Assembly: GCA_030272585.1 (NCBI GenBank) | Contig: BSYQ01000005.1 | Span: 4,805,501-4,869,500, forward strand | DNA from: Bryopsis sp. KO-2023 | Taxonomy: Eukaryota; Chlorophyta; Ulvophyceae; Bryopsidales; Bryopsidaceae | Reading direction: 5' to 3' | DNA: 64,000 nucleotides | Shown here: piece after piece, positions 1 through 64,000 of the stretch | How the letters are laid out: the number at the start of each line of letters is the position of its first letter | Position numbering within the stretch: position 1 is the first letter of the stretch | Notes under the pieces: model-generated | The model's database searches: none | Seen by the model: the letters and a program-made list of their open reading frames with translations, nothing else | What the model was told of the DNA's origin: nothing | Program-made: the position numbers and the translations under genes

Positions 1-311
1 CGGTCCTGAGTCTGCCACCTAAGACCTTCTAGAACCTTGTGCCTGCCAGCTCTGCAGCCCACGTTCTGCAACGCTGCCAGCACCTGTCTGCCATCAGCAA
101 CCCTGTCAGCCCGACTACTCTGCCACTTCGTCAGTCTGCCAATCTGCTGACTACCAGTCCTTTAGTCTGCAGGTCTGAAGGACCTGAACCATTCCTGCTT
201 CTGCAGAATCATAGCAGTCAACCTGCAGCCTAATCTGTCAGCCCAATCACTGCCAGTTCTGCAAGCCTGCAGGTCTGCCTGAATCGCCTTTGATTCTGCC
301 GAATCACTACA
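1..311 (-). repeat. Truncated copy of solo-LTR-like repeat E
   Basis: This segment is the reverse complement of about 15792-16102, part of the 641-bp element E inserted in retrotransposon A. It is rich in CTGCAG and GGCAGAC motifs. Its outer end reads ...CCGAATCACTACA, against TGTAAGGATTCGG at the start of E. The rest lies beyond the left edge of the window. It contains no credible coding sequence. Confidence 0.85.
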
Positions 312-1229
312 TGAGCTAATCCTATTGACGTAATTTGAGAAGGAAAAAGATTACCCAAAATAAGCCCAAAATAAGGTTGGGCTGAGGCCCAAAATAAGCT
401 ATTTTTGGTGTTTCGGGCGTGTGCCCGAAATAAAGTGGCCTGACCATCACTCATGCAACCTAAGAGTAGTTTTGGCGCCAACTGCAAAGATAATTAACAT
501 GCACCTGCTAATCACTCCATGAACCAAAACGCCGACTCCAACCAGACAAGAAACATGTCCTGTTTATTTCCTTCCACCAGAACAATCGAACATCCGGAGG
601 TGAGAATTGTGTTCAACAGTATCGACATTCAGAGAATAGACCCCACCACAGCTCGCGCTCCCCGCCAACGGCCTAGCCACCCCGATCGAGAAAACAACAG
701 GTGCATACCTCCCTCATGCTGCTTTTTTACCTCCATGATTTGAAGAAAACAATCAATCGAGCAATCAAGGAGTGCATGCATCTTTTATACTTTCTATATA
801 CACATATTGTTGAACCAATAAGCATACAAAAAGGCGTTCAATACAATCCACTCCCACGCTTAAATCCTCCACTCCCTCTCCAATCACCCCACGATTAAAC
901 AATCACATGCAAAAGACAATCCATGAATTTCCTGCAATATATATTACCTTTTTTTGGGTTACGTTGCATGTAACGTTGTGGTGTTTTTCAGGGAAGGAAA
1001 TTTTCAACCGTCTGACCCAGGGGTACGGTTGTTCTGGCTGTCAAATTAATGTCACGAGGGTGAGTGCATCTTTATGGTCCGCGTTGCGCAACGCATCGCG
1101 TGTGGTGGTGGAACACAGAATCGCCCCTTCTGAGGGTGACATTTTTCTTCTTTATACCAGGAACTCGTTCAGCTCGCTTTCCTCTTTTTTTTTTATTTGG
1201 CGTGACGCTGCGTCGGTCCATCATATCAA
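312..1229. other. Intergenic and presumed 5' flank/UTR of the ANTH gene
   Basis: No gene recognised. Near 350-400 the motif CCCAAAATAAG occurs three times beside an inverted GGTTGGGCT, giving a short local hairpin. The last few hundred bases before 1230 should contain the promoter and 5' leader of the adaptor gene. I see no distinctive TATA box. Confidence 0.4.
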
Positions 1230-4200
1230 ATGGCCACGAAGGAGAAGCCAGCGAAAGCAACCACTTTCTCCTACCTATCGGACAGGTTTGCCGCTGGCGC
1301 AGCTCGAGTGAATGGAGGGGAATACCCGGTGAGTTTTTTCTCGTGGTCCGCAACAGCGACGATGCTCTGAAGTCGATGACTACAGCGCTATGTGTGGATA
1401 GAAGTAAAAAAAAATCTTTCGCATCTCGGACGTGGAAGTGTGGGGAGAAAACACATTTTCGGAATTGTTTTTGTTTGCTTTCGTTGAGGCAGGGAGGGAT
1501 GCGTTCCCGCCCCACGGACTCCAAGCGTTCGTTTATGAGATCCGCTTGTGTTTTGAATACTTTTTTTCCCTTGGATGTGCTGACGCTCCCACAGCAACGT
1601 CGAGCGTGCAGCAACTCTAAATCCTTTACAGCACCAGATTTTTATTGGGAAAATAGACGAACAGGAATAAAAGGAATTAAATGTAAGGAGGGTCAAGTTG
1701 GGAGGGGGAGGGGGGAAGTTTCGTCGCTGGATGTTTGCTCGAAACTTGAAAACGCTCTCGTTTGTCATTCTCGACTCGAACCAATGACGACCCGGCTCTA
1801 ATAAAACCTGAAGCATTTGCTTGGGGGTAGATGGAATTCATTTCTGCTCCTGGGGTGGAATTGACGCCCCGTTCGTTCGACGCTACGAGAATTAGGAGAA
1901 TGGTCGTCACACTTTTTTTCCCCAGCCTTGGGATTTCTAGTATGGGGGGTTGTGTGAGGAAAAAGCGCTGTGCTGTGTGGTGGTGTTTGCAGGACATAGA
2001 CATAGCAGTTGTGAAAGCCACCAACCATGACTTGGCCCCTCCGAAAGCAAAGCATGTCCGCAGTATGTCCTCTTATATTTTCTATCCTTTATTTTCTAAC
2101 TCACTTCCTCCTCTTTCTTGGTATGAAAGATAGTTCTTATTCAACGATTCTTTCGTCTCATATTTTTCAAGCTCCTGTCAGCTTTTTCCAGCAGGTTGCT
2201 CATTTTTCCTTTTTTTTAACTGTCAATCGAACATCAGATATGTACCTCCCTCAGCAGACCATTATTTTCAATTCGAATTTCAGTTAAAGAGTAATAAAAT
2301 AACTCGTTTAAATTTGTTTGGGATACCTGCTGCTTTTTTTTACCTCCATGAGTGATGTTTTTACCCTATTTTTGTGTGTGAAATGAATTAGCTCTCCGTG
2401 AGACGGTGGCTGGTGCTCCAACCCGTAAAAAAATTGTCTACTTGATTCATGACCTGTATGAGCGAATGAAAGGAGCAGGCGATGACTGGCTGGTAATTAT
2501 TCAGTATTAAAAAAAAAAAGGTCAAAACCAATCAACCAAAGAAAATATCATACTGCCGTTGCAACAGTTTCGTTATGTTGTAAGGTGATGGGTCTGTTTA
2601 GGCGGGGAAAAATTTGTTTTGAAAAAGTCAAAACATTATTTGACATTATTTTTCTTACATTATTTGGTTGCTGTTCAGGTTGTCATGAAAACGCTGATGG
2701 TGTTTCACCAATTGATGAAATCAGACGGAGAAGGCACCTTCAAACTGGAGGTGATTTTTTTTTTTGTTAAATTGAAAATATGTTAAATCACCATGAACAG
2801 GATGAAAAATGGTTCCTCGGCAACAAAAAAAAATCGCCAGTTATTTTCTTCTCTTTGGAATTTTATCCTCACAGCTTCTTGCACCTTTGTAAAAAAAAAC
2901 AGGATGGAGGGATGAATGCAATTTCATTCCATTACCTCTTTTTTTTGGTCTGACTAAAGCATACCAACTCCATCCGTTTTGCAACAGTGTTCAAGATTCT
3001 TTCACTGACGGCGCTCTGGTGTCATGTCTTGTTTTGTTTTTGGCGTTTTTTTTTCTTCCTCTTCTTCTCATCGCTGGGTTTTGTCAGATGATAAAATATA
3101 AAGAAAGGAGGAAACTCCCGGCGCTGCTCAGAATGGATAATTTTACCGATAAAACCACCAAGGAGTCATGGGACTACTCTGGTTACATCCGTGTTTATTC
3201 CATTTACATGGATGAGCGACTGGAAGTTTTCCAGACCATAAAATTTGACGTCGAGAAGAGTGTCGGAGGTACAGCGAGATTTTAGAATGTGTTTAGAAAA
3301 GGGGAAAAAAAATATGGTAGGAGCATTCTGTGATCAGACGTGTTTCATCGGAATTCTGGAAATAAACGGAAAAAAAAATAATAATTGCTTAATCGAATTA
3401 ACGACTTCACCCCAAATGAAATTTTTGCCAGACTTTCTGACGAAAGATAATTACAGAAAGTATATATATATATATATATACTTTCTGTAAAAGAAAAAAA
3501 GAAGCAAATCTTGGATGATAGCATTTTATGGCACGTTCCTTATTTATTAGACTAATTTTACCAAAGCTTAGATAGAACCAGGTCAGTGTTTGAATGTCCA
3601 GTTAGTTAGCCCTAGATTTCATTTTTTTTTCCCAGAAGAAAGGGGGGCGAATGTGGTGGTCTGAAAGTGAACATTGTAACTATGCATGTAAAGAAAAAAT
3701 AAAATAAAAAAATAAAAAAATAATAAAAAAAAAAGTATTAAGCATGAAGTGTATTATGGTCCGAGTTGTTCTGTGGGGTTTTCCGTTCAAAGGAGGAGAC
3801 ACAAAATTGAAGAGCGCTCCCACACACGAACTTCTGGACCATTTGCCCAGGATTCAAAGGTTACTGAACAGGGTTTTGGCATGCTTGCCGGAAGGAGCTT
3901 CTACGACCAGCCCAGTTATCATCGTAAGTTTGTCAAAAATACCCGGATGAATAAATACCCAAATCCTAGATTGAAAGAGATGCTTTTTTTTTTGCTTGAC
4001 CTCACTTTTAACTGTCCAGGTCGATACTGGTGTGGGAAAGAATTTGGAAGATGATGCAAGCAACACAGTTTTAACGTCGATCAATTTTCAGATTTTTATC
4101 GTTCCTCCGAACCGGGCCATATATTTCTGTGGATTATTCGTCTTCTTTTTTTTTTTAATACCTGAATGTCCTCTGGGGTGTAGGAATCGCTGAAATGGGT

Positions 4201-6676
4201 TTTGACGGAATGCTTCCGCATTTACCGTGCTATTTCGGAGGGGGTGATTAATCTGGCCGATCAGTTTTTCGAAATGGATAGAATCGATGCCAGGAAAGGT
4301 TTGGAGATGTACAGGGAGGCGATAGACAGCACTGAAAGACTGCAATCTTACTTCAACTCGATACAGTCGATCCCTGCTGGCCGGCAATTCACTTTCCCTC
4401 AACTCCAGCCACCACCAGCCGATTTCATGGACCAGATGGAAGAATACGTCAAAGGCCAAGGGTCAGAAGCACCTAAACAGGTGAGTGATTTTGACGTGAT
4501 TTTATCAACTTCACCAAGAAGTGTGTACAAGAGATTTATTTTACTGGTTGTTTGTTTGTTTGTATTTATTTATTTTTTAAGGGGGGGGGAGGTGTTGCAA
4601 AGGTGCCGGATCTGAGTCAATTTCCGCAAGAATTCTGCATTTTAGGAGAAAAAAAAGTGAACATGTGGATTGTGATAGAATTCTTTATTGGACTCTGATT
4701 TTTCTCTTTAAATATATAAGTGTTCTTTATCATTTGTTCGTTCACCACATGACAGGTTTACTTGTACATACAGCATGAATCCTTGCTTGTGAATTTTGAG
4801 TTTTTTTAATACCGTCTCTCCAGGCTCCTGTGGCTGGCCGGGTACCCCGATCTGTTCCAGTGGCTGCTGCCCTGTCTAACAACAGCAACGATCAAGGGAA
4901 AGACGAAATTCCTGATTTACTCGGGGATGCCTTCGATGAAGTGAGCATTGTGTTTGGTTTGCCCCTTCCTCCCGATCAATTGTAATCTTTTCAGTTTTAT
5001 TAGAACGTAAAACTGATTAGAAAAACAGGCACTGTATGCACAGAAAATTGAATTGTGGCGTGTAATATGGCCCCTTCCCAGCAATAGGGCACCTGATTTT
5101 CTGGGATAGCAAACACTACACTGAGAAGTTTATTTATTCAATTTTTTATTTGTTCTATTTTTATTTTTATTTTTATTTTTTTTGGGGGGGGGGATGACTG
5201 ACGCTATCTAATTGCTGTGTGTGGCGTTCCGGTGTTCAGGCTCCCAAGGACAATGCATCAGCCACCGACAGCGATTTTTGGAATTTGCCGAAACAAAACG
5301 ACCCCTTCGGTGAACCAGCTTTCGCCTCCATCAGAAGCCAAAGCTCAGAGAGATCCACTCCAACTCCTGGCCCTCCATCCGTCCAGCCGAATCCTCAGTC
5401 AGCAAATCCCACGGCCAGCATTCTGGATGATTTCTTGGACCTCAGCATCAACCCCACCCCACCCCAACAGCCACAGAATGATTTTGGTGCTTTCGGGGGC
5501 CCCGTCGCTTCCGCCCCACCTCCTTTCGAACATCAACAGCCGGGGGGCTTTAATCAGCCTCCGATGGAGCACATGTCAGGGTTTGGCCAGCCTGCCCAGC
5601 CCATTCAGCAACCCCACACGCAGCCAGACGGAGGGAATCCGTTCGGCTCGGGGGCATTTGGACCCTCCGTGAGTGCTGGTGGCTTTGGAGAACAGGCCCC
5701 CTTAAACAATGCACCTGTGATGAATTCTGGGTTTCAGCAGCCGCCAATAACCAATCAGGGCAATGCGTATCCAGGAATGAGTGGGGCGAACCAAATGGCC
5801 GGCAATCCAAATCCTGGGATGGGGGGTGTTGGGATGGCTGGGCCGTATGGAGGTGTGAATTCGAACATGGGCCAGCAGTCCAACCCCCGAAGAGTGAGCG
5901 ACCCTTTCACCGATATTTCGGCAGACTTGGGAATCAGGTGGGACCCGATATCCCTCATATTATTGAAGTGATGGTGTTTCTTAAATTTCCAGGATAAAAA
6001 TTTGCCTTTTTTTGGTCTATTTTTGAATTAAAAAACGCGCCCCAGAGGCTCGAAAATTAATTTTCTGGAAGTTTTTCATTTTTGCGTGTGAGGGTTTACA
6101 CAGACTGACTAACACCACCTGTTGGCTTTTTCCCAGGAGTGGAAATCCAAGCCCTGTGGTGGGCGCTCCAATGCGTCCGAATTTCGCTCCAGAGGCCCAG
6201 TCGGGAAACCCTTTTGGAACAGGTGACTAAGACTACCGGATTGAACTTTTGAAAGCGTTGGAGAACAATTTGAGTATTTTCTTGGGAAGGGAAAAAAGGA
6301 TACGGGCCCTCGCTTTCTGTATTTTCCAAAATGGTGAATTGATGAAAAGAATTCCCAACTCTGTGGCAGTGCCATCACATGATCTGCGGACTCCCTTGTG
6401 ATTTTTCATTAAAATGATTGGTTTCTCATAACTCTGCTCCAAAAAGTTTAGTTTTTATTTTAGTTTTTGAAGCCTTTTGACCAGAGTTATGAGAAACCAA
6501 TAATTAAAAAAAAAAATCAAAGGGCAAGGGGTGTGTAGACTACAGCAAGGTGGTTCCTGATTTGATCTTTTTTTGAGAGAGCTTTTTTTTTGTTGGTTAA
6601 ACCAGACGGTGGGCAGTTCGGAAATCAGCAAACAACTGCAGGAGCTGCCGGTGGGCAGAATTTCAGTTTCTTCTAG
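1230..6676 (+). CDS. ANTH-domain (AP180/CALM-like) clathrin assembly protein, 11 exons
   Basis: Proposed exons: 1230-1328, 1993-2062, 2392-2492, 2679-2750, 3088-3268, 3793-3923, 4184-4480, 4824-4940, 5240-5937, 6137-6222, 6606-6676. All introns are GT-AG, and phases join into exactly 641 codons including TAG. The N-terminal ~315 residues form an ANTH domain, the membrane-bending PI(4,5)P2-binding module of endocytic adaptors. The lysine-rich lipid motif KATNHDLAPPKAKH lies in exon 2. Typical later blocks are LLDHLPRIQRLLNRVL (exon 6) and NLADQFFEMDRIDA (exon 7). The C-terminal half is disordered and rich in Gln, Pro and Gly. It carries NDPF, two GNPF, SDPF and acidic DLLGD/DDFLDL motifs, expected to bind EH domains, AP-2 and clathrin. 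The start is the ATG of MATKEKPAKATTF. Exon 6's acceptor is the least certain. Without splicing of the last intron the protein would end after exon 10 at 6230. Confidence 0.9.
3451..3490. repeat. Perfect 40-bp palindrome in intron 5 of the ANTH gene
   Basis: TTACAGAAAG, then an alternating TA run, then CTTTCTGTAA. The arms are exact reverse complements, so the strand can form a long hairpin or cruciform. It lies in the intron between exons 5 and 6. Confidence 0.9.
6417..6501. repeat. 20-bp perfect inverted repeat in the last ANTH intron
   Basis: ATTGGTTTCTCATAACTCTG at about 6417 is matched by its exact reverse complement ending at about 6501, with a 45-base AT-rich loop. It could be a tiny foldback element or an RNA stem-loop inside the final intron. 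No target duplication is evident. Confidence 0.8.
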
Positions 6677-9325
6677 AGACGAGGATTCTGATGATCACGC
6701 CACTACTGCCTCAAGAATTGATTTGCATGTGAAAGAGGTAATCGAGGGTTTCGGCAATGAGGAGGGGGGGAAGGGGGGGGAACCCAAAGGTGAAGTGGGG
6801 GTATTTTCACCGTTTGTGTGGAGTGAGCCCATGATGGCTGGAAAAATTCGAGGATCAAAAAGATGAAAAAAAAACACGCCAGGATGCCAGGAAAAAAAAA
6901 TCATTTTGGATGAAGGGTGCTATTTTTAGGTTTGCTTGTAAAGGAATCGATGGGACAGGAGTTCTTTGAGGGTAGCCAAACTAGCCCTTCGTGACGAGTT
7001 ATAAATTTCTAGTAGGTTGGCTTTTGTCGAGGGGAGAACTTTCCGGGGGAAAGGTGGGAATTAGGGTTTTGAGGCCGAAATTCAAGAGGATGGAAATTGT
7101 CTGTGTCTAGAGGCCAAGTCGTTTGCACGTGTGTTTACTGTCTAAAAAAAAAAAAGAAAAGGCTTATAAAAAGAAAAATCGAAGGGAAAAAATAGGGAGG
7201 GGGTGTGTTTTTGCATTGTAGGCCGGCTCACAGGAAATGTGAATGGTTGGGCTGGGTAAGTTTTGCCTAGGTCTGTAAGAAATAACTCAGACGGTGGCTC
7301 CTCCATCGTCCAGTGTGGACAGATAATTTGTTTTTGGGGGGAATTCAATAATGCCAGGACAAATCCCCTGTTTTCCCCACAATTCTGCCCTGTTGAGACG
7401 CCTGGTTTTTCTCTGGAAAGATGCCAGAAACTGAAACAGGGTGCAGCGAGACACCCACGGACCCTCAGGCGACTCAGCCGCCAGTGGTAGAAAACAAGGT
7501 CGAGCAGGAAAGCATGGACCACTTATTTTTGGCTAAAATGGATGAACAGACTCCCCTTGAACGAGGCTCGTCCCATAACAGGACCTAAAAATAGATAAAA
7601 AGGACTTTAAAGGACCTGGTTTTGAAGTCAGATATGAAATGACCAGGGGGCCCGAGAACTTCGCTGATAAAGGAGAGGGAATGAAACACACACAGTGAAA
7701 CAAGTCCAATCCACTCTGATCAATCCTCTTCCCCCAGCCAAGCCCTAACCGCTACCACCAACGTAACGCTCACTCTCATTTTCTGCAGAGAATGCTTGGT
7801 GTGACGCTCCGAAAACGCATTCGGCACAACTACTAATTCTTCATTCGCGCCGCGACTGAAGGTAGAGTCGTACTGAACTACCGCAGAGTCTGTCTACGGC
7901 AACGGAGTCGGACTACGCCGACGTTGAATGTCTTATCCAAAAACTTGGTATCTAAACTGCGACTCACTGAAACTATCGTCACCTAAGAAGTCGGCTAAGA
8001 CCAGTCGCGCTAACAATCATCACCATCCGAGAGTCACAGTCTCGATTCCCCATAACAACGAAAAGCCTAAGACCAGGCATCTGAACGCAACACGAGTCAA
8101 AGTCGACGGAGACACCCGCTAAGAGGGCCTTGCTCCCGAGAGTGAGACAGAAAGTGGAGTCCCCTGGAGGATGGTCGCTAAGAGACCATGGCCTAAGAGG
8201 ACTCTGGAAACTGAGCTGGAGAAAGAGAGAAAACACAAATCGCAAACACCAAAAACGAAAGGAGACACTCAGAGGAGAGGTCGGCTCCTCTGAGTGGAGA
8301 AAAACCTCCTAAGAGAAGGGCAGCACCTTCTCTTACTATTCTGACTCCACTCCTATTTCCTCTAGAATCAAAGTTTGATCAGAAACAATCTTATTTTGAA
8401 TAAAGACACTCAGAGACACAAGAATAATAGCAAGAGAATATTTTTACAGAAAGAGAAGGGATGGTGTATCCCATTTCAAAAGTGTACTTCAGAAAACCTT
8501 GGATGATGCTATCTTTGGCCAGAAGTACCTCGTCCGGTCGGGATTCCCGTTTAAGGTAAGTCGCGAAGCTTTCCTTAAGTCCGTCACGATAAGAGAGTCC
8601 TCCTATAGATAGATGTCCGAAGTAAGAAGTAAACGAGGTATTCACCGAGTTCTGTCTGTTCTCTATCAGAATTCTGTGGGATATTTATACTCGCGGCCGG
8701 TTCTAGCGCTAGCGCATGTGTGCTGGCCGCGAGTTCGGCGTCACGACAGGGGTCGACTAGCGACCCGACTGCCAGTCGTGCGTATCGCCTAAAAGATCGC
8801 TTTTCGTAGGGAGTTGTATCCGTTTCGCTGGAATCCATAGTGTTTTCGCTGGCTCCTTGTGTTCCCAGCCGCACGTTTCGTAGAAGTCATACCTCGGATG
8901 TCATAAAACGACAGTGCCGGCAGTAAGACTCCTAGTACTCTGCGCTAGCCATGGGTTGGCGTGCCAGCTATTCGATTTCTTCCAGCGTATCAATATACAA
9001 CTTTTCCTACGTCATCGACCTCGTCAGGAATTGAACCCGACGTACGAACCACCAGGTCTCACATAGAGCAGCGTAAAATACGACTGTTTATCAGTGTGAG
9101 TTGGCAATTCCATTCTTCCGAATTATCATCGGAATAATCATTACATCTGGTGGCAGTACATCTGCCATGTTCTTTCTAGCTCCGTCACACTTGGGGCTTT
9201 TCGTTCACACTCCATTGAAAGCCATTTCCCCACGTTCCCTCACAAAACGTGCGGGATTTCCTTGGATACGCCTGACGCGGATTCTATCGAAACGAAACAA
9301 CAAAGGGGCTCGAAAACCAGTAAGC
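6677..9325. other. Intergenic stretch without a recognised gene
   Basis: No domain or splice-consistent model found. A short ORF at 7421-7588 (+, 55 residues, starting MPETETGCSETPT) has coding-like composition but is isolated. Around 9025-9060 the minus strand holds a T-arm-like tRNA fragment (GTCGGGTTCAATTCCTGAC) without a full cloverleaf. The repeated CTAAGA motifs in 8110-8320 suggest a decayed repeat. Confidence 0.4.
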
Positions 9326-9380
9326 TGACCTCTTCAAAAAGGGGGTCATCCGCTGCACAAGTGCAGCGATAATGGGGGGT
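9326..9380 (+). repeat. Palindrome-bearing repeat flanking the KDZ left end
   Basis: About 52 bp from TGACCTCTTC to GATAATGGGGG recur in inverted orientation at about 63284-63336. The core is the hairpin CGCTGCACAAGTGCAGCG. It ends against the left terminal inverted repeat of the KDZ element but is not found at that element's right end. Confidence 0.8.
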
Positions 9381-9579
9381 ATCCGTCGACCATCTGGCTG
9401 CATTTCACATGTCGTACAAATCGCTGCACGCAAGCAAATTCCGGAAATTCTGCCCCGCGCGCGTTTTGCCGTCCAGAAAAGCGGTGCGTCGTTTGCGTGG
9501 TGCGTCGCGTGGTGCCCTTACGCGAGCTGGGAAAGAGGTGTGTGTTTGCTTCGTGTTTGTGGAGAACGCCCAACGAGCG
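9375..9579 (+). repeat. KDZ left terminal inverted repeat (205 bp)
   Basis: Begins GGGGGTATCCGTCGACC. It matches the reverse complement of 43154-43358 over 205 bp without gaps and with about four mismatches. The transposase start codon lies just inside it. Confidence 0.9.
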
Positions 9580-9581
9580 CG

Positions 9582-11039
9582 ATGGGTCGCAGAAAGCGGC
9601 GCACTGGCGGGTTTTTCTCTATCGATGCAAAGACAGCAAGAGTCACGGCGACGAATAGAATTCAGAGTCGCGAAGCAGAAGTTCGGGCAGCTGTCGATGG
9701 AAATGTCAGGGACGAGGGAGACGATGGAGATCTTAGGGCAGTAGCCGAAGGTGGCAGTGGGGCTGACTTCGAAACTGGCTGTGTGGAGGTAGTTGTGGAT
9801 GAGGAGGAGGATGAGCTGTCCAAGTTGTCTTGGTCTCTTTGTGATCCTTCCAATCGTCCTCTTATAGAGAAGGGGACCAGGGAAGCGGTGTTTTGCTTGT
9901 CGAACTTTTCCTCTTGTGTTTTTGTTGGTTACAGACTAGTAAAATTTCGTGACTGTTTTTCGTTAGTGCACTGGTGCAGTTCTCACGACAAGAAGAAGGA
10001 AAGATTATTCAAAGGGAGAGACTTTCCTTTCATAACCCAAAATAAATATTTTAACTCCGAAGAAATTCAAAAGACTTGTGTCTGCGCACAAGCACTTGCT
10101 AGTGCATTAAAAGTAACTTTATATGAACCACAACCAGGAAATTACTTCGAACAAGTAATCCCAGTGATATCTGGTAGTTTGATCCCAGGTTACGACACGG
10201 AGTGCAGAAAAATTAAGTTGGGAGATGGTTCTTTTTTTTGTGTGTGGGTGGAGATAGAGGGTTGGGGCTTGCTGAAGGGGGTGGAGGAAGGTGAGAAGCC
10301 ACTCTGTGTGACCTGTCCCCGTAATAAGAGCTACTGCCCACACATAGCAGCATTGGGTATTGAAGGGCATCAACCAAAGAGATTATCATTGGCAGAATTT
10401 CAGGATGTCTTGTCAAAGGTGTTGGATCCTGTCACAGAGAGACGAAAATTAACTTGTATTTCAAAAAAGCAGATTCCAATACTGAATGAAGATGGATTTC
10501 TGTGCGATACTGTCGCAAAGAGATGCCGTGGGGAAATTTCCGTACCGAAACAATGCCTTCCAGATACAACTTCCAGTTGTGTATGTGGGGCATGTGATTG
10601 GGATGTGGAAAAAACTGGGGAGGGATATATTTTTTCTCTGACGTGTTTCTCCCCGGTAGATGAATATATAGGAAAGTGCAAATCCTGTGGATTTATTTTA
10701 GATTATGATGGCAATGAGGAAGCCATTTTAAATGCCACAAGAAAGTATAAATTTGTTTGGGAGGTTCTTGTAGAGTATGACAGTGAGTTCATATCAAATC
10801 CAGAACGCACTTTCTTCGCTTCATGGGCGGACAAGGTGAGGATGTATTCTCTGGCGGGTGGAGAAAAGGATCTTTTAGAAGACTGGATGAAAAAGAGTAC
10901 GTTGCGGAATGTTTTTGAAAATGCATGGCTAGATTTTATCACACTTCAAAACATACCCTACCAGAATTACTTCTCTTGTTGTCCTGGAAAAAAAATAGTG
11001 GCAGATGGCATTTGCGTAGGATTTAATCTGAAGCACGCT
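9582..11039 (+). CDS. KDZ transposase, first part (codons 1-486)
   Basis: The gene encodes the transposase that would move the KDZ element. I chose the ATG at 9582 (MGRRKRRTGGFF) because it lies just inside the inverted repeat; the frame is open upstream but that part is repeat. Residues 50-100 are acidic. A SWIM-like zinc site (CVTCPRNKSYCPH) is near residue 250. A cysteine cluster (CVCGAC ... CKSCGF) is near 330-370. VADGICVGF near the end supplies the first catalytic Asp of the RNase H-like core, as known for KDZ proteins. The reading frame stops at the insertion of element A (duplication ACGCT, 11035-11039) and resumes in frame at 18233. Confidence 0.85.
11035..11039. other. Target-site duplication of element A (ACGCT, left copy)
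   Basis: ACGCT directly precedes the left LTR and recurs at 18228-18232 directly after the right LTR. Confidence 0.9.
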
Positions 11040-11251
11040 TGTAGTCGGGTTACTGATTATCGGGCTAGTTAGAGCCACATGACTGACTTTCTCGGTGTCC
11101 GACATGGAGTTAGGATAAAGGGCGCTATTGGGATTGTATCGAGGACCATATTTTGACCTCTGTAAGACATTGACGCTCGATAGAGCTTGTGACCCCGACC
11201 ATCTCTCTCTCTCACGACCACTCCCTCTCATCAACAACGTGACCCTCTACA
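11040..11251 (+). repeat. Element A left (5') LTR
   Basis: 212 bp, TG...CA ends, apparently identical to 18016-18227. Includes a CT-rich stretch near the 3' end. Confidence 0.95.
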
Positions 11252-11252
11252 A

Positions 11253-11264
11253 TGGTTTCGGAGC
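11253..11264 (+). promoter_or_regulatory. Element A primer-binding site
   Basis: TGGTTTCGGAGC, one base after the LTR. It matches the usual plant initiator-Met site TGGTATCAGAGC at 10 of 12 positions. The same 12-mer serves elements B, C and D. Confidence 0.8.
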
Positions 11265-11346
11265 TTTAACCTCTCAACGAGGAACGATCGGATAAGGAAC
11301 GAGGAATCACAGAGAGACGTCACGCTCAACTTTCCAAACTGGGACC

Positions 11347-14300
11347 ATGGCTAACAGAAACCTCGGACATAAAGTGAAACGATACGAGGAAGAGAAGTTC
11401 GATCGAAACAGACGCAACGACCGCCAGAAATCGTCGAACGGCGATGGTCGGTGCAGAGGTTTGAAACACCGTGTTGGGACGGTTGAAAGGAACATGAACG
11501 AACTCCTTAAAGGACAGAAAACGTTACTGGAACAGTTGAGCGAGATCGTGAAAGAGTCGCGACGTCTGACAGATGCTGCGAAAAGTGTGAAACGCAGAGA
11601 TCAACAAACGACGGTGGGACGAGCTTCTCGTAGGACTGGTAGACGCCAGGCGAGGAAGTTACACCAGTCGGAACTGTCAGAAAACAAAAGCGCGAGCTCT
11701 GGAACGGAGAGTGACAATGGTGTGACGGACGTCACAGGCGTCAGGTCAAGGAAAATGCATGTCGAGCATGCAGAGGACGATGCGGCGTCCACGAATGCGG
11801 ATGCGTTCGATGATCAACCTGAGGGGCAGACTAAGGCGAAGGCGAGTCCATGCGCCACGATGCCTCAGGAACCAGTTGGCGTGCATCAGGCTGGAGATCA
11901 TCAGTCGAAATCGGAAAGGATTTCGAGGAATCCAGGAAGAGATTTCAAGGGAAGCGATGACGAGGATGAAGCATCGCAGAGCACAGGAGCATCGTGTGAT
12001 GGAAAGGAGCCGACAGCGGTGGATCTAAGGGTGACCGGAGTGGGATCCAAGACATCCCTGCTGAAATTACACGGCTCGCTGGGCCATGCAGCAGTACGAG
12101 TTCTGGTCGATAGCGGAGCGTCGACGGAATTCATATCAGAACGGTTGGTAAAACGGTTGGGATTAAACATCGATGCATTCGAAAAGCATCGACCTGTGAC
12201 ATTAGCGGATGATTCGGTCGCGAATGTCGTCGGATCATGCACAACGACGATTCGATTTGGACCTTACAGAGTTCGAAGGAGATTTTTAGTCCTGGCTGAA
12301 TTGATACATGATGTTATCTTTGGGAAAAGTTGGTTATCAGAGGTGAACCCTAAAATCGACTGGGTATCACACAAGCTAAAGATCTGTCGTCCTGGAAAGA
12401 AGGATTTGGAGTTACAGGGGTACTACGGCGATGATACTGGAGGTGGCAACAGTGCGCGAAATTTGAATCTGATTTCGGCGAAACAAATGTCGAAGATCAT
12501 GCGCAGAGGTCGCGATGAGGTGTTCTCGCTGTGGATTCATGATGTCGGAGATAATGATGATTCGGAGGATTTCATGGAGTGGAGAAATTCGGAGGAATGT
12601 GGAGGCATAAGAACTGGAGGAGAATTGAGAATGGCTGAACTGCTGAATGAGAAGTCGATTGCTGAAAGACAAGACAAGTCGAAAGGAACTGCAACTCACA
12701 AAAAGGAAGCTACAGAACTGGAAACGGAACTGAACACAGAAATCGGGAAATCGGGAAGGACTGAGAGAGTGAACCAAAGGAAGGAATCGAACACAGACCA
12801 CACTGGATCAACAAATAAACTGGGGAAAAGAATTGATGGACCAAGTGGAACTCAAGCAAATTCTATCACGAACGTTGAGACTCCTAACCAAGCTAAGGCA
12901 AATCGAATAAAGGAGGAACCAATGGGAGTGCCCAAACATGGAAGTGTGAATGTGGATTCGAAACTGGAACACATGATCGAAAAACTGCCCAAGGAACTGG
13001 AAAAACTCAAGGCAGTGCTTCGTCGTCATGCAGATCGGTTCCCGGAGGATTTACCGACGAAGCTTCCACCTCACAGAAAGTTCGACTTCGAAATAAACGA
13101 ACAGGAAGGAGCGCAACCGGTCTCAAGACCGATCTACCGGTTAAGCCCGGCTGAACTCAAAGAACTTCGGAAACAGCTCGACTACCTTCTCCAGCACGGA
13201 ATGATAAGGCCTTCACACAGCCCATACGGAGCTCCCGTCCTGTTCGCGCCAAAAGCAGACGGGACTCTTCGTTTCTGCATCGATTATAGGATGCTCAACA
13301 AACAGACTCTCCGCTCGAAGTACTCCCTCCCGAGAATGGACGAAATGGTCGACCAGGTGGAAGGAGCGAAGTGGTTCACAAAAATCGACTTAAGGAGCGG
13401 TTACTGGCAGGTCCGCATCAAAAACGAGCATATCCACAAGTCGGCGTTCCGAACGCGCTACGGCCACTTTGAATGGCTAGTGATGCCGTTCGGGTTCGCT
13501 GACGCGCCGGCCTATTTCATGCGGCTGATGAACGACACCCTCCGCCCCTACCTCGACAAATTCGTTCTAGTGTTTCTGGACGACGTGCTGATTTTCAGTA
13601 AGGATGCCGACTCGCACGCCGACCACGTGCGTTTGGTGCTGGAAAAGCTGGAGGAGCAAGGACTGTATGCGAAGTGCAGTAAGTGTGAGTTTGGAAAAAG
13701 CGGCGTCGAGTTTCTGGGAACGTGGCTGGAACGGGATGGAACTTACCCCACGGCGGAAAAAGTTAAATCGATAAAAGAATGGCCGACGCCGAAGTCTGTA
13801 CACGACGTTCGCAGTTTTTTAGGACTGTGTTCGTTTTACCGAAGGTTCGTCAGGAACTTTTCGGTGCTCGCTGCCCCTTTGACGAATCTAACGAAAAAAC
13901 ACAATGGTTGGAATTGGGGACGGCTGGAGCGGCAGGCTTTCGAGTCTCTAAAAACGGCTATGACAACGACGCCAGTGCTGAAGCACTTCGACGACGAACT
14001 TCCGGTGGTGGTGGCGACAGATGCATCGCAAGCTGGCATCGGTGGTGTTCTAATGCAGCGAACAGAAAAAGGATTACACCCCGTGTGTTTCGAGTCACAT
14101 AAGTTCACGGAGGCCGAACAGAACTATCCTGTTCACGAGCAGGAGCTCCTAGCGATTGTGCACTGCCTTAAAAAATGGCGCACATATCTGGAGGGGCGGC
14201 ACTTCGTGTTGAGAACAGATAATGCGAGTTTGGTTTGGCTCGACACTCAAAAAGGATTGACTCGGAGACAAGTGCGATGGACGCAGTTCCTAGCACCGTT

Positions 14301-15791
14301 CGACTTCGACACTGTGCATATCAAGGGGACGGACAACGTTGTGGCCGACGCCTTGAGTAGGTGTCCTCAACCCAATCGGAGTTCTGGATTGAGTTCAGGA
14401 GGGGATGAGGAGTCGTCAGCCCAACAGAAGTCGTCAGGCAAAGTAATTGAGACGTGGAGAAGCGAATGTGTTGGTCGAAAAGTGGCAGAAGCGGAAAACA
14501 GAACATTACTGAAAGCGAATGAGTCGAATGACCACCAAGGAAAACAGGCAGAAAAAGGACTACAGAATCAGAAAACAATGGAACAGGAGGGGGGACTTAG
14601 TTCTCTCCAAACACCCAACAGAGAACCAAAACCAAATATCAACCAAACTGAACAAGGGAGTCTGATTGAGAAGCAAACTGGGGACAAGCTATCACAGACT
14701 GAAATAAACAAACTGCTGGAGACATCTGGTGCTGGGGATTGCACAGATGTAGAGAAGCCTTTGGGGCTACCACTGGAACAAAAGAACAAAAGGAATGGAG
14801 GGGGAGATGAAAGGAACACCCCTGACACAAGCAAACCAGAAAAGACTGGAATTTCGACTGAGGAGTTGAATGAAGGTCCAGTGGCAGCTCTAAAACCACC
14901 TAAGGGTGAGGAAAAGTCCAAGAAAGAAGTAAGGATTAATCCACAGACAACTGAGTTGAAATGTTGGTCTTCTGGAGAGGATTCTGAAGGGATCCCTGAG
15001 AAGTTAAGACCACTTGGACAGCGACTGGTAAATGATGCAGACAGTTGCAGAATGGAGGCAAACATGGCACAGAATCAAACTATGGATGGAGGAGCCCCAT
15101 CCCTGAATGTGTTGACAAGAAGTCAAGTGGAACAAGTGAAGATACCAAGAGAAAAGATCAGAACTGAGCAAGGAAAGGATGGATATTGCATCAACATCAA
15201 GGAACTACTGGAGAAACAGGATGCAAATGTCATCAAGCAATTCAAGTTACAGGAAGGAACTCTCATGAAGAAAACTGGACAATTAGTCATCCCCACATCC
15301 ATCAGACATGATGTCTTGAAAGAGGCACATGACTCAGCTACTGCAGGCCACAAGGGCAGAGAGAGGACTCTTGATCTCATCAAGAGATACTTTTACTGGA
15401 AAAGATTGGATAAGGATGTGGCTGAATATTGTAGGACCTGTCCAAAATGTCAGAAATCTAAGGCAGAAGCGAAGCTTCCAGCTGGGAAGCTGCAGCCGCT
15501 CTCGATACCGGAACGACGCTGGGAGTCGGTCAGTCTCGACTTGATCGTGCAGCTTCCGGAAACAGAACGAGGGCATTCGGCGATTGTGGTGTTCGTCGAC
15601 CGGCTGAGCAAAATGACGCACTTCATACCGACGTCGACGAGCGCGTCTGCCAAGGATTTGACGGACATATTCTTCAGAGAGGTGTGGCGACACCACGGAA
15701 TGCCGACGAGTTTGGTGTCGGACCGCGACAGTCGATTCGTCTCAGCATTCTGGCGACGACTAATGGAGCTGAGTGGGACGTCATTGAAGAT
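11347..15791 (+). CDS. Element A pol, first part: protease, RT, RNase H, integrase N-half
   Basis: The ORF begins 95 bp inside the LTR at MANRNLGHKV. Its first ~220 residues are basic with a short coiled-coil-like stretch. There is no capsid domain and no CCHC knuckle. Aspartic protease follows (DSGASTEF, ~253), then reverse transcriptase (~560-800, FLDDVLIFS ~742), RNase H (TDASQAGIGG, ~890), a low-complexity linker (~1010-1280), the integrase HHCC zinc site (~1330-1370) and the start of the DDE core (SLDLI; SDRDSRF). It is cut by element E at the duplication AAGAT (15787-15791) and continues in frame at 16438. The long polar linker between RNase H and integrase is unusual. Confidence 0.93.
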
Positions 15792-16432
15792 TGTAAGGAT
15801 TCGGCAGAATCAAAGGAGATTCAGGCAGACCTGCAGGCTTGCAGACTGGCAGTGATTGGGCTGACAGGTTAGAGCTGCAGGTTGACTGCTATGATTCTGC
15901 AGAAGCAGGAATGGTTCAGGTCCTTCAGACCTGCAGACTAAAGGACTGGTAGTCAGCAGATTGGCAGACTGACGAAGTGGCAGAGTAGTCGGGCTGACAG
16001 GGTTGCTGATGGCAGACAGGTGCTGGCAGCGTTGCAGAACGTGGGCTGCAGAGCTGGCAGGCACAAGGTTCTAGAAGGTCTTAGGTGGCAGACTCAGGAC
16101 CGCAGTACCGTGCAAGGTGTCTGAGGCTGCATGTCATGAAAGGGGACTGAAAGGAACTTGGTAGTTTGATGGTCTGCAACACTGATGCAGACTGATGTTA
16201 TGGCTTAGGATCAGTTTGGATCAGGGTTGGAAGAAACGGTATAAGTTGTTGGGGTTTGGACATTCTTGTAACCTTAGTTTGGAACCTGATCTCGCCCTTG
16301 AACCTTGCTAGGTTCAAGTGTCTCTCCCATGGTCGTTCAATAGAACGGCAGTTCAGACTGGCAGACCGGCAGGGTCGCAGTCTTCAGTGTATTGAAGCAG
16401 AAAAAGCGATCTGCAGGGGCAGAATCGTTACA
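15792..16432 (+). mobile_element. Element E: 641-bp solo-LTR-like insertion in element A integrase
   Basis: Starts TGTAAGGATTC and ends GAATCGTTACA, which are near-perfect inverted termini with TG...CA ends. A 5-bp target duplication AAGAT flanks it (15787-15791 and 16433-16437). Size, termini and duplication fit a solo LTR, but a short TIR element cannot be excluded. It has no coding capacity and many CTGCAG/GGCAGAC repeats. An inverted partial copy lies at 1-311. Confidence 0.85.
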
Positions 16433-16437
16433 AAGAT

Positions 16438-17288
16438 GAGCTCGGCGTTTCACCCGCAGACCGACGGACAAACGGAGAGGATGAACCGCGTGTTAGAGGA
16501 GACGCTACGCTGTTATGTCGACGCACGACGGCGCGACTGGGACGAGAGATTGCCGGCCGCCGAGTTCGCGTACAACAATGGAAAACATACGTCGACGGGT
16601 CACACGCCGTTCTATTTGAACTCGGGAGCACCCGTTAGTGCCGATGGCGCTTATCGGAGGTCGACGCGTAGAGAGCGAGATTCGCGGCGTGCACGACATT
16701 CTGTCGAACATGAAGAATGACTTGGATTTGGCAAAACAACTGTGGAAACAAGCTCAGGAGAGGCAACGGAAGTATGCCGACAAGTCGCGACGTGAAGAAG
16801 AGTTCGCGGTTGGAGAACGAGTCTTGTTGACGACCCAGAATCTGTCATTTGCTGGCAGCGGGATTTCGCCGAAGCTCGGACCACGTTTCGTGGGACCGTT
16901 TGAGGTGGTCGCAAGAGTCGGAAAGGTTGCCTACAAGCTCAAGTTACCAGAGACGTGGAAAATTCACGACGTTTTCCATATTGTGAGATTGCGGAGATTT
17001 AAGGAGTCGTCAGACTTTCGACGACCTGAGCCAGAGCCGCCAGCACCGGTGATTAATGAAGAGGAACTCGAATACGAAGTCGAGAGGGTGCTGGATCACA
17101 AGGAAACGAAACGAGGACGGAAGGTGACGAGGAGATATCTGATTCGCTGGGTCGGCTATGGAATCGAACACGATTCCTGGGAGCCGTGGAAGCACTTGGT
17201 TAACGCGTCAGAAAGGGTGGCGGCATACCACCAACTGGTCGGAATCCAGCCTACGAAGGAAGAAGCTATCCTTCGGGGGCGGACGTGA
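16438..17288 (+). CDS. Element A pol, second part: integrase C-half and chromodomain
   Basis: Resumes after element E with SSAFHPQTDGQTERMNRVLE, containing the integrase catalytic Glu. Near 16630-16640 the frame shifts by one base: upstream reads FYLNSGAP, while LVPMALIGG needs the next frame. The rest runs from there to TGA at 17288. It includes the integrase GPY/F-like region (LGPRFVGPFEVVARVGKVAY) and a C-terminal chromodomain (about 17060-17230, RYLIRWVGYG ... DSWEP), which steers integration to particular chromatin. The frameshift should disable this copy. Confidence 0.9.
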
Positions 17289-18015
17289 TTGGTGGTGACG
17301 ACTTTACGACGATCGAGGCGAAGGACGACCGGAATACCTACAGACTGACGGATCGCGAGGGGGCGGTTATCGGATTGCGTGATGGGTACTACCGCTAGGC
17401 GACCGCAGACTGCTTTGGGTAAGTCGCTGGAAACCGATCGAAGTCGAAGTGGAAGTTTTTAGAAAAGAGGATTCGAAAAGGAAGTGAAAAGAAAATCGAA
17501 TTTGGGTAGCCTGGGAAGAGGCTAGTGTTTTGAAACCTGAATGACCTGATTGTTTATTGACTGGGGATTTCTTATTTTTACTGGAACATTTGGGATTCTA
17601 GGGACTGGATTCCTGTGTTTTGATTTTTCTGTACTCCCTAGCACTTCCTGGACTTTGAATGTTTTGATTATGTTTCTGGAGGGGAGTTTGCTAGAGTGCT
17701 GGCTGTGAACTGTTTATTTGCTAGCTGGAGGTCAGTGGGATATTGATTGATTGACTGTTTAGTGAACTGACTTGGGTTGGATTCGAACTCGAGTGGGCTA
17801 GAATGAAATGAGCTGAGCTTTGCCTTTTGGGATTGGCTCGCTTGAGAGAACGGGATAGTGGGACGTTTTTCTCTCTATTCTCGGATTGATTCGGATTCGG
17901 ACTTTGACGGACTTTGGACTGATTTTTGGGATACGATCCTGAGTTGCTCTTTTGGATTTTGATAGATGTGACCTCACTCGCCTGACTGGAGTTTAGTCGG
18001 TGAGGTGGAGGGGAT
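17289..18015 (+). other. Element A 3' untranslated region
   Basis: No ORF of note and in particular no displaced gag. It ends in the purine tract GTGGAGGGGAT immediately before the right LTR. Confidence 0.6.
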
Positions 18016-18227
18016 TGTAGTCGGGTTACTGATTATCGGGCTAGTTAGAGCCACATGACTGACTTTCTCGGTGTCCGACATGGAGTTAGGATAAAGGGCG
18101 CTATTGGGATTGTATCGAGGACCATATTTTGACCTCTGTAAGACATTGACGCTCGATAGAGCTTGTGACCCCGACCATCTCTCTCTCTCACGACCACTCC
18201 CTCTCATCAACAACGTGACCCTCTACA
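18016..18227 (+). repeat. Element A right (3') LTR
   Basis: 212 bp, apparently identical to 11040-11251, followed by ACGCT, the second copy of the target duplication. Confidence 0.95.
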
Positions 18228-18232
18228 ACGCT

Positions 18233-18619
18233 AGAATGGAAAAGCCATGGGTTGTGAGCACAGATTGTGAGCACAACAAGGTAAAAGGAACCAAATTTTC
18301 TGACCGAATTGTTGTGAGTGATCCAAAGATTCGAGGGTTACTCCGAAAATTCTGTGGTAACAATGGTGTCGGACGATTCAAGAATGGCAGTGGATTGTCG
18401 AGAGAGGCATATACAGAAATGGTGGGACTAGTGCCGGGATTTGCTGTGGAACTGTGCAAGAATCCCATCGAGAATGATGGCAAACTTTTTTGCCAGAAGA
18501 ATTCTAGGGAGATGGTTTTTAATTTAGGAACTAATGCACCGTGTTCCTTATATATCCGGCCAGTTATTTCGGATATTCTAAAGAAGATTCTAGAAAAGAG
18601 AGAAATATGCTTGTGTTTG
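18233..18619 (+). CDS. KDZ transposase, second part (129 codons)
   Basis: Continues the transposase frame exactly after the ACGCT duplication, starting RMEKPWVVSTDCEHN. This is the region between the first and second catalytic residues of the KDZ core. It is cut at 18619 by element B (duplication GTTTG) and resumes at 37713. I see no stop or frameshift in this piece. Confidence 0.85.
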
Positions 18620-18996
18620 TGTAAAGAGCCGTGGGGGTATAAGACAAAAGGAACTTTTACAAACACGAACAACACGGTCTAAGGCGAGAAGCCTTAAGAC
18701 TCGTCAACCGTTGACCCGGGTTCGAATCCCGTCAACGGTCCCAACCGTAACTGTCTCCAATTCCAACTCACGTGACCCCGGACTACACCGTCCGGATACA
18801 GTCACACATGTCACTCGTTCCATCACACTATCACATCACATTACTTCCTGTTACGTCACGGGTCAGACGGCTACATAACCGACTTGACCTCTGTAACCAC
18901 CGTCGCCCACTGGTTCGCTAGTGCGACCGTTACTATTCTCTGGACTGAGAGGTCCCGGGATCAAGTCCCACCTCTCGCACTTTAGAAACTGTCACA
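18620..18996 (-). repeat. Element B LTR (its 3' LTR) with two tRNA T-arm-like segments
   Basis: 377 bp, TGTAAAGAGCC...ACTGTCACA on the plus strand. It contains GGGTTCGAATCCC at about 18719, a perfect Pol III B-box match inside a GTTGAC/GTCAAC stem. A second T-arm-like hairpin with GGGATCAAGTCCC lies at about 18957, inside AGAGG/CCTCT arms. Neither forms a complete tRNA. Both are repeated in the other LTR. Confidence 0.9.
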
Positions 18997-19316
18997 AGAC
19001 TCCCCCTGACCTTAGAAATCTGGCCCCCAGACCTAAGGTCACCAAATAACACATACAGAAATCCAGCAAGAAAGAATAGAGCCCTCCCCCAAAAGCAAGA
19101 AGGAAAAATCCCAAAGACCTCCCAAAAAGCAAAAAGGAAAAACCCCATCTGAAAGACCATCCCAAAGACAGTAGAAAAGAAAACAGCTGACCTGGCCTCA
19201 GCACTAACACCAACTCCCCTGAACCCCCAACAGTCATAGACTAAAATTCCTTTCTCATTCCCATATCTCTGCAGGGATATCTTTCATTTACTCACTCTTC
19301 AACTCTTGAAGTCCTC

Positions 19317-20602
19317 TTATCTCCACCTCCAAACTCTCTTCTCCTGCTCTGTTGCTTCCAAGTGTTTCTGCTGGAAGTATGCTGCTGCAATATCTGGACA
19401 GTTTTCCAGGTTCCTGATAGGCTCCCAGCTATCATGGCCCCTGTCATATCCTTGCCATCTGATCAAGAACTCCCTTGAAGTTCTCCCCCTGCCTCTGCCT
19501 CTTCTGACCTCTCTGTGATCCAAAAACATCTCCACATGGAACTCTGGGGTTCCATCAATGATCTCTGCTGGCAGTGGGTTGGGTTCCCTGTTCCCATACT
19601 GCTCATCTTGAATGTATCTTCTTAGCTTTGAGATGTGGAACACTGGATGCAGACTCCACTGCTGAGGGACTTCCAGTTCATAGGCCACTTGACCCACTCT
19701 CTTCACAATCTTGAATGGGCCCACATATTTGGGACCCAACTTCTTGCATCTGTCCCCAGCCAGCTTCAAGTCCTTGGTACTCAAAAGGACCACATCATCC
19801 ACCTGAAACTCATCATCTCTTCTATGCTTGTCAGCATTCTGCTTCTGTCTGTTCTGAGCTCTGGCAATGCATGTCTTGGCCACTTCCACATCCATCCTCA
19901 GGTCATTCAATATCTCATCCACACCTCTGATGGGTGTCTCAATCTTCTTCCTCCCCAATAAGGCTGCAGGCACCAAGGGTTCATCTCCAGAATTTAAGTA
20001 GAATGGGCTATACCCAGTGCTTGCTTGCTTCCCTTGGTTATAAACAAATTCAGCTGCACTCAACTTTAGATCCCAATCAGTTTGAGAGTGATCCACATAG
20101 GCTCTGAGGCTTTCCTCCAGTATCCTGTTGAGCCTCTCTGTTTGGCCATCTGACTGAGGATGTCTGGCAGATGACATCTTCAATGTTGTCCCCACCAGCT
20201 TCATCAACTCCTTCCACAGTTCAGATGTGAACCTGGCATCCCTATCAGATACCAGGTCCTCAGGCATCCCATGATGTCTCCATACCTCATCAAATATCAT
20301 CCTGGCCATCCCTGCTGCTCCAATGGTTCCTTGGGTGGCACAGAAATGGGACATCTTGGACATCCTGTCCACAAAAACCACAATGGCATCCTTCCCTCTG
20401 GCTGTTTTGGGCAGTCCTGTGATGAGGTCCAAACTCACAGAGCTCCATCTCCTAGTTGGAATCTGCAATGGCTGCAAATCCCCTGCAAGTTTCTTGGTTG
20501 ATGCTTTAGTCTTTTGGCACACTGGGCAGCTCCTGCAATATTGGGCTACCTCCTGGGACATCTTCTTCCACCAGAAATGCTGTTGCAACACAGCTAGTGT
20601 TC
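19317..20602 (-). CDS. Element B pol, second part: integrase and chromodomain
   Basis: Reads on the minus strand from 20602, in frame with the part ending at 24332 once element D is excised. It holds the rest of the HHCC zinc site (CRSCPVCQKTK) and the integrase core (SLDLITGLP; SDRDARF; RHPQSDGQTERLNRILEE). The GPY-like region (LGPKYVGPFKIVKRVGQVAY) and a C-terminal chromodomain (FLIRWQGYDRGHDSWEP) follow. Joined, the pol ORF is 1,498 codons including stop, with no lesion. Confidence 0.93.
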
Positions 20603-20607
20603 TCTCC

Positions 20608-20843
20608 TGTTACAAAAACCTCCCAGAACCCTCCCTCGAAGCCTCCTTAACCCATCAAACCCCCACTCATTGATGGGACCCTTGACTAATGTCATTAGGG
20701 CGAGGCACCAGGGTTCTTGAGCTATAGGATCTCCTATTGGGATCCTATGGACCTTAAGCTCTGACTAGGCTATCACTAGTGCCCGTAGCTAGTCTGTAGC
20801 TCTAGCTAGTGCTTACTAGACATCTCGGTGATCACTTGTAACA
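20608..20843 (-). repeat. Element D LTR (its 3' LTR)
   Basis: 236 bp with TG...CA ends, apparently identical to 24096-24331. The adjoining CCCCCTCC tract is the polypurine tract on the minus strand. Confidence 0.95.
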
Positions 20844-20989
20844 GTGCCCCCTCCTTAGATGTGAAGCCGCCTCGGGTTCACTAGGAATCAAATGCATGAT
20901 AGGCATCATACAAATGATAGTGTCTAGTAGTTACACTATTTTAAGAGAGGAGATCATCATCATCCAGTGGCCAACTGTGATATGATGTC

Positions 20990-21340
20990 TCAAACCTTCG
21001 CTTGTGATCTCCTTCGGATCGTGCGAGGTGGTACAATCGATTGTGCTTGAGATTGGTGAAACTCGTCAACCAATTCTCGCGCGTGCACGACATTCTGTTC
21101 CGGTTCCCATGAGTTGTGCTCATGACCGTATCCAACCCATTTCACTAGGAATTCTGTGTAGCATTTCTTGCCCCTACGTCGCTCTCTGCGATCAAGAATG
21201 CGCTCAACCTCCCATTCCAAGTCACCTTCAATCTCGATAGGTGGCGGGGGTTGCACAGTTCCTTTAGCCCAATATGGCTTCAAGAGTGAAGCATGGAACA
21301 CCGGATGTATGGGCAAAGTATCAGGAAGCTTTATTAGGAA
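20990..21340 (-). pseudogene. Element D residual integrase tail and chromodomain
   Basis: Minus-strand frame reading KLPDTLPIHPVFHASLLKPY then a chromodomain (EFLVKWVGYGHEHNSWEP). It matches the C-terminus of element C pol. It follows directly on the early-RT block but in another frame, so the internal deletion fused two distant parts of pol out of frame. Whether it is translated is doubtful. Confidence 0.85.
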
Positions 21341-23753
21341 CAAAGAGGACCGGAGCGCCCCATGGACTAGCACTCGGCTGAATTAATTTTTTGGATAAGA
21401 GTTCGGACAACTGGTCCTCTATCTCTTTCCTTTCAGCAGGGGTGTATCTAAATAAGGGTCTATTGACCGGACGCGTTCCCTCGACCAAAGGGATATCCGC
21501 TGCCACTGCCCTTTCAGGAGGATATTCCGCCAAACCAGAAATAAACAAATCATCAAAGTCCTTCAACAGAGCTTCCATTTGCTCCTCTGGAACTTTGTCT
21601 GTTTCACTCGTTTCATCCGCCAATTTCAGATGGGATGATATCTCTTCCATCTCACGAACTACCAACAAAATAGGTTTTATTGAAGTATCTTTCAACTTCC
21701 TTTTCACCTGTGGTATCGAGAGTAGAGATGCAACCTGTTTTTGGGGAATATCTTTACCCGTAGCTTTGGGTAATAATCCCTGACGAAGCAATATTCGTTG
21801 ATGGGATGAAGTCGTTAAAGCGCACTTCTTTTCAAAGAAGTCTAAAACCGCTTTACGCTTCTGCAACCACGTATCACCAAGTATAATATCAAACCGATCT
21901 AGAAGATCCAACACCAAACAATCAAGCTTCTCTCGATAGCCTTGAATTTTCAGTGTGATCTTTGTCTCTCCCATTATATCAATATTATCCCCATTTGCCA
22001 ACTCAGCCTGTGATCCAACGGTAGCTCGATAAGCTATCCCATTTTGTTCACAAAACTGTTTGGACAGGAAGGCTAATCCTTTAGCTCCTGAGTCCAAAAG
22101 ACAATGGGCTGGGATTCCACTCAAGAGGCCCTCAAAATGCATTGCAAGCTTATCTTGCATGAGAAGCTCTGTTGCTTCCTCTGGCATTTTGGGTACGGGT
22201 GGATCATAGAACACATTCACGGGCCGAGGAATGCCAGGAAGTCTTTTCCGACTTTTCCCCTTTTTGGCTGTGAATAAAACTGTTCCCTTCTTGTATTGTG
22301 CAATCAATCTCATTGAGGTCAAGGCTGGATGCAACTCTTTAGACCTTGCTGGAACAAGAATGCAACAAGAAGTATCATGGGGAGATCTCTTCTTTGCGAG
22401 AAGATAGTGATCGAGATATTTGTTGATATCCTTGAAAGGAGGATTCAACCACACATGCTGTCCACCTAAATCTCTTTCCAGAAATTCAGAAGGTGTGCAA
22501 AATGTATTACATAAGGCACTGTTCACATCCGAACACCCATCCAACGTAAATACGCGGCCTGAAAGTGTCTCAAGACGTTGGAACTCCGCCCTTGTAATTC
22601 CTTGGTGAGAATCTTCTCTCTCATCCCTAAATTCCACAGAAGATTTCATTTCTTCACTCTTTTGACTTCTGGTCAAGATTGGTGCAAGAAAAGCATCACA
22701 ATCAATGTCCATTGGGTCAATTGTGGAATGTGGATTCAGATTCTTCTGATCTCTCAATTGTGTCCACTCAAGTGGGACTTCACAAGAACTGAGGTTCACC
22801 TTTTTCGACTGACCACACTTATGGCCTCTTGCCCATGGTTCCCCACAGAACCAGCATAAGCCAGCTTTCTTGCGAGCCTCCCTCTCACTCTCGGTCAACC
22901 GTACCACCGGTCTTCGTGAGGGCTGAGTGCCACTTTGAGCTTTAAGCCTTGGTTGCTTAGGCTGATGCCTCTTCTTACTTCCTTTGGCTGGATCTGAGAA
23001 GGTAGTTTCCATACCTCTCTTTTTAGCCTTCCGGTCCGTAGTTTTCAACGGAAAACGAGCATCGTGACCCGGGGCTTTAGCCAGCACATACGTTCGCAAG
23101 GCTGAGTAGCTTCTCCATTCCCGACCAAGTGTATCAGTCTCCACTTGTTTGCACAAGTGTGGATGGAGGCCCCTCGGAAGGATCCAACACTTGGTAGTGT
23201 CGTCCATTGGCTCTTTTCGCATTGCTAAGTGAGCATCCACAAAGCGTACGAAGCCAGGAGTATCGACCTTCTGGTCAATATGATCCTTGCAGGAAGTAAG
23301 GGCATTATTTATGGAGTAATCTGTGGCAAGATCTCCAAATGTGCCATCTTCCAGGACTTGGCAGAATTTTTCCCAAGATAAAGACCCGTCCTCGAGTTCT
23401 TCCTTGGGTACCCTGGCCAATAAATGTCGGCGGGGTTTTGATCCGAGGAAAGTAGGTGCAATCACTCCCCACTCCTCTCTTGGGACTTTTGCTGCCCTGA
23501 AGTACATGGCTAACTCCAAACGGAATTCTGGCCATGGGACTTTGCCCTGGTACTTTTCAGGTTTATCAGCAGTCACTCTTCTGGTTTTTCCCAGGTTAGC
23601 ATCTTTCTCTTCTTTGGTCACTTCAGACCTGAGAGTGCTAGGGGACTGTGGTCCCTCTGTTCTTTCACTTGGAGAGTCCTCATTGACTTCCTCCAGAACA
23701 GACCCTTCTTCTAAGGCAAGTACCTCTTGTTCTTCTTCTTGACTCATGGTCAC
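21321..23753 (-). CDS. Element D gag-methyltransferase-like-protease polyprotein, truncated in RT
   Basis: 810 codons. The N-terminus is acidic. A gag region (~60-240; VPREEWGVIAPTFLG, DHIDQKVDT) leads to a CX2CX4HX4C-like knuckle (CWFCGEPWARGHKC, ~300). Residues ~395-490 form an extra domain: FTLDGCSDVNSALC, then HVWLNPPF (~430), then CCILVPAR. This resembles N6-adenine DNA methyltransferases with an NPPY/F motif IV. A protease motif follows (LLDSGAKG, ~553). The ORF ends just after PWGAPVLFVP of early RT. Size and order match element C up to that point. RT, RNase H and most of integrase are absent, so it would need help in trans to move. Confidence 0.88.
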   Translation of the reverse strand: MTMSQEEEQEVLALEEGSVLEEVNEDSPSERTEGPQSPSTLRSEVTKEEKDANLGKTRRVTADKPEKYQGKVPWPEFRLELAMYFRAAKVPREEWGVIAPTFLGSKPRRHLLARVPKEELEDGSLSWEKFCQVLEDGTFGDLATDYSINNALTSCKDHIDQKVDTPGFVRFVDAHLAMRKEPMDDTTKCWILPRGLHPHLCKQVETDTLGREWRSYSALRTYVLAKAPGHDARFPLKTTDRKAKKRGMETTFSDPAKGSKKRHQPKQPRLKAQSGTQPSRRPVVRLTESEREARKKAGLCWFCGEPWARGHKCGQSKKVNLSSCEVPLEWTQLRDQKNLNPHSTIDPMDIDCDAFLAPILTRSQKSEEMKSSVEFRDEREDSHQGITRAEFQRLETLSGRVFTLDGCSDVNSALCNTFCTPSEFLERDLGGQHVWLNPPFKDINKYLDHYLLAKKRSPHDTSCCILVPARSKELHPALTSMRLIAQYKKGTVLFTAKKGKSRKRLPGIPRPVNVFYDPPVPKMPEEATELLMQDKLAMHFEGLLSGIPAHCLLDSGAKGLAFLSKQFCEQNGIAYRATVGSQAELANGDNIDIMGETKITLKIQGYREKLDCLVLDLLDRFDIILGDTWLQKRKAVLDFFEKKCALTTSSHQRILLRQGLLPKATGKDIPQKQVASLLSIPQVKRKLKDTSIKPILLVVREMEEISSHLKLADETSETDKVPEEQMEALLKDFDDLFISGLAEYPPERAVAADIPLVEGTRPVNRPLFRYTPAERKEIEDQLSELLSKKLIQPSASPWGAPVLFVPNKAS

Positions 23754-24081
23754 TTTTTATTTTGGTTTCCTTTGGACACAACCCCAACACAGCAAAACAC
23801 TGGAAATTTGCCCAAAACTCTGAAACCCAACTTTTTTTTCGTCTTACTAGCCCTTCGAGGACCTCTTGGGTCTCCTCGAACTCACAGAACTAGCTTTCCA
23901 CCGATTCAGAAAACAAACCCTAACTTTGTCGGGCTGTAACTTTCCACTGACAACTCCGATTGACCTCAAACAAGTTTCAAACGAAGCGCCCTGTTCTCGG
24001 CTTACTTTTAGACTCCTGTTTTGTCCAATTCCGAGTTGTTATGGCGTACTTATGCGTCAAAACGTGACGCGCTCTCTTCCA

Positions 24082-24093
24082 GCTCCGAAACCA
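24082..24093 (-). promoter_or_regulatory. Element D primer-binding site
   Basis: TGGTTTCGGAGC on the minus strand, two bases from the LTR at 24096. Same 12-mer as in A, B and C. Confidence 0.8.
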
Positions 24094-24095
24094 AC

Positions 24096-24331
24096 TGTTA
24101 CAAAAACCTCCCAGAACCCTCCCTCGAAGCCTCCTTAACCCATCAAACCCCCACTCATTGATGGGACCCTTGACTAATGTCATTAGGGCGAGGCACCAGG
24201 GTTCTTGAGCTATAGGATCTCCTATTGGGATCCTATGGACCTTAAGCTCTGACTAGGCTATCACTAGTGCCCGTAGCTAGTCTGTAGCTCTAGCTAGTGC
24301 TTACTAGACATCTCGGTGATCACTTGTAACA
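24096..24331 (-). repeat. Element D LTR (its 5' LTR)
   Basis: 236 bp, apparently identical to 20608-20843, adjoining the primer-binding site. Confidence 0.95.
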
Positions 24332-27300
24332 TCTCCTTCCCTTTGTGTCCTCCAATCAGACTATCATGCCCTTCCTTCATCACCATTGCTTTTAGACTCT
24401 GTGGCACAACAATCTTCCCTTCCACAGTCTGTAGAACTCCATCAGTAGACATCTTGAACACCCTTTGGGTCTGGATGTCAGAATCCAATCTCTTCAGGAT
24501 TTCCTTGCAATGTACATCATTCTTCTGGGCATCAGCAACCTCTTGTGGACTCCCTTGAGCCATAGGTTCCATGGATGACTTCTCCAGTGCATTGATTTGT
24601 TCATCAGATCTTGACAATTCATTTACAGTACCCCTTTTGGTACCTCCTCTTGCATCATTTGGCATCACATCTGTTTTCAGTCTCTCAGGCAGCTTTCCAG
24701 TTTGGCATCCAGTAACCTTCACCAATCTGGAACCCAATGGCTCTCCTGGTTGTTCATCAAACACAAGATCCTGTGGATGATTCTCTCCCCAGGCCCCCAA
24801 GCCTTGGTACCTCTGAACTTTGCCATCATGCTTCACAAGAGTGTTGGTTGTGCCATTTGGTGCAGATGCCTTCAATTCTCCCCCTCCACTTCCAGAATCC
24901 CTTGGATCCACTGGATGTGGACATCTGGAGAGGGCATCAGCCACCACATTATCTTTCCCAGGGATATGAACAGTTTGGAACCTGAATGGAGCTAGAAACT
25001 CCACCCATCTAGCTTGCCTCCTGCTCAAGTGTTGTTGAGAATCCAGCCAAATTAATGACTGATTGTCTGTTCTGAGGACAAACTCTCTTCCTTCCAAATA
25101 TGCTCTCCACTTCTTTAGGCAGTGGACAATCCCCAACAGCTCAATCTCATGGATGGGGTACCTTGTTTCAGCATCAGTCAGCTTATGGGATTCAAAAGCT
25201 ACTGGATGCAAGCCATCTGGCCCCTCTTGCATCAATACTCCCCCCACTCCTGATTGACTGCCATCAGTGGCCACAATCCAGGGCCAATCTTCCCTGGGAT
25301 GTATCAAAACAGGTGCTGAGCATAATGCATCCTTGAGATCTTCAAATGCCTGTTGTTCTTCTTTTCCCCATATGAACTGCTGATTCCCTTTGGTCAGGTT
25401 GGTCAATGCTGCAGCTTTCCCACTGAAATTGGCCACAAATCTTCTGTAGAAGCAACACAATCCCAGGAAGCTCCTGACATCATGGACATTAGAGGGTGTA
25501 GGCCACTTCTTGATTGCATCCAGCTTATCAGCCATAGGCTGAACTCCTTGGTGAGTGACCCATGTTCCCAGAAAGTCCACTTCCTTTTTCCCTACTGCAG
25601 ACTTGACCAGCTTTGCATACAGTTGATGTTTCCTGAGGGCCTCCAGCACCATCTTCATGTGTTTTGCATGCTCTTCAGGGGTGGATGAATAGATTAAGAT
25701 GTCATCCAGGAAGACTTGAACAAACTTATCAATGTAGGGAGCCAGGATCTCATTCATCATGGACATGAAATGCCCAGGTGATCCACTCAGTCCCATTGGC
25801 ATGACCAGAAATTCATACTGGCCATACTTTGTCCTGAAAGCTGTTTTTCCTTCCTCCCCTGGTGCCATCCTCAGTTGCCAAAATCCTGCCCTTAAGTCCA
25901 CTTTGCTGAAGTACCTTGCATGGCTCAGCCTGTCCAGCATCTCATCCATTCTAGGAATGGGAAACTGAGTGACCTTTGTGGCTCTGTTCAGAGCTCTGTA
26001 GTCCACACAAAATCTCAATGCCCCTCCAGGTTTGGGGACAAAGAGTACAGGTGCTCCAAAATTGCTGTGGCTGGGTCTGATCATTCCTTTCTGTAGCAAA
26101 TAGTCCAATTGCTCCTTCAGAGCATCTAATTCCTTTGGGGACTGCTTATATAGTGGTCCAAAAACTGGTTTAGCATCATCTTTCAATGGGATCTTCATGT
26201 CCCATGGTCTGTGAGGTGGTAGATGATCAGGTAGGTCCATTGGGAAGACATCCTTGTATTCATTAAGGACATCCTTCAGCTCATGTAGTTCATCATCCAA
26301 TCCATCGACCATGCCTTTGAAATTTGCATCTGTACCATCCTCTGTACCCTTGACTGCCTTTGCTTCACCAGGATTCCTGATTTGCTTGGCTGCATTGATT
26401 TCCCCTGATTCCTGGGGATCCTGAACTTTCCTGACCAGCACCAAGTAAGCCTCTCCATCTCTGTTCTTCAAACATTTCTTAGCCTCACTGGCTGAGAGGA
26501 GGTTGATCTCTTGGGGATCCTGAACTGCTGCCACCTTTGGATGGAAACCTTGTAGCTTGATTGGGACTTTATTAGGCCTGCAGATGGTGATCACATGACT
26601 CCTCCAGTCAATGTGTGGGTTGTGGTCAACCAGCCAAGCCTTTCCCAGTATGATCTTGTGCTTCAAGTTTGGTACCATCCAGAAGGTCCTCTTAATCACC
26701 CATGGACCCAATCTGAGTCTGATCAATGCTTTCTCCTTGAGCAGGATTCTGGATCCATCAGCTAACTCCACTGATAGATGTTCATTTTTAAGGATTTTCA
26801 ATGCATTCTCTTGGGCAGTGATGACATCCATAAAATCACCAGTAGCTCCACTGTCAATGAGACATTTGACTGTCTGTGTTTTCAATTTTCCAGGCACATA
26901 TAGCAGGGTGGATCCCAGGTCTCCTTGACCTACTGATCCCAATTTCCCTGTCACCATTTTCTCCTCTGGATCCTGGTTTGGTGTTGGACAATGTGTCTCA
27001 GTTGATGATGAGAATCTGACTTGCTTGTGAATCCCATGATTCCCTTTTGATTCCTCTTTTTCATGTATGGATTTCCATACTCCTGAGGCTGTGAGAACCT
27101 CTCTGGGCTTAGAGATGGATTCCTTGATTGTCTGTAGCTGTTTCTGCATCACCACTGATCCTTTTGGAGGGGAGGACTGTAGACTGTCCTTTGTTATCCC
27201 TTCCATCTCAGGGGTTTTCTGTATGGATTGTCCCAACACTGTGGGGATGGATCCCTTAGCTTTGTTGCTGACCGGATCCCCTTTGCCAGCCCTCGAATCT

Positions 27301-27539
27301 GAGGTACTGGATCTGGCAAGCTTCCCTCCCCCAAACCTTCCCAAATAAGATGAAGATGTCTTACATCTGGATCCTGCCTTTGCCTGAGCACCATTCTCAG
27401 GAGATCCTTTAGATGTTCCCCCTTCAACCTTATCGACCACTAACACCTTCCCATCACTGACATTCCTCTGATTTCCTTGTAATCCTTCCTTGTCTTGAGA
27501 ACCATACTGACGACTTTCCGACGACATTTCCGACATCAC
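24332..27539 (-). CDS. Element B pol, first part: protease, RT, RNase H, integrase zinc site
   Basis: Starts at 27539 (MMSEMSSESRQYG), nine bases inside the junction with element C. About 205 polar residues precede protease (CLIDSGATGDFMD, near 26870). RT spans about 26240-25450 (KVDLRAGFWQLR; FLDDILIYS near 25700). RNase H starts near 25280 (ATDGSQSGVGG). A short linker leads to the first half of the HHCC integrase zinc site (HDSLIGGHKGKE), where element D interrupts. Without element C, the gag stop and this ATG would be separated by only about 53 nt in a different frame, so pol may be made by reinitiation or frameshifting. Confidence 0.93.
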
Positions 27540-27548
27540 ATTTGCATG

Positions 27549-27815
27549 TGTTAGGGATGTTAAGAGCTACATCCAGTCAGGTCCAGTCATGTACAATCAT
27601 GTACAGTCATGCATAGTCATGCTGACGTGGACATGTGAGTCAGGTCTAGCCATGATGACTAGACCTATGTCGGGTGCCCACCTAGGATGGTTGTCCTAGG
27701 TACCATGCGGGGACGCTAGGATCCTTGGGGGTCATGGTATTAATGGGCTTCAAGGTCATGGACTCATAAGTTTTAGTTTTTAGCTCTTCTTAGACTTGCA
27801 CCCCCAAGTCTAACA
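27549..27815 (+). repeat. Element C 5' LTR
   Basis: 267 bp, TGTTAGGGATG...AAGTCTAACA. It contains several GTCATG-type short repeats (TCCAGTCA, ATGTACA). Confidence 0.95.
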
Positions 27816-27818
27816 ACT

Positions 27819-27830
27819 TGGTTTCGGAGC
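27819..27830 (+). promoter_or_regulatory. Element C primer-binding site
   Basis: TGGTTTCGGAGC three bases after the LTR. Confidence 0.8.
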
Positions 27831-29033
27831 TTTGGCAAGCATCCTATCGTGTGGGAAGTGGAGTCGCACTGCTTATTGCGGCGCGCGGATTTTCTGCAGG
27901 GAAATCGGAGCTGTTCGATTAGCGACACGTTTTGGCCCGTTCCGGACCGTATACGTCACGGAATCGAACATATAAGGTGTCTAAAAGCATCTACGGAACA
28001 AGATGCATCCGTTGCAATTTGTCGCGAGTGAATCCGATGCGTGTGCGCAAAGGTATGACGTTTTAAAGTTTCGCGTCGGAATTTGGGTGTTTTGAGGTCG
28101 TCCGTGTCGGTTCTAGGTGTTGGACGATCGAAATGATGTTTTAGAATCATTTTGAACGTCGACACGTTGCGACTTCAAGATAGTATAGTTTTTGAACTAT
28201 AAAAGTTTCTCTTTTATCCAAAGGGTGGGGTTAACTTTGTATGGGCAGGGTTAACACCTGAAGATACTAAGAGTAAAGAGGTTGTTGTACCATGTGCTCG
28301 CGAGAAGCCACTAAGAGTACTCTCTTAGATGGTGGAACGAGTATAAGGACTCAAGTGCTAGGGGAGCTTGAGTCGGTATAACAAAAGGAGACCTTTTATT
28401 TGGTCAATAAAAGGAGATGAGGGAAGTAAGAGGAAGGAAGTTCATTTCTCTTGAGTTTTATTAGGGTTGATCTTGGATATTTGATTAAATCGATTCGGCA
28501 ATTTTCACGTCTAAAGAGCGTTACTCGGCACTCCTATCCTAGCTGTACGGAGAGCCACTATTGCCCTTTGAAATCACTAGACCCCTGGTCTTTCGGGATC
28601 GGTTTGCTAGCGCAGTGGTCTGTGTAAAATTGAGGGCTTTTGTTAGTGGTTCGTATGGTATGGTACGCTCTCTTGAGCCTAGAGGAATAGGACTTGTCGT
28701 AATTCGCTAATGGAGACAGACGATTGTTGATCGATAAAATCGAGTTGAAGAGATAATCCGCTAAAATGAGAGAATGAATAGCGATTATTTTCTTGATTTG
28801 GCATGAGGCAAAATGAGTTGCCTTCAATGAAAATTGATTGTATTTGCGAAAGTGAATGATTTTCACTGAATACAAGGTCAATTTTCATAGGGATGATTTG
28901 TATTGAGATACAAATTTGATCCACGAATGTCAATGTATAGTTGGTACTTTGATAAGAACCAATATACATGAGGAAAATTTTGCTGCTGGATTGATTTTCC
29001 TGCGATGCAGGTTAATCACTAGCCTTCTTTAAG
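27831..29033 (+). other. Element C leader between primer site and gag
   Basis: About 1.2 kb without a credible ORF. It is unusually long for a leader and presumably holds packaging and translation signals. Confidence 0.5.
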
Positions 29034-30260
29034 ATGTCGAGACCAGACCCTTCTGGTGAAGAGGACATCACCACCTTAACGGTAGAAGAACTCCAAAATC
29101 GGATTGCTTTGATGCAATCTGAACATCAGGCGTTCCGCAAAGAGGTGGATGACCGTGAGCGGAAACGAGAAGTGGCTACCAGAAAGGGTAGTACTTCTGT
29201 AGGGTCGGGAAGCAAAAAGTCTTCCACGGCCAAACCTGATAAATTTGATGGCCAATGTCCTTGGAAAGAACATAAGGTCATTTTGGAGATCTTTTGGATT
29301 GCCGAGGGGGTTCCTCGAGAAGAATGGGGTCGGATTGGACCAACATTCTTGGGACCCAAGGGAATCAAGCACCTCATCGCTCGAGTCGGGGAAGAGAAAA
29401 TTTCTGGAGGAAACCTGACTTGGGAGGAAATGTGTGTTGCTATGGATGATGGAAGTTTTGGTGAGTTGGCCACCGAATATGCGGTGACGCAAAAACTGTC
29501 CACATTCAAAGACCACATTAACCGGCGATGCAATACTGGAGAATATGTGCGCCAAATGGACACATATTTTACTCTTCGTAAGACCAAAATTGATAGTATT
29601 TCAAAAATTTGGTTCTTACACCGCAACCTCCATGGAGTGTAGAAGGAAGCGGTTGCCACTGATACTTCGGGTCATGAATGGACTTCATATGAGGAATTCC
29701 GTACCCATGTATTGGCAAAAGGAGTATCGCATGATGAGCGATACCCAGTATTGGAAAAAGGTGCCAAAGAAAAGGAGGAGAGTACCGTTGGATCAAAGAG
29801 ATCTCGAAAAGAGGAAAAAGGAAAGGTGTATCCGGTTAATCGGAAGAAAAACCGAATGATGCCGAGTTTTTCATCGAGATTTGGTGGTGGTTCTCAACAG
29901 ACTCGTAAGAGTAAAGTTGGTAAAACATCTTTTCCTGCGGGTCTTACCCAGAAAGAGTGGGAACGGCGCAAGGCCGCGAACCTTTGTTTCAGATGTGGAG
30001 CATCTTATTTTCCAGGTCATGTGTGTGATACTGGAAAGGTACGGAAGAGTCTCGCTTGTTTCGGGAAAGAACTTCCTAGTATAGAAATTCTTGCATCTGA
30101 GTTATCTCGAAAGGAGGTATCCGAAACAAAAAAAAAAAATCCGAAAAATCCGAAAAATGTAATATTTGATCCGATGGATACGGATATTACGGAGCCCGAG
30201 AACAAATCGGATATTTCTGTGGAGAATGACCCTGACCAGGTTATGTTTGTTGAGAAATGA
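29034..30260 (+). pseudogene. Element C gag with in-frame TAG
   Basis: Starts MSRPDPSGEEDITTLTVEEL. It is homologous to element D gag (VPREEWGRIGPTFLGP; SFGELATEYAV; DHINRRCNT). A TAG at 29640-29642 falls where element D continues. The same frame is open afterwards (KEAVATDTSGHEW) through a knuckle-like CFRCGASYFPGHVC and ends at 30260, where the downstream pol is one frame over. Efficient readthrough would be needed for a full Gag, so this is likely a broken copy. Confidence 0.85.
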
Positions 30261-32052
30261 TGACTCTATCCGATGTGGTGAGGATGATTTGGACGTCGAT
30301 CCCATTGGGGACGCCCAAGATCCTATGCCTAGTAAAGAAGAGAAGGTGCCGGAGAACGATTGCATCTCTGGAATGCAACTTTTAAAATCGGAACTTCATC
30401 GGTTGCAGAATGCAAGTAGAGAGTTCACTTTTGACTCATCTACTAATGATGAAAGATTTGCGATTTGTAAAAAGTTTTGCACTGGACAAGAGTTTCTTGC
30501 ATCGTCAGTAGCGGGACACCATGTTTGGATGGATCCTGGACGAAAGAATTTGAATGAATTCTTAAGGCATTATTTTGCTTGCAAGAAAGAGTCACCTTCT
30601 ACTACGAGTTGCTGCCTATTAATCCCTCATAATATGGCAGTTAGACAAAAAGAAATCAATCAAATGCGATTGATTGCACAATATCGAAAAGGAGCAAAAT
30701 TGTTTGCTCTTAGCAGCGGTAAAGCACCAGGTCTTCTTTGGCCCGTTGATATATATTACGATCCACCTACAGCGGAGTTACCCGGTAACTCGATTCCAGG
30801 AGAGGATTGTAATCTCAGAATGTCAATGTCGTTCAAAGGTTTGATTTCTGGTTCCCCTGGTCAGATTCTGTTAGATTCTGGCGCCGCTGGCTACGCTTAT
30901 ATCTCTAAGCATTTCTGCGAAAGCACAGGGCTTGGTTATAGATGTAAGCAAGGTACCAAAATCGAAATGGCCGATGGAACTCCATTGGATATCGTAGGGA
31001 TAACCTCGATTAACTTGCGTTTGCAAGGCTTGCGGATGAAGATCGAGTGTCAAGTTATCACTACAAAGCATTTTGATTTGTACCTCGGGGATGTGTGGTT
31101 ATGCAATCACCGAGTACTGATGAATTTTTCTACTGGTAGTGCTTCGGTTCTAGCTACACGGGGAAACCGACTCACGATACGACCTAATTTGGTTGTGCGT
31201 GCCCCTAGTCCGTCAAATGCACGGATAAATCCCTTGTTGAGTATAGCCCAAACTCGAAGACAACTCCGTAATAAGGAGATTTGTCCTTTTCTGGTTCTAG
31301 TTCGGGAGGTCCCGAACCCTTTTGAGGGGGAGGAATCTGGGGTACCCGAATTGCCCAAAAATCCTCTAGTGTCTTCATATCAAACAGAGCTGGAAAGTCT
31401 GTTAGATGAGTATAAAGACAGATTCTCAGATGGGTTGGCGGAATGCCCTCCATCTCGAGAAGAGGATGCAGCAATTGATCTTGTCCCTGGAGCGAAACCG
31501 GTACATAGACCAATGTTTCGTTACACACCGGGTGAAAGAAAAGAGATTGAAGATCAAGTCTCTGATATGCTGCAGAAGGGTTTGATTAAGCCTAGTTGTA
31601 GTCCGTGGGGTGCACCAATCTTGTTTGTTCCCAAACCGGATGGTACTCGACGGATGTGTATCGACTATAGAGGCTTAAATAAGTTGACGATCAGGAATCA
31701 ATATCCACTACCAAGGATAGATGATCTCCTTGATCAACTTCAAGGTTCGAAGTTCTTTTCGGCCTTAGATTTGAAAGCAGAGTATTGGCAACTTCGAGTG
31801 AAGGAGTCAGACCAACCGAAGACCGCTTTCAAAACCCCATTCGGTCTGTATGAATACAAAGTGCTTCCAATGGGCTTGACGAATGCACCTGCAATATTCC
31901 AGACTTGGATGAATCGGGTATTCTCGGGTATGATTGGGAAGTCGGTCCTAATATACCTCGATGACATACTTGTATTCAGCAAAACTCCGGAGGAACATGT
32001 GCAACATTTGCGAGCCGTGATGAACGCTTGCGTGAGCACAAAATGCTCTTGA
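30166..32052 (+). CDS. Element C methyltransferase-like domain, protease and RT
   Basis: Overlaps the end of gag in another frame. Around 30420-30640 it aligns with the extra domain of element D (FTFDSSTNDERFAIC; HHVWMDPGRKNLNEF; CCLLIPHN). The catalytic-type NPPF of D is replaced by MDPGRK, so any methyltransferase activity is probably lost. Protease follows (ILLDSGAAGYAYIS, near 30870), then RT (RMCIDYRGLNK; YLDDILVFS at 31954-31980). At 32025-32040 one base appears missing (reading AVMNACVSTK instead of ...LREHKMLLK), which truncates this frame at 32052. Confidence 0.88.
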   Translation: MIRWIRILRSPRTNRIFLWRMTLTRLCLLRNDDSIRCGEDDLDVDPIGDAQDPMPSKEEKVPENDCISGMQLLKSELHRLQNASREFTFDSSTNDERFAICKKFCTGQEFLASSVAGHHVWMDPGRKNLNEFLRHYFACKKESPSTTSCCLLIPHNMAVRQKEINQMRLIAQYRKGAKLFALSSGKAPGLLWPVDIYYDPPTAELPGNSIPGEDCNLRMSMSFKGLISGSPGQILLDSGAAGYAYISKHFCESTGLGYRCKQGTKIEMADGTPLDIVGITSINLRLQGLRMKIECQVITTKHFDLYLGDVWLCNHRVLMNFSTGSASVLATRGNRLTIRPNLVVRAPSPSNARINPLLSIAQTRRQLRNKEICPFLVLVREVPNPFEGEESGVPELPKNPLVSSYQTELESLLDEYKDRFSDGLAECPPSREEDAAIDLVPGAKPVHRPMFRYTPGERKEIEDQVSDMLQKGLIKPSCSPWGAPILFVPKPDGTRRMCIDYRGLNKLTIRNQYPLPRIDDLLDQLQGSKFFSALDLKAEYWQLRVKESDQPKTAFKTPFGLYEYKVLPMGLTNAPAIFQTWMNRVFSGMIGKSVLIYLDDILVFSKTPEEHVQHLRAVMNACVSTKCS

Positions 32053-34373
32053 AGAGATCAAAATGTGATTTCTTTAAGAAAGAGCTTCACTATCTTGGAT
32101 TTGTTATAAATCAAGATGGTATTTCCGCTGATAAAAGGAAAACGGAGAAAGTAGTAGAGTGGCCAGTCCCAAAGAACGTTGCGGAATTGCGTTCATTTTT
32201 AGGGCTCTCTAACTATTTCCGGAGATTTGTGCAAGGTTACAGCAAGCTTGTAGCCCCACTCACAAATTTACTTAGGAAGGGTAAAGAGTGGAGTTGGACC
32301 GAGGATTGTCAAAAAGGATTTGATGGTGTTAAAGAGAATTTAACACATGCACCTTGTTTGGCAATGCCTAACTTCGAAAAAGATTTTGAAGTTATCGCAG
32401 ATGCTTCGGATTATGCGATCGGTGCAATCTTGTTGCAAGAGGGACATCCTATAGCTTTTGAAAGTCGAAAGTTATCAGGAGCCCAACTTAACTGGAGCAT
32501 AGGTGACAAGGAAATGTTCGCCGTAGTGCATGCTCTTAAGTTGTGGCGATGCTACCTGGATGTGCGTGTGTTTAAGGTGGTGTGTGATCACCAGCCTAAC
32601 ACATATTTCCATTCCCAGGAAACTCTCTCTCGAAGGTCGGCACGTTGGCTCGAAGTCCTCCAGGGGTTCCGGTTCGAGTGGGAATACAGGCCGGGACGGA
32701 CGAACGTGGCAGACCCCTTGTCACGATATCCGTCGTATTCTCAGCAGATCGGAATACTCTCGGAGCTGGGAGGTGGCCAGAAACGACCAACTTGGAATGG
32801 GGATCCGTCCTCGCCCCGGCCCGGTACGTCGATGCTAAAGGAGAGATTGACTGAGGGGATCACTAGGGATGAGTGGTTTGAAACCGAAGATGTCGCCGCT
32901 TCAGGTTGTCAAAAGCACTCAGGCCTGTGGTGGAATGGTGCACGAGTAGTAGTACCAAATTGGGATAATCTTAGAGAAGATATCCTACATGATAGCCATG
33001 CAAGTGTATATGCAGGACATTTTGGGATCCGCAAGACCCAAAGAACAGTCTTAAAATACTTTTGGTGGCCTGGCGTAGAGGGAGATATCGCAAACTTTGT
33101 AAAGGGATGCGATGCATGTCAAAGGAACAAATACCGTCGCGGCAAGGTGCCTGGTCCTTTGCAACCTTTACGTATACCTGATGGTCGATGGGAATCAGTT
33201 TCAATGGATTTGATTACTGGTTTGCCTAAATCAGGAGCAGAAGCATTTGATGCCATCTTAGTTTTTGTGGATCGACTCACAAAGATGGTGCGATGCGTAC
33301 CAACGCACACTACGTGTGATGCGGTACAAACGGCGAAACTCTTCGTTACTGAGGTCTTCCGTTTGCACGGTCTTCCTAAGCACCTCGTAAGCGATAGAGA
33401 TCCTAGGTGGACTTCAAAGTTCTTTAGAGAGCTTTGTAAGACCTTAGGGGTCACTCAAGCATTGTCGACAGCTTTTCATCCACAGAGTGATGGACAGACT
33501 GAAGCAATGAATAGGATCCTCGAAGATACCTTACGGCATTTCGTAGGACCTCGTCAAAGAGATTGGAGTGACTTGTTGCCAGTGGTAGAGTTTGCATTGA
33601 ACAACTCTAAGTCGATGGCTACTGGTGAAACACCGTTCTTCTTGAACTACGGTAGAGATCCGTGGACACCATTAACGGTACAACTTCCATCCAAGACATC
33701 TAATGTCATGGGTCCTGGAGGTCTGAGTAGACAAAGGACACAGATTGGAGTACCGGCGGTGAAGAAGATGACCGAGGACATTCGTGAGGCGATTGTCAAA
33801 GCAAAGCGGTGTTTAGAAGGTGCTCAGCAAAGGATGAAGACTTATGCCGATGTGCGTAGGTGTCCAGTTGATGTTCAAGTAGGCGATATGGTCTTGCTGG
33901 ATGCACGACATATCAAATTGAAACACCCTGGATCAAGGAAGTTATTGCCACGTTGGTTGGGTCCTTTTCGTGTTTTGGAAGGTGTCCAAAAACGAAAACC
34001 GATGGCAGAACAGCTAGCATTCCGATTGGAATTGCCTGATTCGCTTCCTATTCATCCCGTCTTTCATGCTTCTTTACTTAAGAGGTATTGGTCGCATGGA
34101 AAGACACAACCTCCTCCGCCACCTGTGGATATACAGGAAGAACTAGAGTATGAGGTAGAAGACCTCCTCGACTACCGTGAAGTAAAGGTCGGTCGACGAG
34201 TAGTTCCGCAGTACTTGGTAAAGTGGACGGGATACTCACATGAGCACAACTCTTGGGAGCCTGAAGCGAATTTGGAGAACGCTCGGGAGCTGGTAGAGCA
34301 GTACCAGAAGAGAAAGAAATCAACGTTGATTCCCCCTATTCCGGTACGTCGAAGTAGGCGACTTCGTTCGTGA
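32028..34373 (+). CDS. Element C RT end, RNase H, integrase and chromodomain
   Basis: Continues pol after the frameshift: RT connection (YLGFVINQDG; LRSFLGLSNYFRRFV), RNase H (VIADASDYAIGAILLQ, near 32395), the HHCC site (33000-33125), integrase core (SMDLITGLP; SDRDPRW; FHPQSDGQTEAMNRILED) and a chromodomain near 34130-34310 (YLVKWTGYSHEHNSWEPE). It ends RRSRRLRS at 34373. The tail before the chromodomain (PIHPVFHASLLKRYW) matches element D. Confidence 0.9.
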   Translation: MREHKMLLKRSKCDFFKKELHYLGFVINQDGISADKRKTEKVVEWPVPKNVAELRSFLGLSNYFRRFVQGYSKLVAPLTNLLRKGKEWSWTEDCQKGFDGVKENLTHAPCLAMPNFEKDFEVIADASDYAIGAILLQEGHPIAFESRKLSGAQLNWSIGDKEMFAVVHALKLWRCYLDVRVFKVVCDHQPNTYFHSQETLSRRSARWLEVLQGFRFEWEYRPGRTNVADPLSRYPSYSQQIGILSELGGGQKRPTWNGDPSSPRPGTSMLKERLTEGITRDEWFETEDVAASGCQKHSGLWWNGARVVVPNWDNLREDILHDSHASVYAGHFGIRKTQRTVLKYFWWPGVEGDIANFVKGCDACQRNKYRRGKVPGPLQPLRIPDGRWESVSMDLITGLPKSGAEAFDAILVFVDRLTKMVRCVPTHTTCDAVQTAKLFVTEVFRLHGLPKHLVSDRDPRWTSKFFRELCKTLGVTQALSTAFHPQSDGQTEAMNRILEDTLRHFVGPRQRDWSDLLPVVEFALNNSKSMATGETPFFLNYGRDPWTPLTVQLPSKTSNVMGPGGLSRQRTQIGVPAVKKMTEDIREAIVKAKRCLEGAQQRMKTYADVRRCPVDVQVGDMVLLDARHIKLKHPGSRKLLPRWLGPFRVLEGVQKRKPMAEQLAFRLELPDSLPIHPVFHASLLKRYWSHGKTQPPPPPVDIQEELEYEVEDLLDYREVKVGRRVVPQYLVKWTGYSHEHNSWEPEANLENARELVEQYQKRKKSTLIPPIPVRRSRRLRS

Positions 34374-34554
34374 CTTGTGTGGGGTAATGTTTCTTCATAA
34401 TCGAGTGTCGATATGAAAAGAGTTCCAGATCTTGTGTACGAGATCAAGTTCTTGTTAAGTGAGGACATGTTTATGAACATATCTCATTTTCAATGAACTA
34501 GTGAACTAAATTGAATTTCTCGCTATATTCTATTTTGAACTCTAGATGGGATCC

Positions 34555-35017
34555 AGAGATAGGACTTGGGCCAAATTTTTGGTCCGACTCCGGTCCGGTC
34601 CGGTTACGGTCGGGTTACGGTCACCGTACTACGGCCGTAACTCCGTACCGTAACCGGAGTAATATGTTGTTTTTACGGTACGGAACAGGTACGGTATAAC
34701 TACGGTAGGCCCTAAATCACCGTGAAGTAGCGTGGTTCAGTGCTAAAGCGTTAGGCTGCAGTCAGTAGGGTCGCGGGTTCGAATCCCCCTGGGTTCCTTT
34801 GGAATCGCGGGACCCTGCGGGGGTCACTTTCTACGGTTTACGGTTGTTACGGCCGTTACGGTCGTTACGGTCCGGTACGGAGCGGTACGGAGTGGTACGG
34901 TGCTACGGTTACGGCCGTAAAAGTACGATTTTCTGACGAAAATTGTACTCCGGTTACGGTCCGGTTACGGTGGTTACGGTCCGGTTACGGTGACCGTAAC
35001 CGTAAAGTCCTATCTCT
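34555..35017. mobile_element. 463-bp TIR element with a tRNA-like segment
   Basis: Perfect 13-bp inverted termini AGAGATAGGACTT (34555-34567 and 35005-35017). A 10-bp direct duplication GATGGGATCC flanks it (34545-34554 and 35018-35027). The long duplication points to a Mutator-like non-autonomous element. The interior is made of GGTTACGGTCC-type short repeats on both strands around a tRNA-like core. No coding capacity. It lies in element C between the chromodomain and the 3' LTR. Confidence 0.88.
34727..34797 (+). other. Degenerate tRNA-like segment (Cys-like) inside the TIR element
   Basis: GTGGTTCAGTGC resembles an A box. GCTGCAG in the anticodon region recalls tRNA-Cys(GCA). GGGTTCGAATCCC is a perfect B box. 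The acceptor and anticodon stems do not pair well, so it is not a functional tRNA; a tRNA-derived, possibly Pol III-transcribed module is more likely. Confidence 0.6.
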
Positions 35018-35350
35018 GATGGGATCCATTCAAAATGAGAATATAAATGGAAGTCGATGAAGTTGCGAGACTTCAGTTGATGTACATTGGTTCGCCACCA
35101 GTGTAGAGAAGTGTATGGTCTTGGTAGATCCGAGAAGCACTCCGTGTATGAGAAGGACTCGGATGACCTATATCAGAGTAGGGGCTTATTCTGACGAATA
35201 CACTTATGATAACATCTCCAAGTTATCGAAACACTTTATATAGTTGAATGATAAGAATTGGGGTTCGTTGTGGGACTCTGTATCATTCTATGGGCTATAT
35301 AGAAGTGAGGAAAGGAGTCTCCAGGAGGAGACTGATTAGGGGGGGAGGTA

Positions 35351-35617
35351 TGTTAGGGATGTTAAGAGCTACATCCAGTCAGGTCCAGTCATGTACAATC
35401 ATGTACAGTCATGCATAGTCATGCTGACGTGGACATGTGAGTCAGGTCTAGTCATGATGACTAGACCTATGTCGGGTGCCCACCTAGGATGGTTGTCCTA
35501 GGTACCATGCGGGGACGCTAGGATCCTTGGGGGTCATGGTATTAATGGGCTTCAAGGTCATGGACTCATAAGTTTTAGTTTTTAGCTCTTCTTAGACTTG
35601 CACCCCCAAGTCTAACA
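35351..35617 (+). repeat. Element C 3' LTR
   Basis: 267 bp, one visible difference from 27549-27815 (CTAGTCATG against CTAGCCATG), followed by the duplication GCATG. Confidence 0.95.
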
Positions 35618-35666
35618 GCATGTCCAGGTTTCTTTGACGCCCCTCCTGGCCTGGTCCAGGGAGGCC

Positions 35667-37235
35667 CTACTCGTTTCCCGACGACTTGTTTTGGCCACCC
35701 TTCTTCTTCGATCGACATTCTCTCGCGAAATGCCCGAACTTTCCGCAGTTATGACATTTCCCTTTCTTGGGTGACGACTGGTTCCACTTCTCTCCTGACA
35801 CTGCGCCAATCTCCATCTTATCGTCATACTGCCGGTTTTGTTTTGGGTACCAAGGAGTCTGCTCGTTTCCTGCTCGGCCTGCAGCCCGGTCTGCTTGCAG
35901 TGCCAACTGAACAGCCTCGTCGAATGTCTGAGGACGGTTTAAGAAGACGTGAGATTTTATCTTCGCTTGTAGGCTGTGCGTGAAGAGATGTATTTTGTCT
36001 TCCGTTGCCATAGTTGGAGTCTTGATCAAGAGTTTGGAAAACAGAGAGATGTGCTCCCTGAGCGTGCCCTTCTTGTGCGTTAGCCTGAATAGCTGGTCTC
36101 TGGCCGTCTCTGCCTTGTCAAAGGGGTCGAAGTATTCGATAAGCTCCTGCCCCAGCACATCCCAGCTCGCCATCACCATCGGGTTTGACGCTTTCTTCAC
36201 CGTGTACCACTCTTGTGCAGCTCCTCTCAACACCGTTGACGCCAGCAGTGCCCGTTTTCCAACCGGACACCCGGACGCCACAAAATAGGTTTCCATGCTC
36301 TCCACCCAGTCTGAAGCTCCTTCTCCGGTTTTTCCGAAGAACTGAGGAGGATTCCCCAGCCGTATAGGCGCGAAGTTCCACGCAACAGGTATCGACGGCC
36401 CTGCAGCGGAGCCTCCACTCGTTGCTCCCGCCGTTGTTCTTGCTTGCCGTATCCTTTCTTCCATTTCGTGTTTTGCTGCCAGTAACGATGCCTGCAGTTC
36501 GAGCTTCTGGTTCGCCATTTGTTCTTGCAGGTCCAATAGTTTCTTGTGCAGGCCTGAACCTGCTTCCAGTGTATGACCTGCAGCAGACTGCGCCGTCGAC
36601 TGCTGTTCCGTAAGTTCCGTCATCGTTGCCAGCACCGTGGCAAACTTCGTGTCCGTCTCCGTCCGAAACTCCATCGCCTGGGTTTCTCGTAGGGTTTGGC
36701 TCAGCGTCAGTTCGTCCAACTTCTGCATAAGTTTCTGGTGGTTCGCTTGGCTTTCGAGGCTCACTTTGGACACCTTCTGTTCCAGTTTCGTGCCTCCCTG
36801 TCGAACTTTCAGCATGTCCGCGCGGATCTCGCCCGCCGATTTCTCCAACAACTCCAGTTTCCCGGTAGTCTCGACATGTCTGGTTTCGTTCGTGGTTCCA
36901 AGCTCAGCAACTTTCTCCTTTACAGCTTTGACCTTGTCCTGTAGACCAGCTCCCGCTTCATCGAGCTTGCCGACCGCTTTCGACAGTTTCTGTAAGGACT
37001 CTCCATGTTTATTCGCCAGTTTTTCGACTGCCAAGCCTGCTTTGTGAACCTTTGCGAACTCGTCGCCATGCTTATTCACCAGTTTCTCCACGTTCTGTCC
37101 TGCTTTGTGGATATTCGCGATTTCTGTCTTTATCTCCAACCCTTCGAGTTCCCCTAGACGGTCTTCCAGTGCTTTACACCCCGTCTTCAGTGCTGCTACT
37201 GACTCCAGCACGTTGTTCAAGTCTTCCGCCGACAT
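35667..37235 (-). CDS. Element B Gag
   Basis: 522 codons, start MSAEDLNNVLESV. The first ~230 residues form a long heptad-rich coiled coil with repeated KLVNKHGDE/KLANKHGES-type units. The Retrotrans_gag capsid region follows (~290-440; AQEWYTVKKASNP, YFDPFDKAETARDQLFRL). Near the C-terminus is a canonical CCHC knuckle, CHNCGKFGHFAREC, for RNA packaging. It ends SSGNE. An unusually large share of this Gag is coiled coil. The frame is intact. Confidence 0.93.
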   Translation of the reverse strand: MSAEDLNNVLESVAALKTGCKALEDRLGELEGLEIKTEIANIHKAGQNVEKLVNKHGDEFAKVHKAGLAVEKLANKHGESLQKLSKAVGKLDEAGAGLQDKVKAVKEKVAELGTTNETRHVETTGKLELLEKSAGEIRADMLKVRQGGTKLEQKVSKVSLESQANHQKLMQKLDELTLSQTLRETQAMEFRTETDTKFATVLATMTELTEQQSTAQSAAGHTLEAGSGLHKKLLDLQEQMANQKLELQASLLAAKHEMEERIRQARTTAGATSGGSAAGPSIPVAWNFAPIRLGNPPQFFGKTGEGASDWVESMETYFVASGCPVGKRALLASTVLRGAAQEWYTVKKASNPMVMASWDVLGQELIEYFDPFDKAETARDQLFRLTHKKGTLREHISLFSKLLIKTPTMATEDKIHLFTHSLQAKIKSHVFLNRPQTFDEAVQLALQADRAAGRAGNEQTPWYPKQNRQYDDKMEIGAVSGEKWNQSSPKKGKCHNCGKFGHFARECRSKKKGGQNKSSGNE

Positions 37236-37316
37236 TTCTGGTTCTCCCCCCGGTCTTCACGATGAACCCAATATCACACAGGCCGCCCGATCGTTTGGGT
37301 GTAGCCAGTACACTTC

Positions 37317-37328
37317 GCTCCGAAACCA
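37317..37328 (-). promoter_or_regulatory. Element B primer-binding site
   Basis: TGGTTTCGGAGC on the minus strand, two bases from the LTR at 37331. This fixes the orientation of B. Confidence 0.82.
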
Positions 37329-37330
37329 CT

Positions 37331-37707
37331 TGTAAAGAGCCGTGGGGGTATAAGACAAAAGGAACTTTTACAAACACGAACAACACGGTCTAAGGCGAGA
37401 AGCCTTAAGACTCGTCAACCGTTGACCCGGGTTCGAATCCCGTCAACGGTCCCAACCGTAACTGTCTCCAATTCCAACTCACGTGACCCCGGACTACACC
37501 GTCCGGATACAGTCACACATGTCACTCGTTCCATCACACTATCACATCACATTACTTCCTGTTACGTCACGGGTCAGACGGCTACATAACCGACTTGACC
37601 TCTGTAACCACCGTCGCCCACTGGTTCGCTAGTGCGACCGTTACTATTCTCTGGACTGAGAGGTCCCGGGATCAAGTCCCACCTCTCGCACTTTAGAAAC
37701 TGTCACA
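37331..37707 (-). repeat. Element B LTR (its 5' LTR)
   Basis: 377 bp, apparently identical to 18620-18996, including both T-arm-like segments, followed by GTTTG. Confidence 0.95.
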
Positions 37708-37712
37708 GTTTG

Positions 37713-38793
37713 GAGGAGGAGAGGGACTTTTTGATACATTCCCCGGTCTTATATACTTTTTTGAGGGAAAATGTAGGTGCAACATTTCCCTCGCATATCT
37801 TGGAGTTATTACAGGTTTTAATCGATAAAACCGATTCCATCGCAAGAGAGGGTAAAGCAAATGATACAGGTTTTGCTAGTGCCGAATATCCAGCAACTGA
37901 TGAAGGGATGTTCCGCACATGTCAGTTTTTTGGGCATCATCACAATGTTAAAAGGGCTATTAAGTCTTATGAAGTTGATGAGGGCAGGCGCTCCAAGAAT
38001 GAGGACGATGGGTGCACCAAACATTCCTACATATCAAAACAGCTGGTTCCAGGTATGAAAAACAGAATTATCATGATTCTTGGTATTGCTCCCTTCTACT
38101 ATTTTTCACAATATTAATTTGTATTCGCAGGCACTTATTTAATATGGTGCATGGAGCACTCTCAATGTCTTGGATTCTTTGTCATGGAAGAAAAGGAATC
38201 ACCTCGCACACCTTTTGAGGCCATTTACTCGAGGTGGCCAACAGCCCCTGACGGTGTGGATATTTATGCAACAGTTGTCACTACATGTTTTTAAATTTGC
38301 TCAAATGATGCAGTCTTACTGTTCTGGAAAATAACCGGGTTTTTTTCTTCTATAACTGCAGTATTTGTCTACGATAATGGATGTAATTTCATTCATTTTG
38401 CATGCAATCGCGAACCTGGCTTCTTTGGTGAAATGCTCCAACTTATCGATCATCCCCACTGGAGGGATCATACTGGCTGCTCAACGGCGTTCGATTCGAA
38501 GAAATATAGTTTCATCAAAAATTCGCCTCTCGCTGAACAGCGAAATGCCGTCATAGACTTTATACGCACCCAGGTAACTTGTTGTTTTCTTCTTATTTAT
38601 TTCATGTAAGATGTTATAGTACAGATCTCTGCCCTTGATTATTTTGTAAGAAAGTGCAGTAATTTTTTTTGTTTTTTTTTTCCAGGCGGCCTATATGTCT
38701 CAAATAAATTACATGATTTTTCTGAGACATTTTATGTATAGAATGAATATCAGACTGAAGGTTCGCAAGGACAGGGGTGTTGCACTGTTGTGA
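37713..38793 (+). CDS. KDZ transposase, last part (four exons)
   Basis: Exons 37713-38052, 38131-38253, 38362-38573 and 38686-38793 have matching GT-AG phases. With the two upstream parts they total 876 codons including TGA. Hallmarks of the KDZ superfamily: TPFEAIYSRWP, the second catalytic Asp in VYDNGCNF, NREPGFF, HWRDHTGC, and the catalytic Glu in SPLAEQRNAV. The three introns (78-112 bp) all lie in this part. Nothing in the surviving sequence disables the gene other than the insertions of A and B. Confidence 0.88.
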
Positions 38794-38796
38794 GTT

Positions 38797-39050
38797 TGGG
38801 GCAGGGGCAGGGGCAGGGGCAGGGGCAGGGGCAGGGGCAGGGGCAGGGGCAGGGGCAGGGGCAGGGGCAGGGGCAGGGGCAGGGGCAGGGGCAGGGGCAG
38901 GGGCAGGGGCAGGGGCAGGGGCAGGGGCAGGGGCAGGGGCAGGGGCAGGGGCAGGGGCAGGGGCAGGGGCAGGGGCAGGGGCAGGGGCAGGGGCAGGGGC
39001 AGGGGAAGGGGCAGGGGCAGGGGCAGGGGAAGGGGAAGGGGAAGGGGCTT
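38797..39050 (+). repeat. GGGGCA hexanucleotide array directly after the transposase stop
   Basis: About 42 head-to-tail GGGGCA units, with a few GGGGAA variants at the right end, beginning a few bases after TGA. The G-runs could form quadruplexes. Because the unit is 6 bp, several frames stay open as artificial dipeptide repeats. Confidence 0.95.
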
Positions 39051-41394
39051 CTTTTGCTGAGTGTAAAGTTTTTCTTTTTGTGAACATGAAAAAGACTTGA
39101 CCGACTTGACTTCTGGTTTATATTTGAATGGATTCCAAGCAAGCTAAACAATTCTCTGTACATTGCTATGAAAGAAAGAGTAGAGAGGTTGACTGTACAC
39201 GACTGAATCAAGCAATGAGATTCTTAAAAGAGTAGGGGACCCATCATGGCTAGGGACATTGCCCACAGCTCCTGAAGAAAGTATATCAAGAAGATAGGTA
39301 TTGGTGAAAAAACTCAAAGACATTGCTGACCTCAAAACACTTCCTACTCGCTTCTTTGTCTGGTGCTGCTGGTTGGCTAATATGTTTTACCCACCCAGAC
39401 ACAGTGACTCATGTCGAGTGATGCTGGTGAATCTTCCAGACAAAAGAAAAGAACCCCACTCCCCCCCCGCCTTATGATCACATGCAACAGACACAGAGCA
39501 AACTCGCTGAAAACATTTGGCACCTGAGTCGCAATCCTCTCGTTGGGTTGTGGCGGTGGCGGCGGCGGCAGCACCGTTGTGACACCAATTGAATTGAAAA
39601 GGGCACATGTCATGTCACTTGACAGCGAGCCACCAAAGGCCATGGTGGTTGTGCTCACCACCACGTCCAAGTGTGGCTGTGAATTTGTATAACATGCCCT
39701 ACCCTCATTACTTGCAAGTTGCAACAGTCGCTCCAAACCCAAACCCTTTTCATCAGATGGATCCTTCCAACGCTGGAAACATGGTTGATGGGACTGGTTG
39801 GCAGGGCCATCGTTCTTTTTGCAGGCAGCAGGCAACAGGCTCAGCCCGCGCGGTGGGGGTTCCCCACCACCCATGCGTGTGTTTGTGTGTGTGTGTGTGT
39901 GGGGGGGGGGCTCTTTTCAAACTTGGTGCAGAGAGAAATTGAATTCTCTACTGCCCTCCTCCCCTTCTTATCATGTCATTAAAGCAAGTGAACGGGGCTG
40001 TGGTGTTCATCACTCAGTCAACATTGTGGGTTTTATCCAGGATGGTGTGGAATCGATTAATATGTTTCTATTAATATATATTATCATTTTAGCACACAAG
40101 GGAACCCCCGCTGTTGGATTAAAAAAGGATGAAAGAAAGAAATATCTTTCAAGTGGGAGGAACATGCTGTGCATTCATCCGTTGAGAAATGTAGTTGTCG
40201 AAAAGTGAGAATCGTTTCTGGCCATTTTTGTTTTGGAAAGGACATGTGGAATTTGAGACAAGATATTTGAGGTTGGATCTGTGTATAATGAGGGGTCGAG
40301 TGGTGTAAAAAAAAGCGGTGGGAGGGTTTGTTTCCGAGGGTTACAGTAGGTTAATCTGGCCTGTTCATTCTGCAGTTGACAAAGCCAATTTCTTTAATTG
40401 TTTTCTAAAACAATTGTACTAAAACAATTGTACTAAAACAATTGTACTTTCAGTACATTCTGCCCATTGCAGCCCTCCCTCAGGCTACTCCTCATTTCAG
40501 GGTTCTTTTTTTTAAATTCTTTACAAGATCCAGCATATCCAACTACCCAGACCCAAAAAAAATCCTTCTTTCCATTGGCTCCAACCACTTCCAGGCATTT
40601 TTTTTGGGGGGGGAGGGGGGAGATTTGCAAAAGGTTTTTCTTTTTGAAAATGAAACTCGTCGATTCTGCAACCTAATTAGCCCCCCCCCCCCCTTCAAAA
40701 AATCTACCTTACGAAAACCAAAGTATTCCACTCCAATGCCAACATCACACCTGACCAAGACTACCAGAAGCTTCCATTCCAAAAGGGTTTCTGAAAACAA
40801 GAGTAAAGAAAGGGGTCTTACACTGAATCAGAATATACAGCCTTCTGTCGAGCTGGTCCTCAATCCCTTGGGCTGTACAGGCACAAACTTCGCTTTTGCA
40901 CTGATACCTTGTGATTTACTTGTATTTTTCTGTAGATAAGGCAGTACTAATTCTTCTTGACCAAATTTTATTATCCCTTGATTTCAGGGGCCAAAAGAAA
41001 GCCTAGATCGAGGCCGAACCAGTGAAATCGGTCGAACGTGAGGAGGAGAAGGGATCAATGGAATCCCTTTTGGCCTTTTCGAATGGCTTTCCCCCAGCCC
41101 CATGAATATTAACATTGATCTTGCTGAATTATGGACTGGATTTTATTTTCTATTTTTTTCATCAAAAGCGGTACTGTTACCAATTGAACTATATCCTCAA
41201 AACAATCACCCGACCATCTATATTAGGTCAGTTTAACTCTCAACAAAATTGTTTTTGTTTGGGTTCCAAAAAAAATGGTAGACGATTTTTCACGCACACC
41301 CGACCCCGCTGGAAAAAAAAATTAATGCATACCCAACCCCACTGCCTGCCTATAAGTAGGTTCCCTTGTAAGTATTTTTGATGAGCTTACTTAC
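39051..41394. other. KDZ interior between transposase and ARID gene
   Basis: No firm gene. On the minus strand, 39377-39840 is open with coding-like composition (NDGPANQSHQPCFQRWKD ... VWVGKTY) and could be a late exon of the ARID gene. At about 40404-40447 a 14-bp unit AAAACAATTGTACT occurs three times. Near 39880-39910 a GT microsatellite runs into a G-run. Confidence 0.4.
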
Positions 41395-42816
41395 CTTGAA
41401 GCAATCTCATCCAGAACCACATGTTGAGAGGATGTACCCCAAAGCTCGATTGGTTGTTGCAACATCACATGAGTGGGTTCCCTCGTGATTATCCTCGAGT
41501 CACTCAATTGACCTACCGCCTGGGAGGACCCACTGCCACCCAACCAGGGAACCGTACCATACCTCAGCCCCCCCGGACCCCCTGGACGCCCTGGCTCTCC
41601 TGGACCCCCTGGATTCCCCGGCTCTTCTCCCCCGTTCCCTTCCCTTGCAGCATTCGAAGAGATCCACGGCTCAATCCACTTTTTATAGACCGCCTTTGTT
41701 CTGGTGCCACGTCTTTCGTAGTTTGAGGGCAACCCAATCATTTGGCCAAGTTTTGGCCAGGAAATCTGCGGATAATAAAAATATATTTTTGATATACAAT
41801 AAAAATTAACTTTCCTACTTCAGCGATTTTGATACAACATGCTAAGAAAAATAAAAACAGCAAATCAAATATCTTAGCATTACGTTTTCGTTCGATTGCA
41901 CACAATCGTAGAGCCAACCCAAGTGCAATCTTTTTCCATTTATATGTGCTTCCGCTGCAATACCCTTCTTATCCCAGAAATCTTCGATTTCGTTCAAGTA
42001 ATCGTCCGCCCTTGCAGGTACTGCTGCCTCGGCAGGTACTCCCGCCTCGACAACAGTTTTATTCCCTCGATTTCTTGAGGTAACAATTGCCTCAAACAAT
42101 TTGATATCCAACCCAGCCCTGAATATCATAACAACTGTCTCAGAAAACACACACGAAAGGAATTTTTTTTCACTTACAAATCACCTTTGAACTCGTTTCT
42201 TTTAGGATTATCCATCGAAAAGCAAAAATATATATTTATATTATAGTTTAAACACGACGTTACCACAACATACCCACATGTTCAATGTCCTTAATGCATG
42301 AAGAAGCACCTCTTGTGGACATTCCTCCGCCATATAGTCCAGAAGACGATCAATTTCTGGTGGGGATAATGCATATGGACTCTTGTACGGAACGTCGACC
42401 TCAAAATTGAATTCCTCCGGCCACATGTCCGTATCCTTGAATGATGGGGCATTGTGATATTTTTTCATGCAATCCACCCACTTCGATAATATTTTTTTTT
42501 TCCCCTTCCCCTGAACTTTTACTTTTGTAAAAGACTTTACCTGTGAATTTCCAGCCCTGTGCTCATCCCAGGCCCTCTGGGCTATTGTTCTGACTTCTTC
42601 TATAACGTTACCTAATCTTGAGTCAAAGGCCACAAACGGTTTGGGGTCGTCAGGGCTGAACATGACCAAGAAACCGCTGGCCCCTGTTTCTGCCAAGGAT
42701 AGGCGAAACCTTTTCTCCAGAATAGAATTGTTTTTTGCAAAGGCGGACTCTCGCTCTTGCTTGGAGCCAAAGCGCTGGGGATTTGTGAGACGAGCACTGT
42801 AAGACGCTTTCGGCAT
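41395..42816 (-). CDS. ARID-domain protein encoded within the KDZ element (partial model)
   Basis: Minus-strand exons 42816-42264, 42134-41884 and 41765-41395 join in phase. Exon 1 (MPKASYSARLTNPQRF, ~184 residues) has no sure match; its FRLSLAETGASGFLVMFSP stretch loosely recalls a MADS-like fold. Exons 2 and 3 together form an ARID/BRIGHT DNA-binding domain: YLNEIEDFWDKKGI, INGKRLHLGWLYDCVQ, then WPKLGQMIGL and YKKWIEPW. After it comes a short collagen-like GGPGEPGRPGGPGG tract. The model is open at the 3' end (donor at 41394), so more exons lie further left. Its position between the two KDZ inverted repeats, opposite the transposase, suggests it belongs to the element. Its role is unknown. 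Confidence 0.6.
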
Positions 42817-43153
42817 AGTTCTGACGATCCGAACGAACACCACCCAAGCCCAACGACAAGACTAGCCTGAACCAAGAATAGAGCGTCTGAGTCTGGGTCC
42901 AACCAGTGGCGCACGATTTCTGCGAACCATCACCATAGGTGCAGCCAGGGTCGCAACCTTGGGGGGGCCAAAAAAAACTTCTACCAAAACGACTATTGGA
43001 AAGTGCGTTTCTGGGATAGAAATCCAATTTTTTTTCTTGACTGCTATTTTCTGGGGGGCCAGGCCCCCCAGGCCCCCCCCGGCAGCGCCTGTGCCCATCG
43101 CGCACTCGACCCGTGAAATCAAAGGAAAGGGGTCGAACCCAAACTCTTTGCTT

Positions 43154-43358
43154 CGCTCGTTGGGCTTTCTCCACAAACACGAAGCAAACACACACCTCTT
43201 TCCCAGCTCGCGTAAGGGCACCACGCGACGCACCACGCAAACGACGCACCGCTTTTCTGGACGGCAAAACGCGCGTGGGGCAGAATTTCCGGAATTTACT
43301 TGCGTGCAGCGACTTGTACGACATGTGAAATGCAGCCAGATGGTCGACGGATACCCCC
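43154..43358 (-). repeat. KDZ right terminal inverted repeat (205 bp)
   Basis: Reverse complement of 9375-9579 with about four mismatches and no gaps. The sequence just inside it (43050-43085) has a G/C-run hairpin, GGGGGGCCAGGCCCCCC. Confidence 0.9.
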
Positions 43359-46115
43359 TCCTTATTCGGCCACGGTAGCGGTGGGACGCTTCTGGTGTAA
43401 CCGCTACAGTAGCGGTCAAATCAGGGTCCCATCGCTACTGTGTCCGCATCCTTCCAGATCCTTTTTGGCCACGTATGCGCCAAGACAGACACGCACACCA
43501 GTATGACAGACCCAGACACCGTTACGCAGTTCGTCAGTTCGCGAGGCGACAGGGTCCCAGCATTCGGACGTCGCGGCGCTCCTGTGGTGGGGGGTGGTTG
43601 AAAATGTGAAAAGGCTGGAAAAGAGTGTACGGGGGTGGATGTAGGGCGTATGGCGGACACGCACGAGAGCCCGTTCATCGTTCCCCACCCCGGTACCGTC
43701 GGATGCACATGGGGAAAACAGCTTCTCCTCTTGCTTGTCGAAAACTTTCCTGCTGTGGTGGAGGGTGGTGAGAAAACCTGTCAACTGCTTTTTATGCAAT
43801 GGGCTGTGATGTCCAAGATCTGTAAGACATTGAGCTGGAACACAGACTGTGCTCATCAAGTCTGTGGGTTTTTCAAAGAAGCACACAGGCAGTGTTTGCT
43901 GAGCCACTCTTGTTGTACCCATGCAGAAAAAGGTGAGCCCAAAATGCACATTCTGAACGTTCCTTTGTCCGTTTTCAGATCTTGTCAGGACGTAGACATG
44001 ACTCGTTCTGGCTTGAGTTCCACTCTCTGTCCAATGTACAGGGCACACAGCTCACATGTAGTATTTTCCTTATTTTTTAGTTCTGTGGTTCCTCCGTGAG
44101 GAGCTTGCTGGGTACAAAGTGAAATGGAGTCGAAGTCCAAGCAAGCACGACTTGACAGCGTAGTGACTACAGTCACTCTCTTTAGGTAGAGCTTCCCTCA
44201 TGCACACACCCACAGAAATTAAAAAAAAACGAAAAAGCCTTTGTTGATGCAAAGATCCATGCAGCATTTTAGTGGAAAATCCAGCAGTGCGATTCAACTG
44301 CTTGCTTAGTACTAATGCTCGAAACGTTTCGTGAAGAAATGAATTTAAACATTGGATCGATGCCATCAGGCCTTTTTTATTGCCATTGCCCGACTGTTCA
44401 CTCGCAATTAATGTGATTTCCTCACAGAGAAATGTGCATTCTATTGCAGACACAGTTACATTTCAACATGGGAGGCTTGCAGCTGAGCAATCCTCAACCA
44501 GCTCGTCCGGTTCCAATGCGCCGTCCAAGATTACATAATCCCATCTTTGAGGTGCGTCTGGAGGTGTCTGATTGTGTTGTTTTAGGACTGTCAGAGTTGG
44601 CTCTGGGCAGAGTGGCGCTGCTGGCATCAATGGCGAGAACAAAGTATGGTAGTATGGCCTCAAAAAGTTAGATGGCTTTGTCAATCTTTCCGCCGGTGAA
44701 TGTCTGGACTCATACTCTGTTTTCACAGCGTTCAAGCAGTCATCCCATTTATTTTATTTTTTTATTTCGGGGGGGGGGGCACAAATTCTTGAAATTATCG
44801 TAGTAGGAGCATGAGTGCATAACATTGAATGGTGAACCATAATCCACCCAGTTTTGGGAGGGAGGCGTTTGCATTGGGATACCTCGAATGATTGGGCTGT
44901 GTGAACTTGTTCCATAGGGTGCCCTTTCTGGAATGGGATAGGTGCCCCAGTTATTTTGCATGTAGAACCACCCCGTCAGGCTGGCATCTCACTTTCCCTT
45001 TTCACAACGTGCGGCCTGGGAAAAGAAAACCTGAGTGCTGAGATGGGAGTAGGCTGCATGTATTACCTGGTACTGGGTAAAGCCAAATGACTTTGAAGAC
45101 CTCAGGTGTCGGTGAAATCATGGATAACCACCCTCCCCTGTCGGGTGGCAATACGAGCAGCGTCGTTCCTTCTACGCTGTCACCGACTGGATCCTCCCAA
45201 GTCTGAGCGAGCACTCACTTTTCGTCGTCTATGGGGTTGGATGAAATTTCAATAAGGACTGGCTGATCTCAGCAGGAACTCAGCAACTTTGGAACTAGGT
45301 ATGGTCCATTCAGATGCCCATGATTTGTTTGAGCTTTTGTTTTTCTGGGGGGAAGATTTGGCTTTACTGCTGCACATATAAGGGTAAACACACTGATGCA
45401 GTTGTTTCACATCTGTGATTGCAGGAATTTCGTAAAGGTTTCTATTCATAGTTGTGTAAGTTGGTGTTCTGTAGGGGATGACAGAGGAGATGCTCGCCAT
45501 GCTTTTTAGGAGGTCCCCAGGCTTGCAACATTGTGATCTCGAAACAGATAGAAGGGCCAGCAAGTCCAAGGTACGAACCATAGACTATGTTTCGTTCACT
45601 GCAAAAGACAAGACAAAAAGAGTGAGGCGTATTTTCTTCGTGTGTTGGAGGGGTACCGTTATGTGAATGATTCGACACATGCGGCTGCCAGAGCAGCAGT
45701 CCAATGCCTGAACGAGTAGAATTTCCCCCTCATTTCCACCTCAAGGTGACGTTTACAGAGCCTTGGGGGTCAAGACCACTGGTTTCAGTCAAATGATCGA
45801 CCATCTGGGACACAATCAGAGCCTGTTGTTCAGGAAGATATTGATCAGCAAAACCAGGAGTCTCCGAATACCAAATTCAAATGGTTACCCTTGTTTGCAA
45901 GTATAAGCCTGCACTTAATTGTTGGTCTTGTTGAGGGTATGTTTATTTGGCCAGGGTGAAGGAGGGGGTGCTAAGATATGGCAGTTTCACGAGGGGGAAT
46001 GTTTACATCAGAGCCATACAAGTGACAGATCTCCCAGGCCCACTCCACCTGCTCCGTCCGGAAACGTGACAAGACCCATTCACTCCAGGTGAGGAATCTT
46101 CTTGAGAAAAATTTG
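43359..46115. other. Gene-poor stretch with two candidate plus-strand exons
   Basis: 44450-44551 (34 codons, MGGLQLSNPQPARPVPMRR) and 45475-45570 (32 codons, MTEEMLAMLFRRSPGL) are each flanked by AG and GT with phase 0, so they could belong to one plus-strand gene. Neither is recognised. 43380-43440 contains an imperfect palindrome built on CGGTAGCGGT/ACCGCTAC. The rest shows nothing distinctive. Confidence 0.35.
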
Positions 46116-48375
46116 TTATATTGTTTTCCAAAAGACGGGGGAGGTGGCATATTGTGGCATGCTAAAAATGTCCGAGCTTCTCTGTCTTCTCCCTGCTTTG
46201 GTAAGATGGTGTGTTTTGAATTCGCTTTTTATGATCTTACCCAGGCCGTCCAATGACAAATTCTGCTGTTTTCTAAAACACTCTAGTGCATGTATGGCCT
46301 TTTGTTGCTCAACCCCAGCCAAGACCATTAGGTCAACCACAACCCCGATGCTTCGGAGTTGCTTTCCGCATTCCTCAGCCCTCCTGTCGCCTGTCAAAGA
46401 TTGAAAAAATTGTTGAAGATATCGGTAAGTTATCCACTCAAAATCGCATATGTACTAAAACTATAATTGGTAATTACCTCTTTGATAAGTGTTGTATCCG
46501 GGCTTTGGGCCTCCCTCGCAAATTAACTTGAGCGGCCGATGCTGTCTCCCCGCGTATTCCCACCCATCGAACCTATCGTAACAGGGAGGAGAAAAACCGT
46601 GAATGGTGTTCAGAATTTTAACTATCCTTTGTTTAGTTCTGTGGAAATGGTTGCATTGCTCCTTTCGTTGGGTTTGTAATAAAGTGCACGTCGTGTGTAT
46701 TGTAAAAAAGCCATCTTCATCATTAATAGATGTACCAAATATGTGCTGCAGCTTGGACAGGGCATGCCTTGTTAGAAAGGATACCGAGCGCTGGAAATCC
46801 TAAGATTTCTGGTGCCTTGATGTTGTGTTTGCGCTTCTTAGGAGTTGGTGATGTGGTCTGTGCGTCCACTTCTGTTCCAGCGGACGGAGATGTGCCCACA
46901 GTTCCGTGGACATCTGCATCCCCAACAGGAGGTGGGGTTGGTAGCCGTCTTCGACGCCGTCGTGGAATGTATGGTAATGTGCCAGAATTGTCTTGGAGAT
47001 CGTTGCTTTTTGAGGGTACCAAGGCTGATGTCCTCATTTCCGCCAAATTCTTGAGAATGCTCTAGCAGTTGGAATAAAAAAACTGATGAGAATTGAACTC
47101 AAAGACAACAGAGGTTTTCTATGCTGCAGTTGTATGATGTATGTGTTCACCTGTGTAGCGCCTTTGAGGCCATCCATATCAGCCTTCAAGGAAGCGAAGC
47201 CAACAGTGGAGAGAAGCGGATCGTCATGGCATGCAGCAGGTTCGGTTTGTCCACTCAGCTGTTTCGACAAAAAATTTGATTGACTGCTTTAAAAGGATAA
47301 CATAGGGGGCTGACCTGGCCAAGCAGCGACATGATTCAAAACTTACTTTTGCTGCAATAATTTGAAACGTGTCGGAGACTCGTGAGTCGCATGAAGCTTC
47401 CACCGCAAGCTTTTCATTGAGGACCGCAACACCAAACTGCAAATTTTGGCAGTCAGAAAAAACGAAGGGGTTTTTTGAGTCCAAAATTGTCATTTCCTTG
47501 CAGAAGTCCAGCACAAGCTGTTCCCATGCTGGGTACAAGGGATTGCGAAAAACTGGGTGTCGCTGGAAGACGGGATGCTTGCGGAAGCTGGCATGAGTCT
47601 TCGGCACAACAAAAGATGGTTTGTTAAGGTATAGGATTCAAGTAACAGTTGTAAAAATGCCTGCAACAAGTTTGCCGGAAACAACTCGCATTTTTTTGCA
47701 ATAACTTCATTGCTTTTAATGGATTTTTGGATAATCTTGATGTGCAAAAAAAATATATATATACATTATCACCTTGTAATGCGGTGCTGCTTGCAAAAAA
47801 ACACAAGCTAACTTTGAAACGTACTCGCAGCTGTCCTTAGCCTGGGTATCCCAGGCCATGTCCTTCAATACCAAGGCGGAGGTGGAGGTCGACTGGAACT
47901 TCGAAGAAAAGACGACGCGCTATGTAACAAAGGTAAGATTTAAAAAAAAACAAAATTGAAGGTTGTGTAGGGCAGCCCGAGCAAACCATCCCCCACAAGA
48001 AAAAATTGATAGTCATCTCTCAGAAAGCGTTGACGGAAACGATTGGCTAGAAAGTTTCCCAAAGTTTCTCCAGAAAATTCCAAAAAAAATATTTGTCCGT
48101 CCACGAACAAACAGCGTGGAGTGGAATTTATAAAAAAACTTGTGAGAATTCGTCTATACCTCCGAAGACGTAATAAATGCTGATTGAAACGGTTGCAATA
48201 CATCTGAAAGCAATTCAGCTGGAGGTTGTATGCACGTCCACCACGCCTTGAAATTACAAGGGTCATCCACGCCGGCAATCGCTGTAAGGACTCTCATGTC
48301 CGGCAGGTGGTCATAGGAAAGAGTCATGTCTTCCTGCGACTCTCTCCACTTCCCAAATGTTCTCTTCTCTTCCAT
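46116..48375 (-). CDS. Unrecognised multi-exon gene M1
   Basis: Start MEEKRTFGKWRESQED at 48375. Exons about 48375-48160, 47919-47773, 47598-47347, 47258-47151 and 47062-46735 join in phase 0 at GT-AG junctions. A less certain last exon occupies about 46397-46116. Visible pieces include NFKAWWTCIQPPAELLSD, YPAWEQLVLDFCKEMTILD and a basic IPRRRRRRLPTPPP stretch followed by KKRKHN, which looks like a nuclear localisation signal. I recognise no domain. Five consistent junctions make a real gene likely. The last exon competes with an open frame on the plus strand ending KIEKIVEDIG before GTAAGT at 46422. Confidence 0.5.
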
Positions 48376-48944
48376 TGTTATTGTCCTATAATTTAATAAA
48401 AAAATTTATTTGTAGGACGATAACAATAAAAGATAAGAGATGATTTGGGAAGTGGATATATGAAAATGTTTAGTCTACTTCTTATATATATATATATTTA
48501 TGTTATCATTATTTTTTTCTACTTCTTATATGTATGTGTATTTTTTTATTTTTTTTAAAAAGGTTGCACTCCGTCTGTTTTTTTAATATTTGTAATGACC
48601 TGAAGGACTATATTTATTTTTCAGGGTAGGGCTCAGAAATTCCCACTGTGGCATTGTGATGCGTGAATTTGTGAAGCTGTCCAGAAAGTGAATTAAGCAA
48701 GGGAGTTGGTCATCACGCATTGGTAAGCTTCGACCCTTCAGCAGTTTGTCTTTCTTACATCAGCCGGTGCGGAAATCACATTATAATCTAGCAGTCGAGG
48801 GAAATAACGTTGAAAAGATTTCCCTGGCCATCCCTCTCCTTTCGTATTAATAATGGGAATGATCTTTTCGACCTGCAAGTTCTGAACATATAGGTGTTCA
48901 AAGTTTCCTAAGCTTCAGGCATATCTACTGTGTGGATGAATCTC

Positions 48945-49165
48945 TTCAGGAAAGCAAGGAAATTTTTAAGGATTTTTCTGTTGGAAAGTCCAGCAGAGGC
49001 TCAGGTCAGTTTTCAAGCCGAAAGGCAGAAATACTAGGGTTCCGTTTTTTTTGCTGAAAAAGCCAGCGGGTCAGGGCAGTTTTCAGGCTGGAAGGCAGAA
49101 GTTTTCAGGGATTTTTCTGCTAGAAAACATAGCAGAGAGATAGATCCGTTGCGAAAAGGCATAAA
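48945..49165. repeat. Degenerate ~72-bp tandem repeat
   Basis: About three diverged copies of GGATTTTTCTGYTRGAAA ... GGGCAGTTTTCAGGC ... GGCAGAA. Non-coding. Confidence 0.65.
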
Positions 49166-49639
49166 TTTCCAGGATTGGGGGGGGATTCAAGTCTACCAAG
49201 CTTACCCACGGTGATGGTTTTTTTTTTAAGAAAAAGATGTTTCTTTTTTCGAAACACTGAAACAAACAAGGCAAGGCCAATTCTATTTTCTTTTCTATTT
49301 TTTTTTGGCTTGAAATGATGCGCACCCAGTCATGCTCAACTTCATCATTGAATCACTTCTGCCCATGTGTAGTATGTGTAGGGTTTCTACGAGCCCAACC
49401 TCGTTAAGGGCTCGTTTCATCAGCTTGCTCTGCGCTTCGAGTTGCAAGGGCTGGCTGAGGGAGCTAGGAGGAATTCCCCCGAAGGCCATCGTCTCCTTCG
49501 CGCTGGTATTCTCCGTACCGTTTTGTTTTTTCCTCTTCGGATTTAATTGTGTGAAGAAAAAGTCTTTGTGCCTTCAAATGCATTCAAATGTGTATGTACA
49601 ATTCAGAGTGTTTCATTACAATTCTGTAATCTTTTTCAA

Positions 49640-50665
49640 CTTGTTTTCAGTGGTACGTACCAAGGTCGATCGATATCTCGTGGATCGGTCACGGAAGTAG
49701 CGACGATATCGAACTGAGGCGGTGATATCTCAAGAACGTCATGGCGGAAGGCAAGTAAGAAAGCTTCGTGAGCAACGCTACATTTTAGGACGTCAATGTT
49801 GGGAATTTTTCCAAAATATTGCAAGTTTCCATTTTCGTTTTCTTTCCCTCCATTCGCCATCGTGCAATAGATGTCCACAGCCACCGGGCAACGTAACGAT
49901 GGGCAATAGTCTCTTGTACTCAACACCATCTTATCACTGTACTTGAAGCGAACAGAATTATCTGCCCTAATTGCACCAGCCTGGGCATCGAGGTAGAGAC
50001 ACCTGCCAAGTAGAACACAATCGTTTTTTTTCTTTCATTCACTTCCAGAAATTTGTTCTAGAATTCAAGTGACATTTAACAATACACAAAAATTGAAGTA
50101 CTGTGAATCGGGTAGTTTCTGTAGAAAGTAAAAAAATAAAGTACAAAGCGTTTTCTAATCACACGTATAAAAACCAAACAGCCCTGGCTGTTCGGTTTTT
50201 GAACGCGTCTGGAAAAAACCCGATCTACAGTACTTCAATTTTTTTCTTTATAAGTTTAATTTTGCACAACAGATTAATTTTTGCTGGTTATCTCACGCAG
50301 CTTGCAGGCCATTGTGGGCATCAAGATCTCCTCCCCCAACTGTAGACCCCAGTCCCCATAGGTGAGTAACAAGTGATGAAAATTCAGCCTCTGTCGGTTG
50401 GCGGCGAATCGTGCCTCTCCCTTTCTGTGCACTGTTTTTTTTTCGCTCCGCAATAGCTTCCCCATTATTCGTAGTCAACCACGATTGCATGCTTGTCAAA
50501 CTCCTCAATTTTGGTTTTTTCCCGTCGAGGCCCATGATAAGCAGTTGGAACTTGTTTAATTCCGCCAAAGAAGCAACCCAACTGGCCAAATTAGCCCGTG
50601 ATATCTAAAAAAACATGGTTGAATTTTCAGTGAAATGATTTTGTTTGTTTGTTTGTTATATTTTT

Positions 50666-50702
<37 letters not shown>

Positions 50703-52820
50703 TCCTTACGTGATATGTTTGTGCTTTGTTACGTCGTTGAGGGATCCCAAGCTTCGCCACGCCGCTTTCGCAGCAATTCTTCATCTCTTCAACAACCGAG
50801 GCGACGTTCCAAACCTAAAAAAAAAAAGGTAACAATTCAGCATAGCAACAAAACATTTTTCTTACCGTTGCGCAAAAAGGATGAAAACAAAACGAAATTA
50901 ATCAAACGATTTCTTATTAAATTAATTGTGAAATTGATTGAGCGAGAAGGCCAAGAGCTCCACAGAGGTGAGGGGGGGAAAATCTTGAATTAATCCAACA
51001 GTTTGTAACAGTTTTTAGTTTTCCTAACTTTTCGGAGACATCCATTGCTTTGCATGCTGTGGAATATGTGGTTTTAGTCAGGCTGGTTTCTCTTCTTTTT
51101 TTTCACTAATAAAGTTTCTTGCAATACTTGCAGGGTGGAGGCAAAGTGTGTGGAATGTTGCGATCACACCCTGATTCTAAAGACAAGGGAGGCCCAGCCA
51201 ATCTGTTCAAAAGGTGCTCAAATCTCCCCCCCCCCCCGAAAAAAATAAAAAAAATAAAAAATAGGGTCTTTGCCCCTCTGAAAAGCAAAGTAAAACAGGC
51301 AGTTCGCAAGTTACTTTTTCAGCGACACCGTTGACTTCTTGGGGTCTTAAATCCAGGGGGTAAACCGGGTAACATTGATAAAATCATCTAAGCGTTTTTT
51401 TTTTTTTTTTTCGTTTAAGCTTTCTATTACAAAAAGTATTTTATCAATAACAAGGAAAAAATAGTGTCACACTTTGCGATTTTCTTCTGTTGCTCTCCCT
51501 TTTTTCGTCTCCTTCAAAATTATCTCTAAGAATGCAATAACAGCTTCTTCACTCGCGAATAGGTGTTGGCAGGTCGATTCCCACCCAATACTGCTGGACT
51601 GAAGATCAGGCCTCGAGGCAAGCCAGCCCTAAAAGGTAAAAAACATAAAAACTTAATTAATAAAAAAATATATTTATTTTTATTCTCACTTTTGTTTTTT
51701 TTTGTGTAACTTCTTGTCGTGGTGTTTCGGGTCTTTGAATTGCGTGATTTTAAACCTTGACAAAGAAAAAAATCAGGTGTGTTTCTGGGTGATGGGAAAA
51801 CAAGAAACCGGTATGATTTTTGAGGGCGTTGTGGTACTTAAACGTCCAAACAATTAATTTAAAGATGTGGAAGACAAATGAAACATACATTTCCTTGTTA
51901 TATATATATATATATTTGATATCGAAATTTGGTACACGAGGCAAATAAAGTGTCGAGTGCAGCCCGTTTCATAAAAATATGTTATAGGCTGACTCAGAAA
52001 TTCATGTAACAAACTGTTAATGTCAATTGGGAGAGTCCTTTTTTTTTCCGAGAGAAATGTATTGGTGTCCCACTGTGGGTTCCCCCAGGACGTGAATTTA
52101 CACAAGGACTGCAACAGATTGGATGAAAAACTCCCGGGAATATCCACTTGGTACCTTATTGCATAGAAAAAAAAAATGATCGCGATCCCATGAAAACCGT
52201 CGCCCCCAGAAAAAATTTCTGCCGGCCAACAGCCATGCAGGTCCATGTGTTTTACATATATATACTGATATGTACATACACATAAATATATTGGGTGAGT
52301 GACCCAGGCAGCAAAGTATCTCGTGCTACTTCGATGGGAAGCGACATTCTTGGTAAGATCGATGGGGCAAGCAAAGTACCATGCAGTGGTGCGCTCTATA
52401 TTTTCCAAAACTGTGAACTGGAATAATTTCGCTATTACTTTCTGTTCTTCAAGTCCGATTGTGGGGTTGCTCCAGCTTGTTTTTTTCATAACATGCACAC
52501 TTTTTTGGTATGTATTCTGGCACTCATGTATCCTGTCTTAAATTTAATAGTTTGGGGGTGCAAACTGTAAAATAAATAAAGTGAAGGTAGACCACAGTTC
52601 AAATTTGGGAGAAGGAAATCTCGCATACCAGAAATTGGCAGATTCTCGGCCAGTATTTTTTATTTGTGTTACAAGTGTCATCTGAATCATGGTTGCCCCG
52701 CAAGAGGATGGTCGAACGGAATTGCTGCACAAAACGGAGTGTTTTGTCGCTGATGCCGTGTACAGGTGCCCCAAGCCCAAGGAATGACAAGATGTTGCTG
52801 GGAGAAAGCTTTGACATGGT
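49640..52820 (-). CDS. Unrecognised multi-exon gene M2 (tentative)
   Basis: 52820-52629 is a clean 64-codon phase-0 exon between TTTCAG and GTATGC (TMSKLSPSNILSFLGLG ... PRICQFL). Further minus-strand coding-like blocks follow at about 52480-52310 (LEEQKVIAKLFQFTVLEN), 51630-51500 (ASEEAVIAFLEIILKET), 50820-50710 (VWNVASVVEEMKNCC), 50605-50345 (LASWVASLAELNKFQLLIMG) and 49985-49650 (GAIRADNSVRFKYSDKMV ... DIDRPWYVPL). I recognise no family and did not prove every junction. The blocks may belong to one gene or two. Confidence 0.35.
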
Positions 52821-52857
52821 CTGAAAAACATGGAATGCGATGAAATAAAATGTGTTG

Positions 52858-52914
52858 AGAAAAAAAAGAAAAAGAAAAAGAAAGAAAGAAAGAAAGAAGA
52901 AAGAAAGAAAGAAA

Positions 52915-52947
<33 letters not shown>

Positions 52948-52948
52948 G
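52858..52948. repeat. (GAAA)n microsatellite
   Basis: Purine-rich GAAA/AGAA run of about 90 bp. It explains the artificial Phe/Ser/Leu-rich frames on the minus strand. Confidence 0.9.
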
Positions 52949-53233
52949 AATGTGGAGGGAGAATCTGAAAACGAGATAGGGGGCTGAAAAAATTGGGCAT
53001 GAGAGAGGAGATGAAAGAGAAAACAAGGGAGATAAAGTTACATAGGGGGGTAATGAAAAGGGTGCTTGTTTAATTTCTTCCATTTGCTTTAAACATGTGG
53101 TGGTCTCTAGCGAAGGTTTATTCCTGTGATGTGAGTTTTTTTCAACCAGTCCAGCTTGATTTTCAGGCACATTGTAAACTGGAAATCCATATAAAAAATG
53201 TGAAACACTTTGCACACTTTGTGCTTTGAACAA

Positions 53234-56200
53234 GTCGAATCATCATCCCCACAATAAGGAACAAGAAGAAGAACCTCGAAATTAAAACAGATCTCCTCGC
53301 TGGTCCCAACATTGGTATGATTATGATCTAAGGAAAATTCACCTCAAAATACTTCCGAGGGAAATGTTGTGAACCTTCCCATTTAGGTGGAATTTGGTGT
53401 GTCGGTGCCTCGACCGCCATGGACACGAAATGTGATACCCACCAAGAGCCGCGTGGGGTGTCACTTGCAACTGAGAATCATGTACACTTGGTATTTTCAG
53501 TGATTTTTATACACAAGCATCAAACAAAAAATTGCTGGAGCCAAAGTCATTTTGTCACGTACAGCTCCACGTTGGTGGAACCACATCAAAGTGTGGAGAT
53601 GTCGTCTCTTCCGGCGACGTAGCGTCCAGTGTGGGTCCTACACCAAGCCCAAGCGAGGTTGCTTCCATCGCTTTTGGTCTCGTCAAGGACCTCAAGCCGA
53701 ACGTGAAGATTCGGACTCGGGGCTGATGTTACACATGATGGTTTGATGGACATTGGGAAATTGTGCATTCAATGTACACATTTAAATGCACAACTGAAAA
53801 TTTCTTGGGCATTTCAATTTCTGTGTATGACAGCTGGAATTGTATATGTTTGTGTACCGGAGACATCCTGGGACGAAATCCTTGACATCGGTGGGTCGTG
53901 GCGCCTCCACGGTGGTCTGTGCGAAAAGTTAGCCCGAGGGGGTCGCCTGAATCCTCGAACCCCCTTTCTTCCTGATCCACGGGATCCGCCATATCTCCTT
54001 CACCAAGGCAGCTTTTTTCTCCAGAATTTTTCATGCAGCTGCATGGAGGTCCCATCCACATGCCCTCAAAATTTGAGGGGAATCAGATCCCTGATCAGGC
54101 CTCCATGGAGGATTCTGTGCATGCCCCTCCTCCCTAGACTATCTCTTACTCCACCAAAAAACCCACCAAACTTCACAACCTCATAAAACCCTCAGAAATT
54201 ATCCAAATGCCTTGAAACTTTGTGGGCATGTTTTTGAGGTGTTGTCCAAGTGGCATGCAAAATTTTGGAGAAAAAGTCTTTCATTTAAGATCCATCTGAT
54301 CCGGCTGATCAGTCAGCTCTGATCAGGATCCCAATAATCACGTCATACTTTTTTCTTCTTCTCCAAACTTTTGCATGCCACTTCGAAAACACCTCGAACA
54401 CATGCCCTCGAAGTTTCAGAGGCATCAGACCACTTATCAGGCCTCCATGGAGGATTCTGCCAGGTGCCTAGAATCCTAGAAAATCCCTTTGGAGCCACCC
54501 AACTAAAATTCCCCACAGAGGCCTGATAACAGCTCCAATTGACTTGAAACTTGGAGGAAATGTTAAAAACACATATAAAAACATGCTGTAGAAATATTGG
54601 GAACAAATTTCATGATTTAGGATTTTTCGGATCTGAGTCAGATCATCTGACTGATCAGTCAGATTTGATCAGGATCCCAAGAATCATGTTAGTCATGCTT
54701 GGTTTCATCCTAAATTTTGACCGACTGTTTGAAACACCAAAATCAACAGTCTGTCAAAATTTGAAGTTATTTCATTCAGTTATGGCCCCTACACAAGCCA
54801 CTGAAGTCACAGTAGTACCTTTACTTCCACCTCCTACACCCCCTAAAAATAGGCCTCCACTAAACGGTCTCCGAGAGTACCTAAACATTGTTTGATGAGC
54901 TTGAAATTTCAACAACAGTTGGATATATTTCCTGGATACACTGTGTCAAAAGTTTGGGATATTACACCCTGTAAATGATGAGTTATTGATGATTTAGTGA
55001 GCTCCATTCAAACGGGCTGAGCGATCCTTAGAACGATTTTCATCATTTTTACCACATCGTCTCACACATTCCACCCAAACCAGGTTTGGATGTGCTATGA
55101 TGGATTTGAAACTTTGCATGTGTGTGATCAACAACATTTGACACATGCTGTCAAAGTTTCAAGTCCATCCATGAATTGATTGAAAAGTTATGAAGGATTG
55201 AGAGAGGGAAGTCCTCTATAAAAATAGAACTAAATTCCATTATGCTAAACTGCAATGACCTAAATGAGCTCAGATGGATTCGAAATGTTTCATGTGTCTG
55301 AAACACAACAATTTCCAACTCCTGTTCAACTTTCAGATGATTCCATGAATTCAATGAAAAGTTATGAAGGATTTAGTGAGGGAAGTCCTCTATAAAATAG
55401 AATTAAATTCCATTATGCTAAACTGCAATGACCTAAATGTGCTCAGATGGATCTGAAATTTCTCACATGTTTGAAACACAACACTTTCCAACTCCTGTTC
55501 AAATTTTAGACCCATCTAAAAAGTATGTAATGAGTTATGGGGATTTTGCATTCGTGGATTTTCCTGTTTTCAAGAGGTCATAACATATCACGTAATACAT
55601 ATTTTTTTCTGTCCTTTGGTCACAATTGAGATGTTAGTATAGACTTTATCCCTTCAAAGTTTCACAGTCATCCATGCTTTGGGTGATAAGATATAGGGGG
55701 CTGAAGTGGACAGATTTCTGTGATTTCCCCCCCCCTTGAGGACTTGGATATTTTTTATTATAAATCAAATAGGGGCTACCCCAGAAAAAAGGCCATATCT
55801 CAGCCCATACCCCATATTTTTGACCCCGGTTTTTTTTGGTGGGAAGATAACATCAATATGCATCTTCCACCAAAATTTCACATGAAAATGTTTAGTCATA
55901 GTCGAGTTATATTTAGAATACCGCTAAAAAACAAGGATTTTCCCCCTTATTTGGGTCTTACGTAATCAGATGGACTTGAAATTTTGCAAGCATGTTGCCT
56001 TTACACATAGAAACATGCTTGCAAAATTTAAAGTTCATCAGAAATCATCTAAATGAGATCTGATGGGATTTCGTGGGTTGATTTAGAATTGAGGTGAGAG
56101 TGTGAGCCACCAAAGAGGTGGATGGGAGTGTGATTCAGTTGGTGTGTGGTGGGAGTACTGAGTACAGCACAGGTTAGCTTTGAGTGAGAATTGGGATGGG

Positions 56201-56462
56201 TTGGTTGAGTGGCCGACGGACGGCGTGACTTGTGTAACGTGGAGGAGTTGGGTTGATTGAATTCGCTAAAGGATTGGATTTGATTAGAGGATTGTTGGGA
56301 GTTAGTGGAGAAACGGTTGGGAGGATTCGAACCCCCAAGCCCAGTAACCGTCTTTCTTTGCTTGCTTGCTTGATTGATTGATTGATGGATGGATTGATTT
56401 CCCCCCCTTCCCCCCTCCACCATCCCTTTTTTTTTTTTTCCCTCCTTTTCCTCCCCCATCCT
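53234..56462. repeat. Old, diverged tandem-repeat layers
   Basis: Two degenerate copies of a ~345-370-bp unit lie at about 54055 and 54400, sharing ATCAGGCCTCCATGGAGGAT and GATCAGTCAG...GATCAGGATCCCAA. Two ~185-bp copies lie at about 55200 and 55385, sharing CATTATGCTAAACTGCAATG. Phrases such as GAAACTTTG and TCATCCATG recur throughout. 56360-56400 has TTGC/TTGA tetranucleotide runs. A small open frame near 53530-53740 is not recognised. Confidence 0.65.
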
Positions 56463-59400
56463 CCAGCTCAGCATGGAGAATCAGAGCCAATTTGTCACAT
56501 GTTGAATTTTGTAAGCTAGATGTGCACAAGTGATCATTCAACCAGATGGGGGTCATGAGGGATTGGATGATTGTGAAACTTGGACAGGAGGTGGATGTTA
56601 CCAAAAGTGACACACCCTCCAAGTTTGGGAGTCATCCAAGCTCAGCATGGAGAATCAGAGCCAATTTGTCACATGTTGAATTCTGTAAGCTAGATGTGCA
56701 CAAATGAACATTCAACCAGATTGGGGTCATGAGGGATTGGATGATTGTGAAACTTCGACAGGAGGTGGATGTTACCATGAGTGACACACCCTCCAAATTT
56801 GGAAGACATCCATGCTCAGCATGGAGAATCAGAGCCAATTTGTCACATGTTGAATTCTGTAAGCTAGATGTGCACAAATGAACATTCAGCCAGATGGGGG
56901 CCATAAGAGATTGGATGATTGTGAAACTTCGACAGGAGGTGGATGTTACCATGAGTGACACACCCTCCAAATTTGGAAGACATCCATGCTCAGCATGGAG
57001 AATCAGAGCCAATTTGTCACATGTTGAATTCTGTAAGCTAGATGTGCACAAATGAACATTCAGCCAGATGGGGGCCATAAGAGATTGGATGATTGTGAAA
57101 CTTGGACAGGAGGTGGATGTTACCAAAAGTAACACACCCTCCAAAATTGGGAGACATCCATGCTCAGCATGGAGAATCACAGCCAATTTGTCACATGTTG
57201 AATTCTGTAAGCTAGATGTGCACAAATGAACATTCAACCAGATGGGGGTCATGAGGGATTGGATGAAAGTGAAACTTGGACAGGAGGTGGATGTTACCAT
57301 GAGTGACACACCCTCCCAATTTGGAAGACATCCATGCTCAGCATGGAGAATCAGAGCCAATTTGTCACATGTTGAATTCTGTAAGCTAGATGTGCACAGA
57401 TGAACATTCAACCAGATTGGGGTCATCAGAGATTGGATGATTGTGAAACTTGGACAGGAGGTGGATGTTACCATGAGTGACACACCCTCCAAATTTGGAA
57501 GACATCCATGCTCAGCATGGAGAATCAGAGCCAATTTGTCACATGTTGAATTCTATAAGCTAGATGTGCACAAATGAATATTCAACCATATTGGGGTCAT
57601 CAGAGATTGGATGATTGTGAAACTTGGACAGGAGGTGGATGTTACCAAAAGTGACACACCCTCCAAGTTTGGGACTCATCCAAGCTCAGCATGGAGAATC
57701 ACAGCCAATTTGTCACATGTTGAATTCTGTAAGCTAGATGTGCACAAATGAACATTCAACCAGATGGGGGTCATCAGAGATTGGATGATTGTGAAACTTG
57801 GACAGGAGGTGGATGTTACCATGAGTGACACACCCTCCCAATTTGGAAGACATCCATGCTCAGCATGGAGAATCAGAGCCAATTTGTCACATGTTGAATT
57901 CTGTAAGCTAGATGTGCACAGATGAACATTCAACCAGATTGGGGTCATCAGAGATTGGATGATTGTGAAACTTGGACAGGAGGTGGATGTTACCATGAGT
58001 GACACACCCTCCAAATTTGGAAGACATCCATGCTCAGCATGGAGAATCAGAGCCAATTTGTCACATGTTGAATTCTGTAAGCTAGATGTGCACAAATGAA
58101 TATTCAACCATATTGGGGTCATCAGAGATTGGATGATTGTGAAACTTGGACAGGAGGTGGATGTTACCAAAAGTGACACACCCTCCAAATTTGGAAGACA
58201 TCCATGCTCAGCATGGAGAATCAGAGCCAATTTGTCACATGTTGAATTCTGTAAGCTAGATGTGCACAAATGAATATTCAACCATATTGGGGTCATCAGA
58301 GATTGGATGATTGTGAAACTTGGACAGGAGGTGGATGTTACCAGAAGTGACACACCCTCCAAGTTTGGGACTCATCCAAGCTCAGCATGGAGAATCACAG
58401 CCAATTTGTCACATGTTGAATTCTAAAGCTAGATGTGCACAAATGAACATTCAACCAGATGGGGGTCATCAGAGATTGGATGATTGTGAAACTTGGACAG
58501 GAGGTGGATGTTACCATGAGTGACACACCCTCCAAATTTGGAAGACATCCATGCTCAGCATGGAGAATCAGAGCCAATTTGTCACATGTTGAATTCTGTA
58601 AGCTAGATGTGCACAAATGAACATTCAACCATATTGGGGTCATGAGGGATTGGATGATTGTGAAACTTGGACAGGAGGTGGATGTTACCAAAAGTGACAC
58701 ACCCTTCAAGTTTGGGAGTCATCCAAGCTCAGCATGGAGAGTCACAGCCAATTTGTCACATGTTGAATTCTGTAAGCTAGATGTGCACAAGTGATCATTC
58801 AACCAGATTGGGGCCATGAGGGATTGGATGAAAGTGAACCTTGGACAGGAGGTGGATGTTACCAAAAGTGACACACCCTCCAAATTTGGAAGACATCCAT
58901 GCTCAGCATGGAGAATCAGAGCCAATTTGTCACATGTTGAATTCTGTAAGCTAGATGTGCACAGATGAACATTCAACCAGATTGGGGTCATCAGAGATTG
59001 GATGATTGTGAAACTTGGACAGGAGGTGGATGTTACCAAAAGTGACACACCCTCCAAGTTTGGGACTCATCCAAGCTCAGCATGGAGAATCACAGCCAAT
59101 TTGTCACATGTTGAATTCTGTAAGCTAGATGTGCACAAATGAACATTCAACCAGATTGGGGCCATGAGGGATTGGATGAAAGTGAACCTTGGACAGGAGG
59201 TGGATGTTACCAAAAGTGACACACCCTCCAAATTTGGAAGACATCCATGCTCAGCATGGAGAATCAGAGCCAATTTGTCACATGTTGAATTCTGTAAGCT
59301 AGATGTGCACAAATGAACATTCAACCAGATTGGGGTCATCAGAGATTGGATGATTGTGAAACTTGGACAGGAGGTGGATTTTACCAAAAGTGACACACCC

Positions 59401-60655
59401 TCCAAATTTGGGAGATATCCATGCTCAGCATGGAGAATCAGAGCCAATTTGTCACATGTTGAATTTTGTAAGCTAGATGTGCACAGATGAACATTCAACC
59501 ATATTGGGGTCATGAGGGATTGGATGAAAGTGAAACTTGGACAGGAGGTGGATTTTACCAAAAGTGACACCCCCTCCAAATTTGGGAGTCATCCATGCTC
59601 AGCATGGGGAATCACAGCCAATTTGTCACATGTTGAATTCTGTAAGCTAGATGTGCACAAGTGAACATTCAGCCAGATTGGGGCCATAAGAGATTGGATG
59701 AAAGTGAAACTTGGACAGGAGGTGGATGTTACCAAAAGTGACACACCCTCCAAATTTGGGAGATATCCATGCTCAGCATGGAGAATCAGAGCCAATTTGT
59801 CACATGTTGTATTCTGTAAGCTAGATGTGCACAGATGAACATTTAACCATATTGGGGTCATGAGGGATTGGATGAAAGTGAAACTTGGACAGGAGGTGGA
59901 TTTTACCAAAAGTGACACACCCTCCAAATTTGGGAGTCATCCATGCTCAGCATGGGGAATCACAGCCAATTTGTCACATGTTGAATTCTGTAAGCTAGAT
60001 GTGCACAGATGAACATTCAACCAGATTGGGGCCTTGAGGGATTGGATGAAAGTGAAACTTGGACAGGAGGTGGATTTTACCAAAAGTGACACACCCTCCA
60101 AATTTGGGAGTCATCCATGCTCAGCATGGGGAATCACAGCCAATTTGTCACATGTTGAATCCTGTAAGCTAGATGTGCACAAGTGAACATTCAGCTAGAT
60201 TGGGGCCATAAGAGATTGGATGAAAGTGAAACTTGGACAGGAGGTGGATGTTACCAAAAGTGACACACCCTCCAAATTTGGGAGATATCCATGCTCAGCA
60301 TGGAGAATCAGAGCCAATTTGTCACATGTTGTATTCTGTAAGCTAGATGTGCACAGATGAACATTCAACCAGATTGGGGCCTTGAGGGATTGGATGAAAG
60401 TGAAACTTGGACAGGAGGTGGATGTTACCAAAAGTGACACACCCTCCAAATTTGGGAGTCATCCATGCTCAGCATGGGGAATCACAGCCAATTTGTCACA
60501 TGTTGAATCCTGTAAGCTAGATGTGCACAAGTGAACATTCAGCTAGATTGGGGCCATAAGAGATTGGATGAAAGTGAAACTTGGACAGGAGGTGGATGTT
60601 ACCAAAAGTGACACACCCTTCAAATTTGGGAGACATCGAAGCTCAGCATGGAGAA
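56463..60655. repeat. 174-bp satellite array, about 24 copies
   Basis: Head-to-tail units of about 174 bp, each starting near CTCAGCATGGRGAATCAS and including GTCACATGTTGAATTCTGTA and GGACAGGAGGTGGAT. Copies fall into two recurring types at the junction (AGAGCC with GACATCCATG, or CACAGCC with TCATCCAWG). They alternate irregularly and suggest local duplication of dimers and larger blocks. Since 174 is 3 x 58, minus-strand frames stay open for up to 300 codons as a 58-residue repeat (SLMTPIWLNVHLCTSSLQNS), which I regard as fortuitous. Confidence 0.95.
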
Positions 60656-60757
60656 TCAGCCCCACCACATCTAAAATCCATACTCACATCAGTAATGATG
60701 CCATGCAATGATCAGGCAAAAACATCGTCGCCAGCCACTCGAATCACCCAAAATAGA

Positions 60758-60883
60758 ATCGTCGAGTGTGACGTAGGGTGTGAGTGCGACTGGCGAAATC
60801 AAAGCAGAACTGTGTTGTTTGGAATGCAATGGGTGAATCAAATCAAAATCGGAGCTAAATTTGAAGTAGAACTGAATGAAATC
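60758..60883 (+). CDS. Candidate exon resembling a pre-SET fragment
   Basis: Coding-like stretch between an AATAG acceptor and GTAAGT donor: RIVECDVGCECDWRNQSR, then TVLFGMQW and KFEVELNEIG. The ECDxxCxC core followed by a basic RNQSR resembles the end of the pre-SET zinc cluster of histone H3K9 methyltransferases, but several cysteines are missing. No SET domain follows within the window, so this is at best an isolated or decayed exon. Confidence 0.3.
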
Positions 60884-61004
60884 GGTAAGTTAATTTATAA
60901 AAAGTTTTTGGGGGTACACCTTTCTCCTCTCCTACCAAAAACATAGTGAACCAAAACTTCTGTTTCGAAAAACACACCTTATTAGTTTTAGAAAACGTCG
61001 CCTG

Positions 61005-61123
61005 CGCGCTTTGTCGCGCGTAAAACCGTCGCGAAACGAGCGAGATCTCGCGAACCCTGTCGAGTTTACAGGGATTTTCAAAACTCGCTCGTTTCGCGAC
61101 CGTTTTACGTGCGACAAAGCGCG
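61005..61123. repeat. Hairpin 1 of the foldback cluster
   Basis: 40-bp arms CGCGCTTTGTCGCGCG... and ...TGCGACAAAGCGCG pair with two mismatches. The inner arms contain GCGAAACGAGCGAG and its complement. Confidence 0.9.
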
Positions 61124-61460
61124 TTCTGCGCGGAATATCCTCTACCAGCCGCAAAACGTTTTTTCGAAAACAAAACCCCCAGAAAACCCAGTGATAATCC
61201 ATAAAGAAAATAATAATAAAGGGCTTAAAGTGTAAAACGAATCCACAGGCCCGCCCCGTTGACGAAACCACCTTAAACTTGAACCGCGCGTTCTTGGGAC
61301 GCGGTCGCACCTGTGTGCGGAGTTCCGAGGAAAGAAAGTGAGCAGAGAAAAAGATCTGCTTGATTTCTGTAAACCATTAATAATGCATTTATCGATTTCG
61401 CTTAAAAACCTGTGCCAGGACCTCAAAACACGTGAAACGCAACGCAAGGTGGTGGTAAAC

Positions 61461-61612
61461 CGTTTTACGCGCACAGCGAGCCCTGTCGCGTGGAAAACGG
61501 TTGAGGAATGGGCGAGTTCCGCCCATTTCTGTGGGATTTACAGAAATGGGCGGAACTCGCCCGTTTCTCAACCGTTTCGAGCGCGCCTGGGCTCGTTGTG
61601 CGCGGAAAACGG
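61461..61612. repeat. Hairpin 2 of the foldback cluster
   Basis: About 70-bp arms with a perfect inner stem CCCATTTCTGTG/CACAGAAATGGG and outer stems around AAAACGGTTGAGGAA. Same family as the other four. Confidence 0.9.
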
Positions 61613-61943
61613 TAGAGAACAATTTTGTGTATGCGTTTACCAAACGCCTAGACAGGTTTGACGAGTTTTCAGACTCGTCGTGACCCTGCTCGCAGCTCTG
61701 ATTCAGAATCGTCAATTGACGTGTGTACGTCACTCGTTTCACCTGTAAATAGCTTCTAAAAGTGTGTTCGATTCGTTCCCTGAATCGAAGGGATTAATTG
61801 AAGTCAAATACTGTTCTGTTTTTTAACTAACTCCTAGCCCACAGCCCCCCCCCCCCCCTCCACCCCCAGCAAACCAAACCAAAGAACCCTCTGAAGCCAC
61901 AAACAGCAAGAGGGGTTCAAAACGAACCCAGCGCGACGAGTCG

Positions 61944-62038
61944 CGCTCGAAACGACGGAGGGACGAGCCAGCTCCGCCGATCCCTGTGAATTCCACAGGG
62001 ATGGGCGGAGCTGGCTCGTTTCTTCACCGTTTTGAGCG
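61944..62038. repeat. Hairpin 3 of the foldback cluster
   Basis: Arms CGAGCCAGCTCCGCC/GGCGGAGCTGGCTCG with ATCCCTGTG/CACAGGGAT at the tip. The shortest member. Confidence 0.9.
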
Positions 62039-62230
62039 AGAAAAGAAGCTTCGTGACCCTGAGTGAAAGCTTCACGCAGTGGTCAAGGTTTCCAAGCGAA
62101 ATAAAGTGGTTTTACCCATGCATTCATCGAAACTAAAATTAGCTCAAAACAGAACCGTCCCAAAACGTTCGTTTCTCAGCTCCTACACTCTCGAGCACTC
62201 CACCAACACTCGGAGCTCACCCAAACGAAG

Positions 62231-62356
62231 AGAACGAGCCCAGTCACGCTCGAAACGATCTGGAATCGGGCGAGTGCCGCCCATTTCTGTGGGATTCACA
62301 GAAATGGGCGGAACTCGCCCGTTTCTCGACCGTTTCGAGCGCGACAGAGCTCGTTC
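62231..62356. repeat. Hairpin 4 of the foldback cluster
   Basis: Tip CCCATTTCTGTG/CACAGAAATGGG as in hairpin 2, flanks GCTCGAAACGAT/GACCGTTTCGAGC. Confidence 0.9.
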
Positions 62357-62693
62357 TTCGCAGAAACGTTTTCCTCACCCACCCACACCCCTAACTCGAA
62401 AGAAAAACGAAAAAATAAAGACTTCTGACGGTAGAAACATGTTTATATAAAAGAGTAACTCCGTGAAAACATTCCCCGGCCTCGCCAGGCCACGAACGTC
62501 TCTCAAACTCTAGCCCAACCTCAGCGAGATCCTAACGCAGGTGCCAACGAAGTTTCAAGCGAAACCGTGAACGGAGTCGCCGCTTCTGATTTCCGTTTCG
62601 ATAGGTAAGGAAATTCCTTTATTCTTAGTTCGTTTTTTCTTTCGAGTGGGCTGTTTTTCCTGGCGGAGGTCACTGCAGGTGGGTGGGCAAAGT

Positions 62694-62846
62694 GTTTCCG
62701 CGCACAGCGAGCCCTGTCGCGCGGAAAACGGTGAAGAAACGAGCGAGTTCCGGCCATCCCTGTAATTTCCACAGGGATGGCGAGATCTCGCTCGTTTCTT
62801 CGTCGTTTCCTGCGCGACAGGGTTCGCCGTGCGCGGAAAAACGTTT
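62694..62846. repeat. Hairpin 5 of the foldback cluster
   Basis: About 72-bp arms from TTTCCGCGCACAGCGAGCCC to its near complement, with tip CATCCCTGT/ACAGGGATG. Confidence 0.9.
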
Positions 62847-63116
62847 CTGAGGTGGAGGTGGGAGCGACGGGCCTTGTTGCGTTGAAAACGGTGGGCTGGC
62901 GAGCCAGAACTTTGTTTTTTCTTTTTTTTTTTTTCTGGGGATCTCAGCGAGGACTCGAGGTACTCTCCTCCTGGGTAGAGTGTTCCTTCGTTTTGCAGTG
63001 GATTTCCTCCCAACATCGCTTCCCAGCTCCCACCCTCCCAACATCAACAAAAAGGACAAAGGAAAGAGACGACTGGGGGCGCCGTCAAGTGTGGCACCCG
63101 GGCGCAAGGTTGACAC

Positions 63117-63283
63117 TTGGTGAAGGTCCTTGTGCGTTTCGCGCTGTCTGATCGTCCGGCCAGGTCGCGGCGTGGCGTGGGTCGGACGGGATCGTCGCGA
63201 TCAGGCATCGATCGTACGACGCGTGCGTCGCGCTACGAGCGCGACGATGGGACGATCGGGCGCTACCATGTGACGATAGCCCC
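63117..63283. other. CG-rich partly palindromic stretch
   Basis: Many CGATCG/CGCGACG motifs in both orientations (GATCGTCGCGATC, TCGCGCTACGAGCGCGA). It may be another foldback relic, lying next to the repeat at 63284. Confidence 0.5.
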
Positions 63284-63336
63284 CATTATCGCTGCACTTG
63301 TGCAGCGGATGACCCCCTTTTTGAAGAGGTCAGATG
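63284..63336 (-). repeat. Second copy of the palindrome-bearing repeat
   Basis: Reverse complement of about 9326-9380, including the CGCTGCAC hairpin, 54 kb away. Confidence 0.8.
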
Positions 63337-63343
63337 ACTCCGA

Positions 63344-63551
63344 AAACAAGCCCAGTTTCTTGGCTCCCTTGAAAGCACTGCATTTGTTGAAAGGAAAAAT
63401 TTGGTGTTTTTGGCAGTGTTTCGTCGACATGCCAGACCAGCAGAACGCCACGGGAGCGAAACGCACAAAATGTCCTGACGAGGTGATGAGGGCGATTTAT
63501 GGCACGACGGAGAACAAGAAGGAGGCTTACGACGCTTCGTTGCAGAGGTAG
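63344..63551 (+). CDS. Unrecognised short reading frame
   Basis: Coding-like frame FLAPLKALHLLKGKIWCFWQ ... KRTKCPDEVMRAIYGTTENK, ending at TAG or at a possible donor in GAGGTAGC. KxTKCPxEVMxxIYG loosely recalls N-terminal segments of hAT-type transposases. Too short to assign. Confidence 0.25.
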
Positions 63552-64000
63552 CGTTCTCCACAGCGATTTTTTTTTTGCCCTGCATAAACTACTCCACACC
63601 GTGCGGGCTACTTTTGATTTCGTGCAATACGAGACAGATGCATTGAAAAATCTCCTATTTTTCCTTTGATTTTGGGGTCCATGAAAAAAAAAACTTGTGG
63701 AAAGGCTGTGGTGAATTGGAAGATCGCATATGATGCCACTGAGAGAAAAATGGTTTTTTTATTAATGCTCACCTATCAAGTCCTGTTCACAGTTTGGGCA
63801 AGAATGTGTGGAATTTGGTGGCAAAAAATGGGCCATGCCCACATTTCTGGCAAAAACTCTGGGGCACTGGGGCCATCAAATTTCAGTTTTTACAAAGAAC
63901 CGTTGAATCCTTGCACACAATATCAGATCTGTATGGTTGGGAGCCCTCCAGAAAGAGTTTTCATTACACACAATCATAATCGAAATAGGCAAGGGCAGTG
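63552..64000. other. Right edge, nothing recognised
   Basis: An open frame at about 63794-63979 (KNGPCPHFWQKLWGTG) has a weak BED-finger look but no clear zinc pattern. Confidence 0.3.

Follow-up and report, generated by a model that had tools for sequence, protein, structure and literature searches.

Methyltransferases are unusual components of retroelements. DIRS elements, which use a tyrosine recombinase and have neither a protease nor a DDE integrase, contain a methyltransferase domain that is detected with the Pfam profile PF05869 (Dam), according to the available portion of PMC3783388. The Gypsy element KnitGypsy-Dnmt3 of the alga Klebsormidium nitens carries a cytosine-C5 methyltransferase, DNMT3, under purifying selection; the available text of that study (PMC5890265) reports Dam for DIRS only, and raises for both DIRS and the DNMT3-bearing elements the question of why an element should carry a methyltransferase. 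Ty3/Gypsy elements of the orchid Phalaenopsis encode an AlkB m6A demethylase in a separate ORF (available text of PMC9289625). In Ectocarpus, a Sola DNA transposon encodes a protein with ParB and methyltransferase parts (similar ones occur in green and red algae), and a Gypsy element carries a NADAR domain (both from the available text of PMC12477816).

Here we describe a lineage of Ty3/gypsy chromoviruses in Bryopsis sp. KO-2023 whose polyprotein contains a Dam-family methyltransferase-like domain (MT) between Gag and protease. In the open-access literature we found neither a Ty3/gypsy element described as having a Dam domain nor an earlier description of a chromovirus lineage marked by an MT; an earlier mention elsewhere is possible. 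The lineage resembles DIRS in having a PF05869-type domain in a retroelement polyprotein, but DIRS elements have it at the C end of RT-RNase H, whereas here it lies between nucleocapsid and protease. With KnitGypsy-Dnmt3 it shares a DNA methyltransferase domain in the Gypsy polyprotein of a green-lineage alga; DNMT3, however, is located in Pol and is structurally unrelated to Dam according to the available text of PMC5890265. Like the orchid elements, these are Ty3/gypsy elements with an adenine-methylation enzyme, but the orchid enzyme is an RNA m6A eraser in a separate ORF, and the domain described here is of the writer type and part of Gag-Pol.

The window is a 64,000-nucleotide stretch of the genome (contig BSYQ01000005.1, positions 4,805,501 to 4,869,500). 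One MT-bearing copy in it, element D, has the following features, all on the minus strand:

20608..24331, minus strand: element D, an internally deleted copy of a family I LTR retrotransposon
20608..20843, minus strand: 3' LTR (236 bp, TG...CA)
20990..21373, minus strand: integrase C-terminal piece and chromodomain in a short separate ORF (PF00385, 67.4 bits)
21321..23753, minus strand: ORF with gag, MT, protease and partial RT (21324..23747 from the first ATG, MSQEEE)
21804..22127, minus strand: aspartic protease (RVP_2; PF08284, 36.9 bits)
22077..22100, minus strand: LLDSGAKG in the protease
22188..22601, minus strand: MT domain (ORF residues 385-522, about 140 residues)
22344..22367, minus strand: CCILVPAR of the MT, C-terminal to HVWLNPPF
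22434..22457, minus strand: motif IV of the MT, HVWLNPPF
22524..22550, minus strand: motif I-like FTLDGCSDV of the MT
22815..22856, minus strand: zinc-knuckle-like motif CWFCGEPWARGHKC, of non-canonical spacing
24096..24331, minus strand: 5' LTR, from the alignment of the LTR pair

The first-pass annotation had noted this ORF, 21321-23753 (-), with FTLDGCSDV, HVWLNPPF and CCILVPAR behind the knuckle, and all are there in that order. The ORF exists as described, but it belongs to an internally deleted copy: it ends within RT, and the chromodomain is in a separate ORF. The deletion took out most of the region from RT to integrase, leaving 3.7 kb compared with about 6.06 kb in full copies, and no other copy among 40 scored matches shares its junction. 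Pfam gave no match in the gag part and no zinc-knuckle match in the ORF; gag is named from its position and the knuckle. The alignment of the two LTRs shows 100% identity across 237 bases, of which one is flank; this suggests a recent insertion, and the element is flanked by a 5-bp target duplication, TCTCC, at 20603-20607 and 24332-24336. Element D is nested in another Ty3 element, inside the H2C2 domain of that element's integrase, which is split: one flank matches profile positions 1-24 (E = 0.059), the opposite flank positions 30-58. This outer element, at 19317-20591 and 24294-27539 (-), has a chromodomain, and its Pfam scan gave no MT match. Elsewhere in the window, an ORF at 35667-37235 (-) looks gag-like by eye: its CCHC knuckle seems canonical, and its long N-terminus resembles a coiled coil.

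The MT of element D is a real Dam-family (PF05869, phage-type) methyltransferase-like domain. PF05869 matches residues 392-469 of the whole ORF with E = 6.8e-6 (26.3 bits, below the curated cut-off of 28.1) and the domain cut out alone with E = 5.4e-7 (29.9 bits, above that cut-off); in the genome search it reached 29.1 bits. Its best stretch is profile positions 20-97 of 169, and the C-terminal part of the MT, conserved in the lineage, lies outside the match. In the MT domain alignment (A1, 12 rows), 11 rows match Dam at E <= 0.01 and all 12 match PHROG 111 'DNA methyltransferase', bearing out the adenine methyltransferase-like identity proposed in the first pass; the NCBIfam profile for phage N6A methyltransferases, TIGR01712, gives element D 18.9 bits, far below its cut-off of 97.05. 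The C5-cytosine profile PF00145 has no match in the domain, where only PF05869 matches, and none of the genome's six PF00145 matches coincides with an MT place. Structure prediction agrees with the earlier proposal as well: the AlphaFold2 model (pLDDT 85.3, pTM 0.80) confidently takes the Rossmann-like fold of adenine-N6-methyltransferases, and its top Foldseek matches include phage N6-adenine methyltransferases and the cap-adenosine-N6 enzyme PCIF1. HVWLNPPF, which we take to be motif IV, the catalytic motif of amino-methyltransferases, is represented by NPP[FY] in all 12 A1 rows (NPPF in element D and in the full-length copy L009). In motif I the classical FxGxG is absent; F-x-x-D-x-C is conserved in most rows, and the D in at least 90% of them. 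A chance motif is ruled out by the Dam profile match and the presence of the same domain in other polyproteins. The combination of NPPF with a Dam/PCIF1 fold predicts SAM-dependent adenine-N6 methylation.

PCIF1 is the best solved fold match of the MT, and one reading is accordingly that the domain is a PCIF1/CAPAM-like RNA adenine-N6 methyltransferase, acting on the element's own mRNA or cap to the benefit of its stability, its translation or its escape from host RNA surveillance. The likeness to PCIF1 (PDB 6irv-6is0) lies in the predicted fold and the NPPF motif; the MT adjoins the nucleocapsid knuckle, and orchid Gypsy elements encode an RNA m6A demethylase (available text of PMC9289625). 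A search of PDB sequences with the A1 profile gave three matches, of which PCIF1 was the only methyltransferase (human E = 0.13, zebrafish E = 0.31); these values are non-significant, however, and the significant sequence matches of the MT are phage DNA methyltransferases. Solved chains from the phage family were missing among the results of the sequence search, so PCIF1 may owe its rank to being the nearest structure available. PCIF1 itself is large and contains a WW domain, and Foldseek labels its viral relatives as WW-domain proteins; at E <= 0.01, the Pfam matches of L009 include no WW domain. We regard this PCIF1-like reading as unlikely.

The position of the MT between Gag and protease of a Ty3/gypsy element, as first annotated, is confirmed by full-length family I copies. 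In each of the 11 that were fetched, a single ORF of 1700-1702 aa runs without interruption and encodes NPPF. The order in L009, from Pfam, is gag, MT, protease, RT, RNase H, integrase, chromodomain, with matches to RVP_2, RVT_1, RNase H, H2C2, rve, SH3_Tf2-1 and Chromo (62.6 bits); the succession protease, RT, RNase H, integrase, with the chromodomain after the integrase, is that of a Ty3/gypsy chromovirus. L009 is set apart from DIRS by its protease and DDE integrase and by an MT that precedes the protease. Family I copies inserted recently: eight of the 11, like element D, have 236-bp LTRs that are 100% identical, with TG...CA ends and exact 5-bp duplications. Two further LTR pairs, whose alignments extend into flank, are 99.6% and 97.7% identical, and in the remaining copy the search detected no pair. 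DIRS-like elements, in which the order is RT-RNase H-MT, are found in the same genome:

G000 C1:9555000-9564900: DIRS-like element L021, motif IV HPPW, not NPPF
C10: DIRS-like element L026, motif IV HPPW, not NPPF

The Dam match in L021 is below the cut-off at 23.1 bits, and a Pfam scan of the neighbouring 940-aa ORF found no recombinase. When the Ty3 MT was compared with one DIRS-like sequence by hhalign (probability 1.4, E = 0.038), a common origin was unsupported by this comparison.

A genome census with the MT domain of element D as query gave 150 scored places out of 182 candidates, a lower bound, which were grouped by identity and aligned range into four families. Family I comprises 31 full and seven degraded or partial places (one of the seven, C12:1452854, may belong to family II), family II 29, family III 69 and family IV 14, and many copies have open frames. 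The MT domains of families I and II are 64-65% identical, and both retain NPPF, found in every family I sequence read (element D, the 11 full copies and two further copies) and in all four family II copies read. NPP[FY], conserved throughout A1, is missing from the members read of the other two families: motif IV is DPGR in nine of nine family III places and NPGK in three of three family IV places. The unread members presumably share these motifs, judging by identity; families that lack NPPF in the members read make up the majority of places counted. The D of motif I is kept in 11 of the 12 family III and IV members read, despite the loss of NPPF, and in three of the 11 other motif-lost proteins that could be read there, so that motifs I and IV are not strictly co-decaying. 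One family III copy is the second MT-bearing element of the window:

29034..34373, plus strand: family III chromovirus, its frame broken into three ORFs (29034-29642, 30166-32052 and 32028-34373)
30340..30801, plus strand: its MT domain, motif IV VWMDPGR

Its MT has lost the catalytic motif, and the model (pLDDT 82.7), which has the same best fold match as the family I MT, predicts that the fold is retained. The gag piece of this element, 29034-29642 (+), matches DUF1192 at 27.1 bits, above the cut-off of 25.5; a coiled coil may account for the match.

The family III MT is under purifying selection. Among its listed pairs, dN/dS of the MT is 0.05-0.25 in 28 of 35 and 0.25-0.46 in seven, six of which involve the diverged L063; from these low values, an MT without the catalytic motif is still maintained, at least in family III. 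In family IV the sole listed pair, which has diverged very little, has a value of 0.35. Between families I and II dN/dS is 0.13 for the MT and 0.09 for the protease, at a dS (about 1.4-1.7) near saturation, and the intragenomic copies of family I vary too little for a selection estimate. A domain that persists under selection without its motif could be a pseudo-methyltransferase in all families, a part of Gag-Pol with a structural or nucleic-acid-binding function; the NPPF of families I and II would then be a leftover. Many relatives have lost motif IV while keeping the domain; motif-lost family III, with its purifying selection and the same best fold match as the NPPF-bearing MT, occupies 69 places compared with 67 for families I and II together, and the motif I D of families III and IV outlasts NPPF. 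A leftover is harder to reconcile with the presence of NPPF in both family I and family II at their present divergence, and with NPP[FY] in all ten related A1 polyproteins, which are 35-45% identical to the MT of element D, although these were found by MT similarity and the sample leans toward retention. A pseudoenzyme throughout seems to us improbable.

The same MT domain precedes the protease in other polyproteins. Searches with the MT region yielded P0001, P0002 and P0004-P0011 (two of 181 and nine of 40 candidates, one of the nine being the query), and a scan of IMG/VR with the A1 profile found five loci at 26-40% identity. The domain profile detected the MT in 26 of 131 polyproteins examined. 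Twelve of the 26 retain NPP[FY], and 11 of the twelve are the window protein or come from the MT searches. Among the 120 listed of 7470 matches to an RT search, 15 proteins have the MT, one of them (P0120) with NPPF. Of the 20 matches listed that are closest in RT to element D (at least 56.6% identity, including L009), 16 have the MT, and three of the four without it begin shortly before or inside RT.

The MT tree pairs family III with family IV (98/96) and, next to them, family I with family II (92/86), with all four united at 89/91. The RT alignment, for which 117 of 133 proteins passed the aligned-length filter, gave a smaller tree in which 25 MT-bearing rows are separated by one branch (99/93) from four outgroup rows without a detected MT, Haematococcus rows being omitted. 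On this tree the motif changes six times between intact and lost, and the test rejects uniting the 14 motif-lost rows in one clade (p-AU 0.0001); on the MT tree, from a short alignment of 30 rows, three changes are enough and such a clade is unrejected (p-AU 0.092). The truncated P0011 was left out of both trees, P0118, P0099 and P0109 out of the MT tree, as was the window protein P0003, which lacks a full RT and for which L009 stood in. A wider RT tree of 61 rows took in 35 of 36 hand-picked rows without a detected MT (P0079 had insufficient coverage), and nine chromoviral rows from Haematococcus (P0015, P0016, P0020, P0023, P0027, P0028, P0036, P0058 and P0087) fall inside the MT-bearing clade. 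A re-check of the MT stretch in 18 proteins, including these nine, found it in none, though some are truncated ahead of RT. In the most economical history the MT was gained once, its catalytic function was lost repeatedly and in some cases the whole domain disappeared; the gain may have come through transfer between elements. Retrotransposons are known to capture host sequence, and the MT could be imagined as a recently captured host gene fragment, a passenger without function; its place before the protease in divergent elements found elsewhere, and its presence in four families of this genome with dN/dS well below 1, rule this out, and we give the idea practically no credence.

We favour, with some reserve, the reading that the MT of families I and II is a SAM-dependent adenine-N6 methyltransferase working in the particle, and that the motif-lost MT has a second job. 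From Ty3 biology, the MT, being a segment of Gag-Pol, would be carried into the virus-like particle, adjoining nucleic acid and protease. There the domain of families I and II would act on new cDNA or on packaged RNA, marking the copy before integration; cDNA is the more likely substrate because the sequence families matched consist of DNA enzymes. In other parts of the lineage NPPF has decayed, probably several times, with the fold retained, and the persistence of the fold without NPPF implies a non-catalytic job, most plausibly the binding of nucleic acid or the shaping of Gag-Pol beside the protease.

The host has adenine-methylation genes of its own. An MT-A70 gene at G000 C1:6004380-6004883 is MTA1/AMT1-like, its protein scoring 242 bits (7f4r) and 247 bits (7yi8) against MTA1 chains and 133 bits against METTL3, which suggests native 6mA in Bryopsis. 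METTL3- and METTL14-like exons, named by eye, are also in the genome. Its telomeric CCCTAAA repeats, its many light-harvesting genes and one LHC exon, with siphonaxanthin LHCII chains labelled Bry-Lhcb among the best solved relatives (the top row, 9vfj, carries no such label), indicate a bryopsidalean green alga. In AMT1-encoding species, AMT1-type enzymes accompany 6mA near the transcription starts of active genes, and 6mA shows no enrichment over transposable elements, according to the available text of PMC12695648. A more speculative possibility, which we hold to be rather doubtful, is that the MT of families I and II places N6-methyladenine on the element's own cDNA in the particle, so that pre-marked copies would enter the nucleus bearing the mark of the host's MTA1-type active-chromatin 6mA. 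If so, families III and IV, which have lost catalysis and kept the domain, would persist in the same nucleus by other means and would form with families I and II a natural contrast for retroelement self-marking. As NPPF-bearing and motif-lost MT domains reside in one genome, native 6mA maps could separate a role in methylation from a role of the fold, and in this genome that separation needs no engineering.
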